Positions 1 to 41,352 of a stretch of 41,352 nt of DNA are shown piece after piece (within the stretch, counting starts at the first letter, position 1; every line of letters starts with the position of its first letter). The position numbers were made by a program, and so were the translations under genes. Origin of the DNA: Spirochaetes bacterium RBG_16_49_21 (GTDB taxonomy: Bacteria; Spirochaetota; UBA4802; UBA5550); NCBI GenBank assembly GCA_001829495.1, contig MIBJ01000047.1:1443-42794 (forward strand), written 5' to 3'. The notes beneath the pieces were generated by a model that was given only the letters and a program-made list of their open reading frames with translations, had not been told where the DNA came from and did no database searches.

Positions 1-84
1 TCAAGCTTGCTCCACGCGGCCGGAGGCGAGTACGGCAGCTCCGCGAAGGTTATTTTTTCTGATCTAAGGACCTATTGCGAATAA
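1..84 (+). CDS. possible C-terminal end of an upstream gene (partial)
   Basis: Frame 1 is open from the window edge and ends with TAA at 82-84, giving 28 codons that end in DLRTYCE. Codon use (many G/C third positions) resembles the coding regions nearby, and the DNA turns AT-rich directly after the stop, as at a gene end. No family can be recognised from so short a piece. It may be chance open frame. Confidence 0.3.
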   Translation, partial: SSLLHAAGGEYGSSAKVIFSDLRTYCE

Positions 85-149
85 TTGTGGAAATATTGAG
101 ATAATTCAATTAAAAAATAAAAAAAATTTGTAGGATAATTAAAAGGAAT

Positions 150-178
150 TTGAATAATGCGCCCTGTATTCGTATTAA
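150..178 (+). promoter_or_regulatory. candidate sigma70-type promoter for the 698-residue orphan
   Basis: TTGAAT (150-155) and TATTAA (173-178) are spaced by exactly 17 bases, about 70 bases before the GTG start at 251. Each hexamer matches consensus at four of six positions. The stretch 85-250 is AT-rich and holds no gene. Confidence 0.35.
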
Positions 179-250
179 CGTAAGGTAATCACACGAATGT
201 AAAGATCGCCCGTCAGTACAAACGCAAGAATTATATAAGGGAGCATCACC

Positions 251-2347
251 GTGTCCATTAAAAGAAAATTCCAGCGAATCATAAAATTTCTGGTAGAGTC
301 GAACAACGGCGATGATCCGCTGACCGGAACCCAGGCCGCCCGTCTCTTTAATCCGGACGATTCCGACGAGACCTCAAAGGCCCGGAACCTGATAGCTTCG
401 TTTCTTATACTCTTAAGCGGCCCGCAGGCTTTGGGATTTAAAGATTCCCGGGACTATTTAAGAAACATGGCCGGTGCAAACCAGGATACGGCTGCGCAAT
501 TCTTTTTGAAAGTAATGGAATATATATTTCTCGAGATTGAAACAGCGTACCGGCACGATCCTGATTTCAGAAAAAGCTTTGACGATCTCCATGATTCTAT
601 CATCAGAGGATTCCCTTTATCCGATGCTGCCGCTGCTCAGAACAAAATAGGGGAGGTGTTTTTCCCTGAGGGAGCATCGGAAACAACTTCGGAAGATCGA
701 ATCGGGCTTTTGCGCGAAAAAAGAAGAGTAAGGATATCCTCGTTGAACAGCGATCCCGTTCGCTCTCCCGGCCGTGAGGTGCTTTTTACCTCAAACGCGC
801 TCCTTACCGTTGGGTCTGCGTTCAAAAGGGAAAGGAAGGGCGTCGGCGCGGGAACTGAGCAGGAGACGCGGGCAATTGAAGGCGAAGAGCAGATCCACTG
901 GTACGACCACCCGATTCCGGTCGGCATAGAGCCCGAGCGCAACGAGCTTTTGCACGGCATAAAGAATCTGTCCCGGGCATTGGAGTTTGAGGAGCGGATC
1001 GGCGCCAAAGAGCCGGGCCGGAATATCGATCTGGTGCTCTCGGTATCCGTGACGCACCGGAGCTTACATAGTATCGCGCGGACCTGGATTGAATCCGAGC
1101 TCTCGAATGCCGGCGGGACGGCAGGCATCAATCTGTACGTATTCACCGAAGCGGACGCGGTCCGCCTTATGGAAGAAATTCTCATTCCGGCTGCGAAGCG
1201 CTATTTCAGCGGGTCTGATAGCGGCCCCCTGCGTGAGATTTTCGGCGTGGACGGGGAATACGGGAGACATTATAGTTTTCTTAAAGCTATTGCCCGCTTC
1301 TGGAGCGTGTTTATCTCTCCGGAGATACGCGCAACGTTTAAGATCGACCTGGACCAGGTCTTTCCCCAGGAAGAGCTTGTTGCCCGGACGGGCGCATCAG
1401 CCTTTCAGCATCTTGTAACCCCCCTTTGGGGCGCCCGTGGAACCGACAGCAGCGGAAACCGCGTGTATATGGGCATGATCGCCGGCTCGCTGGTTAATAA
1501 AAAGGATATCGCATCCTCCCTCTTTGCGCCTGACGTCGTTTTTCCCCGGCAGGAGCCGGCGGGCGATGAATGGATATTCCGGAGCGCCGTTCCCCAGGCT
1601 GTTTCCACCGAAGCCGAGATGATGGCCCGTTACGGACCCGGGCGGGAATTTGACGGAACGGGCTCATGCATTCAGAGGGTGCATGTGACCGGCGGAACAA
1701 ATGGGATATTGGTGGAGGCGCTCCGGCGGTACCGGCCCTTCACGCCCTCCTGCGTCGGCAGGGCCGAAGATCAGGCATACCTCCTTTCCGTTATCTTTAA
1801 ATCAGGCGCTGAAGGCTATCTGCGGTATGTTCACGCGCCCGGCCTGGTAATGCGCCATGATGCTGAAGCGTTTGCCGGAAGGAAGGCCGGGCAGGGAGGC
1901 ACCGGCAAGATCATCGGAGACTATATCCGCACGCTTCTTTTTTCAAAATATGCTCAGGCCCTTCCCTGGCCGGCAGGCGCCGTCAAGGACGCTGTTGACC
2001 CCTTTACCGGCTGTTTCATTTCAAGGATACCGGTCACGATCGTATGCTTAAGGTTTGCCCTGAAAGCGGCCCAACTGTTCGGCTCTTCTGAACCTGAGCA
2101 GGGTATGGATTTTTTCACCGAGGGGGTGAAACGTCTTTCGGACATGATCGAACTTTTCACATCGCGGGAGAATTTTTTTCATGAAATTTACGAGAGGGAG
2201 AAATACGGATGGGATCTTTACTATGATATACTGGATTTTCTGGAGCGGAAGATAGACGAGGGTGATTCTTATGCGATTCAGCTTGGGGATACGGCCAGGG
2301 ATATTATCAAGAGCCTTCGGTTAAAAATAGATAATTTACTCGAGTAA
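251..2347 (+). CDS. 698-residue orphan protein with glycosyltransferase-like motifs
   Basis: A long frame with a GTG start at 251, chosen because GGGAG sits seven bases upstream and no better start is near. There is no signal peptide or clear membrane segment, so it is probably cytoplasmic. The region from about residue 258 (IDLVLSVSVTHRS) to 560 resembles a GT-A type glycosyltransferase: GTGSCIQRVHVTGGTNGILV near 475-495, an acidic GRAEDQAYLL motif near 503-512 and a VMRHD motif near 533-537, in the order of the ED and metal-binding His motifs of such enzymes. That likeness is my reading of motifs, not an established match. The N-terminal 250 residues and the helical C-terminal 130 are unrecognised. 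It lies about 140 bases before the flagellar genes on the same strand, so a role in flagellar or envelope glycosylation is possible but unproven. Confidence 0.75.
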   Translation: MSIKRKFQRIIKFLVESNNGDDPLTGTQAARLFNPDDSDETSKARNLIASFLILLSGPQALGFKDSRDYLRNMAGANQDTAAQFFLKVMEYIFLEIETAYRHDPDFRKSFDDLHDSIIRGFPLSDAAAAQNKIGEVFFPEGASETTSEDRIGLLREKRRVRISSLNSDPVRSPGREVLFTSNALLTVGSAFKRERKGVGAGTEQETRAIEGEEQIHWYDHPIPVGIEPERNELLHGIKNLSRALEFEERIGAKEPGRNIDLVLSVSVTHRSLHSIARTWIESELSNAGGTAGINLYVFTEADAVRLMEEILIPAAKRYFSGSDSGPLREIFGVDGEYGRHYSFLKAIARFWSVFISPEIRATFKIDLDQVFPQEELVARTGASAFQHLVTPLWGARGTDSSGNRVYMGMIAGSLVNKKDIASSLFAPDVVFPRQEPAGDEWIFRSAVPQAVSTEAEMMARYGPGREFDGTGSCIQRVHVTGGTNGILVEALRRYRPFTPSCVGRAEDQAYLLSVIFKSGAEGYLRYVHAPGLVMRHDAEAFAGRKAGQGGTGKIIGDYIRTLLFSKYAQALPWPAGAVKDAVDPFTGCFISRIPVTIVCLRFALKAAQLFGSSEPEQGMDFFTEGVKRLSDMIELFTSRENFFHEIYEREKYGWDLYYDILDFLERKIDEGDSYAIQLGDTARDIIKSLRLKIDNLLE

Positions 2348-2402
2348 TAATATTCATCAGCCCCTCTAATTAATCCTCAACTTAAATCCGTCAATTACCG
2401 AT

Positions 2403-2408
2403 TATAAT
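2403..2408 (+). promoter_or_regulatory. possible -10 box ahead of the flgN-flgK-flgL operon
   Basis: A perfect TATAAT occurs 79 bases before the chosen flgN start; CTTAAA lies 16 bases upstream of it, a weak -35 match. I looked for a sigma28 site (TAAA, about 15 bases, GCCGATAA): TAAA and CCGAT are both here but are about five bases too close together. Low confidence. Confidence 0.25.
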
Positions 2409-2486
2409 TATGGTAATCCATAATGTGGGCTTTGTCTACTGCTCAAAGTGGAGACGCAAATTCATTTTTACCCGCGGAGAAGATAT

Positions 2487-2984
2487 ATGGAACCTCAGGT
2501 TGTTGCAATGGAAGGAATCCTGAAGGATGAGCTGGCGGTATTTGAGGGCCTGTACTCATTGGAGGAGGAAAAAACCGGCGCTATAATGAATCATGACGGG
2601 AAGCTTCTTGAAAAGATATCCCGGGAGCAGGAAGGCCTGATTTCGAAAATCCAGGCCCTTGAAACCGGCAGAATCAGGCGGATGACGGATTATAAAAGGG
2701 CGCGTCATATTAAAGAAACTATCACTCTGAAAGATATGGCGGACCAGATCGCCGGCCGGGGCGGATCCCGGCTCATGACGATAAGCGGAAACCTCAAGGC
2801 AGTCATCAACAGGTTAAACAATCTTCAGAAGACCAACAGGACGCTGATCAACGATAATATGGAATACTACACTATTCTGCTGAAAGGACTGAAAGATAAC
2901 AGGATCATGGATTCCGGATACAGCCCTGACGGGAAAGAAGAAGAGACGTTGAAACAATCGATCCTGTTCAATCAAACTGCGTAA
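2487..2984 (+). CDS. flgN: FlgN-like flagellar export chaperone
   Basis: A small, almost wholly helical protein (165 residues) of the size and character of FlgN, the chaperone that delivers the hook-filament junction proteins FlgK and FlgL to the flagellar export apparatus. The start at 2487 is preferred over the GTG at 2448 because GGAG lies seven bases before this ATG, whereas the GTG has no such site. The C-terminal part (INRLNNLQKTNRTLINDN, then YYTILLKGL) has the pattern of the FlgN chaperone tail. It ends 11 bases before flgK, matching the flgN/flbF-flgK-flgL order of spirochaetes and Bacillus. Sequence identity in this family is low, so the call rests partly on position. Confidence 0.75.
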   Translation: MEPQVVAMEGILKDELAVFEGLYSLEEEKTGAIMNHDGKLLEKISREQEGLISKIQALETGRIRRMTDYKRARHIKETITLKDMADQIAGRGGSRLMTISGNLKAVINRLNNLQKTNRTLINDNMEYYTILLKGLKDNRIMDSGYSPDGKEEETLKQSILFNQTA

Positions 2985-2995
2985 GGAGCGTTGCG

Positions 2996-4903
2996 ATGAA
3001 CTCAACATTTATGGGGCTTGAGATAGGCAAAAGGGGGCTCATGTCCCACCAGCAGGCGATTCACGTCACCGGGCATAATATATCAAACGCGGAAAACAAG
3101 GAATACTCGCGCCAGCGGGTAGTGATCACGGCCGCCGATCCCCTGTATGTGCCGAGCTTAAACAGGTCGAACACTCCGGGGAATATCGGCCAGGGCTCCA
3201 TGATCCAGTCTATTGAGCGCATCCGGGACACGTTTATAGACGATCGGATCGTGACCGAGAAGAACACCATGGGATACTGGAAGGTCAGGAATGATTTCCT
3301 GTACCAGATACAGACCGTGTACAACGAGCCCACGGACGAGGCCCTGAGAACCCGCCTCGATGAATTGTGGAAGGCGTGGGAGGAGCTTTCAAAATACCCT
3401 GAGGAGCGCTCGACCAGGGAGGTGGTCAAGGAGAAGGCGGTTCACCTCGCTCATGAGACGAATACGCTGTACAACCAGCTCTATGATCTCAAGCTTGACG
3501 CGAACCGGCAGGTTGCGCACCGGGTGGAGCAGATAAACATGTACGCAAAGGATGTCCGCGATCTCAACGAGCGGATATTGAAGGCTGAAGCCCTGGGCGA
3601 TAATCCCAATGACCTCAAAGACCGGAGGGACGCCCTTATTGAAAAGCTTTCGGGGCTTCTTGATATCAGCGTGGGCAGGAGCGATAAAGACGAGACGATC
3701 GTGTACATCGGATCCGAGAACCTGGTTCAGGGCGAGATCATACGGCCCCTCGCCGTTATATTAGACCCGGAAAAAGAAGGCCTGTTCAAGGTGGTATGGA
3801 AGGATACCGGCAGGGACATTACCATCAAAGGCGGGGAGCTGGCGGCCCTCATCGATATCAGGGACAAGGTCATCCGCCAGAATATCAATGACGTCAATTC
3901 ATTCGCCGCCAATCTGACCGACCTCACCAACGAGGTACACCGGGACGGCTTCGGCAGAAGGTATGAAACCAATATTGATTTCTTCAGGCATATTACGATC
4001 AGCGACAACGTGGACGGCAACGTTGACCTGAACAACGACGGCGTCAACGACACGAGCGCGATCTTCAAGGTCTCGGGGAACAACCGGATAGACGCGTCGG
4101 CGGCCATCGGCGTGAGCGGAACCCTGACCTTTGGAGCGAACAACGAGCTCGATTCGCCGCTCCAGATCGATTACAACGTCTCCGATACGGCGTTAACCAT
4201 AATCAAAAAGATTAACGATGCGCATATGGGCGTCGTGGCGTACCTTAACCACAACAGCCAACTCGCCCTCAAGGCGACCGCAGCCCGGGATTCCGACAAG
4301 AAGAATTTCATGATACGCCACCTTGAGGATTCCGGACAGTTCCTGGTCGGCTTTGCCGGCATCTTAAAGCAGAGTGGGCCTCAGGGCGCCTTCGATTACC
4401 GGAGGATCGACGATATAACGAAATTTCTCCCGAGCAGGGAGCATATCACCATAACCCCGAAGTTCAATCCTGCCGCGTACATGGCGGTATCGGACAGCGT
4501 CATGATGGACGTGGATAAGATAGCGGCTGCCCGCGGCAAGGACGTCGGCGGGACCGGTGACGCCAACACCTCCAACGGCATCGGCGACGGCACCAATGCG
4601 CTGAGGATCGCGAACATCAGGCATAAGAACGCTATGATCGACGCCAACGTCACGTTCAATGATTTCTATACCGCGGTCATATCGCGCGTGGGCACCCAGG
4701 GCGAGGAGGCGAAGGACCGGGTGCGCAACCAGGAGACGCTTCTGAAAAACCTGGCCAACATGAGGGAATCGGTTTCCGGAATAAATCTGGACGAAGAGAT
4801 GTCGAATCTCGTTGCGTTCCAGCACGGCTATAACGCGGCGATCCGGGTTATAACCGCCATGGACAGGATGCTGGAAACATTAATTACACGGATGGGGGCA
4901 TAA
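2996..4903 (+). CDS. flgK: flagellar hook-associated protein 1 (FlgK)
   Basis: FlgK forms the first layer of the hook-filament junction and is secreted through the flagellar export system. The N-terminus (GLEIGKRGLMSHQQAIHVTG, then NISNAENKEYSRQRVVI, residues about 6-43) is the classic rod/hook heptad region, and the last 45 residues (NLDEEMSNLVAFQHGYNAA onward) form the matching C-terminal helix. Length (635) is normal for the family. AAGGAG lies shortly before the ATG. A stretch around residues 337-351 reads DNVDGNVDLNNDGVNDTS, with the spacing of a DxNxDGxxD calcium-binding loop, unusual in FlgK. It sits between flgN and flgL with gaps of 11 and 3 bases, so the three are surely co-transcribed. 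Confidence 0.97.
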   Translation: MNSTFMGLEIGKRGLMSHQQAIHVTGHNISNAENKEYSRQRVVITAADPLYVPSLNRSNTPGNIGQGSMIQSIERIRDTFIDDRIVTEKNTMGYWKVRNDFLYQIQTVYNEPTDEALRTRLDELWKAWEELSKYPEERSTREVVKEKAVHLAHETNTLYNQLYDLKLDANRQVAHRVEQINMYAKDVRDLNERILKAEALGDNPNDLKDRRDALIEKLSGLLDISVGRSDKDETIVYIGSENLVQGEIIRPLAVILDPEKEGLFKVVWKDTGRDITIKGGELAALIDIRDKVIRQNINDVNSFAANLTDLTNEVHRDGFGRRYETNIDFFRHITISDNVDGNVDLNNDGVNDTSAIFKVSGNNRIDASAAIGVSGTLTFGANNELDSPLQIDYNVSDTALTIIKKINDAHMGVVAYLNHNSQLALKATAARDSDKKNFMIRHLEDSGQFLVGFAGILKQSGPQGAFDYRRIDDITKFLPSREHITITPKFNPAAYMAVSDSVMMDVDKIAAARGKDVGGTGDANTSNGIGDGTNALRIANIRHKNAMIDANVTFNDFYTAVISRVGTQGEEAKDRVRNQETLLKNLANMRESVSGINLDEEMSNLVAFQHGYNAAIRVITAMDRMLETLITRMGA

Positions 4904-4906
4904 GAG

Positions 4907-6169
4907 ATGAACAGAATCACCAATCAGATGATCAACAACACCTTGAGCTTTAACCTTCAGCGCCATCAGACCGATATGGACAGAATAGAGAATTCCCTGG
5001 CGACCGGGAAAAACGTGAACATACCGAGCGATAACCCGATAGCGACGACCAACCAGATGCTGTACCGCACGCGGCTCACCGAGGTGGACCAATATCTTGC
5101 CAATAGCGCGGAAAGCAAATCCAGGCTTGACGAGGTAGATACGACATTGCAGTCGGCGCTGCGGATATTCCAGCGGCTGCGCGTTCTGACCGTGCAGGGA
5201 GCGCATGGGATATACACCTCGTTCGAGCTCAAGGAGGCGGTCGCCACGGAGATCAATCAGTTCCTGGAAGAGCTGGTCAGCATCGCCAATACAAAAGGCG
5301 CGACCGGGAGGTCCGTGTTCGGCGGGTATAAGACCGGCACCGAGGACCAGCCGAACCCCTTTGTCCCTATATACCAGACCCTGACCGCCGGCAACCAGGG
5401 GGACGCCATGATCGGCGTTGAATACCGGGGGGATATCGGCGCGATGAGGCGGGAGGTTTCCAAAGGGGAATACATGGACGTGAACATCCCCGGGAACAAG
5501 GTGTTCTGGGCCACGAACCAGATCCTTACGACAAACAAGGACGTGGCCGACTATTCGGCCCCTGCAAATCAGATAATAAAGATAGACGATCGGGAGATCA
5601 ATATATCGGCGGGCGACAACCTTGATATCATCATAGACAAGATCAACAACGCCGGCTTGAGCGTGCGCGCCTCCAAGGGGCCGCGAAACAACCTCATACT
5701 GGAGACGACCACTCCGCATCAGATCTGGCTCGAGGATGCGGGAAGCGGCACGGTTCTTAAAGACCTGGGGCTGGTGAATTCCAGCTTTCCGCAACCGCCG
5801 AACAATGTCGATCCCACGGTTTCCATAGGCGGGATGTCCATATTCGAGATGGTCATACAGCTCCGGGACGATCTGGTCAGGGGAGACCAGGAGCTCGTCG
5901 GCGGCAGGGACCTGGGGCTCATCGATATGGGGCTTGAGAATCTTCTAAAAAATATCGCCGCCGTCGGCGCCAAGGAGAACAGGATCGACGAGCTCGCCCG
6001 GAGGTCCGAGTACGATAAAGGCAACGTCCTTGCCATGCTCTCCAAAAGCGAAGGCATCGACTACGCGGAGACGATCATGAATTTCAAATGGCTGGAGAGC
6101 GTTCACCGGTACGCGCTTGCGGTAGGCGCGCGGAGCATCATGCCCACGCTTATGGATTTTCTCAAGTAA
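4907..6169 (+). CDS. flgL: flagellar hook-associated protein 3 (FlgL)
   Basis: FlgL is the second layer of the hook-filament junction, on which flagellin polymerises. The N-terminal flagellin-like helix (RITNQMINNTLSFNLQRHQT, residues 3-22) and the NIPSDNPIATTNQMLYRTRL segment (about residues 38-57) are diagnostic. The C-terminal part ends in an amphipathic helix (EGIDYAETIMNFKWLESVH). At 420 residues it is longer than enterobacterial FlgL (about 317) and similar to spirochaete versions; the extra length is a central insertion around residues 130-300. It starts 3 bases after flgK stops. Confidence 0.97.
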   Translation: MNRITNQMINNTLSFNLQRHQTDMDRIENSLATGKNVNIPSDNPIATTNQMLYRTRLTEVDQYLANSAESKSRLDEVDTTLQSALRIFQRLRVLTVQGAHGIYTSFELKEAVATEINQFLEELVSIANTKGATGRSVFGGYKTGTEDQPNPFVPIYQTLTAGNQGDAMIGVEYRGDIGAMRREVSKGEYMDVNIPGNKVFWATNQILTTNKDVADYSAPANQIIKIDDREINISAGDNLDIIIDKINNAGLSVRASKGPRNNLILETTTPHQIWLEDAGSGTVLKDLGLVNSSFPQPPNNVDPTVSIGGMSIFEMVIQLRDDLVRGDQELVGGRDLGLIDMGLENLLKNIAAVGAKENRIDELARRSEYDKGNVLAMLSKSEGIDYAETIMNFKWLESVHRYALAVGARSIMPTLMDFLK

Positions 6170-6247
6170 ACGCCGACAAAAAAATTCTTGCCAAAATTTT
6201 AGAAAAGTCGTGTTATATTCTCATAAGGTCGCGGAGAACCCTTCTCT

Positions 6248-6441
6248 GACCTCACCCGCGCTCCGCGACACCCTTAGCAGCAGGACGCTGCGTATGCAGC
6301 GGCGTGCACGGATGCACTAGCCGCTGCCTCCCATTAAGCTCGGAAGAAAGGAGAGGGTTTCCGAGATATCAAGCTTTATTTTTAGACTCCCCCTCTCCTT
6401 TTTTCATTTCTTAATGGGAGAGGGGGCCGGGGGGTGAGGTC
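6248..6441 (+). repeat. family A doubly inverted repeat, copy 1 (long form)
   Basis: The element is bounded by a perfect 10-base inverted repeat, GACCTCACCC at 6248-6257 and GGGTGAGGTC at 6432-6441. It contains CTCCCATTAAG...AGGAGAGGG and CCCCTCTCC...GGGAGAGGGGG hairpin arms. The copy at 18488-18624 matches it in reverse orientation. Relative to that copy it carries an extra block of roughly 50 bases (about 6266-6328) that is itself rich in GCAGC/GCTGC inverted repeats. It fills most of the 352-base gap between flgL and fliW, where I see no gene. Confidence 0.8.
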
Positions 6442-6521
6442 GACTTTGCGAGAGCATCTTGTCAAACAACCCCTTGGGGGGATGGAGTCAATATATCTGA
6501 ATCTTTTACAGGAGAAATCGT

Positions 6522-6980
6522 TTGGGTGTTAAAATAAAAACGCGGCCCTTTGGCGAAATTGTTGTGAATGAAATGCAGATAATCGATTTTCCAGACGGCA
6601 TTCCCGGATTCGACTATGTTAAAAAGTTCGTGCTTCTGGACACGCAGGATAAGAACTCCCCGCTGAAATGGCTCCAGGCTTATGATGAGCCGGAGCTCGC
6701 GTTTATAATCATCAGGCCGGTCGACTTTTTACGCGAATACGAGCTCGTGGTGTCGATGAGCGATCTCGATGCTGTCGGAGCCGAGACCGCGGACAAGCTC
6801 CTGGTGTTTGCCATCGTGACCATACCGAAGAATCCGTCCGAGATGACGGCCAATTTACAGGGCCCCGTCATCATCAATCCGGATAAGAGGCTGGGCCGCC
6901 AGGCGATTTCCTTGAGCGAGAAGTACGGCGTGAGACACAGGATTCTGGATGAGATGAAAAAAGCCGCTGCTGAGGGATAA
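6522..6980 (+). CDS. fliW: flagellar assembly factor FliW
   Basis: FliW binds flagellin and, when free, binds CsrA, so that flagellin translation follows filament assembly. The protein has the family size (152 residues) and its hallmark N-terminal segments: PFGEIVV, then [20 protein letters not shown] (residues about 21-40), and later [20 protein letters not shown] (about 48-67). The start is TTG at 6522, supported by AGGAG seven bases upstream (6510-6514); no in-frame ATG fits. csrA follows after four bases, the usual partner arrangement. Confidence 0.96.
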
Positions 6981-6984
6981 GCGT

Positions 6985-7239
6985 ATGTTGGTACTGGCAC
7001 GAAGACTGAACGAAAGCATCATGATCGGGGATGAGATAGAGATCGTCGTCATCGACATAAAGGGCGACCAGGTCAAGCTCGGCATACGGGCGCCCAAGCG
7101 CGTCACCGTGCACCGAAAAGAGGTATATGAGGAGATTAAAAAGGAGAACATAGCGGCAATGGATTCCGAGTTCAATCCCGAGAATCTCACGGAACTGTCC
7201 GATTTTTTCAAGAAGGGAAAGGATGAGCAAAAAAAATAG
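6985..7239 (+). CDS. csrA: carbon storage regulator CsrA
   Basis: CsrA is a dimeric RNA-binding protein that blocks translation at GGA motifs in mRNA leaders. The first 60 residues carry the full family signature: [20 protein letters not shown], then [20 protein letters not shown]. The 84-residue length exceeds the 61 of E. coli CsrA by a charged C-terminal tail ([19 protein letters not shown]), as seen in the longer CsrA forms that are regulated by FliW. Its place four bases behind fliW supports that control. Confidence 0.97.
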
Positions 7240-7245
7240 GCTTTT

Positions 7246-7911
7246 ATGGATCTGTTTTCTATAAACTACTTTCCGGCATTGCTTACCGGTCTCTTGCTGG
7301 TTTTTATAATTCGAGAAGCGGCCACGTATGCAGGGATTATCCGCCTAAAATATATATTCACCCCTCTTATAACAGGTCTCATTATCGGTTTTGTTGTTTT
7401 ATCGATCGCGGTTTGGGATGTGAATCAGTATCGCGCTTTGATCCTTACTGCCCTCATTCTTTCCCTGATTGCCGATACCGTGATGATGATTATAGAGGTG
7501 AACCTGGTGCTGTACGGCATTATCTATTTTATGTCGGCCCATATCATGTATAGTGCTGCCTTTTCCATGGATTATTCGTTTAAAGCGTGGAATATAATCG
7601 TGGCTGTAATACTCCTGGTCGCGCTTTTTTTTATTTTCATGAGAATTAAAGGCAAAACAGCGGGCCTTGATATCCCGGTTCTCATATATGCCATCGTCAT
7701 CTTTGTCATGCTGTTTTTTGCCGTTTCATCGGCCAACCATGGTGTGGGTCAAAAATCGGCATTCATACTTACCGGAGCGGTTCTTTTTGTTCTCTCTGAC
7801 TTGGCGCTGGCTTATTTCACCTTCATCAGGCCGTATAAACACGAGTCGGTTATAGCCTGGGCCTTGTATGCTCCCGGACAGCTGCTCATAGCTCTGTCAT
7901 GTTTCGATTAA
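7246..7911 (+). CDS. YhhN-family integral membrane protein (lysoplasmalogenase-like)
   Basis: A 221-residue protein made almost entirely of seven or eight hydrophobic helices. Conserved YhhN positions can be picked out: KYIFTPL near residue 30, SLIADTVMM near 75, LSDLALAY near 183 and APGQLLIALS near 208. Eukaryotic relatives (TMEM86) hydrolyse the vinyl ether bond of lysoplasmalogens; the bacterial substrate is mostly unknown. It starts six bases after csrA and may be read through from it, but no functional link to motility is evident. Only the last part of the gap before it could hold a ribosome site, and none is strong. Confidence 0.8.
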   Translation: MDLFSINYFPALLTGLLLVFIIREAATYAGIIRLKYIFTPLITGLIIGFVVLSIAVWDVNQYRALILTALILSLIADTVMMIIEVNLVLYGIIYFMSAHIMYSAAFSMDYSFKAWNIIVAVILLVALFFIFMRIKGKTAGLDIPVLIYAIVIFVMLFFAVSSANHGVGQKSAFILTGAVLFVLSDLALAYFTFIRPYKHESVIAWALYAPGQLLIALSCFD

Positions 7912-8070
7912 TTATTTCATTCAGGCGAATTTTTTATCCCCCTCCCTTGATGGGAGGGGTTAGGGGAGGGTGATTAAAGCAGAAATTGAATACTACGAGA
8001 AATCCCTTTTCACCCCCACCCCAGCCCTCCCCCATCAAGGGGGAGGGAGTTCTCGCCTAACTCGAGTTAA
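7912..8070. repeat. family B doubly inverted repeat, copy 1
   Basis: Two hairpin arms, CCCCTCCCTTGATGGGAGGGG near 7939-7959 and CCCTCCCCCATCAAGGGGGAGGG near 8025-8047, face each other across an AT-rich centre. The outer ends (ATTCAGGCGAA on the left, TTCTCGCCTAACTCGAG on the right) are degenerate inverted repeats. It matches the copy at 22534-22695 over most of its length and, like it, fills the space between two convergent genes. It may act as a two-way transcription barrier. Confidence 0.8.
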
Positions 8071-8877
8071 TTAATACAGAAGAATATGGTTTATCCCGAA
8101 CATCCTGACGCGTCCGGGTGAAAGCGGGGTTGATTCGATCTTCATGAACGGCCGTAGCTTTGGCATGACGATGTCGGTGTCCGTATATATCCGCTTGCCG
8201 ATCCGGTCGGCAGAAAAATTTTTTTCCTTGTCGTCGAGCAGAATATAATAGGCCGGACTTTTGCGCCATTCGGGGAATTTGGTAAATATATCTTTTATTG
8301 TTATTTTGGCATTGCCGATGTTGACCGTTAAGTAATCCGGCGCTTCAAGGGATTCGACCGGATAGTTTTTATTTTTCAGGATGAGAATGTTCGTGAAAGA
8401 GGCCATGAACCATGATCGACTTCTTTCAAAGGTTATCCATCTGTACTTCTTGCGCAGGTAATCGCCGCCGATTTGTGCGCCCTCTTTGACGGCGACTCTC
8501 TTGTCCGCATGGGACAGGCGGGGAAACTGTTCAAAGCTGCGGTCGCGCAGCTCCGCAATCTTATCCAATAAGAAGTGTATCAGGTTGAAATCGAGCCCTT
8601 CCCGGGTGTACTGTTTCCCGTATGCTTTCAGCACGGACTTGAGGCGCATGACATACTCATTGCCCTCAACCGTATTGTAGCCTGCATATATGGCGGATAG
8701 CAGATCAAGCTGGGCGATGATGTCTCCATAGATCGTGTCGAAGTCGGCGTATCTGTTCTCGAGATCGTGCAGGGAGGCCTCAATAGTATGCTCGATATCT
8801 TCGATCTTCTGAAGATTGAAAGTCCATAATTCCCGGTAATCATGGAAGGCTTCAGCGGTGCGTGATTTTGTTTCCAT
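8071..8877 (-). CDS. unrecognised 268-residue protein with a possible degenerate CheW-like C-terminal domain
   Basis: The N-terminal 150 residues are helical and charged (for example [20 protein letters not shown]), with no signal peptide. From about residue 160 the pattern changes to beta strands: [30 protein letters not shown] and a final [13 protein letters not shown]. The order and spacing recall CheW domains, where such strands bind CheA and receptors, but the conserved glycines are mostly missing, so this is a weak inference. No ribosome site lies before the ATG at 8877; a promoter at 8890-8918 would start transcription only a few bases upstream. The stop codon lies at the edge of repeat B1. 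Confidence 0.7.
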
Positions 8878-8889
8878 AGGATTATAATA

Positions 8890-8918
8890 ATACTACTAAA
8901 AAATTTACAGCGGGTCAA
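8890..8918 (-). promoter_or_regulatory. promoter giving a near-leaderless transcript
   Basis: On the minus strand TTGACC (8913-8918) and TAGTAT (8890-8895) are separated by exactly 17 bases. Transcription would begin near 8883, only about six bases before the ATG at 8877, which has no Shine-Dalgarno sequence. Confidence 0.5.
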
Positions 8919-8953
8919 TAAACTAATAATTTTTATTTCACCTTTCAAATTAC

Positions 8954-9148
8954 TTGACTTTGCCGTTAAATTTTTAAAAATTGATTCGACTTGTTGCGGA
9001 ATTCTAATTCCGCGCCTTAATATGCCCCGGCGGGGGGCTTATAAGGGGCTGCGCCCCTTAACCCGCTATGAAAATTTAATTTTGCAAGAACCTTATCATT
9101 TACTTGAGGAAGACTATTTTAAATTCGTCAGGAATTGTATTCCGCGGG
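8954..9148 (+). promoter_or_regulatory. possible promoter and hairpin-rich leader of the aroA'-aroB' pair
   Basis: TTGACT (8954-8959) is followed after about 16 bases by AAAAAT, a weak -10. Downstream come GCGGAATTCTAATTCCGC (8996-9013, an eight-base stem), AAGGGGCTGCGCCCCTT near 9044-9060, and GGAATTGTATTCC near 9131-9143, just before the start codon. An open frame from 9022 continues into aroA' but its 45 extra residues are encoded by this repeat-like DNA and do not resemble the enzyme. Whether the hairpins regulate anything is unknown. Confidence 0.3.
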
Positions 9149-9156
9149 GTGCCATT

Positions 9157-9921
9157 ATGATCGGTAAAAAAATACGGCTTCAGAGGATAATCGACCGGAA
9201 TACCGGGAAGTCCATCATCGTGCCCATGGATCATGGCGTAACGGTCGGGCCGATCCCCGGGCTCATCGACATCGCCGTAGCGGTGAACAAGGTCGCCAAT
9301 GGGGGAGCTAACGCGATTCTCATGCACAAGGGGCTGGTCGAGACCGGGCATCGGAGCTCGGGCAAGGATATCGGCCTTATTGTTCATCTCTCCGCCAGCA
9401 CGATCCTGGCGCCTGATTCAAACGCGAAGACCCTCGTTTGCACGGTAGAGGAGGCGGTACGGCTCGGCGCGGACGGCGTGTCGATCCACATCAATATCGG
9501 CGCCAATACCGAATCCGAGATGCTGGGTAAGATGGGCGAGGTGTCAAAGTCATGCAGGGATTGGGGCATGCCGCTCCTGGCCATGATGTACACCCGGGGC
9601 GCCAAGATCAAAAATGAATACGACGTGGCAGTGGTCAAGCACGCCGCCAGGGTCGGGGCGGAGCTGGGCGCGGATATCGTGAAGGTCAATTATACCGGCT
9701 CTCCGGAGTCGTTCAGGGAGGTCGTGCAGGGCTGCCCGGTCCCGGTGGTCATCGCCGGCGGAGAGAAGATGGAAACCGATGAGGAGGTACTGGAGATGGT
9801 CCGCGGCTCCATAGAAGCGGGCGGCTCGGGCGTATCCATCGGCAGGAACGTGTTCCAGCACAATAATCCTGAGGCCATAGTAATGAAAATATCGGAAATC
9901 GTGAATGGAATCCGGAAATGA
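9157..9921 (+). CDS. aroA': 2-amino-3,7-dideoxy-D-threo-hept-6-ulosonate synthase (archaeal-type shikimate entry)
   Basis: This class I aldolase-like enzyme makes the C7 precursor used by dehydroquinate synthase II, replacing DAHP synthase in archaea (MJ0400 type) and some bacteria. The mature protein starts [11 protein letters not shown], has 254 residues, and shows the (beta-alpha)8 landmarks: [14 protein letters not shown] near residue 21, [10 protein letters not shown] near 50, the Schiff-base lysine segment [14 protein letters not shown] near 177-190, and [14 protein letters not shown] near 200. ATG 9157 is chosen because the 45 upstream in-frame codons lie in hairpin-rich DNA and are not family-like. 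The stop overlaps the aroB' start by four bases (ATGA). A plain fructose-bisphosphate aldolase of the same fold is less likely given this neighbour. Confidence 0.92.
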
Positions 9922-10922
9922 AGGAAGTATGGCTGCATCTTACCGCCTGGAACAAGAACCTGGTGACGGAGGCGCTCGAGTCCGGGGTTGATGCGATCGT
10001 CACGGCGCCCGAGCACGTTCCCCGGATCAAAGAGCTCGGCAGGATGATGGTCGTGTCCGCGGAAGCGGGAGACCGGAAGATCCCCGAGGACGTCGAAGTC
10101 ATCGTGATTAAGAACAAGGATGACGAGAAGCGGGCGGCGGCGGCGCTTAAATCAAAGACCGTGATCGCGCGCACCACGGACTGGGACATCATTCCGATTG
10201 AAAATCTGATTCCTCAGGGCGGCGACCGCCTCTTTACCTTTGTGAGGAGCCTCGCTGACGCGAAGCTTGCGGCAGGGATACTGGAAAAAGGGGTTGCCGG
10301 CGTGGTACTTGAAACCGGCGATCCGGGCGAAATCTCCCGGGTAGCCGGCTATATCAAGGACCTGGACAACGAATCATATAGTCTTGCGGAGCTTGAGATA
10401 AGGACTATCAAGAATATCGGGATCGGCGACAGGGTCTGCGTGGATACCTGCGGTAATTTGGATCTGGGCGAGGGGCTTCTGGTGGGGAACTCCAGCGGAG
10501 GGCTCTTTCTCGTTCATGCCGAGAATATCGATAATCCCTATGTCGCGCCGCGCCCTTTCAGGATAAACGCCGGAGCGGTACATTCGTATGTACGGGTGCC
10601 GGGCGGAAAGACACGCTACCTGGGAGAGCTCAAGACCGGCGATCAGGTCCTCATCGTGAACAAGGCCGGGGATTCCTATATATCGTACGTGGGCCGCTCA
10701 AAGATCGAGAAGCGGCCGCTCGTGGTCGTGTATGCGGCCGGCAGCGATAAGATTGAATATTCGGTGATACTTCAGAATGCGGAAACGATACGGCTGACCG
10801 CGCCGGACGGCGCCGCGGTAAGCGTGGCCGCACTGCGGCCGGGAGACCATGTTCTCGGCTTTATTGATAAAGGCGGCCGCCACTTTGGCATGGCTGTTGA
10901 TGAAACAATAAGAGAGCAATAA
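9918..10922 (+). CDS. aroB': 3-dehydroquinate synthase II
   Basis: Converts the amino-dideoxyheptulosonate from the preceding enzyme to 3-dehydroquinate by NAD-dependent oxidative deamination and cyclisation. Length (334) fits the family (about 330-370). Recognisable blocks are the N-terminal [20 protein letters not shown], then [20 protein letters not shown] (about residues 172-191), the [20 protein letters not shown] segment, [20 protein letters not shown] (about 214-233) and [14 protein letters not shown]. The four-base overlap with aroA' indicates translational coupling. This enzyme is unrelated to the usual AroB. Confidence 0.95.
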
Positions 10923-10947
10923 TTTTATAAAACACTTCATAAAAACC

Positions 10948-10976
10948 TTGACATGCATGGGTTGAGTTTTTTAGTG
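10948..10976 (+). promoter_or_regulatory. candidate promoter for the 2-oxoacid oxidoreductase operon
   Basis: A perfect TTGACA (10948-10953) is followed after 16 bases by TTTAGT (10970-10975), four of six matches to the -10 consensus. It lies in the 258-base gap after aroB' and about 230 bases before porG. Confidence 0.4.
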
Positions 10977-11019
10977 CCTTTTGTGATATTATCTTGCAAG
11001 AATTGTATTTTTTTAAAAT

Positions 11020-11165
11020 TTTTTAGGGGTCTAAGGGGCGAAGCCCGAGCGAACAGGAGGTTCGCCTGCCGGCATGAACAGGACGTTTCAATAAAGCCGG
11101 CCTTAAAAGCCCCGCAGGGCCCCCCTGCAATCCCAGTTTGGGTTGCGGGCAGCGCCCGCGTATAA
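11020..11165. other. GC-rich hairpin-bearing intergenic stretch
   Basis: The stretch contains GGGGCGAAGCCC, GAACAGGAGGTTC and GGGTTGCGGGCAGCGCCCGCG, three short potential hairpins, and stands out from the AT-rich DNA before it. I see no gene in it. It could be a decayed repeat of the type found elsewhere in the window or a structured leader of the por operon. Confidence 0.35.
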
Positions 11166-11180
11166 ATAAAGCGAGGATTT

Positions 11181-11723
11181 ATGATTGAGGTGAGATTTCA
11201 CGGCAGAGGCGGACAGGGTGCGGTGACATCGGTTGAGATATGCGCCGTTTCCGCGATTGATGACGGCAAGTTCGCGCAGGGCTTTCCCAGCTTTGGGCCG
11301 GAGCGGAGGGGAGCGCCGGTGCTGGCATTTCTGCGGGTTTCGGAAAAACCCATAAAATTGAGATCCAGGATATACGAGCCGGACGTGATCGTTGTTCTCG
11401 ATCCTTCTCTCCTCGCCGCCGAGAACCCGACGCTGGGATTGAAGAAGTCGGGAACGATAGTGATCAATACCGGCAAGAGCGCCCAGGAGATTAAAAACAT
11501 GTTCCCCGGTTTCAGGGTCGCGGCGATTGACGCGTACTCCGTCGCACGGGACGAGCTCGGCATTCCTATCGCCAACACCACGATGATCGGCGCGCTGGTC
11601 AAGGCGACGGACATAATAAGCATGAAATCGATGGAAGACTCCATAACCGAGCGGTTCGGACGGCTTGCCCAGAAAAATATAAACGCCTGCCGCAGGGCAT
11701 ACAATGAAACAGTTATCATTTAA
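11181..11723 (+). CDS. porG: 2-oxoacid:ferredoxin oxidoreductase, gamma subunit
   Basis: The gamma subunit (also named PorC) of a four-subunit pyruvate/2-oxoacid:ferredoxin oxidoreductase, which oxidises the 2-oxoacid to acyl-CoA and CO2. The N-terminus IEVRFHGRGGQGAVTSVEIC (residues 2-21) is the family signature, followed by KFAQGFPSFGPERRGAPVLA (about residues 31-50), and the length (180) is standard. It opens an operon of seven genes in order gamma, delta, alpha, beta, then three diaphorase-like subunits. No cysteine cluster is expected in this subunit and none is seen. Confidence 0.95.
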   Translation: MIEVRFHGRGGQGAVTSVEICAVSAIDDGKFAQGFPSFGPERRGAPVLAFLRVSEKPIKLRSRIYEPDVIVVLDPSLLAAENPTLGLKKSGTIVINTGKSAQEIKNMFPGFRVAAIDAYSVARDELGIPIANTTMIGALVKATDIISMKSMEDSITERFGRLAQKNINACRRAYNETVII

Positions 11724-11741
11724 TCCGACGAGGAGACTGTA

Positions 11742-12029
11742 ATGGCGAAACCAATGGAACAATATAAATGGCACGAGCTCAACGCGGGCTGCGTCATTGA
11801 CGAGCCCGGAAGCGCTTCTGAATACAAGACCGGCTCGTGGCGCGTGCAGAAGCCGGTATGGGACGATTCGAAATGCATCAAGTGCGGGGTATGCTGGATG
11901 TTTTGCCCTGACGCGGCGATATACCAGAAGAAAGACGGTTATTTTGAAGCGAACCTGGATTACTGCAAGGGATGCGGGATATGCGCGAGGGAATGCTGGC
12001 CCTGCGCCATCACCATGGTGGAGGGTTGA
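11742..12029 (+). CDS. porD: 2-oxoacid:ferredoxin oxidoreductase, delta subunit (2x[4Fe-4S])
   Basis: A 95-residue ferredoxin-like subunit that passes electrons from the catalytic subunits to the acceptor. Two complete cluster motifs are visible, CIKCGVCWMFCP (about residues 46-57) and CKGCGICARECW (about 76-87), each CxxCxxCxxxC. The N-terminal half (GSWRVQKPVWDDSKC) is typical of PorD. It starts 18 bases after porG and ends three bases before porA. Confidence 0.95.
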   Translation: MAKPMEQYKWHELNAGCVIDEPGSASEYKTGSWRVQKPVWDDSKCIKCGVCWMFCPDAAIYQKKDGYFEANLDYCKGCGICARECWPCAITMVEG

Positions 12030-12032
12030 GAA

Positions 12033-13223
12033 ATGAACAACAAAAACAAAAAAGGAATCGAGGTATCGATTGCCTTGTCGGAATCGGTCAAGCTCTGCCG
12101 CTTTGAGGCCATATCAGCCTATCCGATCACTCCCCAGACGCATATCGTGGAGCATCTGTCGGAGCTCGTCGCCGAAGGCGAGCTCGCCGCTGAATTCATA
12201 ACAATAGAATCGGAGCACTCGGCGCTCTCCGCCTGCATCGGCGCCTCCGCCGCCGGCGCCCGGACATTCACCTCCACGAGCTCGCAGGGACTTGAGCTGA
12301 TGCATGAGATTCTTTTCATAGCCTCCGGACTCAGGATGCCCATTGTTATGGCAGTCGCCAACAGGGCCCTGTCCGCGCCCCTTTCGATTTGGAATGATCA
12401 CGGCGATGTGATGGCCGCCCGGGATGCCGGATGGATACAGATTTTTTGCGAGAACGGGCAGGAGGCCGTGGATTCGATAATAATCGCCACGAGGTTCGCG
12501 GAGGACCGGAGGGTTCTTCTTCCGGTCATGGTGAACCTGGACGGATTCATATTGAGCCATGTCGTCGAGCCGATCGAATTTCCCGCACAGGAGTCGGTTG
12601 ACGCGTTTCTTCCTTCTTATGATCCGCTGTATACGCTGCACCCTGACCGGCCCCTGACCATGGGAGCGTACGCCTTGCCGGAGCTCTATACCGAGGCGCG
12701 GTACGCCCAGGAGAACGCCCTGATCAATTCTAAAGATGTTATCAATGAGGTCATGGGGGAATTCGGGAAAAAATTCGGAAGGGAGTACCGGGTCGTCGAG
12801 TCCTATAATTGCGAAAAGGCGGACACGGTCTTTGTAGCCATGGGATCCATGAACGAGAATATTATGACCGCTATTGATGAGCTGAAGTCCCGGGGCAAAG
12901 AAGCAGGGCTGGTCAAGATCAGACTCTTCAGGCCGTTCCCGTCCGAAGAGCTGGCTGAAGTCCTTTCCGGGAAAAAGAGGATAATCGTCATTGACCGGGC
13001 GATGCCGGGCGGAGCCATGAACGGGCCGGTTTTCAGCGAGATTTCCTCCCTCGCAAAGATCCGCGGTCTTGACGCGATACTGTCAAACTTCATACTCGGA
13101 CTTGGCGGAAGGGACGTCGTACCTGAAGCGTTTATCGACATTTACAACGAATCGATGGCCAGAACGTCGACTTTCGTAAAAGCTGCAAAAACAAACTACC
13201 GGATTGTTGGAGTAAGAGAATGA
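12033..13223 (+). CDS. porA: 2-oxoacid:ferredoxin oxidoreductase, alpha subunit
   Basis: Alpha subunit (396 residues), carrying the substrate-binding pyrimidine-side domain and the transketolase C-terminal domain. The YPITPQTHIVE motif (about residues 30-40), ITIESEHSALSACIGASAAG (about 56-75) and TSTSSQGLELMHE are typical of pyruvate-type enzymes, as is the segment VIDRAMPGGAMNGP near 323. Pyruvate is the most likely substrate, but branched-chain or 2-oxoglutarate use cannot be excluded by eye. Its end overlaps the porB start by four bases. Confidence 0.94.
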   Translation: MNNKNKKGIEVSIALSESVKLCRFEAISAYPITPQTHIVEHLSELVAEGELAAEFITIESEHSALSACIGASAAGARTFTSTSSQGLELMHEILFIASGLRMPIVMAVANRALSAPLSIWNDHGDVMAARDAGWIQIFCENGQEAVDSIIIATRFAEDRRVLLPVMVNLDGFILSHVVEPIEFPAQESVDAFLPSYDPLYTLHPDRPLTMGAYALPELYTEARYAQENALINSKDVINEVMGEFGKKFGREYRVVESYNCEKADTVFVAMGSMNENIMTAIDELKSRGKEAGLVKIRLFRPFPSEELAEVLSGKKRIIVIDRAMPGGAMNGPVFSEISSLAKIRGLDAILSNFILGLGGRDVVPEAFIDIYNESMARTSTFVKAAKTNYRIVGVRE

Positions 13224-14152
13224 TAATGCCGAATATTGAGCTGTATGCCGCCAATGTAATACCCAAAGAGGAATATGCGGTGTCGGGCCATCGGGCCTGC
13301 CAGGGCTGCGCCGAGATACTCGCGGTCAGGCTCGCCCTGAAGGCGCTCGGCCGCGATACCATATTGACTATGGCCACGGGTTGCATGGAGATCGTATCAA
13401 CCCCGTTTCCCACAACGGACTGGAAGCTCCCGTGGATACACGTTGCCTTTGAGAATGCCGCTGCGGTCGCCTCCGGCGTGGATATAGGGCTTAAAATTCT
13501 CATGAAAAAGGGGAAGGTAAAGAAGAGCGATATCAATATCGTCGCCATAGGGGGCGACGGCGGGACGAGCGATATAGGCCTTCAGTCCCTTTCAGGAGCG
13601 TTCGAGCGATATCATAAGTTCATATATATATGCGTGGACAATGAGGCGTATATGAACACGGGGGTTCAGAGATCTTCCTCCACGCCCTTCGGAGCCATGA
13701 CGACCACGAGCCCTCCCGGAAAGCTGAGCATGGGCCAGCCGACCTGGAAAAAGAACATGGTAAAGATCGCGGTGGCCCACAACATCCCCTATGTGGCGAC
13801 CGCGTGTCCGTCATATCCCTTTGACCTCATCGAGAAGGTGAAGAAGGCAAAGATGGCTGACGGGCCTGCGTATCTGCATATACTCTCCGTATGCCCTACG
13901 GGATGGAGAACGGCGTCGGACCTCTCGATACGCTACGGCCGCCTCGCGGTCGAATCGGGAGTATTCCCTCTGTACGAGGTGGAGAACGGCACGTACCGGC
14001 TCAGTTTAAACCCCGAGCCTTTGAGGCCGGTCACCGACTATTTCAAGGGGCAGGGAAGGTTCAGACATCTCACCGATGAATACATCGACAAGATACAGAA
14101 GAGAACCATAAAAGAATGGGAAGATTTGAAAACCCTGTGCGGCGTCAAATAG
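13220..14152 (+). CDS. porB: 2-oxoacid:ferredoxin oxidoreductase, beta subunit (TPP-binding)
   Basis: Beta subunit (310 residues) that binds thiamine diphosphate and a [4Fe-4S] cluster. The cluster cysteines appear in HRACQGCAE (about residues 23-31), ATGCMEI (about 53) and near the C-terminus in SVCPTGW. The TPP/magnesium motif GGDGGTSDIG...NEAYMNTG spans about residues 112-152. The ATGA overlap with porA shows coupling, and the next gene starts nine bases after its stop. Confidence 0.95.
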   Translation: MIMPNIELYAANVIPKEEYAVSGHRACQGCAEILAVRLALKALGRDTILTMATGCMEIVSTPFPTTDWKLPWIHVAFENAAAVASGVDIGLKILMKKGKVKKSDINIVAIGGDGGTSDIGLQSLSGAFERYHKFIYICVDNEAYMNTGVQRSSSTPFGAMTTTSPPGKLSMGQPTWKKNMVKIAVAHNIPYVATACPSYPFDLIEKVKKAKMADGPAYLHILSVCPTGWRTASDLSIRYGRLAVESGVFPLYEVENGTYRLSLNPEPLRPVTDYFKGQGRFRHLTDEYIDKIQKRTIKEWEDLKTLCGVK

Positions 14153-14160
14153 GAGGATGG

Positions 14161-14628
14161 ATGGATATCGACAAGAAAAAGCTTGATACGATAATCAAGA
14201 AAAACGGCGGCGAGCGTAACCGGATTCTCGCTATATATCAGGATATTCAGTCTGAGTACCGTTATCTTCCGAAAGAGGCAGTTCAGTATGTGTGCGGACG
14301 GCTCGATATCCCGCTTGTCAAGGGATTCGAGGTCGCAACGTTCTATAAGGCACTTTCCCTCAAACCCAAAGGCAAGCATTCAGTCTGCGTCTGCCTGGGT
14401 ACAGCGTGCCACCTCAAGGGCGGCCCCGCAATACTCGAGACCTTCGAGCGCGAGCTCAAGGTCAAGAGGGACGACACCACAGAGGACGGCATGTTTAGCG
14501 TTGATACCGTCAACTGTCTCGGCGCCTGCGCGCTCGCGCCGCTGGTGCGGGTCGATGGAAAAGATTTCGGCAAGACCAGTCCGCCTACCGTTAAGAAAAT
14601 AATCAAAGAATTCAAACACGGAGCCTAA
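14161..14628 (+). CDS. NuoE/HydC-like [2Fe-2S] subunit
   Basis: A 155-residue thioredoxin-fold [2Fe-2S] protein of the NuoE family (24 kDa subunit of complex I, HydC of bifurcating hydrogenases). The four ligands show the family spacing: CLGTAC (C-x4-C) near residue 79 and CLGAC (C-x3-C) near 119. The N-terminal helical part (ILAIYQDIQSEYRYLPKEAV, about 22-41) is also typical. The start at 14161 is chosen over an upstream in-frame ATG inside porB because AGGAGG sits directly ahead (14151-14156). Its partner NuoF-like gene follows after one base. Together with porGDAB it suggests an NAD-linked acceptor module. Confidence 0.93.
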   Translation: MDIDKKKLDTIIKKNGGERNRILAIYQDIQSEYRYLPKEAVQYVCGRLDIPLVKGFEVATFYKALSLKPKGKHSVCVCLGTACHLKGGPAILETFERELKVKRDDTTEDGMFSVDTVNCLGACALAPLVRVDGKDFGKTSPPTVKKIIKEFKHGA

Positions 14629-14629
14629 A

Positions 14630-16483
14630 ATGATACAGTCGCTCGATGATCTTGAAAAGATAAAAGAGGATTTTGCCGGCCGTATAAAGAAATACGGGAA
14701 GACGGTGAAGATATGTTTCGGCACGGGGTGCGTATCGTCCGGTTCTCAGGCGGTGTATGACGGACTTGTCGGCGCCCTTGAAAAAGAATCATTAAACAAA
14801 AAGGTGCGCGTAGTAAAAACAGGCTGTCACGGATTCTGCGAGAAGGGCCCGATTGTCGTTTTCAACGACGATGAGATTTTTTATCAGTCGGTCGGCAAGA
14901 AAAAAATTGAAGAAGACATCGCGCTTCTTCTTGATACGATAAAAAACGGCAAAGTCGCGGATAAACTCCTCTATAAAAGCGCTGACAAATTAAAGAAATT
15001 CGTCTCGACCAAGGAGATACCCTTCTATGCAATGCAGAAAAAGATCGTACTCGATTTGAATGGAGCCATTGATCCGGAGGATATAGATGAATACATTGCG
15101 CACGGCGGCTACAGCGCCCTGCAAAAGGCGCTCACGGCAATGACGCCTGATGAAGTTCTTGATTGGGTGCAGAAGTCGGGCTTGAGGGGAAGGGGCGGCG
15201 GCGGGTTTTCCACAGGGACAAAATGGAAGTCATGCAAGGATGCTCACGGAGGCCCGAAATATATCATGGCCAACGGCGATGAGGGAGATCCTGGCGCGTT
15301 CATGGACAGGTCGCTCATGGAGGGAAACCCCGGCGTTATACTTGAGGGAATGATAATAGGCGGATACACAATCGGCTCGAATCAAGGATATATCTACGTG
15401 CGGGACGAATATCCTCTCGCCGTGAAAAGGCTCGGCATCGCGTTAGAGCAGGCGGTGAAATACGGCTTTCTCGGAAAAAATATATTCAACTCCGGATTTG
15501 ATTTCGACATAAAAATAGTCAGGGGCGGCGGAGCGTTTGTCTGCGGCGAGTCGACCGCTCTCATGTCCTCGCTTGAGGGAAAGTCGGGAGAGCCGAGGGC
15601 CAAGTATGTCCATACTGTTGAAAAGGGCCTGTGGGACAAGCCCAGCAATTTGAATAATGTCGAGACATGGGCCTGCGTCCCGGCGATCATAAACAGGGGA
15701 TGGCAATGGTTCGCATCGATAGGAAGCGAAGGGAGCAAGGGGACAAAGGTTTTCTCCCTGGTCGGCAAGGTTAACAATACGGGGCTGATCGAGGTTCCCA
15801 TGGGGACAACCCTACGCCAGATAATCTTCGATCTTGGTGACGGCATCCAAAACAATAAGGAGTTCAAGGCAGTGCAGACTGGCGGCCCCTCCGGCGGCTG
15901 CATACCGAAAGAATATCTCGACACTGCGGTGGATTTTGACACGCTTTGGGAGCTCGGCTCAATGATGGGATCCGGCGGCATGATTGTCATGGATGACAAA
16001 AACTGCATGGTCGATGTCGCACGATATTTCCTGAAGTTCCTCGTTGAGGAGTCATGCGGGAAGTGCGTGCCCTGCAGGGAGGGGATCAGGCGCATGCTTG
16101 AGATAGTCGAGAGAATATGCGACGGCGAGGGAGATGAAGGAGACATCGCGCACCTCAAGGAGCTCGGGAGGGCCGTCAACATCGGGTCCCTGTGCGGCCT
16201 CGGCCAGTCAGCATCCAATCCGGTTCTTTCAACCCTGAGATATTTCATGGATGAATACGAGGCTCATATAGCGCATAAGAAGTGTCCTGCCGGAGTGTGC
16301 AAGCCTCTGATCAACTATACCATTTTGGATAATTGCACGGGATGTACGCTGTGCGCACGGGAATGTCCCTCAAACTGCATTATCGGCGACAAGAAAAAGC
16401 CCCATACCATAGACACGAAAAAGTGCATCAAGTGCGGCATGTGCTATGAGGTTTGCAAGTTTGGCGCGGTTAACGTCGTATGA
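14630..16483 (+). CDS. NuoF/HydB-like NAD(H)- and FMN-binding subunit with extra Fe-S domains
   Basis: A 617-residue flavoprotein of NuoF/HydB type. Domains in order: N-terminal thioredoxin-like [2Fe-2S] (CFGTGC near residue 27, CHGFC near 66); NADH-binding glycine-rich loop GLRGRGGGGFSTGTKW (about 184-199); NGDEGDPGAFMDR (about 214-226); FMN segment GGGAFVCGESTALM (about 298-311); SLBB-like domain; [4Fe-4S] motif SCGKCVPCREG (about 474-484) with a distal GSLCGLGQ; and a C-terminal 2x[4Fe-4S] ferredoxin (CTGCTLCAREC and CIKCGMCYEVC). This layout is that of HydB of electron-bifurcating hydrogenases, BamH-like and NAD-reducing enzymes, and is longer than complex I NuoF. The stop overlaps the next frame (ATGA), but the preferred next start is 16498. 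Confidence 0.94.
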   Translation: MIQSLDDLEKIKEDFAGRIKKYGKTVKICFGTGCVSSGSQAVYDGLVGALEKESLNKKVRVVKTGCHGFCEKGPIVVFNDDEIFYQSVGKKKIEEDIALLLDTIKNGKVADKLLYKSADKLKKFVSTKEIPFYAMQKKIVLDLNGAIDPEDIDEYIAHGGYSALQKALTAMTPDEVLDWVQKSGLRGRGGGGFSTGTKWKSCKDAHGGPKYIMANGDEGDPGAFMDRSLMEGNPGVILEGMIIGGYTIGSNQGYIYVRDEYPLAVKRLGIALEQAVKYGFLGKNIFNSGFDFDIKIVRGGGAFVCGESTALMSSLEGKSGEPRAKYVHTVEKGLWDKPSNLNNVETWACVPAIINRGWQWFASIGSEGSKGTKVFSLVGKVNNTGLIEVPMGTTLRQIIFDLGDGIQNNKEFKAVQTGGPSGGCIPKEYLDTAVDFDTLWELGSMMGSGGMIVMDDKNCMVDVARYFLKFLVEESCGKCVPCREGIRRMLEIVERICDGEGDEGDIAHLKELGRAVNIGSLCGLGQSASNPVLSTLRYFMDEYEAHIAHKKCPAGVCKPLINYTILDNCTGCTLCARECPSNCIIGDKKKPHTIDTKKCIKCGMCYEVCKFGAVNVV

Positions 16484-16497
16484 ACAAGGAGCCTGCA

Positions 16498-17208
16498 ATG
16501 ATTGAGTTTACAATAGACGGCAAAAAGGTCAAGGCAACGGAGGGGGAGTTTATCCTGCCGGTGGCCCTTCGCGAGGGGTTTGACATTCCGACGCTGTGCC
16601 ATCATGAAGCGCTCGGCTCGGACGGCAGGTGCAGGATTTGCGTCGTCGAGGTCAAGAGGGGCAGCCGGAAGAGGATAGTGACATCATGCCTGTATCCGGT
16701 CGCTGACGGAATCGAGGTATCAACGAACGCGCCGGATGTTATGCTCGTGCGCAAGTCCGTGCTCGAGCTGCTCTATGCCCGGTGTCCTGAAGCCGAAGTT
16801 CTCGGGCATCTTGCGAAAAAGTATGGAGTCGAGAATGTCCGCTATTCCAAGGATCATGACAAGGGCAAGTGCATACTCTGCAATATCTGTATTAGAGCCT
16901 GTGCGGAGATTGTCGGGGTATCCGCTCTGGGCTTCAGCGGAAAGGGGATGTCTAAGAAGGTCACCACCCCCTTTGATGAGCCCTCGGACACCTGCATAGC
17001 CTGCGGCGCGTGCGTGGTAGCCTGTCCGACCGGCCACATCTTCATGAAAGACGATAAAGGCGTGAGGACGATTTGGAAAAAGAAATTCCCTCTTGCGCAA
17101 TGCCCGGAATGCTCGCGGTTCCACGCGCCCGTGGAGCAGCTTCAGTATATATCGAAGGTGACGAATGTTCCGCTTGAAACCCTGATGGTCTGCCAGGACT
17201 GTCGATAG
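16498..17208 (+). CDS. short NuoG/HydA-N/HoxU-like iron-sulfur subunit without catalytic domain
   Basis: A 236-residue protein matching only the N-terminal Fe-S part of NuoG or of [FeFe] hydrogenase HydA. A [2Fe-2S] domain comes first (LCHHEALGSDGRCRIC, then TSCLYP), followed by two [4Fe-4S] motifs, CILCNICIRAC and CIACGACVVACP. The HxxxCxxCxxxxxC cluster site that normally lies between them is absent. The C-terminus adds a CPEC...CQDC pair spaced by about 33 residues. There is no H-cluster or molybdopterin domain, and no hydrogenase gene nearby. It probably links the por delta subunit to the NuoEF-like pair. ATG 16498 is preferred over 16480 because AAGGAG lies seven bases upstream. Confidence 0.9.
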   Translation: MIEFTIDGKKVKATEGEFILPVALREGFDIPTLCHHEALGSDGRCRICVVEVKRGSRKRIVTSCLYPVADGIEVSTNAPDVMLVRKSVLELLYARCPEAEVLGHLAKKYGVENVRYSKDHDKGKCILCNICIRACAEIVGVSALGFSGKGMSKKVTTPFDEPSDTCIACGACVVACPTGHIFMKDDKGVRTIWKKKFPLAQCPECSRFHAPVEQLQYISKVTNVPLETLMVCQDCR

Positions 17209-17216
17209 TTGATCCC

Positions 17217-17328
17217 CAAGCCCCCCAACCCCCCGGAGAGGGGCTAATATTTGAAATGGAGATTAAACTGTCGCATTTTAATTCATTTTTCAGCTTTTTT
17301 AAGTCCCCCTTTGGGGGATTTAGGGGGC
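17217..17328. repeat. family C doubly inverted repeat, copy 1
   Basis: Left arm CCCCCCAACCCCCCGGAGAG and right arm AAGTCCCCCTTTGGGGGATT with GGGGGC are imperfect inverted copies across an AT-rich centre. Copies occur at 25161-25356 and, modified, at 36151-36240. Its right end touches the ribosome site of the next gene. Confidence 0.7.
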
Positions 17329-17340
17329 GAGGAGGCGGCT

Positions 17341-17850
17341 ATGAAAGAATTCATTAAGCTTTTGCACGAAGCCGAGACGATTGAGCAGGACGGCCACCGG
17401 TATTACTTGAGCTCAATGGAAAAAACGAAAAACAGGTTTGCGAAGGAGCTTTTCAGGAAGCTGTCCGAAGAGGAGATCGTTCATTATAACAGGGTCAGGC
17501 AGATTGCGGGAATGCTGGCTGAAGGAAAAGAAATAACAAAAAACGACATACAGCTCAGCGGAAAAAGCGGGAGGATATTCGATTCCCTCATCAGGGACAT
17601 TAAATCCGATCAGCCTGCGGGCAGCGAGATTGAGGCGTTGCAATTTGCCAAAAAGCTCGAGCAAAAGAGCATCGCGCATTATCAAAACGCCATGAAATCG
17701 GCCGGCGACGCTATGGTTATGGAATTCCTTTCGCAGCTTGTCATTGAGGAGGAGGGGCATTTCCGCTCGATCAGCGAATCAATTGAATATATTGAGGATC
17801 CTCAGGCCTGGTTTTCGAGGAAAGAAAGAAGCCATTACGACGGCGCGTAA
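17341..17850 (+). CDS. rubrerythrin-like ferritin-fold protein
   Basis: A 169-residue four-helix protein with two repeated halves, each holding carboxylate and EExxH-type positions: EAETIEQDGHRYY and LSEEEIVHYNRV in the first, KLEQKSIAHYQNA and VIEEEGHFRSI in the second. These are the di-iron ligands of the rubrerythrin/ferritin-like family, usually involved in peroxide or oxygen defence of anaerobes. There is no rubredoxin-like CxxC tail, so an electron donor must be separate. The start at 17341 has GGAGG five bases upstream (17331-17335), directly abutting repeat C1; the open frame upstream of it only translates the repeat. It follows the por operon by 132 bases and may share its transcript. 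Confidence 0.88.
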   Translation: MKEFIKLLHEAETIEQDGHRYYLSSMEKTKNRFAKELFRKLSEEEIVHYNRVRQIAGMLAEGKEITKNDIQLSGKSGRIFDSLIRDIKSDQPAGSEIEALQFAKKLEQKSIAHYQNAMKSAGDAMVMEFLSQLVIEEEGHFRSISESIEYIEDPQAWFSRKERSHYDGA

Positions 17851-17852
17851 TT

Positions 17853-18473
17853 TTACTTTACCCATACAATCTTGTCAAAGTTTCTCACCTTCTGCATCTG
17901 AATAAATTGCTTCCATTCGGAGCTGATCGCCGCTCCTGAAAGATCGGCATTCCTCAGATGGACATAATTTACGATTATTCCCCGCCTGATATCTTCGCAG
18001 ATTTTATCGCACGTGGCGTTTTCAGCTCCCGGCGCTACAAAAACGGCGTTTCGCAAATCCGCACTATTCAGGCTCGCGTCATAGAAATATGCGTCGATGA
18101 GATTCGCTTTGATCAAGACGGCATTCTCCGCTTTGACCCTTCGAAGGTTAGCCCCCCTGAGATCCGATCCGGTCAGGTCCGCAGCGCTTAAATCTGCCTC
18201 GCGGAGATCGGCATTGACGAATTTTGAGTTTCTGAGGTTGGAAAAGCTGAAATTTGTCCTTATAAGCCGGGCTTTTGAAAAATTCGCATTTTCCAAATCG
18301 AGGTTGTACAGGTCGAAGCCGGACAGATTTGTGCCGATAAGATATCCGCTCTTGAGAAGGGTTTTGATTCTATATTGTGCGCAGCCGGAATTCAAGAGTC
18401 CTATGGCCATCGATAAAATAAGGAAAGCAGTTATAGATATTAAATTTGTGCTTGTCCGAAGATAAAATTTCAT
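17853..18473 (-). CDS. pentapeptide-repeat lipoprotein
   Basis: A 206-residue protein with an N-terminal hydrophobic segment ending in LNSGC (lipobox, Cys at about residue 30), so it is exported and lipid-anchored. Residues about 52-150 consist of A(N/D)Lxx-type pentapeptides such as ADLREADLSAADLTGSDLRG, which fold into a right-handed beta helix. The function of such proteins is generally binding and cannot be named. It converges with the rubrerythrin-like gene, the two stops being two bases apart. Confidence 0.9.
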   Translation of the reverse strand: MKFYLRTSTNLISITAFLILSMAIGLLNSGCAQYRIKTLLKSGYLIGTNLSGFDLYNLDLENANFSKARLIRTNFSFSNLRNSKFVNADLREADLSAADLTGSDLRGANLRRVKAENAVLIKANLIDAYFYDASLNSADLRNAVFVAPGAENATCDKICEDIRRGIIVNYVHLRNADLSGAAISSEWKQFIQMQKVRNFDKIVWVK

Positions 18474-18487
18474 ATCGCGCCTGGTAT

Positions 18488-18624
18488 CCCCTCACCCCCC
18501 GGCCCCCTCTCCCATTAAGAAATGAATAAAGGAGAGGGGGAGCAAGGAAAGCTTAACGATGCAAAAACCCTCTCCTTTTTCCCAAGTTTAATGGGAGAGG
18601 GTGCGCAGCAGCGCGGGTGAGGGC
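18488..18624 (-). repeat. family A doubly inverted repeat, copy 2 (short form)
   Basis: Bounded by CCCTCACCC (18489-18497) and GGGTGAGGG (18615-18623). Its reverse complement matches the 6248 element in both arms and centre, lacking the roughly 50-base block found there. It occupies much of the 334-base gap 18474-18807, which otherwise holds AT-rich DNA and a promoter. Confidence 0.8.
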
Positions 18625-18739
18625 ATTGCATCAAGACATTTTGACTGCAGCATAAAGTTGCGCTATAATAATATATTTTAATAACGGTTATAGTCAATAA
18701 TATAATTCTTCGCGCAGCGTTTCCAATAACTTTATTTTC

Positions 18740-18768
18740 TTGACTTTTAATTAAAATAGAGCTATCTC
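18740..18768 (+). promoter_or_regulatory. promoter of the EF-Tu domain-2-like gene
   Basis: TTGACT (18740-18745) and TATCTC (18763-18768) are 17 bases apart in AT-rich DNA. The start codon at 18808 lies about 33 bases after the expected transcription start and has AAGGAG ahead of it. Confidence 0.5.
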
Positions 18769-18807
18769 ATCTGTTATTGAATAATTTCATTCAAGAAGGA
18801 GCCTGTT

Positions 18808-19065
18808 ATGGAAGAAGTGAAGGTCGGCATTGTCTCCAAATTTTTCGCGCAGCCGAGCGTGGCAGCCATCGAGCTGACCGACGGTTCCATTAAAGTTGGC
18901 GATGCGATTCATATCAAAGGCCACAGCACGGATATAGAGCAGACGGTGGAATCGATACAGATCGAGCATGCCAGCGTTGCAACCGCTGATAAAGGCGCGT
19001 CCATCGGGATCAAAGTAAAGGACCGCGTTCGCCCTCACGACCTGGTGTATCTGATCAAGCAGTAG
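18808..19065 (+). CDS. stand-alone translation elongation factor domain-2-like protein
   Basis: An 85-residue beta-barrel protein: VGIVSKFFAQPSVAAIELTD, then IKVGDAIHIKGHSTDIEQTV (about residues 29-48), ending in RVRPHDLVYLIKQ. This is the pattern of domain 2 of EF-Tu-like GTPases, with no G domain. Similar short proteins are annotated in many bacteria as translation elongation factor-like; their role is not established. It has its own promoter and a good ribosome site, so it looks intact rather than a fragment. A DUF1343 remnant starts five bases later. Confidence 0.85.
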   Translation: MEEVKVGIVSKFFAQPSVAAIELTDGSIKVGDAIHIKGHSTDIEQTVESIQIEHASVATADKGASIGIKVKDRVRPHDLVYLIKQ

Positions 19066-19069
19066 GGAA

Positions 19070-19252
19070 GTGTTTAATAATTCCATTGTTCGGCCGGGGC
19101 TGGAGCGCCTTGCAGCTGATGTCGGCCCGCTCAGAAACAGGAATATCGGTCTGGTGGCAAACCATACTTCGGTAACCCGCGATCTCAGATACAGCTGGGA
19201 CATACTGACCCGGCTCGGCCTCAAGATAAAAAAAGTCTTTCCGGTATATTGA
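19070..19252 (+). pseudogene. remnant of a NamZ (DUF1343) exo-beta-N-acetylmuramidase gene, N-terminal part
   Basis: The 60 codons from GTG 19070 read RPGLERLAADVGPLRNRNIG, then LVANHTSVTRDLRY. This matches the start of DUF1343/NamZ proteins, where GLERL...G.RVGLVANQTSV is conserved in proteins of about 400 residues. The frame then stops at 19250-19252, just before the EHG motif expected of the family, and is followed by a scrap of repeat family C. About 85 % of the gene is missing, so this is most likely a decayed fragment. Confidence 0.65.
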
Positions 19253-19280
19253 TAAACCGGATTCTGCCGGTACCGTCGAA

Positions 19281-19311
19281 AAGGCCCCCTCCGGAGAGTG
19301 GCTAAGACGCC
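19281..19311. repeat. fragment of a family C repeat
   Basis: GGCCCCCTCCGGAGAGTGGCTAAGACGCCCCC resembles arm pieces of the family C elements (CCCCCGGAGAGGGGCTAA). It lies between the truncated NamZ remnant and the end of the following minus-strand gene. Confidence 0.4.
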
Positions 19312-19324
19312 CCCTGATTCCGGA

Positions 19325-20278
19325 TCATTCCTGAGACTGGTCTTCGATGATTTTCAGCGAGGAATGAGTCAGCGTTGCGTCGTTCTCATACAGGGTGTCG
19401 AATATGATGATTATTTCAGTTCTCACGTTTTTTTTAATAATGAAATAATATTCCCCGGCCAATTTCCGGACAAGGTCAATGCCCCTTCCGGTCTCTGAGA
19501 TGAGCTCCGATACATCGGCGTCATTCTCAAACGCTTTATCGATCAGCATGTTTTGAACGATACCCTGGTATAGGGTGTCGAGTATGGTTATTTTGGACAA
19601 TTTGCCGTTGTAGTCATCGATGGCGATGCCGTACTTATCAGCGGAGCGCGCAAAAAAGGTGTCCACGAATTCACCCTCTCCGAGCTGAACCGGGATGCGC
19701 TGTTTCTTTTCGATGCTCAAGCCGTGCGAATGGTAAACCGCGTTTATGATCGTTTCATTGAGGATTAAATTCAGGGAAATCTCGTTTTTAATAACAAACC
19801 CCCATTTTTTTATTTCATTGATAATAATGGAAACCGCCGGTTTAATCTGCCGTGAGTTCGTTATCCGCACTCTCTTTGTTTCCACGATATTATTGATATA
19901 ATTGTTCAGTCCGAAGATGTTTTTTTTCGTTATCAATTTACCCGCGAGATTGAGGATCTCATCCTTCCTGAAAGGCTTGGACAGGACGTTGCCTATTCCT
20001 TCATGGAATATCACGTCGAAAAAGGTGTCCATGCTCTTTTCGGTCGTCATTATTGTTGCGATGTGGGGGTAGTGGGTTGATATGTACTTATACAGATCAA
20101 AGGCGTTGTCTCCCGGCAGTTCGACGTCGGCTATCACCAGATCGAAGTCCACCGCCTTCAGCCGTTTCATTGCGTCATAGGCGGATTCGCATAACTCGAC
20201 GTCGTACCCCTTATTCTTGAAGATTTTGACTATTGAGTTCTTAAATATCGAAAAATCAACTACGAGGACATTGTACAT
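19325..20278 (-). CDS. response-regulator receiver fused to a HATPase (RsbW-like) domain
   Basis: Residues 1-120 form a receiver domain: VVD at 6-8, phospho-acceptor Asp51 in VIADVELPG, a TT pair near 97, and the conserved Lys in LSKPF near 115. Residues about 155-300 hold a histidine-kinase-type ATPase domain of the RsbW/SpoIIAB class, with the N box LNLILNETIINAVYHS and the G box ETGRGIDLVRKLAG followed by TEIIIIF strands. No histidine phospho-site is present. Such fusions let a phosphorelay control a partner-switch; the anti-anti-sigma or target protein is not in the window. Its first receiver acidic pair is reduced to one Asp (VVDFS). Confidence 0.85.
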   Translation of the reverse strand: MYNVLVVDFSIFKNSIVKIFKNKGYDVELCESAYDAMKRLKAVDFDLVIADVELPGDNAFDLYKYISTHYPHIATIMTTEKSMDTFFDVIFHEGIGNVLSKPFRKDEILNLAGKLITKKNIFGLNNYINNIVETKRVRITNSRQIKPAVSIIINEIKKWGFVIKNEISLNLILNETIINAVYHSHGLSIEKKQRIPVQLGEGEFVDTFFARSADKYGIAIDDYNGKLSKITILDTLYQGIVQNMLIDKAFENDADVSELISETGRGIDLVRKLAGEYYFIIKKNVRTEIIIIFDTLYENDATLTHSSLKIIEDQSQE

Positions 20279-20457
20279 GGCGCCATTTAATGGACCGAAT
20301 CACTTGTTATTGCAAGAAAAATTAATAAAAAATTTCAGAAAATGTCTTGATCTGTACGAAAATTATAGTGATTCATTCTACCTATCAGGCTTATGGTGCG
20401 TGGTACGCGCATATCCACCGCCTCATTGGCCGATGAGCGCTAACTTTGGAGGATAAA

Positions 20458-21144
20458 ATGAAAAGGATGATTCTCGTTGTCTCATGCTGCATCTCCATGG
20501 CAGTAGCGGCCGCAGCGCAGGATAAGGGCGAGCAGAAATATAAACTGATGTCTGAGAGGCTTGATCAGCAGGGGAAGGAGCTGGACGCCCAGATCAGCAG
20601 CCTGAATACTAAATTGGCCGGCATTATTAAGAAATACGACCTCCTGAAGACGACCGGGGTCAGGATACTGCCGTACCAAATGACCTATGTGATCGGCCAG
20701 AATTTCATTGAAATGGAGAAGCATACGTTCATAAAAGACGATATTTATGCCCGGGATATCACCGGAATTCAGGTGAAAAAAACGAAGATATATACCGACG
20801 GCCAGAGCATATCCCAGATTGAATCCCAGATTTATGACCAGGACTATTATTCAGGAATGATGAATATCGTAAAGATCGTCGATCCTTCCCCGATGTCTGA
20901 AGGCACCGACGACATCGTATTCACCTATATACTCCGCGGCAAGATCGTTTTGGATAATAAAAAATTGGGAGAGATCAAAAACACGACCGTCTCCCCGATT
21001 CGCAATGATCTGAAAAGGGAATTTCTGATCCCTCATCTTAGCTACTTTGAAGATTCACTTCTTTACATCGCCGAGGCGTATTATAAAGGCCTCAAGGATG
21101 CTGAATCCGGCATGTCGGATTTCCTGAAAAAATCACTCAAATAA
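20458..21144 (+). CDS. periplasmic protein of unknown function with coiled coil
   Basis: A 228-residue protein starting at ATG 20458, chosen because GGAGG (20448-20452) lies five bases upstream; an in-frame TTG four codons earlier has none. The N-terminus (MKRMILVVSCCISMAVAAAA) is a signal peptide with an AAA-QD cleavage site and no lipobox. Residues about 30-65 (LMSERLDQQGKELDAQISSL) form a coiled coil. The rest is mixed alpha/beta with no recognised motif. It precedes ugd by 32 bases and may be co-transcribed. Confidence 0.8.
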   Translation: MKRMILVVSCCISMAVAAAAQDKGEQKYKLMSERLDQQGKELDAQISSLNTKLAGIIKKYDLLKTTGVRILPYQMTYVIGQNFIEMEKHTFIKDDIYARDITGIQVKKTKIYTDGQSISQIESQIYDQDYYSGMMNIVKIVDPSPMSEGTDDIVFTYILRGKIVLDNKKLGEIKNTTVSPIRNDLKREFLIPHLSYFEDSLLYIAEAYYKGLKDAESGMSDFLKKSLK

Positions 21145-21176
21145 TAATAGACTTTAGAGTTGAATCGGAGAGCGAG

Positions 21177-22499
21177 ATGAAATTAGCGGTAGTCGGAACC
21201 GGTTATGTCGGCCTGGTTACGGGAGCCTGTTTTGCCGATATGGGCAACGATGTCTGGTGCATTGACATTGATAAGAAAAAGATTCAAGGCCTGCAAAACG
21301 GCATACTGCCGATATTTGAGCCCGGCCTTGAGGAGATTGTAAAAAGGAATTACGACGAGGGCCGCCTCAGGTTTACCACCGATCTGAAAGAAGGATTGGG
21401 CGGGAACCGGATCGCCTTTATCGCCGTAGGCACGCCTTCCGATGAGGATGGATCCGCCGACCTTCAGCATGTCATAAGCGCGGCACGGGAGGTCGGCAGG
21501 TGCATCGATGAATATATCATTATTGTGGATAAATCTACGGTGCCGGTGGGCACCGCGGCGAAAGTCCGCCGTGCGGTTCGGGAAGAGCTTGAAAAAAGAG
21601 GGAGAGGAGATATCGATTTTGACGTTGTGTCCAATCCCGAGTTTTTAAAAGAGGGGGACGCGGTTGAGGATTTCATCAGGCCCGACAGGGTCATCATAGG
21701 AACCGACAGCGATCGCGCGGCGGGAATAATGCGGGAGCTCTATTCAGACTTTGTCCGGAAGGGGGATCGGGTCATCATAATGGACATCCCCTCGGCCGAG
21801 CTCACGAAATACGCCGCCAACGCCATGCTGGCGGCAAGGATCAGCTTCATGAATGAGCTGGCCCAGCTCTGCTCGGCCACGGGGGCGGATATTGAAAGCG
21901 TGCGCAAGGGGATCGGCGCGGACAGCCGGATCGGCAGCGCCTTTTTATACGCGGGGATCGGCTACGGCGGTTCCTGCTTTCCGAAAGATGTTAAAGCCCT
22001 TATCAGCACCATGAAGAACCATGGACTTGAGGCGAGGATGCTGGCGGCTGTCCAGGAGGTGAATATCCTTCAGCGCCGGTATTTTACCGGCATGGTGATC
22101 AGGCATATGGGGGAGGATCTGCACGGCAAGGTTTTCGCGGTCTGGGGATTGGCGTTCAAACCTCAGACCGACGACATGCGGGAGGCGCCATCTGTGGATA
22201 TTATCAAGGAGCTGCGCGCACGGGGCGCCCGGTTCAGGGCTTATGACCCTATCGCGGTTGCAAACGCCCGTAATCTGCTCGGGGATACGAATATTGAATA
22301 CTCCCGAAACAATTATGAAGTCCTGGAAGGCGCGGACGCCCTTCTGCTTCTGACTGAATGGCATCATTTCAGAAAGCCCGACTTTGATAAAATGAGATCG
22401 CTGATGAAGAGCCCGGTCATATTCGACGGCAGAAACCAATATGATCCGGCGAAAATCAAGGAACAGGGATTTACGTATTATTGCATCGGAAGAGCCTGA
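21177..22499 (+). CDS. ugd: UDP-glucose 6-dehydrogenase
   Basis: Oxidises UDP-glucose to UDP-glucuronate with two NAD+, for capsule or lipopolysaccharide sugar synthesis. The Rossmann motif AVVGTGYVGLVTGACFADMG (residues 4-23), the SNPEFLKEGDAVEDFIRPDR segment (about 159-178), the catalytic Cys in GYGGSCFPKDVKAL (about 262-275) and the C-terminal VWGLAFKPQTDDMREAPS are all present. Length (440) is standard for UgdH/TuaD. GGAG lies ahead of the ATG. Confidence 0.96.
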   Translation: MKLAVVGTGYVGLVTGACFADMGNDVWCIDIDKKKIQGLQNGILPIFEPGLEEIVKRNYDEGRLRFTTDLKEGLGGNRIAFIAVGTPSDEDGSADLQHVISAAREVGRCIDEYIIIVDKSTVPVGTAAKVRRAVREELEKRGRGDIDFDVVSNPEFLKEGDAVEDFIRPDRVIIGTDSDRAAGIMRELYSDFVRKGDRVIIMDIPSAELTKYAANAMLAARISFMNELAQLCSATGADIESVRKGIGADSRIGSAFLYAGIGYGGSCFPKDVKALISTMKNHGLEARMLAAVQEVNILQRRYFTGMVIRHMGEDLHGKVFAVWGLAFKPQTDDMREAPSVDIIKELRARGARFRAYDPIAVANARNLLGDTNIEYSRNNYEVLEGADALLLLTEWHHFRKPDFDKMRSLMKSPVIFDGRNQYDPAKIKEQGFTYYCIGRA

Positions 22500-22533
22500 G
22501 GCGGCCGCACAATTCCCCGTATCATAATTTTTA

Positions 22534-22695
22534 ATTACTTGAGTTAGGCGATTTTAATATTCCCCTCCCTCGATGGGAGGGGCTAGGGGAGGGTGATTAG
22601 AACTGTCTGACATTGGCTTTTTTCACCCCCACCCCGGCCCTCCCCCATCAAGGGGGAGGGAGGTTTTGAATCAATTTTTGCCTAACTCAAGTTAA
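22534..22695. repeat. family B doubly inverted repeat, copy 2
   Basis: The ends are near-perfect inverted repeats, ACTTGAGTTAGGC on the left (22537-22549) and GCCTAACTCAAGTTAA on the right (22680-22695). Inside are CCCCTCCCTCGATGGGAGGGG and CCCTCCCCCATCAAGGGGGAGGG hairpins as in the copy at 7912. The right end overlaps the last codons and stop of tatD. Confidence 0.85.
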
Positions 22696-23449
22696 ATATT
22701 CTGAAAGCATTCCTGGTTGTATTCTGTGCCACATTCTCGATCGTGTCGCCGACTATCTCCGCCGCAGCCTGCAGGTTGTACACGATATATTTCGGATAAT
22801 TTATTTCCCCCTTTTTTTGAACGGGCGGAATGTCCGGGCTGTCGGTTTCAAGCAGAAAGTGGTTGGGATAAATTTTTTTCATCACCTCGATTCTTTTTCT
22901 GCTGTTGCGCAGGGTCAATATCCCGCCCAGGGAAAAACTCAGGCCGAACCGCATCAATTCATCGGCGAGCTCGGCGCTGCCTGAAAATGAGTGGACTATT
23001 CCTCCCGATTGCGGCGATCCGATGCGCTTTAACGAATGAATAAGCTCGTTGAAGGCGCCCCGGCAATGGATAACGACGGGAAGATCGATCTCTTTTGCAA
23101 TAGCGAGCTGATCTTCAAAGAATCTCATTTGCAACAGGAAATCCCCGTTTTCGATCTTTCGGTCAATGCCGATCTCACCGATGGCCACAGCTCCCAGCTC
23201 TTTCGCCCTATGGAGACCGGGGATTCGGGCACGATACGATTCCTGTATATACCAGGGATGGATTCCCAGGGCATATTCGACTGCGGGGAACCGCTGCGCG
23301 ATATTCCGGGAAAGATCCCACTGATCCGGCGAGATCGTAGAAGTGATAAGCTTAATGATGCCCGCGTCCAACGCCTCGCTGACGATGCGGCCGAGATCCT
23401 CAGCAAATAAAACGCTTTCAAGATGGCAGTGCGCATCAACCAGGCGCAT
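22682..23449 (-). CDS. tatD: TatD-family metal-dependent hydrolase (DNase)
   Basis: A 255-residue TIM-barrel nuclease. Metal ligands are visible: MRLVDAHCHLES at the start (HxH), Glu in AVAIGEIGIDRKI, His in LPVVIHCRGAF, His in GGIVHSFSGSAEL and Asp in FLLETDSPDIPPV. ATG 23449 is preferred over GTG 23461 because GGTGA lies eight bases upstream and family members begin at this point. The C-terminal residues NLS and the TAG stop are encoded by the end of repeat B2. It follows yjbQ with a four-base gap. Confidence 0.93.
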   Translation of the reverse strand: MRLVDAHCHLESVLFAEDLGRIVSEALDAGIIKLITSTISPDQWDLSRNIAQRFPAVEYALGIHPWYIQESYRARIPGLHRAKELGAVAIGEIGIDRKIENGDFLLQMRFFEDQLAIAKEIDLPVVIHCRGAFNELIHSLKRIGSPQSGGIVHSFSGSAELADELMRFGLSFSLGGILTLRNSRKRIEVMKKIYPNHFLLETDSPDIPPVQKKGEINYPKYIVYNLQAAAEIVGDTIENVAQNTTRNAFRIFNLS

Positions 23450-23453
23450 AGGG

Positions 23454-23873
23454 TTATTCACCGATTATTTTTACCAGAACCCGCTTCGGTCTCCTGCCGT
23501 CGAATTCGCCATAATAGATCTGCTCCCATGGCCCGAAATCGAGCCTGCCGCCGGTCACCGCTACGACGACCTCGCGGCCCATGATGTTTCTCTTGATATG
23601 GGCGTCGCCGTTGTCCTCGCCGGTCCGGTTATGCCGGTAGCGCGATGCCGGCTCATGCGGCGCCAGGCCTTCAAGAAAGTCGTCAAAATCCGCAATAAGG
23701 CCGCTCTCGGCGTCGTTTATGTAGACCGAGGCGGTTATATGCATGGCGTTGACCAGGCAGAGCCCTTCGTGAATGCCGCTTTTTGCTACGATCCGCTCGA
23801 CAGCGGCCGTGATATTGATATATTCCCTTCGATTTTGCGTGTTAAAAGTAAGATACTCGGTTAATGATTTCAT
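23454..23873 (-). CDS. yjbQ: YjbQ (UPF0047) family protein
   Basis: A 139-residue protein of the YjbQ/UPF0047 family, for which a side activity of thiamine phosphate synthase has been reported; the true role is not settled. Conserved positions include [20 protein letters not shown] (about residues 44-63), the [20 protein letters not shown] segment and [20 protein letters not shown] near the end. AGGAG lies six bases before the ATG. Between tatD and a secreted orphan, all on the minus strand. Confidence 0.9.
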
Positions 23874-23915
23874 TGCGGACTCCTATGAAAATGTGTCTCC
23901 GTTCATTGCGCTCTT

Positions 23916-25076
23916 TTATTTTTCCCCGAGTCTTTTACACCCTTTCTCCGGGATCGAGCATGGCCGGCCGCATCGCTCGTTTTCCGAGGAACAGCATGAT
24001 TCGATGATTCCCTCCCATTTTTTTTCAACAAGAGAGTAATTCAGATGACCGTATACGACGCAGTCATACACCGCCCTCACTTTTCGGTAGGTTCTGGTCT
24101 CCTTGCCCGCTTCGTTTATTGTTTGATTCTTGTTCTCGTCTATGACGATGCTTGCACCGAGGATACAGGGGATCTTTTTATTAAAGTTTTCAGCCGGGAG
24201 GCGTTTGATGAGTGAAAACCTCTCGACGGCAACATTGTTCTTGATAAGGCCGTATTCTTTTTCAAAGCCTGCCCGCAGCAGGGTAACGGCCTCCTCGTCG
24301 GATATTTCAGGAATTGAGCTTGTACCGGAGATCTGCAGGCAATGGCTTCCGATACGGCAATCCTCCGCCTCCTTTCCGTTGTAGATGCACGCGATTTTGA
24401 CGTCTTCCCATTTCCCGCCTCGCCGGGCCAGGGTCACGGCAAACACGCATTCATAGGTGGCGATGGTGTTATTTATATCGTCCTTTCGGCTTACCGTTAT
24501 TTTGGATGACGTCTCGTACACCGGCGCACACAGGTTCCAGTATCCTTTTTTATTTAAAACCGTAATATTCGGTGCCTGATAACCGCCGTATGTTTTCAGG
24601 AAGGCGTCGGATACGAGCTTTTTGATCTCAGCATCAGCGAGTCCGGGGAGGTTTTTCCGATTCCTCGTGAGCTGGGTTGATTTTATTCTGAATATTTTTT
24701 GAAAAATCCATTCTGTTTCAAGTTTGTAGTATTGCACCTCCCAGAGATCGCGCATCTGAATTCCGCATTCCGAGAGCCTGTAGATCAGGGCAACCTGGTG
24801 ACCCTGCGCGGGCACGGGAGCGTTGCCGACGGTTTCCGTAAAATTTCGAATTTTTCCGGCATAATATACTTGTAATGTTTTAGTTCCCTGAGGAGCATTA
24901 TATCCGGCAGTAAAATCCTTCACCACCCGTCGCGCCGAAATATATTGCGCGGGCGGCTTTACGAATTTTTGACCCGGCTCTTGCTTTTTTACCGCAGCGC
25001 CGTGCATATAGCTCGTGTGCAGGATAAGCAGTAAAGCTGAAACATATATATATGGCGGTACTTTATTCAGCAACAT
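23916..25076 (-). CDS. secreted cysteine-rich protein with an internal domain duplication
   Basis: A 386-residue protein beginning MLLNKVPPYIYVSALLLIL, a signal peptide. ATG 25076 is chosen because a GGGGGGA stretch lies about five bases upstream, while the in-frame ATG at 25094 has no such site. Two regions of about 90-100 residues resemble each other: LADAEIKKLVSDAFLKTYGG ... YECVFAVTLARRGGKWEDVK, then ISDEEAVTLLRAGFEKEYGL ... YDCVVYGHLNYSLVEKKWEG, each with a Cys in the YxC strand and another after the KWE motif. I do not recognise the family. The end is charged and cysteine-containing (SENERCGRPCSIPEKGCKRL). Confidence 0.8.
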   Translation of the reverse strand: MLLNKVPPYIYVSALLLILHTSYMHGAAVKKQEPGQKFVKPPAQYISARRVVKDFTAGYNAPQGTKTLQVYYAGKIRNFTETVGNAPVPAQGHQVALIYRLSECGIQMRDLWEVQYYKLETEWIFQKIFRIKSTQLTRNRKNLPGLADAEIKKLVSDAFLKTYGGYQAPNITVLNKKGYWNLCAPVYETSSKITVSRKDDINNTIATYECVFAVTLARRGGKWEDVKIACIYNGKEAEDCRIGSHCLQISGTSSIPEISDEEAVTLLRAGFEKEYGLIKNNVAVERFSLIKRLPAENFNKKIPCILGASIVIDENKNQTINEAGKETRTYRKVRAVYDCVVYGHLNYSLVEKKWEGIIESCCSSENERCGRPCSIPEKGCKRLGEK

Positions 25077-25160
25077 CCCGGTCCCCCCATTCATTATGGA
25101 CAGAATTATAGCTTGTGGATATTAGGTGTCAATTGTATTAATGTAGACCCTTTCAACCCC

Positions 25161-25356
25161 CTGACTATCAATTACCCGCATCTCACACGCTCATGCCCCC
25201 CAACCCCCCGGAGGGGGGCTAATATAGATTTCTAAGAGTAATAATTTATTATTCCTGTATATTTTTTTATAAATAATACATAGTCTTCAAGTCCCCCTCC
25301 GGGGGATTTAGGGGGCCGTGAGGCTTGATTTAAAGATGTGGGTAATGATTAGTCAG
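25161..25356. repeat. family C repeat, copy 2, with long degenerate terminal inverted repeats
   Basis: CTGACTATCAATTACCCGCA at 25161-25180 is an imperfect reverse copy of the right end (GTGGGTAATGATTAGTCAG, about 25338-25356). The similarity runs inward for some 40 bases into the GC-rich arms CCCCCCAACCCCCCGGAGGG and TCCCCCTCCGGGGGATTTAG. It makes up most of the 374-base gap 25095-25468; the rest holds only the fmdB promoter. Confidence 0.7.
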
Positions 25357-25382
25357 TGGCTGGCGGATCTTAAGAATTTAAC

Positions 25383-25410
25383 TTGACATAACAGCGAGAC
25401 AAATTTTAAT
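25383..25410 (+). promoter_or_regulatory. promoter of the fmdB-like gene
   Basis: A perfect TTGACA (25383-25388) and TTTAAT (25405-25410, five of six) are 16 bases apart. The start codon at 25469 has AGGAG eight bases upstream. Confidence 0.6.
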
Positions 25411-25468
25411 GCCACAATAATGAAGCACTCCTCCATAATAACAGCTTACCGAAGCAGGAGCATTAAAT

Positions 25469-25747
25469 ATGCCGACCTATGAATATGAATGCCTTGAATG
25501 CAAGAATCGTTTTGATGTGTTTCAGTCGATCAATGACAACCCGATTGAACAGTGCATAAAATGCAACGGCAAGGTAAGAAAACTTTTCGGAAAAGCGGGG
25601 ATCATTTTTAAGGGTTCCGGTTTTTACACGACCGACTATAAGCAAAAAGAGAGGCTCGCCGGAGTGAATAAGGACGGCCGGTCGGAGGCGACGCCTGCCC
25701 GGGCGGACTCAGAATCGCATCCGGAAACGAACAGCACCAGCGACTAG
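25469..25747 (+). CDS. FmdB-family zinc-ribbon protein
   Basis: A 92-residue protein starting MPTYEYECLECKNRFDVFQS with a second pair CIKCNG near residue 32, giving the CxxC...CxxC zinc ribbon of FmdB/putative regulatory proteins. The following FKGSGFYTTDYK is also characteristic. The tail is low-complexity and polar. Members are called regulatory from one old report; the function is not firm. It stands alone between two minus-strand groups. Confidence 0.92.
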   Translation: MPTYEYECLECKNRFDVFQSINDNPIEQCIKCNGKVRKLFGKAGIIFKGSGFYTTDYKQKERLAGVNKDGRSEATPARADSESHPETNSTSD

Positions 25748-25764
25748 CACATTCCTGCACCTCG

Positions 25765-27636
25765 TTATTTCTTTGATTTTCCCTTTCTGTGCATCATCAG
25801 CTTCTTTTGGTTATAAAGGCTCATGAGGTATTTTTCAATATTTAAGATCGCCACCGGGGGTATTTTTTCGTCCTTCAATTTTTCCCCGGTAATTGAGTCG
25901 GAAAATTCACGTATGAATTCAAGGGATTGCATTATTTCCGGGGGAACCATCAGGTATTCGATATCGGGTATGAGATACTGCTGGCTTCTGTTCGGATACA
26001 GGATTTTCCTGGCGTTGTATATGGGGATAACGGTCTTGATGTTGAGCTTTCTGATGTCATTTATTATGATTTCAATGCTCGATTCATTGGCCGGGAGAAG
26101 CTCAATGTAGTTGGACAGCGGAATGATATTCCCGGGGCTGTTTTTAATTCTGTACAGTATGCTCTTGACCTCCCGTGAAATGAAGGTTCGGGAATCCGCT
26201 GCGGGGATGTGATCGCGCTCCTCTTTCGGCACCCGCAGTTTTACGTTTTCTTTTTTAAAGGTAAACAATGTCGTTAGAAAGTCCGCAATCGCCGATAATA
26301 GGGATCTCCTTTTTATAAAAATCCTCTCTTCTTTAGCAAGCGTCGAACCAACTGCAATGCTCTTCTGGTATCCTTCATATTCATCGATTAATTGTTCGAG
26401 CAGCTTTATATCGTCTTCAATGCCGATGACATTCTTGAGCTTCTCTTCGGAATTCAGCAGATTTTTCCCCGCATTGCACAGGATTGTAAATTCATCGAAC
26501 ATTTTTTCTTTTTCGGAATAGCTCAATCCGTCCATATTTTCCTGTTGATACAATATTTTATCGTGGAGTTCCGAAAATCTTGGCAGGAGCTGCTCCCCAT
26601 CGATCAGGTAGGTGATCCCATCTTCGTCTTTATAGGTGAGAATTTTATACTTGATCGCCTGTTCGTGGGCCCATTTCGACAGCTTGTCTTCAGTGATCTC
26701 CGTGAATATGGAGGCCAGCGTCCCGATGGTGGACAGATTGTTTTCTTTTATATAGGCCGCGATATCATTGCTGGCCGTAATGAGGGGATCAATGACGCTT
26801 TCGACTTTCAGCAGGCATATTCTCAGGGAATTGAAGTTTTTTACTTCCGTAAGCTCCGCTGCCGAAAGCGAAGAGGCGATATCATCCAGGAGGATATTCA
26901 GCAGATAATCGAGTTTCGTATCTTTATAGTCGCTGAAGTCGGCGTTGAGGATTCCGAACTTTTTCAATCTCCTATTGATCGGAACCGCATTGCCTGAAAT
27001 AATATTTTTTATTTTTTCAATAGTGACGGTTTTTTTTACCGCATTGTAATTGTCCTTGTGAAAGCAGAAGTCCTCGGTGATTTCATTATTCTGCTTGTTG
27101 ATGATGTAGTTCTTAAACGTAAAGACGGTGGCTCCCAGCTCGGTTTTGATTATCTGGGAGAGGAGGTTCCGCTCTTTAGTCTTCCTGAGGAGCTTGGTCA
27201 GATTAAAAAGCCTGAATTGGCTGATCAGATTCAGAAAGTTTACAAGCGACTGCCGGTTTCGCTCCTCCTGAAAGCGGTTGTATTCGTCGTTGCTGAGCAA
27301 TACGGTGAATTCCCGCTCCTCGGTAATCGACAATTTTTTGCTCTCGGGCTCTACGGTAAAGTAAAAAGTAATAAGGGATTTCAACTGGTCAGGGTAATTT
27401 TTTACTACTAAGTTAACCAGGGTGGCTATAGTTTTATTTCTCATAAACGTGAACGGAATTTTGATATTCCGCGACGTCTTCAAATCCTCAATGGTCGCAA
27501 AATGGCCGATCCCTGTCTTGAGCACATTGTTCTGGCAGGTCATGATTTCATTCAAGACTTCAAAAATATGTGGTTCCCGCGCAATATGCGAGTGGAGAAA
27601 GGGAAATCGTTTGTCCTGGATATATTCTCGCGCCAT
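25765..27636 (-). CDS. unrecognised 623-residue helical protein
   Basis: A large, lysine- and glutamate-rich, mainly helical protein with no signal peptide or membrane segment and no motif I can name. The N-terminus is MAREYIQDKRFPFLHSHIAR. A central part (about residues 240-440) looks like helical bundle, including ENMDGLSYSEKEKMFDEFTI and EEKLKNVIGIEDDIKLLEQL. The C-terminal region has a PIYNARKILYPNRSQQYLIP segment and ends in a basic KKLMMHRKGKSKK. GGAG lies six bases before the ATG and overlaps the end of the PCMT gene, three bases upstream, so the two are co-translated. The region is more AT-rich than its neighbours. Confidence 0.85.
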   Translation of the reverse strand: MAREYIQDKRFPFLHSHIAREPHIFEVLNEIMTCQNNVLKTGIGHFATIEDLKTSRNIKIPFTFMRNKTIATLVNLVVKNYPDQLKSLITFYFTVEPESKKLSITEEREFTVLLSNDEYNRFQEERNRQSLVNFLNLISQFRLFNLTKLLRKTKERNLLSQIIKTELGATVFTFKNYIINKQNNEITEDFCFHKDNYNAVKKTVTIEKIKNIISGNAVPINRRLKKFGILNADFSDYKDTKLDYLLNILLDDIASSLSAAELTEVKNFNSLRICLLKVESVIDPLITASNDIAAYIKENNLSTIGTLASIFTEITEDKLSKWAHEQAIKYKILTYKDEDGITYLIDGEQLLPRFSELHDKILYQQENMDGLSYSEKEKMFDEFTILCNAGKNLLNSEEKLKNVIGIEDDIKLLEQLIDEYEGYQKSIAVGSTLAKEERIFIKRRSLLSAIADFLTTLFTFKKENVKLRVPKEERDHIPAADSRTFISREVKSILYRIKNSPGNIIPLSNYIELLPANESSIEIIINDIRKLNIKTVIPIYNARKILYPNRSQQYLIPDIEYLMVPPEIMQSLEFIREFSDSITGEKLKDEKIPPVAILNIEKYLMSLYNQKKLMMHRKGKSKK

Positions 27637-27639
27637 CGT

Positions 27640-28344
27640 TTACTCCGATCCACGTATCATCGGTACAAACCGCACGTAGGTAACGGTTTTTTTGGTAATT
27701 GTTCCCTTGTTTTTTGTAATTTTTATCAGCTCTTGAGTGAAGTCTCCTTCCGGAGCGACCAGAATGCCGCCGTCCGCAAGTTGATCTATCAGGGTCTGCG
27801 GTATTTTTGGCGGGGATGCCGTGAGCATAATGACGTCAAACGGGGCCTTTTCAGGCCAGCCGAGATATCCGTCGCCCGTCCGGATTTCGATATTATGGTA
27901 GCCGAGTTCTTTCAGTTTCTGGCGCGCGCTCTTCGCCAGTGGATCAACGATTTCAATGCTGTAGACCTGTTTCGCCAGCAGCGAGAAAATCGCAGCCTGG
28001 TAGCCGGATCCGGTGCCTATTTCCAGGACTTTTTCATTCCCCTTCAGCTCGCAGAGCTCGGTCATAAGGGCGACAATATACGGCTGGGAAATGGTCTGTC
28101 CATGGCCGATGGGCAGCGGATGGTCCTCGTATGCGCTCGCTACATGATGGCCGGGAATAAATTTATGCCGTTCAACCTTCCTCATGGCTTCCAGTACCCG
28201 CAGGTCGCTTACACCGCGGGCCTCAATCTGATTTTTTACCATGAGTTCGCGAAGCCGTTCCATAGAGGTTTCTCCTTCACTGGTGCACGTGGCCGTCATC
28301 AGGATGCATATGGTGAGTATTAATGTCAAAGTAATTCCACACAT
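27640..28344 (-). CDS. pcm: protein-L-isoaspartate O-methyltransferase, possibly exported
   Basis: Repairs isoaspartyl residues in damaged proteins using S-adenosylmethionine. Motifs seen: PIGHGQTISQPYIVALMTEL (about residues 77-96), the SAM loop VLEIGTGSGYQAAIFSLLAK, then GDGYLGWPEKAPFDVIMLTA, GGILVAPEGD. The long frame adds a hydrophobic N-terminus (GITLTLILTICILMTATCTS) that would be a signal peptide. No ribosome site precedes that start at 28344, but AAGGAG lies eight bases before the internal ATG at 28263, which yields a normal cytoplasmic enzyme of 207 residues. Both forms are possible; periplasmic PCMTs with signal peptides are known. Confidence 0.93.
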   Translation of the reverse strand: MCGITLTLILTICILMTATCTSEGETSMERLRELMVKNQIEARGVSDLRVLEAMRKVERHKFIPGHHVASAYEDHPLPIGHGQTISQPYIVALMTELCELKGNEKVLEIGTGSGYQAAIFSLLAKQVYSIEIVDPLAKSARQKLKELGYHNIEIRTGDGYLGWPEKAPFDVIMLTASPPKIPQTLIDQLADGGILVAPEGDFTQELIKITKNKGTITKKTVTYVRFVPMIRGSE

Positions 28345-28405
28345 GGCAATTAGGAGCGAAGCTCCCGCTTTTGATTGCAGCCGTAGGCTGTGCTAAGAAT
28401 AATTA

Positions 28406-28435
28406 TTGCTTTACAAAAGATTCTATTATTATAAT
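28406..28435 (+). promoter_or_regulatory. candidate promoter in the pcm/gerMN divergent region
   Basis: TTGCTT (28406-28411) and a perfect TATAAT (28430-28435) are 18 bases apart. This region is very AT-rich and nearly palindromic (TATTATTATAATAGTATTA), so it may also serve the pcm gene on the other strand. The leader to gerMN would be about 180 bases and holds no gene. Confidence 0.4.
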
Positions 28436-28620
28436 AGTATTATACAGAGTTAATTAGTCAACTTTTATATTAGCAAAAAGCATCATTATATCCCGGTCGG
28501 CGAAATCCCAACTCCTGCCCGCATCTCCCTGTGCAAGATAAGGGGATAGAGGAATTGAAGAGCCCCTTTTCTTACACACGTGTGGGTAGACGTTAGGGCG
28601 GAATCCGGGGGAGGGGAAGC

Positions 28621-29394
28621 ATGGCGAAAAACAGCGGAAACTCATCGCGGAAAAAGGCCGGCGCCAAGGCTAAGCCTAAAACATCCAAACCGGCAAATCC
28701 GGTCAACCGGAGAGTGAAGGGCGGGAAAGGGCGGAATCCGGCCTATGTCCTCGTCATCATGGGCCTTTTGACCGTGCTGGCCGTGCTGGTGAACAGATTT
28801 TATGAAAAAACCGGGCCCGTACTGAAAAAAGATCAGAATAAATTCTCCAATTCAGAGGATCTGAGAAAAACCGCGGAGCCGGGCAATGATGCAGGTATGA
28901 AGCCGGAACAAAGGGATACGGGCCATTTGAAGGATTCGAAGAATGAGATTATTGAAAAGACCTCAAAAGAAAAGCCCGGCCAAGAGGATATTAAATTATT
29001 TTTTATAAAATTCAACGAAAAGACGGAAAAGATGTATCTGTCGTCGGTTCCCCGGAAGGTTGAAAAAAAATCACTTCTTGAAAACGCCATGAAGGAATTA
29101 ATAAAAGGCCCAACGCCCTCGGAAAAAAAGAAGGGCCTGTTGACCGCAGTTCCGCACGACCTGAAGCTGAACAGCGTACGGATAAAGAACAGAACAGCTG
29201 AGCTCGATTTTAACGGCACAATAGAGCGGGGTGCGAGCGGCAGCATTTTATTGAACAGAATTGATCAGATCGTTTATACCGCAACCCAGTTTCACACGGT
29301 GAACAGCGTTATTATAAAGATCAATGGGAAGAAACAGGAAGCCCTTGGAGCGGACGGTCTGTCCATAGGAGGTCCGCTCCAAAGGAGAGAGTGA
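28621..29394 (+). CDS. membrane-anchored GerMN-domain protein
   Basis: 257 residues. A basic N-terminus (about residues 1-40), one membrane helix (YVLVIMGLLTVLAVLVNRF, about 41-59), a polar linker to about 120, then a GerMN domain to the end: IKLFFIKFNEKTEKMYLSSV, LLENAMKELIKGPTPSEKKK, then AELDFNGTIERGASGSILLN and IDQIVYTATQFHTVNSVIIK. GerMN domains occur in spore germination and envelope proteins; nothing here suggests sporulation. It overlaps the next start by one base. Confidence 0.9.
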   Translation: MAKNSGNSSRKKAGAKAKPKTSKPANPVNRRVKGGKGRNPAYVLVIMGLLTVLAVLVNRFYEKTGPVLKKDQNKFSNSEDLRKTAEPGNDAGMKPEQRDTGHLKDSKNEIIEKTSKEKPGQEDIKLFFIKFNEKTEKMYLSSVPRKVEKKSLLENAMKELIKGPTPSEKKKGLLTAVPHDLKLNSVRIKNRTAELDFNGTIERGASGSILLNRIDQIVYTATQFHTVNSVIIKINGKKQEALGADGLSIGGPLQRRE

Positions 29395-29915
29395 TGGCTG
29401 CGCTCGAGATAGAGATAAAGGCCTATTGCGATGATCGCGCGAAGGTTGCCGAAAGGCTTAAAGCCCTGGGGGCACGGCATATCGGCCTTGTTACTGAAAG
29501 GGACTTGTACCTGAATCATCCGGCTCGTGATTTTAAAAACACCGACGAAGCCTTGCGGATACGGCAGGCCAACGGCAGGGCGATCCTCACGTACAAAGGA
29601 CCAAAACTCAGCGCCGTAGCAAAGACGCGGCTTGAGCAGGAGGTCGCTGTGGACGACTTCGACTCCCTTTTGAACATACTCCAATATCTCGGATTTCATG
29701 AGGCGGGATCGGTCGTTAAGATGCGGGAGATTTATCTTTTCGACGAGATTACTATCTGCCTCGATGAGGTCGAGAGTCTGGGATTTTTTGTCGAGCTGGA
29801 GAAGAAGGGCTCGGAGCGCGAGCAGGCCGAGGGGGAGCTCTTCAGCCTGGCTGCGGATCTCGGGTTAGACCGGTTTGAGCGCCGGTCGTATCTTGAGCTG
29901 AAATATAATATTTGA
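29394..29915 (+). CDS. CYTH-domain protein, class IV adenylate cyclase (CyaB)-like
   Basis: A 173-residue CYTH protein. The signature ExExK appears at the N-terminus (ALEIEIKAY), followed by RIRQANGRAILTYKGPK near residue 60 and the C-terminal VELEKKG. The fold covers class IV adenylate cyclase and thiamine or tripolyphosphatases; the length and the E-rich C-terminus favour the CyaB group. AAGGAG lies before the ATG. The single-base overlap with the GerMN gene (TGATG) indicates coupling. Confidence 0.88.
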   Translation: MAALEIEIKAYCDDRAKVAERLKALGARHIGLVTERDLYLNHPARDFKNTDEALRIRQANGRAILTYKGPKLSAVAKTRLEQEVAVDDFDSLLNILQYLGFHEAGSVVKMREIYLFDEITICLDEVESLGFFVELEKKGSEREQAEGELFSLAADLGLDRFERRSYLELKYNI

Positions 29916-29930
29916 TTTCAACTCTCCGCG

Positions 29931-29982
29931 AATCATCCTTGTAATTTGAAACATTATCTTTCAAAATGCAAGGATGATTTTT
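29931..29982 (+). terminator. strong intrinsic terminator after the CYTH gene
   Basis: AATCATCCTTG and CAAGGATGATT form an 11-base stem, with an inner TTTGAAA/TTTCAAA stem and a seven-base loop, directly followed by a T run. It lies between convergent genes (gerMN-CYTH and pheT). On the minus strand it is not followed by Ts. Confidence 0.8.
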
Positions 29983-30043
29983 CACATTTTGGGGTGAGTC
30001 TCTAAAGGAGCGTACGGAGCGTTGCGACGGCCCCTGAAAAGCA

Positions 30044-32440
30044 CTATCGAAGCTGAAAGCCGCTCTTGATGAGCAGGGTGATGATGTTTTTCTGCAGCTT
30101 TTCAATTTCATCCGGCGTCAGGGTTCGGTCTCTGGAGGCGAACGTTACCTTCAGGGAAACCGATTTTTTCCCTTCAGGAATAGGGGGCCCGGCATACACG
30201 GAAACCACGTCGACGCCCTGTATTAATTCGCTGTTACTTTGCTCAATGATCGAGCATATATCGCGGCTGTATACGGTCTGATCTGCAATAACGCTCACCT
30301 CAAAAGGCACCTCCGGGTATTTCTGCAGCTCGATGAATCCCTGGTCGCGTTTTTTCGCCTCGAACAGGGAATTCACGCAGATGTCGAACAGGGCTGCCGC
30401 GCCCGTGATGTCGAATTCCCGTGCCGTTTCAGGATGGAGCTCGAATAGATATCCTGCCGGCGCGCTTTCAACCAGCAGCGCCATTGATCTGGCGGGATGG
30501 GCGTAGGGGGGGAGCTTCTTTCCCTCCGGGATCAGTGCGTAATCCGCAACCCGGAGTTTCGCCATGATGCCGCTCACGATTTTTTTAATATCGTAGAAAA
30601 GCAGATCGTCGGGTTTTTTCCGGTACACGGCTCCGGTCACCATAGTTTTCTCTTGTGCAAGCTCAGGGGATGTCCGGTCATTTTTGATATAGACCCTCCC
30701 CAGCTCATAGATGAGAAATTCGTCCCCGTAGCGCGCATTGAGCTTAAGGACATTGACGATATCGGGAAGGAGGCTTCTCCTGAGCCTGTCCTGCTCGCTG
30801 GAGAGCGGATTGCGCAAGCGGAGCTCCGCATCCTCGTTTATTTTCAATTTATTGAGGGTCTCTTCTCCGGTAAATGAATAGCCGCTTACCTCGATCATGT
30901 TATGATTGCCGGAAAGGATACTCTTGATTTTCCGCTCGAACAGCCTGAATTGATTCCTGGGGGGCGTTTCGCACGACACCCGGGGCGCCTTCGGGACGAT
31001 ATTGCCGTAGCCGTAAATCCTTCCGACCTCCTCCACGATATCTTCAGGTATGGATATATCCTTGGTGGCCCGGTACCGGGGAACCTCGATGGACAGGCTT
31101 TTACCCTTTGAGCGTATCTTGAAATCAAGGCCGGAGAGAATTTCCCTGATGCGGTTGTCGTCTATATCCTGTCCGAGCCGTTTGCGGATGAAATCGGCGT
31201 CAGTGCTGATAACGATTGTATTCTGTTTCTTCGGATAGGCGTCTATGATCTTCGTTACCGCATGCGCTCCGGGAATGATGCGCTTTATAAGCTCATAGCT
31301 GCGCAGGAGCGCGGGTACGGTGAGCTCGGGAGAGAGCGATTTCTCAAACCGTATGGCTGCCTCTGTCCGGTGGCTGTAGCGGTTGGCGGTCTTTCTGATG
31401 TTCACCGGATTGAAATTGGCGGCCTCGAGTACGATCTCCGTGGTGGAATCGTCAATCTCACTGTTACCTCCGCCCATCACTCCGGCGAGGGCTATCGCGC
31501 CCTTTGAGTCTGCTATGACGATATCCTCGGGAAACAGGGAAAAGACCTGGCCGTCCAGGGTCGTGAGATGCTCGTTTTCCCGGGCCATCCGCACCAGAAT
31601 TTCCGGCCCGGAGAGCTTTTCTTGGTCAAACGCGTGCATGGGCTCGCCCAGCTCGGCCATGACATAGTTGGTGATATCGACGATATTGTTGATGGGACGC
31701 ATGCCGATCGACTGGAGCATGGCCTTGAGCCAGTCGGGCGATTCCCGGATCACCACACCGGCCACGGCGAGGCCGCTGTAACGGGGGGCTGCTTCAGGGC
31801 TCAAGATCTTCACGGATAATTTTGAATCCGCCTTGAGCTCGTCGACAAGGCTCATGTCCACGACGCTGGTGAAGGGCCTGTTATACAACGCGCTGATCTC
31901 GCGGGCAAAGCCCTCATGGCTCCAGAGATCCGGCCGGTGCGTTATGGACTTATTGTCGATCTCGAATCGCACGTCTACCCTATGGGGGAAAAGCTCCGAC
32001 AGGGGGATTCCGACTCTTGTTTCAGGCGGCAGTATCATGATGCCGGAATGATCGTCAGAGATGCCGAGCTCACGCTCCGAGCAGAGCATGCCCTCCGACT
32101 CCTGGCCGCGGATTTTCGCCTTATTGATAAGCATATTTTCGCCCAGCCTGGTGCCGACCATTGCCAGGGCCACGATGTCGCCTTTTTTATGGTTACGGGC
32201 TCCGCAAACCACCCGGTATTTTTTATTTCCGGTATCAACATCAACCAGAGAAAGCGCATCAGCGTTCGGATGAGGTTGAAGCCCCGCTATTTTGGCGGTA
32301 TAGACCGTGCGGAAGTGCGCGTTGACCTGTTCGACGGAATCGATCTCCGCGGTCGACATGGTGAGTCGGAGCGCCAGCTCCTCCAACGGTATGTCGCTCG
32401 TAGCTACCATTTGCGACAGGATGTTCAGTGACAGGTGCAT
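30044..32440 (-). CDS. pheT: phenylalanyl-tRNA synthetase beta subunit
   Basis: Beta subunit (798 residues) of the heterotetrameric PheRS. The N-terminal tRNA-binding domain (about residues 40-150, with VVCGARNHKKGDIVALAMVG), B3/B4 editing region, SYSFTGEETLNKL core near 515 and a C-terminal FDX-ACB anticodon-binding domain are all in order. Length is normal. The start ATG lies 25 bases after pheS. The end (LLIKSGFQLR) agrees with known family ends. Confidence 0.96.
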   Translation of the reverse strand: MHLSLNILSQMVATSDIPLEELALRLTMSTAEIDSVEQVNAHFRTVYTAKIAGLQPHPNADALSLVDVDTGNKKYRVVCGARNHKKGDIVALAMVGTRLGENMLINKAKIRGQESEGMLCSERELGISDDHSGIMILPPETRVGIPLSELFPHRVDVRFEIDNKSITHRPDLWSHEGFAREISALYNRPFTSVVDMSLVDELKADSKLSVKILSPEAAPRYSGLAVAGVVIRESPDWLKAMLQSIGMRPINNIVDITNYVMAELGEPMHAFDQEKLSGPEILVRMARENEHLTTLDGQVFSLFPEDIVIADSKGAIALAGVMGGGNSEIDDSTTEIVLEAANFNPVNIRKTANRYSHRTEAAIRFEKSLSPELTVPALLRSYELIKRIIPGAHAVTKIIDAYPKKQNTIVISTDADFIRKRLGQDIDDNRIREILSGLDFKIRSKGKSLSIEVPRYRATKDISIPEDIVEEVGRIYGYGNIVPKAPRVSCETPPRNQFRLFERKIKSILSGNHNMIEVSGYSFTGEETLNKLKINEDAELRLRNPLSSEQDRLRRSLLPDIVNVLKLNARYGDEFLIYELGRVYIKNDRTSPELAQEKTMVTGAVYRKKPDDLLFYDIKKIVSGIMAKLRVADYALIPEGKKLPPYAHPARSMALLVESAPAGYLFELHPETAREFDITGAAALFDICVNSLFEAKKRDQGFIELQKYPEVPFEVSVIADQTVYSRDICSIIEQSNSELIQGVDVVSVYAGPPIPEGKKSVSLKVTFASRDRTLTPDEIEKLQKNIITLLIKSGFQLR

Positions 32441-32465
32441 GCGCTTTCTATAAAACCAGCCTTTA

Positions 32466-33497
32466 TCAGAATTGCTTCAAAAAGCGGATATCCCCGCTCA
32501 GGAAATGGCGGATGTCGTTTATGCCGTATTTCATCATGACCAGCCGGTTAAGGCCCAGGCCGAATGCGAAGCCCGACCACTCTTCAGGGTTGATACCGCC
32601 CATGCGCAGCACATTGGGATGAACCAGGCCGCACGGCAGAAGCTCCACCCAGCCGGACTGCTTGCACACGCTGCAGCCCGCCCCGTCGCAGATGAGGCAG
32701 TGTATGTCGAGCTCGAACCCCGGCTCCACAAAGGGGAAGTAGCCCGGCCTCAAGCGCACCGCGACATCGCGCTGAAAGATTTCTTTTAAAAGCTGCTTCA
32801 TCACGAATATCAGGTGCGCCACGGTGATCTCCCGGTCGACCATCATTCCCTCCACCTGGTAAAAGGTGTTTTCATGGGAGGCGTCCGTGCTCTCGTACCG
32901 GAACACGCGGCCGGGCCCGACGATCCGGAATGGAGGACTCACCTTTTCCATGCCGCGTATCTGAATTGCAGAGGTGTGCGTCCGGAGTAAATTCCCGTCT
33001 TCCGTCCAGAAGGTATCCTGCATGTCCCGCGCCGGGTGATGCCGGGGCATGTTCAGGGCCTCGAAGTTGTAATAGTCGGTCTCGACCTCAGGGCCGTCCA
33101 GAATCTCGAACCCCATTGAGGTAAAGATATCCTCGATCTCGTACTGTATCTGGGATATCGGATGGAGCCTTCCCAGGTTCTCGCGCTCGGTCGCGCTCTC
33201 GCTGTCAAGCGTCACATCGATCAATTGCTTGCGGAGCAGATCGCTGCCGATGGTTTTCGATAATTCGTTTTTCTTGTCTTCCAGGCCGGATTCGATCTCA
33301 TTTTTATATTGATTTGAGAGCTTCCCGATGGAAGCCCGCCGTTCAGCGGGAATATTCCCCAGAGAGCGGAGTATGAGGGTGAGGCTTCCTTTTCTGCCGA
33401 GATATTGTATGCGTATTTCCTCAAGGATGTCGATGCTGTCCGCTGATTGTATGGCTGACAGGGCGGTGGCGCGTATTTCGGCTAGTTGGTGTTCCAT
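32466..33497 (-). CDS. pheS: phenylalanyl-tRNA synthetase alpha subunit
   Basis: Alpha subunit, catalytic class II synthetase domain (343 residues). Motif 2 is FRYESTDASHENTFYQVEG and motif 3 is GFAFGLGLNRLVMMKYGI; GGMGFEVLDGPEVETDYYNF-type sequence (FEILDGPEVETDYYNFEALN) precedes the active site. The ATG at 33497 begins MEHQLAEIRATA, as in the family; the longer frame to TTG 33533 adds residues that look non-coding. No Shine-Dalgarno is visible before it, but TTGACT lies at 33535-33540 on this strand. Confidence 0.96.
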   Translation of the reverse strand: MEHQLAEIRATALSAIQSADSIDILEEIRIQYLGRKGSLTLILRSLGNIPAERRASIGKLSNQYKNEIESGLEDKKNELSKTIGSDLLRKQLIDVTLDSESATERENLGRLHPISQIQYEIEDIFTSMGFEILDGPEVETDYYNFEALNMPRHHPARDMQDTFWTEDGNLLRTHTSAIQIRGMEKVSPPFRIVGPGRVFRYESTDASHENTFYQVEGMMVDREITVAHLIFVMKQLLKEIFQRDVAVRLRPGYFPFVEPGFELDIHCLICDGAGCSVCKQSGWVELLPCGLVHPNVLRMGGINPEEWSGFAFGLGLNRLVMMKYGINDIRHFLSGDIRFLKQF

Positions 33498-33548
33498 AGG
33501 ATTTAAAAGACAGCTATGTTTAACCGAGTACAAAAGTCAAGAAAAATG

Positions 33549-34499
33549 TTAATCACTTGAATTCAAGTCAATGGCGATCTTCACCGCGCCGAAGGTGGGA
33601 ATCTTATGAGGGTGTTTCAGCGGAATATACCGCACGTTTTCCTTCAAGCCTTTCAAGGCCCGCTCGTTCACCACTTTTTTGGCAACCGGAAGAATGAGCT
33701 TGGATGCGCGTGACAGTCCGCCGCCGAAGACTATGGCTTCAGGGTTGAAGATGTTCACGAGATTTGCCAGCCCGATCCCCAGGTATGTCGAATACTCGTC
33801 AAAAATCTCGAGAGCCAGCCTGTCTTTGTTGAGGGCTTCTTCATGGATCAGAAGCGGCGTGAGATCCTCATTCCTGATTCTTGCGCCGATTGAGGAATCT
33901 TTTCTTCTTTTCAGCTTCGACCGCGCCAGCTCAACCATTCCGGTCGCTGATGCGTACCGCTCCCAGCATCCCCTGCTGCCGCAGCCGCACCGTTTTCCGT
34001 CAGGATCAATGCTCATATGCCCGATTTCCATTGCATTCCCTGAAATCCCGGTATAGATAGTATCGTGAAGGACCAGGCCGCCGCCTATGCCGGTACCCAG
34101 GGTGATCATGATCCAGGTGCGGAACCTATCCCCGATCTCCTTCCACCGGGCGCCGATAAGCGCGACGGTCGCGTCGTTTTCCAAAACAACCTTGATGCCG
34201 GCACGCCTTTCAATATTCTTTGCGAGAGGATGATTTTGAAATACCGGTATGTTGGGGGATTTCAGGACTATTCCCCTGTCCCTGTCGATTGGGCCCGGTG
34301 TTCCGATGCCGACAGCGTTAATATCCCTCGTTTGGAGGGACGCGGATGCGGCAAGGGCTCCAATGAGGTCATAGATACTCTCATCTATCTCTTGTGCGGT
34401 TTTCAGCGTGTCGATCTGCTTAAAGCTTAATTCCCTTCCGGAATGATCGGCCATAAGGCCCTTGATCGTTGTTCCGCCGATATCGATTCCTATATACAT
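33549..34499 (-). CDS. ROK-family sugar kinase (glucokinase-like)
   Basis: Phosphorylates glucose or a related hexose with ATP. The ATP motif GIDIGGTTIKG (about residues 4-14), the second phosphate motif GTGIGGGLVLH, the catalytic GxEIGH region (GNAMEIGHMSID) and the zinc-binding CGCGSRGCWE are complete, so the protein should be active. At 316 residues it has the size of bacterial glucokinases. The start at 34499 has GGTGA five bases upstream; the carboxypeptidase gene ends there. Confidence 0.92.
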   Translation of the reverse strand: MYIGIDIGGTTIKGLMADHSGRELSFKQIDTLKTAQEIDESIYDLIGALAASASLQTRDINAVGIGTPGPIDRDRGIVLKSPNIPVFQNHPLAKNIERRAGIKVVLENDATVALIGARWKEIGDRFRTWIMITLGTGIGGGLVLHDTIYTGISGNAMEIGHMSIDPDGKRCGCGSRGCWERYASATGMVELARSKLKRRKDSSIGARIRNEDLTPLLIHEEALNKDRLALEIFDEYSTYLGIGLANLVNIFNPEAIVFGGGLSRASKLILPVAKKVVNERALKGLKENVRYIPLKHPHKIPTFGAVKIAIDLNSSD

Positions 34500-34504
34500 G
34501 CAAA

Positions 34505-36004
34505 TCACCGGTACATATCATGAAATTTTTCGGTCAGATACCCAAGATACGGAGCGACCGGGATATCCCCTCCGGTAATCGAGGCTGCCAGCTCTCCGAG
34601 CGTATACCGGGATCCCTGACTGTGGACGTTCTTCCTGAGCCACGAAAGGAGCGCGTCAAATCTTCCCTCCTCGATCTCTTTCGGAAGAAGAGGATGGTCT
34701 TCTACCGCTTTGCGGAAGAGCTGGGCTGACAGGAGATTGCCGATCACATAGGTCGGGAAATATCCGATGGATCCGTGGGCCCAGTGTATATCCTGAAGGC
34801 AGCCCTGCGCGTCGTCCGGCGGCGTGATTCCGAGGTATTCATGGTACTTCGCGTTCCAGAGCTCCGGGATATCCGTGGCCGTTACCACGCCGGCGATGAG
34901 GTCTTTCTCTATTTCAAATCTGATGAAGATGTGGAGGTTATACGTAAGCTCGTCCGATTCGACCCGGATATAGCTTTGTTTTACCTGATTGACGGCCCGG
35001 TAAAACTGCTCCTGATCAACTGAATCGAGCTGGCCCGGGAAATAGGTTTTGAGGATCGGGAGATAGTGCTTCCAGAAGCCCCTGCTTCTTCCCACGATAT
35101 TTTCCCAGAGCCGCGACTGGGATTCGTGGACGCCGAGGGATATGGGCTGGCACAGCGGCGTATCGACCAGGTCGAGGGGGAGCCCCTGGTCATAGAGCGC
35201 GTGGCCTCCCTCGTGAATCGTGCTGAAGAGAGCGGAGAGGAGATCGTCCTCGCTGAACCGGGTCGTGATCCTCACGTCATAGGGAGAAAACGAGGTCGTG
35301 AACGGATGCGCCGATCTATCCTGGCGGCCCCTCGTGAAATCGTAATGCATGTCCCTTAATACGAGCATTCCGAACGCCTCCTGCTGTGCGGTGCTGAATT
35401 TCTGGTTCAGGAAGCCGGTTCGCACGCTATCCTTCCGGTCGGCGATTTCCCTTGCCAGCGGGACGATATGGATCTTCAGCTCATTGAAAAGCCGGACAAC
35501 CCGGGTTGTCGTCAATTCCGGCTCATACAGATCAAGAAGCGCGTCATACCGATGCTCCGCATATCCGAGGCATTCAGCCTGCTCTTTGTTGAGCTCAATA
35601 ATTTCAGACAGCACCGGCTGAAACTGCCGGAAATCGGAATTTGCGCGCGCCCTGATCCAGATCGAGTTCGCTCTCGGCGTTATCCGCGCGAGCCGCGCTA
35701 CCAGGTCCCGGGGAATTTTCACTTTTTTGTCATATGCCCTCCGCGCGACGCGGATCATGCTCACTGCATCCGAAAAATAATCTCCTCCCACCTCTTTTTC
35801 CGCCCCTTCAATGAGGCGCGCCGTTTCCTCGGAGGTGAGCCACTGGTGGGCAAGGTCCGAGAGCAGGGCAAGCTGGTCCGCGCGCGGCTTGACTCCGCCT
35901 TCAGGCATGTAGGTCTCCATGTCCCAGCCGAGAACCGCAATTATCTGTTCAAGCCTTGAGATCCTTGCCCATTGTTCTTTAAATCGTTCCAGCATTAAAC
36001 CCAT
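34505..36004 (-). CDS. carboxypeptidase Taq (M32) family metallopeptidase
   Basis: A 499-residue zinc carboxypeptidase. The catalytic motif HEGGHALYDQGLP (about residue 240) is the family's HExxH, and GVHESQSRLWENIVGRS follows with the third ligand Glu. Length fits the family (about 500). ATG 36004 is chosen because GGAGG lies about ten bases upstream; the 27 earlier in-frame codons appear non-coding. It heads the minus-strand group with the ROK kinase and pheST. Confidence 0.93.
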   Translation of the reverse strand: MGLMLERFKEQWARISRLEQIIAVLGWDMETYMPEGGVKPRADQLALLSDLAHQWLTSEETARLIEGAEKEVGGDYFSDAVSMIRVARRAYDKKVKIPRDLVARLARITPRANSIWIRARANSDFRQFQPVLSEIIELNKEQAECLGYAEHRYDALLDLYEPELTTTRVVRLFNELKIHIVPLAREIADRKDSVRTGFLNQKFSTAQQEAFGMLVLRDMHYDFTRGRQDRSAHPFTTSFSPYDVRITTRFSEDDLLSALFSTIHEGGHALYDQGLPLDLVDTPLCQPISLGVHESQSRLWENIVGRSRGFWKHYLPILKTYFPGQLDSVDQEQFYRAVNQVKQSYIRVESDELTYNLHIFIRFEIEKDLIAGVVTATDIPELWNAKYHEYLGITPPDDAQGCLQDIHWAHGSIGYFPTYVIGNLLSAQLFRKAVEDHPLLPKEIEEGRFDALLSWLRKNVHSQGSRYTLGELAASITGGDIPVAPYLGYLTEKFHDMYR

Positions 36005-36150
36005 TACGGCGCATCCTCCAGATATGAATTTGGTAAAACTAATCAAACCGCCCAGAAAATTCAATAACATAAAAATAAATTTCATTGGTTACAAACTGTT
36101 ACAATTTGAAATCAAAGATCCATGTTTTTAATCTATATATCTGGTAAGTA

Positions 36151-36240
36151 GGCTGTCTAAAAAGCTCCCTAAATTCCCTTGGAGGGGGACTTGACCTCCT
36201 CCCCCCTCCTTGGGAGCTTGGGGAGTGTTGTGAGACAGCC
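36151..36240. repeat. short family C-like inverted repeat
   Basis: A 90-base element bounded by perfect eight-base inverted ends, GGCTGTCT (36151-36158) and AGACAGCC (36233-36240). Inside are AAAGCTCCCTAAATTCCCTT with GGAGGGGGACTT, and CCTCCCCCCTCCTTGGGAGC with TTGGGGAG, versions of the arms at 17217 and 25161. It lies in the gap between the carboxypeptidase and the Spy-like gene. Confidence 0.75.
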
Positions 36241-36269
36241 CGGTAAAAATGAATAAGAAGGAGCGATAT

Positions 36270-36713
36270 ATGACAAAGAAAGTGATTTCACTCACGATTA
36301 TTGCGGGGATCGCAGCAGCCGGTATCTTGGCTGCAGGCTGCGCAAAAAAACATTTTTTATGCAAAACGCCGGAAAAAAGGGCGGAGTTTATCGTAAAGAA
36401 GCTCACTCGTACCCTTGATCTTACTGAGGAGCAGGTAGAAAAGCTCAATAAAATCAAGGACGAAATCCTGGCGGCTACGAAAAATATCAGGAACGAGCGG
36501 AAAGCTTTCCGCAATGAGGCGTTGGTCCTCGTCAAAAGCGAAAAGCTTGACAGGAATGCGTTTAATAATCTGATAAGCAGGCGTGAACAGGCCTGGAATG
36601 AGCTTAAGCCGTTGATAATCGATAAGCTTATTGAGTTCCACAGCATGCTTACTCCGGAGCAAAAAAATAAGCTTGCCGAAAAAATGGAGAAGTTCCACCA
36701 TTATTGCGATTAA
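36270..36713 (+). CDS. Spy/CpxP-like periplasmic lipoprotein
   Basis: A 147-residue protein with a lipoprotein signal ending in LAAGC, so it should be anchored to the envelope. Two LTxxQ-type segments (LDLTEEQVEKL near residue 58 and SMLTPEQKNKL near 125) and a helical body match the Spy/CpxP family of envelope stress sensors and chaperones. The ATG at 36270 is favoured over 36249 since AAGGAG lies just upstream of it. It is followed by a CpxR/CpxA-like pair, which supports a role in envelope stress signalling. Confidence 0.88.
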   Translation: MTKKVISLTIIAGIAAAGILAAGCAKKHFLCKTPEKRAEFIVKKLTRTLDLTEEQVEKLNKIKDEILAATKNIRNERKAFRNEALVLVKSEKLDRNAFNNLISRREQAWNELKPLIIDKLIEFHSMLTPEQKNKLAEKMEKFHHYCD

Positions 36714-36723
36714 TATGGGCATT

Positions 36724-36753
36724 TGAAGGCGGGGTTGCGCAACCCCGCCTTCA
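36724..36753 (+). terminator. perfect hairpin between the Spy-like gene and the response regulator gene
   Basis: GAAGGCGGGGTTG and CAACCCCGCCTTC form a near-perfect 13-base stem with a two-base centre. No T run follows, so it may slow or stabilise the transcript rather than end it fully; the next gene begins 21 bases later. Confidence 0.5.
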
Positions 36754-36774
36754 GACGCGCCCCATCATAAAAAT

Positions 36775-37470
36775 ATGAAAAAACGTATCCTCATCATCGA
36801 CGACGATCGAAAGCTCAATTCCCTCCTGACCGATTATTTGACCAAATATAATTTTGACGTGTATTCCATTACCGAGCCTGAACAGGCGCTCAGGGATTTA
36901 AAAAAAATTATTCCTGATATCATCATTCTGGATATCATGCTTCCCGGCATGGACGGCTTTGAGGTCTGCCGGAGGATACGGAAACTCCACAGTATCCCTA
37001 TAATTATGCTCACGGCCCGCGGGGAGGTTGCCGACCGCATTGTCGGCCTTGAGCTGGGAGCGGACGATTATCTGCCCAAGCCATTTGAACCGCGGGAACT
37101 GGCGGCGCGGCTCCAATCGATATTGCGGCGAAGTTCAGGGGAGAAGAAAAGGGACAGGGCGAGCTTCGGCGGGCTTGAAATCGACTACAGCAGGCACCAG
37201 GTAAAGCTGGCCGGGAAGCCGGTTGATCTGACCACCATGGAATTTGAGATACTTTCGCTTTTCTCAAGAAACCCCGGAATAGTATTGAGCAGGGATACGA
37301 TCTTCGAAAAAGTCAAGGGATTGGACGCCGATTCCTTTGACCGCTCCATTGATGTCATGATAAGCCGCCTGAGAAACAAGCTTAACGACGACCCCCAAAA
37401 TCCCCTGTTTTTAAAAACAATATGGGGCGCGGGGTATAAATTCATCGGCACCCTCGATGATGACGGGTGA
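36775..37470 (+). CDS. OmpR/CpxR-type response regulator
   Basis: 231 residues: a receiver with Asp10, Asp11 and phospho-acceptor Asp53 (IIILDIMLPGMDGFEV), Thr in MLTARG near 82 and Lys in DDYLPKPFEPRE, followed by a winged-helix DNA-binding domain (VDLTTMEFEILSLFSRNPGI, then VMISRLRNKLNDDPQNPLF). The gene overlaps the kinase frame end by four bases. No clear ribosome site is seen. With the Spy-like lipoprotein upstream it resembles the Cpx envelope stress system. Confidence 0.93.
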   Translation: MKKRILIIDDDRKLNSLLTDYLTKYNFDVYSITEPEQALRDLKKIIPDIIILDIMLPGMDGFEVCRRIRKLHSIPIIMLTARGEVADRIVGLELGADDYLPKPFEPRELAARLQSILRRSSGEKKRDRASFGGLEIDYSRHQVKLAGKPVDLTTMEFEILSLFSRNPGIVLSRDTIFEKVKGLDADSFDRSIDVMISRLRNKLNDDPQNPLFLKTIWGAGYKFIGTLDDDG

Positions 37471-37475
37471 TCGGT

Positions 37476-38768
37476 ATGAAGATACGGGTTTCGATTTTCA
37501 CCAAGCTTTTTCTTGTCATCATAGCCACGGGTATTCTTATCAATCTGCTGGTCGCGGGATTCTTCAGGCTTAACTTTCTTCGCGATACCGGAAGAATTAC
37601 CGTAAAGAAAAATATAAAAATCTATGCCGATTATCTGATTAATGACATCGGCTTCCCGCCTGATATTGCCCGGGCCCGTGTTCTATCAGACAAAACAGGA
37701 TTTGACATATTAATCAATGGCCCTCGGATGCAATGGGCTTCATCCGATCAAATTCCGGACATCAGTTCAATACGGCGAGAGTATCATTTTGAAAACGTAC
37801 AGAATGCCTTGATCGGTTTCGATAAAGGGGTGTTTATTTTTCTTGAAGAGAGAAACGGATATACGTTCATGCTTTTTAAATCGAGGAGTCCCTTTAAATG
37901 GGATGAAGGATACTTTATTGTTCTGTCGCTATTGTTGACCGTAATTCTCATAGCAGTATACCTGGTGATCAGGAGAATCCTGCAGCCGCTAAAGCTCCTT
38001 TTAAGGAGCGTCAGCGAGATAGCAGCGGGAAATCTTCAGTACCAGGCTCCGGTACGCAGTAAAGACGAGCTTGGCGAGCTCACTGAATCTTTTAACGACA
38101 TGAAAAACACTCTAAAAGACATGCTGAAATCCAAGGAAAAGCTTTTACTGGATGTGAGTCATGAGCTCAGATCGCCGCTTACAAGAATCAAGGTGGCAAT
38201 CGAATTTATCGAAGACGAGGGCCTTCGTGGGACTATCGATGAAGAGGTTAACGAGATGGAACAGATGATCTCTGAGATACTGGAGACCGAGCGGCTCGCG
38301 TATTTGAACGGGAACCTGAAAACAGAAGAGATCGATGTTATCTCGTTGATAAACGAAATAGCCAATGAGCTGAATATCAATAGCGCCGCGTTAAAGATAG
38401 AGAGTCCCGGTTCGCCGGTAATGGTTCGGGGCGACAGGACATGGATAAAGATCGTGATCCGGAACGTCCTGGATAATGCCGTAAAATACTCAAACACGGA
38501 TGAATATCCGGCGGAGATTTTTTTCAGCGGTGGCGATGATATGCTGGTTATCGAGATTCAGGACCACGGCTCGGGCATTGCGGAGAGGGATATCCCCTAT
38601 GTTTTTGAGCCCTTTTACCGTGTAGACGATTCCCGGTCGAGAAAGACCGGCGGATACGGCCTCGGGCTTTCCATTTGCAAAAAAATAATCGAGGCGCATG
38701 GAGGCGCGATAGATATTAAAAGCAGCGTGGGAAAGGGGACCTCGATCATTCTTAAATTCAGGAAATAG
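37476..38768 (+). CDS. CpxA-like sensor histidine kinase
   Basis: 430 residues: TM1 (FTKLFLVIIATGILINLLVA, about 7-26), a periplasmic loop to about 145, TM2 (FIVLSLLLTVILIAVYLVIR), HAMP to about 220, the H box LLLDVSHELRSPLTRIKVA with phospho-His near residue 229, N box NVLDNAVKYSN and G boxes DHGSGIAERDI and GGYGLGLSICKKI. ATG 37476 follows GGTGA by five bases and is better supported than GTG 37467. It is the partner of the preceding regulator. It ends 15 bases before the convergent receptor gene. Confidence 0.93.
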   Translation: MKIRVSIFTKLFLVIIATGILINLLVAGFFRLNFLRDTGRITVKKNIKIYADYLINDIGFPPDIARARVLSDKTGFDILINGPRMQWASSDQIPDISSIRREYHFENVQNALIGFDKGVFIFLEERNGYTFMLFKSRSPFKWDEGYFIVLSLLLTVILIAVYLVIRRILQPLKLLLRSVSEIAAGNLQYQAPVRSKDELGELTESFNDMKNTLKDMLKSKEKLLLDVSHELRSPLTRIKVAIEFIEDEGLRGTIDEEVNEMEQMISEILETERLAYLNGNLKTEEIDVISLINEIANELNINSAALKIESPGSPVMVRGDRTWIKIVIRNVLDNAVKYSNTDEYPAEIFFSGGDDMLVIEIQDHGSGIAERDIPYVFEPFYRVDDSRSRKTGGYGLGLSICKKIIEAHGGAIDIKSSVGKGTSIILKFRK

Positions 38769-38783
38769 TTTTTCCAGACTTCC

Positions 38784-41352
38784 TTAAAATTTCACCTCTA
38801 CGCCGATTACCGGCGCAATTCCTCCGAGCACTCTGAATCCGCCTTCCGATTCTCGGCTTGAATATCCTTTAGGATTAACCCCCGGGATATAGGGTAAAAA
38901 GGGATACGGTGTTTCGTAATTGGTTGTAGGCTTGAAAAGGGGCGCATAAGCGTCAATTACGCCGATATAGAAGCTCACATAACCCCATGAAAGCGGCTCT
39001 TTATAAGAATACTTGAGATCAAGACGGTGATTGACCGGAAAATGCGCCGTATTTCTTGTCGGATTATATACGGGAAGGTAAAATGTGCCGCTAAACGGGC
39101 CGCTTCCGGTACCGGTCAATGTGGAACTCGTTTTAATATTGGTGTAAGGGAATGATGTCCAGATTTGCCATTGGCCGCTGATCGTATGCTTCCCGAAAAT
39201 GTAGCCGAGAATTACCTTGTAAGAATGCACCCGTTCGTATTGGGCATTTATCCACCGGTTACCGCTCGTATCATATACCGAGGGGTTTGAAATGCCCCTC
39301 CAAAACATGGTATCCTGCGACTCGTTTTGCGTTTGGAATTCCAACCCCGTTGTCGGGAGAAAGAGTCCCGATCGCTCCTTGGACTGCGTGTACGCGTAGC
39401 TCATCCAGCCAAACCATGTATTCGTGTTTGTGCTTGGTTTTTTTCGAAGCATAACTTCCAGGCCGTACGAACGCATCCTCCCTGAATTCATTCCGACGCG
39501 GTATGACCCACCACTGCCGATATGGGGATAGGTTTCGAATAAATCGTAGAAATAATTGTAGAAGCCTTCAAGTGAAAAGGAATATAGATCGTATACCTGT
39601 TCCATGGAGGCCGCGGCATGCGTCGCCCGTTCAGGTTTTGCATAATGCGCCTTTGCATACAGGGGGTTGTTGTTTATTATTGAGTTGGGGTTAATCTGAA
39701 CGAACGAGCTGTACATCCCTGCGCCGGCGGAAAGCGTGGTGCCGCTTTCAAATTCATAGCTCACGGTTCCCCGCGGGTCTACGGTAGCGGTATTGGAGCG
39801 CTTCAAGTAATCGGCCCGCACTCCGGGAGTGACGGTTAATCCCTTATAGGTAAAACGATTTTCCAGATAGCCTCCGAAAGCGTGGTTCTGGAAACTGGCA
39901 TTTACCGGGTAGGTGGTCACGAATAAATCGTCGGTTAACGGGCTTCCAGATCTTAAATAATTGTAACCAAGGTCCCCGCTTCCGTGATAATCGTATAAAT
40001 AGTAGGCGTATTCCATTTCGCCCTGGAGGAAGGCGTGATTTTTAATCCAATTGATTTGAAAGCCGTCTTTTACGCCGAACTGGTAGGGGTATGATTTTGA
40101 CGTGCCGTAATTTGGAAGGCCGGGAAGGAAGTTAGCTCTTATATACGTCGAGAGAAAGCTTGTATCTGTTATGTGATAATTATGTTCGCTCCAGCTTGAA
40201 TATGCAAGCAGGCGATTGGTAAAGCGCTTTGACGAATACGTGTAATATAGTCCTTGATTATGAAACATATCATCAATTCTTTCGTCTCTATCATTCGGAT
40301 ATGAGTTGATTTGCTTATCACCGGCGCCCACGCCAAGGACCGTAATGCTGTGATTCTTATTAAAATTGTACTTTAATTTAAACTGATAATCATAATACTC
40401 GGGTTTGCTTTGAGCATTATTCCCGTTGCCTCCCGGGCCGCCGCCTCTTTCTTGATTTTGTGAGCTGGCCTCAATCTCGGCTATGGTATATTCCAATAAG
40501 TTTTTTAAACCGCTGTATCGTCCTCCGAAAATTGCATAACCGGGAGCATAACCAGGGACATAACCGGGAGTTTCTTCTTTCGCCGCTTCATCTTCAGTTT
40601 TGTTTCGAGGAAGGGGGACTTTTAGAAGAAGCGAGGTGGTGAGCATGTTCAAATCAAAGACACCCCCGAATCTGTCGACAGAGTCTGCGGTATTGATATT
40701 TATGACCGATCCCAGGGAGTTTCCGTATTTAGCAGGGAAGCAGGATGAGTAGAGGTCTATCCCTTTCATGAAATCAGGCGCGATGGTCGAGTTCTCTGAG
40801 CTAAAATGCAGGGGATAATTGAGCGGCATGCCGTCAATATAATACCGGTTAAAGGCGGGTTTTACTCCCCTGATTATCAAATCTCCTTTCAGTCCGTTGG
40901 TGCGCTGAATTCCGGGAAAAATCACCATGGCGTTCAGAGGGTCATCATACGACCCGGGGATTTCCTTGAAGTCCTCGGCATCCATGGATCGACGGGAAAG
41001 CTTCTGTATGGGCCGTTCGCCTCTGATCACTATTCCCTGTTCATCCCTTCCGACAGGTTTCAGATAAAAATCGTACCGAATGCTCGTACTAATATCCAGA
41101 TTCATCGTTACGGGTTTAAAGCCGGGAGATGTCACCCGAATGGTATAGTTCCCGGGTCCGGGGATCATCACCTGATACCGGCCATTTTTATCGCTCCTTC
41201 CCAATATTTGGGCTTCCTTTATGTTGATAAAAGCTGTGATCGGTTTTTTTGCGGCACTAGTGATGCTTCCACTGAGGATGATTTTCTGCCTGGCCTGGGC
41301 GCGGATTATTTCCTGATCGCCTCCTATGCAGATCAGTATTGATAATAAAGGA
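38784..41352 (-). CDS. TonB-dependent outer membrane receptor with carboxypeptidase-regulatory-like domain (5' end outside the window)
   Basis: The frame is open to the right edge, so the gene is partial; a hydrophobic segment (LLSILICIGG) near the edge suggests the end of a signal peptide. Next comes a carboxypeptidase-regulatory-like beta sandwich (about 41090-41280; ILSGSITSAAKKPITAFINI ... GNYTIRVTSPGFKPV), then the plug (PLNAMVIFPGIQ, GDLIIRGVKPAFNRYYIDGM) and a 22-strand barrel ending GVEVKF, whose last residue is aromatic as in such barrels. An unusual GYVPGYAPGYA stretch and a GGGPGGNGNN insertion lie in the loop region. Substrate unknown; the fold is used for import of siderophores, vitamins or glycans. 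Confidence 0.9.
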   Translation of the reverse strand, partial: PLLSILICIGGDQEIIRAQARQKIILSGSITSAAKKPITAFINIKEAQILGRSDKNGRYQVMIPGPGNYTIRVTSPGFKPVTMNLDISTSIRYDFYLKPVGRDEQGIVIRGERPIQKLSRRSMDAEDFKEIPGSYDDPLNAMVIFPGIQRTNGLKGDLIIRGVKPAFNRYYIDGMPLNYPLHFSSENSTIAPDFMKGIDLYSSCFPAKYGNSLGSVININTADSVDRFGGVFDLNMLTTSLLLKVPLPRNKTEDEAAKEETPGYVPGYAPGYAIFGGRYSGLKNLLEYTIAEIEASSQNQERGGGPGGNGNNAQSKPEYYDYQFKLKYNFNKNHSITVLGVGAGDKQINSYPNDRDERIDDMFHNQGLYYTYSSKRFTNRLLAYSSWSEHNYHITDTSFLSTYIRANFLPGLPNYGTSKSYPYQFGVKDGFQINWIKNHAFLQGEMEYAYYLYDYHGSGDLGYNYLRSGSPLTDDLFVTTYPVNASFQNHAFGGYLENRFTYKGLTVTPGVRADYLKRSNTATVDPRGTVSYEFESGTTLSAGAGMYSSFVQINPNSIINNNPLYAKAHYAKPERATHAAASMEQVYDLYSFSLEGFYNYFYDLFETYPHIGSGGSYRVGMNSGRMRSYGLEVMLRKKPSTNTNTWFGWMSYAYTQSKERSGLFLPTTGLEFQTQNESQDTMFWRGISNPSVYDTSGNRWINAQYERVHSYKVILGYIFGKHTISGQWQIWTSFPYTNIKTSSTLTGTGSGPFSGTFYLPVYNPTRNTAHFPVNHRLDLKYSYKEPLSWGYVSFYIGVIDAYAPLFKPTTNYETPYPFLPYIPGVNPKGYSSRESEGGFRVLGGIAPVIGVEVKF

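What the first reader, a model, noticed from the sequence alone, without database searches (positions are those of the whole stretch)
11181..17208. 2-oxoacid oxidoreductase genes joined to a NuoEF/HydBC-like module: possible NAD-linked or bifurcating enzyme
A complete porG-D-A-B set is followed without a break by NuoE-, HydB- and NuoG/HydA-N-like genes, with gaps of 0-18 bases and ATGA overlaps. The NuoF-like protein has the extended HydB layout (N-terminal thioredoxin-like [2Fe-2S] and C-terminal 2x[4Fe-4S]) of flavin-based bifurcating enzymes. No hydrogenase, formate dehydrogenase or complex I gene is present, so electrons from 2-oxoacid oxidation appear to be given to NAD directly, or split between NAD and another carrier. 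Known relatives are HydABC hydrogenases and the BamGH-C group of benzoyl-CoA reductase; I know of no described enzyme with this exact set.
Basis: partly seen in the sequence, partly recalled or inferred. Interest (0 to 1): 0.72.

Follow-up and report, generated by a model that had tools for sequence, protein, structure and literature searches.

The report
Predicted electron-bifurcating pyruvate oxidoreductase (Por-Bfu)
Seven tightly packed genes look like one enzyme that oxidises pyruvate and splits the electrons between NAD and ferredoxin; this enzyme type was predicted in print in 2022 but I found no report of its purification, and here it appears to be inherited and exchanged as a block across several bacterial phyla.

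Summary
In detail: porG-D-A-B run into bfuC-B-A on one strand (11181-17208), with gaps of at most 18 bases or ATGA overlaps. The novelty claim does not: Schut et al. 2022 (PMC9304861) named this set Por-Bfu, a predicted, uncharacterised Type 2 member of the BfuABC (HydABC-like) bifurcating family. The window meets its sequence features as tested (one weak domain match, SLBB; clade placement not testable): complete BfuB and BfuC ligands, including His546 of the unusual B2 cluster, and a short BfuA with only A1, A2 and A4. BfuA and BfuB match best the bifurcating aldehyde oxidoreductase Wor-Bfu (9mqx). New here: 30 other genomes carry porB-bfuC-bfuB-bfuA (23 of them read with flanks); POR and Bfu halves share one history (distance correlation 0.965); the window's copy groups with a Deltaproteobacteria-labelled lineage, not its own order; after DHQS-II, relatives carry Por-Bfu, single-chain PFOR or neither, which points to pyruvate as substrate. 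A second set, VorB-type oxidoreductase genes joined to bfuCBA, occurs in five genomes. Bifurcation, complex formation and direction remain inferred.

The parts
11181..11723 (+). porG (POR gamma subunit), 180 aa
   Evidence: TIGR02175 213 bits (cut-off 81) and PF01558
11742..12029 (+). porD (POR delta, 2x[4Fe-4S] ferredoxin-like), 95 aa
   Evidence: TIGR02179 102.8 bits (cut-off 60); eight Cys conserved in 23 of 23
12033..13223 (+). porA (POR alpha), 396 aa
   Evidence: PF01855 and PF17147; PorA_Arch 513 bits against cut-off 550; only match of its genome at E<=1e-70 in the porA search
13220..14152 (+). porB (POR beta, TPP-binding), 310 aa
   Evidence: NF008819 pyruvate synthase PorB 414 bits, over its cut-off of 405; PF02775; C27, C30, C55 and C225 in 31 of 31
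14161..14628 (+). bfuC (NuoE/HydC-like, thioredoxin-like [2Fe-2S], cluster C1), 155 aa; an alternative start at 14116 overlaps porB
   Evidence: PF01257; four Cys in 31 of 31; best PDB matches HydC chains, 9mqx_C third
14630..16483 (+). bfuB (NuoF/HydB-like: FMN, NAD(H) and ferredoxin site; clusters B1-B5), 617 aa
   Evidence: PF01512, PF10589, Fer4; B2 ligands C459, H546, C552, C557 in 31 of 31 and C497 in 9 of 31; best PDB match 9mqx_B 757 bits
16480..17208 (+). bfuA (short HydA-N/NuoG-N-like: [2Fe-2S] A1 plus two [4Fe-4S], A2 and A4; no His-ligated A3 motif seen; C-terminal CxxC...CxxC), 242 aa
   Evidence: Fer2_4 and Fer4 domains; best PDB match 9mqx_A; twelve cluster Cys in 31 of 31, C-terminal Cys in 25-29 of 31
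17341..17850 (+). rubrerythrin-like gene 132 bases downstream (start chosen at the ATG 17341); possibly protective, not counted as a subunit
   Evidence: PF02915 38 bits; a homologue lies next to Por-Bfu in 5 of 6 own-order loci besides the window, in none of the three sister loci L222, L223, L049
9918..10922 (+). 3-dehydroquinate synthase II (archaeal-type aromatic pathway), marks the left edge of the site
   Evidence: NF002627 437 bits over cut-off 392; Por-Bfu also lies beside it in G010 and G001; in G002, G003, G004 and G011 a single-chain PFOR lies downstream of it

Best explanation
A seven-subunit cytoplasmic complex, Por-Bfu. PorGDAB oxidises pyruvate with CoA on TPP. Electrons pass through the PorB and PorD [4Fe-4S] clusters into BfuA (A4-A2-A1), then B1 and FMN of BfuB. 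The BfuBC core splits four electrons between NAD+ (hydride from FMN) and ferredoxin (via C1-B2-B3-B4), as proposed for HydABC and Wor-Bfu. It should be reversible. Shown here: gene set, ligands, conserved order, shared descent of the two halves, and presence at a site where relatives have PFOR. Inferred: assembly into one complex, the A4 entry point, obligate NAD+Fd coupling, and direction (most likely oxidation in this organism, which also has an RnfC-like gene in a possible Rnf cluster that could re-oxidise ferredoxin).
For: Domains and cut-offs. B2 ligands mapped onto NiFe-HydB, all five present, conserved across 31 loci except C497; PMC9304861 reports Thr at that position in about two-thirds of BfuB sequences. 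Type 2 BfuA. Best solved match of BfuA and BfuB is the bifurcating aldehyde oxidoreductase 9mqx. 24 of 24 units in one order on one strand. POR against Bfu distance correlation 0.965 over 23 units, 0 of 9999 permutations as high, 0.95-0.99 inside each of four clades. Separate POR and Bfu trees give the same four clades, and an own-order clade holding the window is rejected in both. PFOR or Por-Bfu after DHQS-II in different relatives. 4 of 7 Por-Bfu genomes lack single-chain PFOR against 2 of 32 others. With six sets of assumed concentrations the pyruvate couple lies at -441 to -322 mV, around the -390 mV mean of Fd and NAD. Wor-Bfu and T. sibiricus Nfn-Bfu are reported as tightly coupled (PMC9304861).
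Against: PMC9304861 calls Por-Bfu uncharacterised and my paper searches found no later biochemistry. In the Dehalococcoides mccartyi CBDB1 native-gel complexome PorA, PorB and PorG comigrated, PorD was not detected, and the section read names no Bfu subunit with them (PMC6005880); a stable seven-subunit complex is thus not supported there, though that gel also split other complexes and I did not verify that CBDB1's POR is the Por-Bfu one. At standard potentials pyruvate (-500 mV) could reduce Fd without coupling. The window's genome keeps a single-chain PFOR elsewhere (G000:C1), and G007, which lacks one, has a second stand-alone porGDAB-like set (L201). PorG and PorA score under some pyruvate equivalog cut-offs.
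Confidence: 0.72

Rival explanations
1. Two enzymes in one operon: an ordinary Fd-linked POR, and a BfuABC that works with another donor (for example the rubrerythrin-like protein next door, as PMC9304861 proposes for BfuA-less Rub-Bfu) or as an NADH:ferredoxin module.
For: POR alone is a complete enzyme; the Dehalococcoides complexome saw PorA, PorB and PorG without a named Bfu partner; a rubrerythrin-like gene follows bfuA and recurs in the own order.
Against: The bfuA is the Type 2 form without a catalytic domain, which needs an outside catalytic subunit. One order in 24 of 24 units. Halves share history even within clades. The rubrerythrin-like gene is missing beside most Por-Bfu units: adjacent in 5 of 24 other loci searched.
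Confidence: 0.15
2. A non-bifurcating NAD-linked POR, passing electrons only to NAD+ as in NAD-dependent formate dehydrogenase or NAD-reducing NiFe hydrogenase.
For: NuoEF-like modules of non-bifurcating enzymes do this (PMC9304861).
Against: The same paper says such homologues lack the B2-B5 clusters; their ligands are all present here, with the B2 His.
Confidence: 0.08
3. The same complex run in reverse as a confurcating pyruvate synthase (NADH plus reduced Fd plus acetyl-CoA plus CO2 to pyruvate), as PMC9304861 suggests for its Por-Bfu organisms. This overlaps with the best explanation and differs in direction only.
For: At micromolar pyruvate the couple reaches about -320 mV and the reverse becomes favourable (assumed concentrations).
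Against: In relatives the site holds a single-chain PFOR, and four Por-Bfu genomes have no single-chain PFOR; this does not settle direction.
Confidence: 0.3
4. The substrate is another 2-oxoacid, such as 2-oxoisovalerate or an aryl pyruvate linked to the neighbouring aromatic-pathway genes.
For: Neighbouring ADH synthase and DHQS-II; PorA is below the pyruvate equivalog cut-off.
Against: PorB passes the pyruvate equivalog cut-off; PFOR lies downstream of DHQS-II in G002, G003, G004 and G011; in G005 and G007 the unit lies on another contig than DHQS-II, and in G020 no DHQS-II was found at E<=1e-30.
Confidence: 0.1

Closest known systems
Por-Bfu of Dehalococcoides mccartyi 195 and others (Schut et al. 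2022, PMC9304861; predicted, uncharacterised)
   Same: Four POR subunits plus BfuABC in one cluster; Type 2 BfuA with A1, A2, A4 only; complete BfuBC core.
   Different: Different lineage (RpoB nearest a Bacillota-labelled MAG among the named genomes compared); sequence clade distinct from the Chloroflexota-phylum copies (BfuB 58-59% and BfuA 43-44% identical to four of them). The D. mccartyi 195 sequences themselves were not compared by name.
Wor-Bfu, bifurcating tungsten aldehyde oxidoreductase (PDB 9mqx)
   Same: Best PDB match for BfuA and BfuB, third for BfuC; same short BfuA without the His-ligated cluster, with a C-terminal CxxC in the aligned part.
   Different: Its catalytic subunits are a tungsten aldehyde oxidoreductase, not a TPP 2-oxoacid oxidoreductase.
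HydABC [FeFe] and HydABCSL [NiFe] bifurcating hydrogenases
   Same: BfuBC core with the same FMN and Fe-S set.
   Different: No H-cluster domain, no SL subunits, no A3 His-ligated cluster.
Phenylglyoxylate:NAD+ oxidoreductase PadEFGHI (known NAD-linked 2-oxoacid oxidoreductase)
   Same: An OFOR that hands electrons to NAD.
   Different: Pad subunit models score far under their cut-offs here; the NAD module PadH is not of NuoF type (recalled).

Membership tests
Bfu family (BfuABC), PMC9304861 | BfuB with FMN/51K, NADH_4Fe-4S and C-terminal ferredoxin domains; BfuC thioredoxin-like [2Fe-2S] | tested here: met
   PF01512 134 bits, PF10589 111 bits, Fer4, PF01257; InterPro-to-Pfam mapping recalled
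Bfu family (BfuABC), PMC9304861 | SLBB domain in BfuB | tested here: inconclusive
   PF10531 21.1 bits, E 0.00028, under its 27-bit cut-off, between the FMN and NADH_4Fe-4S domains
Bfu family (BfuABC), PMC9304861 | B2 [2Fe-2S] ligands including the conserved His, and B3-B5 clusters that non-bifurcating homologues lack | tested here: met
   C459, C497, H546, C552, C557 map onto NiFe-HydB C438, C476, H525, C531, C536; C497 is Cys in 9 of 31, the other four 31 of 31
Bfu family, Type 2 | BfuA lacks A3 and A5, keeps A1, A2, A4 | tested here: met
   Only a [2Fe-2S] and two [4Fe-4S] motifs plus a C-terminal CxxC pair; no His-cluster motif
Por-Bfu | Four POR subunits (TPP site, extra [4Fe-4S]) in the same gene cluster | tested here: met
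Por-Bfu | BfuB in clade 45 (or 35, 44) | tested here: inconclusive
   The paper's sequences were not held; Chloroflexota-phylum por-linked copies form a separate clade from the window's
Por-Bfu | Co-transcription as one operon | not testable with these tools
   Packing and terminator counts at chance level only
Bfu family | Tightly coupled reduction of NAD+ and ferredoxin | not testable with these tools
   needs purified enzyme
[FeFe] hydrogenase HydABC | H-cluster domain in HydA | tested here: not met
   BfuA is 242 aa and matches only positions 1-210 of 571 of NF040763
Complex I NADH module (NuoEFG) | Full-length NuoG and NuoF without extra clusters | tested here: not met
   BfuA ends after the ferredoxin domains and a short C-terminal stretch; BfuB carries additional N- and C-terminal clusters
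Phenylglyoxylate:NAD+ oxidoreductase (Pad) | PadE/F/G/I subunits over their cut-offs | tested here: not met
   164.5 vs 300, 73 vs 150, 304 vs 700, 237 vs 700 bits

The most novel reading that the evidence does not exclude
2-oxoacid oxidoreductases as a class, not just POR, are recruited by the BfuCBA core: besides Por-Bfu, a VorB-type set (vorB-vorA-vorC-bfuC-bfuB-bfuA plus a 4Fe-4S protein) is conserved in five genomes. Anaerobes then switch between ferredoxin-only and NAD+ferredoxin 2-oxoacid oxidation by exchanging whole enzymes, visible as PFOR or Por-Bfu at one chromosomal site. In vivo the 2-oxoacid couple would behave as a mid-potential bifurcation substrate like H2 or formate.
Probability: 0.4. 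Interest if true: 0.65.

Novelty: new member of a known kind. Interest (0 to 1): 0.42.

Why it matters
Pyruvate oxidation is a central electron source of anaerobes and is usually taken to yield only reduced ferredoxin (general knowledge). If Por-Bfu bifurcates, energy budgets of organisms that rely on it change (four of the relatives with it show no single-chain PFOR), and reversible pyruvate synthesis from NADH plus ferredoxin becomes possible. The conserved seven-gene block, its occurrence at a site where relatives carry PFOR, and the VorB-type analogue make the 2022 prediction directly testable. The member itself is not a new kind of system.

Tried and rejected
Hydrogenase, formate dehydrogenase and complex I readings were rejected on domain content. 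A pure NAD-linked enzyme was rejected as best reading because the B2-B4 ligands are complete. [quoted passage not shown] The rubrerythrin as an eighth subunit was not adopted: adjacent in 5 of 6 own-order loci and none of the other por-linked loci searched, with one more about 3 kb away in L233. The BfuA AlphaFold model (4 sequences, mean pLDDT 67.5) was too weak to describe the C-terminal Cys element; Foldseek with it ranked 9mqx_A first (TM 0.44, rmsd 16). Promoter and terminator scans: terminators near chance (10 against 9.1 expected), promoters 13 against 7.3 (sd 2.8), not interpreted.

Limits of the counts. Por linkage was judged only in fetched loci. The Bfu tree used 24 por-linked units and 13 other Bfu units picked by hand out of 201 units found; the POR tree used 4 of the 7 stand-alone POR loci, those with all four genes detected. 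Inside the window's clade the two trees differ: the window sits with L049 in the Bfu tree (support 71) and with L222/L223 in the POR trees (100). The Fisher test (p 0.0055; 0.0105 if the truncated G015 is counted as Por-Bfu) is post hoc and treats related, partly incomplete genomes as independent. The AU tests were run after seeing the tree.

Papers: PMC9304861 abstract, section 4 part 1, section 5 parts 1-2, section 6 part 1 and passages; PMC6005880 section 13 and passages; PMC11406978 and PMC7382037 passages; PMC9973337 outline with abstract only; supplements not read. 'Uncharacterised' rests on PMC9304861 (2022) and on searches; in one search only PMC9304861 holds the term Por-Bfu, PMC9232219 holds 'bifurcating pyruvate' and was not opened, and PMC12542780 of one search was not opened. 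That the VorB-type set is not named rests on the main text of PMC9304861 and on the listings of searches, whose other papers were not opened except PMC7382037 and PMC11406978.


Full report
OBSERVATION. porG (11181-11723), porD (11742-12029), porA (12033-13223) and porB (13220-14152) are followed by a NuoE/HydC-like gene (14161-14628), a NuoF/HydB-like gene (14630-16483) and a short NuoG/HydA-N-like gene (16480-17208), all on the + strand, with gaps of 18, 3, 8 and 1 bases and two ATGA overlaps. Family scans give POR gamma, delta, alpha and beta; PorB passes NCBI's pyruvate synthase PorB cut-off (414 against 405 bits), while PorA (513 against 550) and PorG (216 against 225 for the closest pyruvate model) fall a little short. 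The HydB-like protein has PF01257, PF01512, PF10589 and Fer4 motifs in the order claimed; its SLBB match is weak.

WHAT IT IS. The closest solved structures for the BfuA- and BfuB-like proteins are chains of 9mqx; the BfuC-like protein matches two HydC chains better and 9mqx third. The Foldseek listing titles 9mqx an electron-bifurcating tungstopyranopterin aldehyde oxidoreductase. Schut et al. 2022 (PMC9304861; [quoted passage not shown] They cite transcript data from Dehalococcoides mccartyi 195 for one operon.

LIGANDS. The B2 cluster ligands of NiFe-HydB given in that paper (C438, C476, H525, C531, C536) map in the alignment to C459, C497, H546, C552 and C557 of the window protein. Across the window and 30 other por-linked loci, C459, H546, C552 and C557 are present in 31 of 31, C497 in 9 of 31 (the paper reports Thr there in about two-thirds of BfuB sequences); the B1, B3, B4 and B5 cysteines, four BfuC cysteines and twelve BfuA cysteines are in 31 of 31; the four C-terminal BfuA cysteines in 25-29 of 31; eight PorD cysteines in 23 of 23. 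BfuA has a [2Fe-2S] domain and two [4Fe-4S] motifs but no His-ligated cluster motif, the Type 2 pattern.

DISTRIBUTION. Por-linked BfuB was sought in the loci fetched, not in every match. In one search (39 relatives) 7 of 20 loci, the window's own included, have porB upstream and one more (L013) is cut by the contig end; (344 genomes of the phylum, 110 with a match) 0 of 19 new loci; (251 genomes of the phylum of an Anaerolineaceae-titled MAG) 11 of 30 loci; (195 genomes of the phylum of a MAG titled Deltaproteobacteria) 12 of 30 loci; (40 named loci) 2, L049 and L068, of which L049 is the same genome as one. That makes 30 other genomes. All 24 units read with flanks, the window included, keep one order on one strand; porD was not detected in one of them (L237).

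SHARED HISTORY. Mean POR and mean Bfu distances over 23 units correlate at 0.965; 0 of 9999 permutations reach this, and the correlation is 0.95-0.99 inside each of four clades (L237 left out for lack of porD). Concatenated trees of the Bfu half and the POR half give the same four clades: window plus three copies from the Deltaproteobacteria-titled phylum; five own-order copies; five Chloroflexota-phylum copies; and nine further copies from the Deltaproteobacteria-titled phylum with L068. Within the window's clade the branching differs between halves. In the Bfu tree several other Bfu types (L136, L037, L050, and the L213/L214 pair) fall among these clades at forks mostly under 95, so the por-linked Bfu halves are not shown to be one clade. 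The window copy is 62-77% identical per subunit to L222 (G771) but 41-62% to the same-genus G005, whose RpoB is 89% identical. Holding the window with its own order is rejected for both halves (run after seeing the tree). The simplest reading is that the unit moved between phyla as a block; old duplication with loss is the alternative. The contig is not mis-binned: PheT and flanking genes keep identity and order with same-genus genomes.

THE SITE. Between 3-dehydroquinate synthase II and a pentapeptide-repeat gene the window carries this unit. G001 (same genus) carries the own-order Por-Bfu there, in the other orientation, split over two contig ends; in G010 the own-order type directly follows DHQS-II. 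G002, G003 and G004 carry a single-chain PFOR in the interval (TIGR02176, 1913-1926 bits), with a dehydrogenase-like gene beside it in G003 (scanned) and a similar ORF in G002; G011 has a PFOR next to DHQS-II; G005 has only the dehydrogenase-like ORF and bears its Por-Bfu elsewhere; in G007 nothing in about 8 kb after DHQS-II matches the window's por, bfu or pentapeptide genes, and in G008 the contig ends about 3 kb after it. Among 39 relatives, 6 lack single-chain PFOR: G001, G005, G007 and G010, all with Por-Bfu, and G021 and G026 without. So 4 of 7 Por-Bfu genomes lack it against 2 of 32 others (Fisher p 0.0055; 0.0105 if truncated G015 counts as Por-Bfu; post hoc, related and partly incomplete genomes). 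The window genome keeps one PFOR on another contig, and G007 has a second, stand-alone porGDAB-like set (L201). This supports pyruvate as the substrate and PFOR-like function without proving it.

MECHANISM. Most likely pyruvate oxidation by PorGDAB feeds BfuA and the BfuBC core, which reduces NAD+ and ferredoxin together. With E0' -500 mV for pyruvate and -500 and -280 mV for Fd and NAD (Table 1 of PMC9304861) and six sets of assumed concentrations, the pyruvate couple lies at -441 to -322 mV, on both sides of the -390 mV mean, so either direction is possible. Against it: in the D. mccartyi CBDB1 complexome PorA, PorB and PorG comigrate, PorD was not seen and no Bfu partner is named in the section read (PMC6005880).

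EXTENSION. Five genomes (G613, G609, G611, G607, G039) carry a second kind: a P-loop-like gene, vorB (NF005507 507 bits, cut-off 399, scanned in L203 only), korB- and korC-like genes, then bfuC-bfuB-bfuA, a 4Fe-4S protein and a short unknown gene. The main text of PMC9304861 does not mention Vor, isovalerate, oxoglutarate or indolepyruvate enzymes.

VERDICT. A real, conserved enzyme cluster; a new member of a published but biochemically untested kind; interest moderate.

Noticed in passing
L202, L203, L204, L205, L209: VorB-type 2-oxoacid oxidoreductase genes directly upstream of bfuC-bfuB-bfuA, followed by a 4Fe-4S protein and a short unknown gene: a second OFOR-Bfu combination in five genomes.
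   Followed up: partly
L034, L035: HdrA-like flavoprotein and FlpD/MvhD-like gene directly before bfuC-bfuB and a short bfuA (families scanned in L034; L035 by similarity clusters): a possible Hdr-Bfu.
   Followed up: no
L037:5648-8899: 1084-aa protein with a BfuA-like N-terminus followed by flavoprotein and ferredoxin domains, next to bfuB and bfuC.
   Followed up: no
L213, L214: bfuC-bfuB-bfuA inside a CODH/ACS gene cluster (acetyl-CoA synthase, CdhD and RACo scanned in L213; prismane/CODH family in L214), a possible Bfu link to the Wood-Ljungdahl enzyme.
   Followed up: partly
window 10922-17850 and L250-L258: The stretch after DHQS-II holds PFOR, own-order Por-Bfu, the foreign-type Por-Bfu or neither in different relatives: a site of repeated replacement of the pyruvate oxidoreductase.
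   Followed up: yes
window 17341-17850: Rubrerythrin-like gene after bfuA; homologues next to Por-Bfu in 5 of 6 own-order loci but only 24-30% identical to the window's.
   Followed up: partly
window 9022-10922: 2-amino-3,7-dideoxy-D-threo-hept-6-ulosonate synthase and 3-dehydroquinate synthase II, the archaeal-type start of aromatic biosynthesis (recalled), in a bacterium whose RpoB is closest to a Bacillota-labelled MAG among the named genomes compared.
   Followed up: no
G000:C65 (L238, L239), G000:C35 (L241), G000:C82 (L240): The same genome holds further NuoF/BfuB-like genes beside formate dehydrogenase alpha-like genes (two on C65; one, cut by the contig start, next to a 1048-aa BfuB-like protein on C35), a NiFe hydrogenase large-subunit-like gene (C82) and an RnfC-like gene (C65, under its cut-off).
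   Followed up: partly
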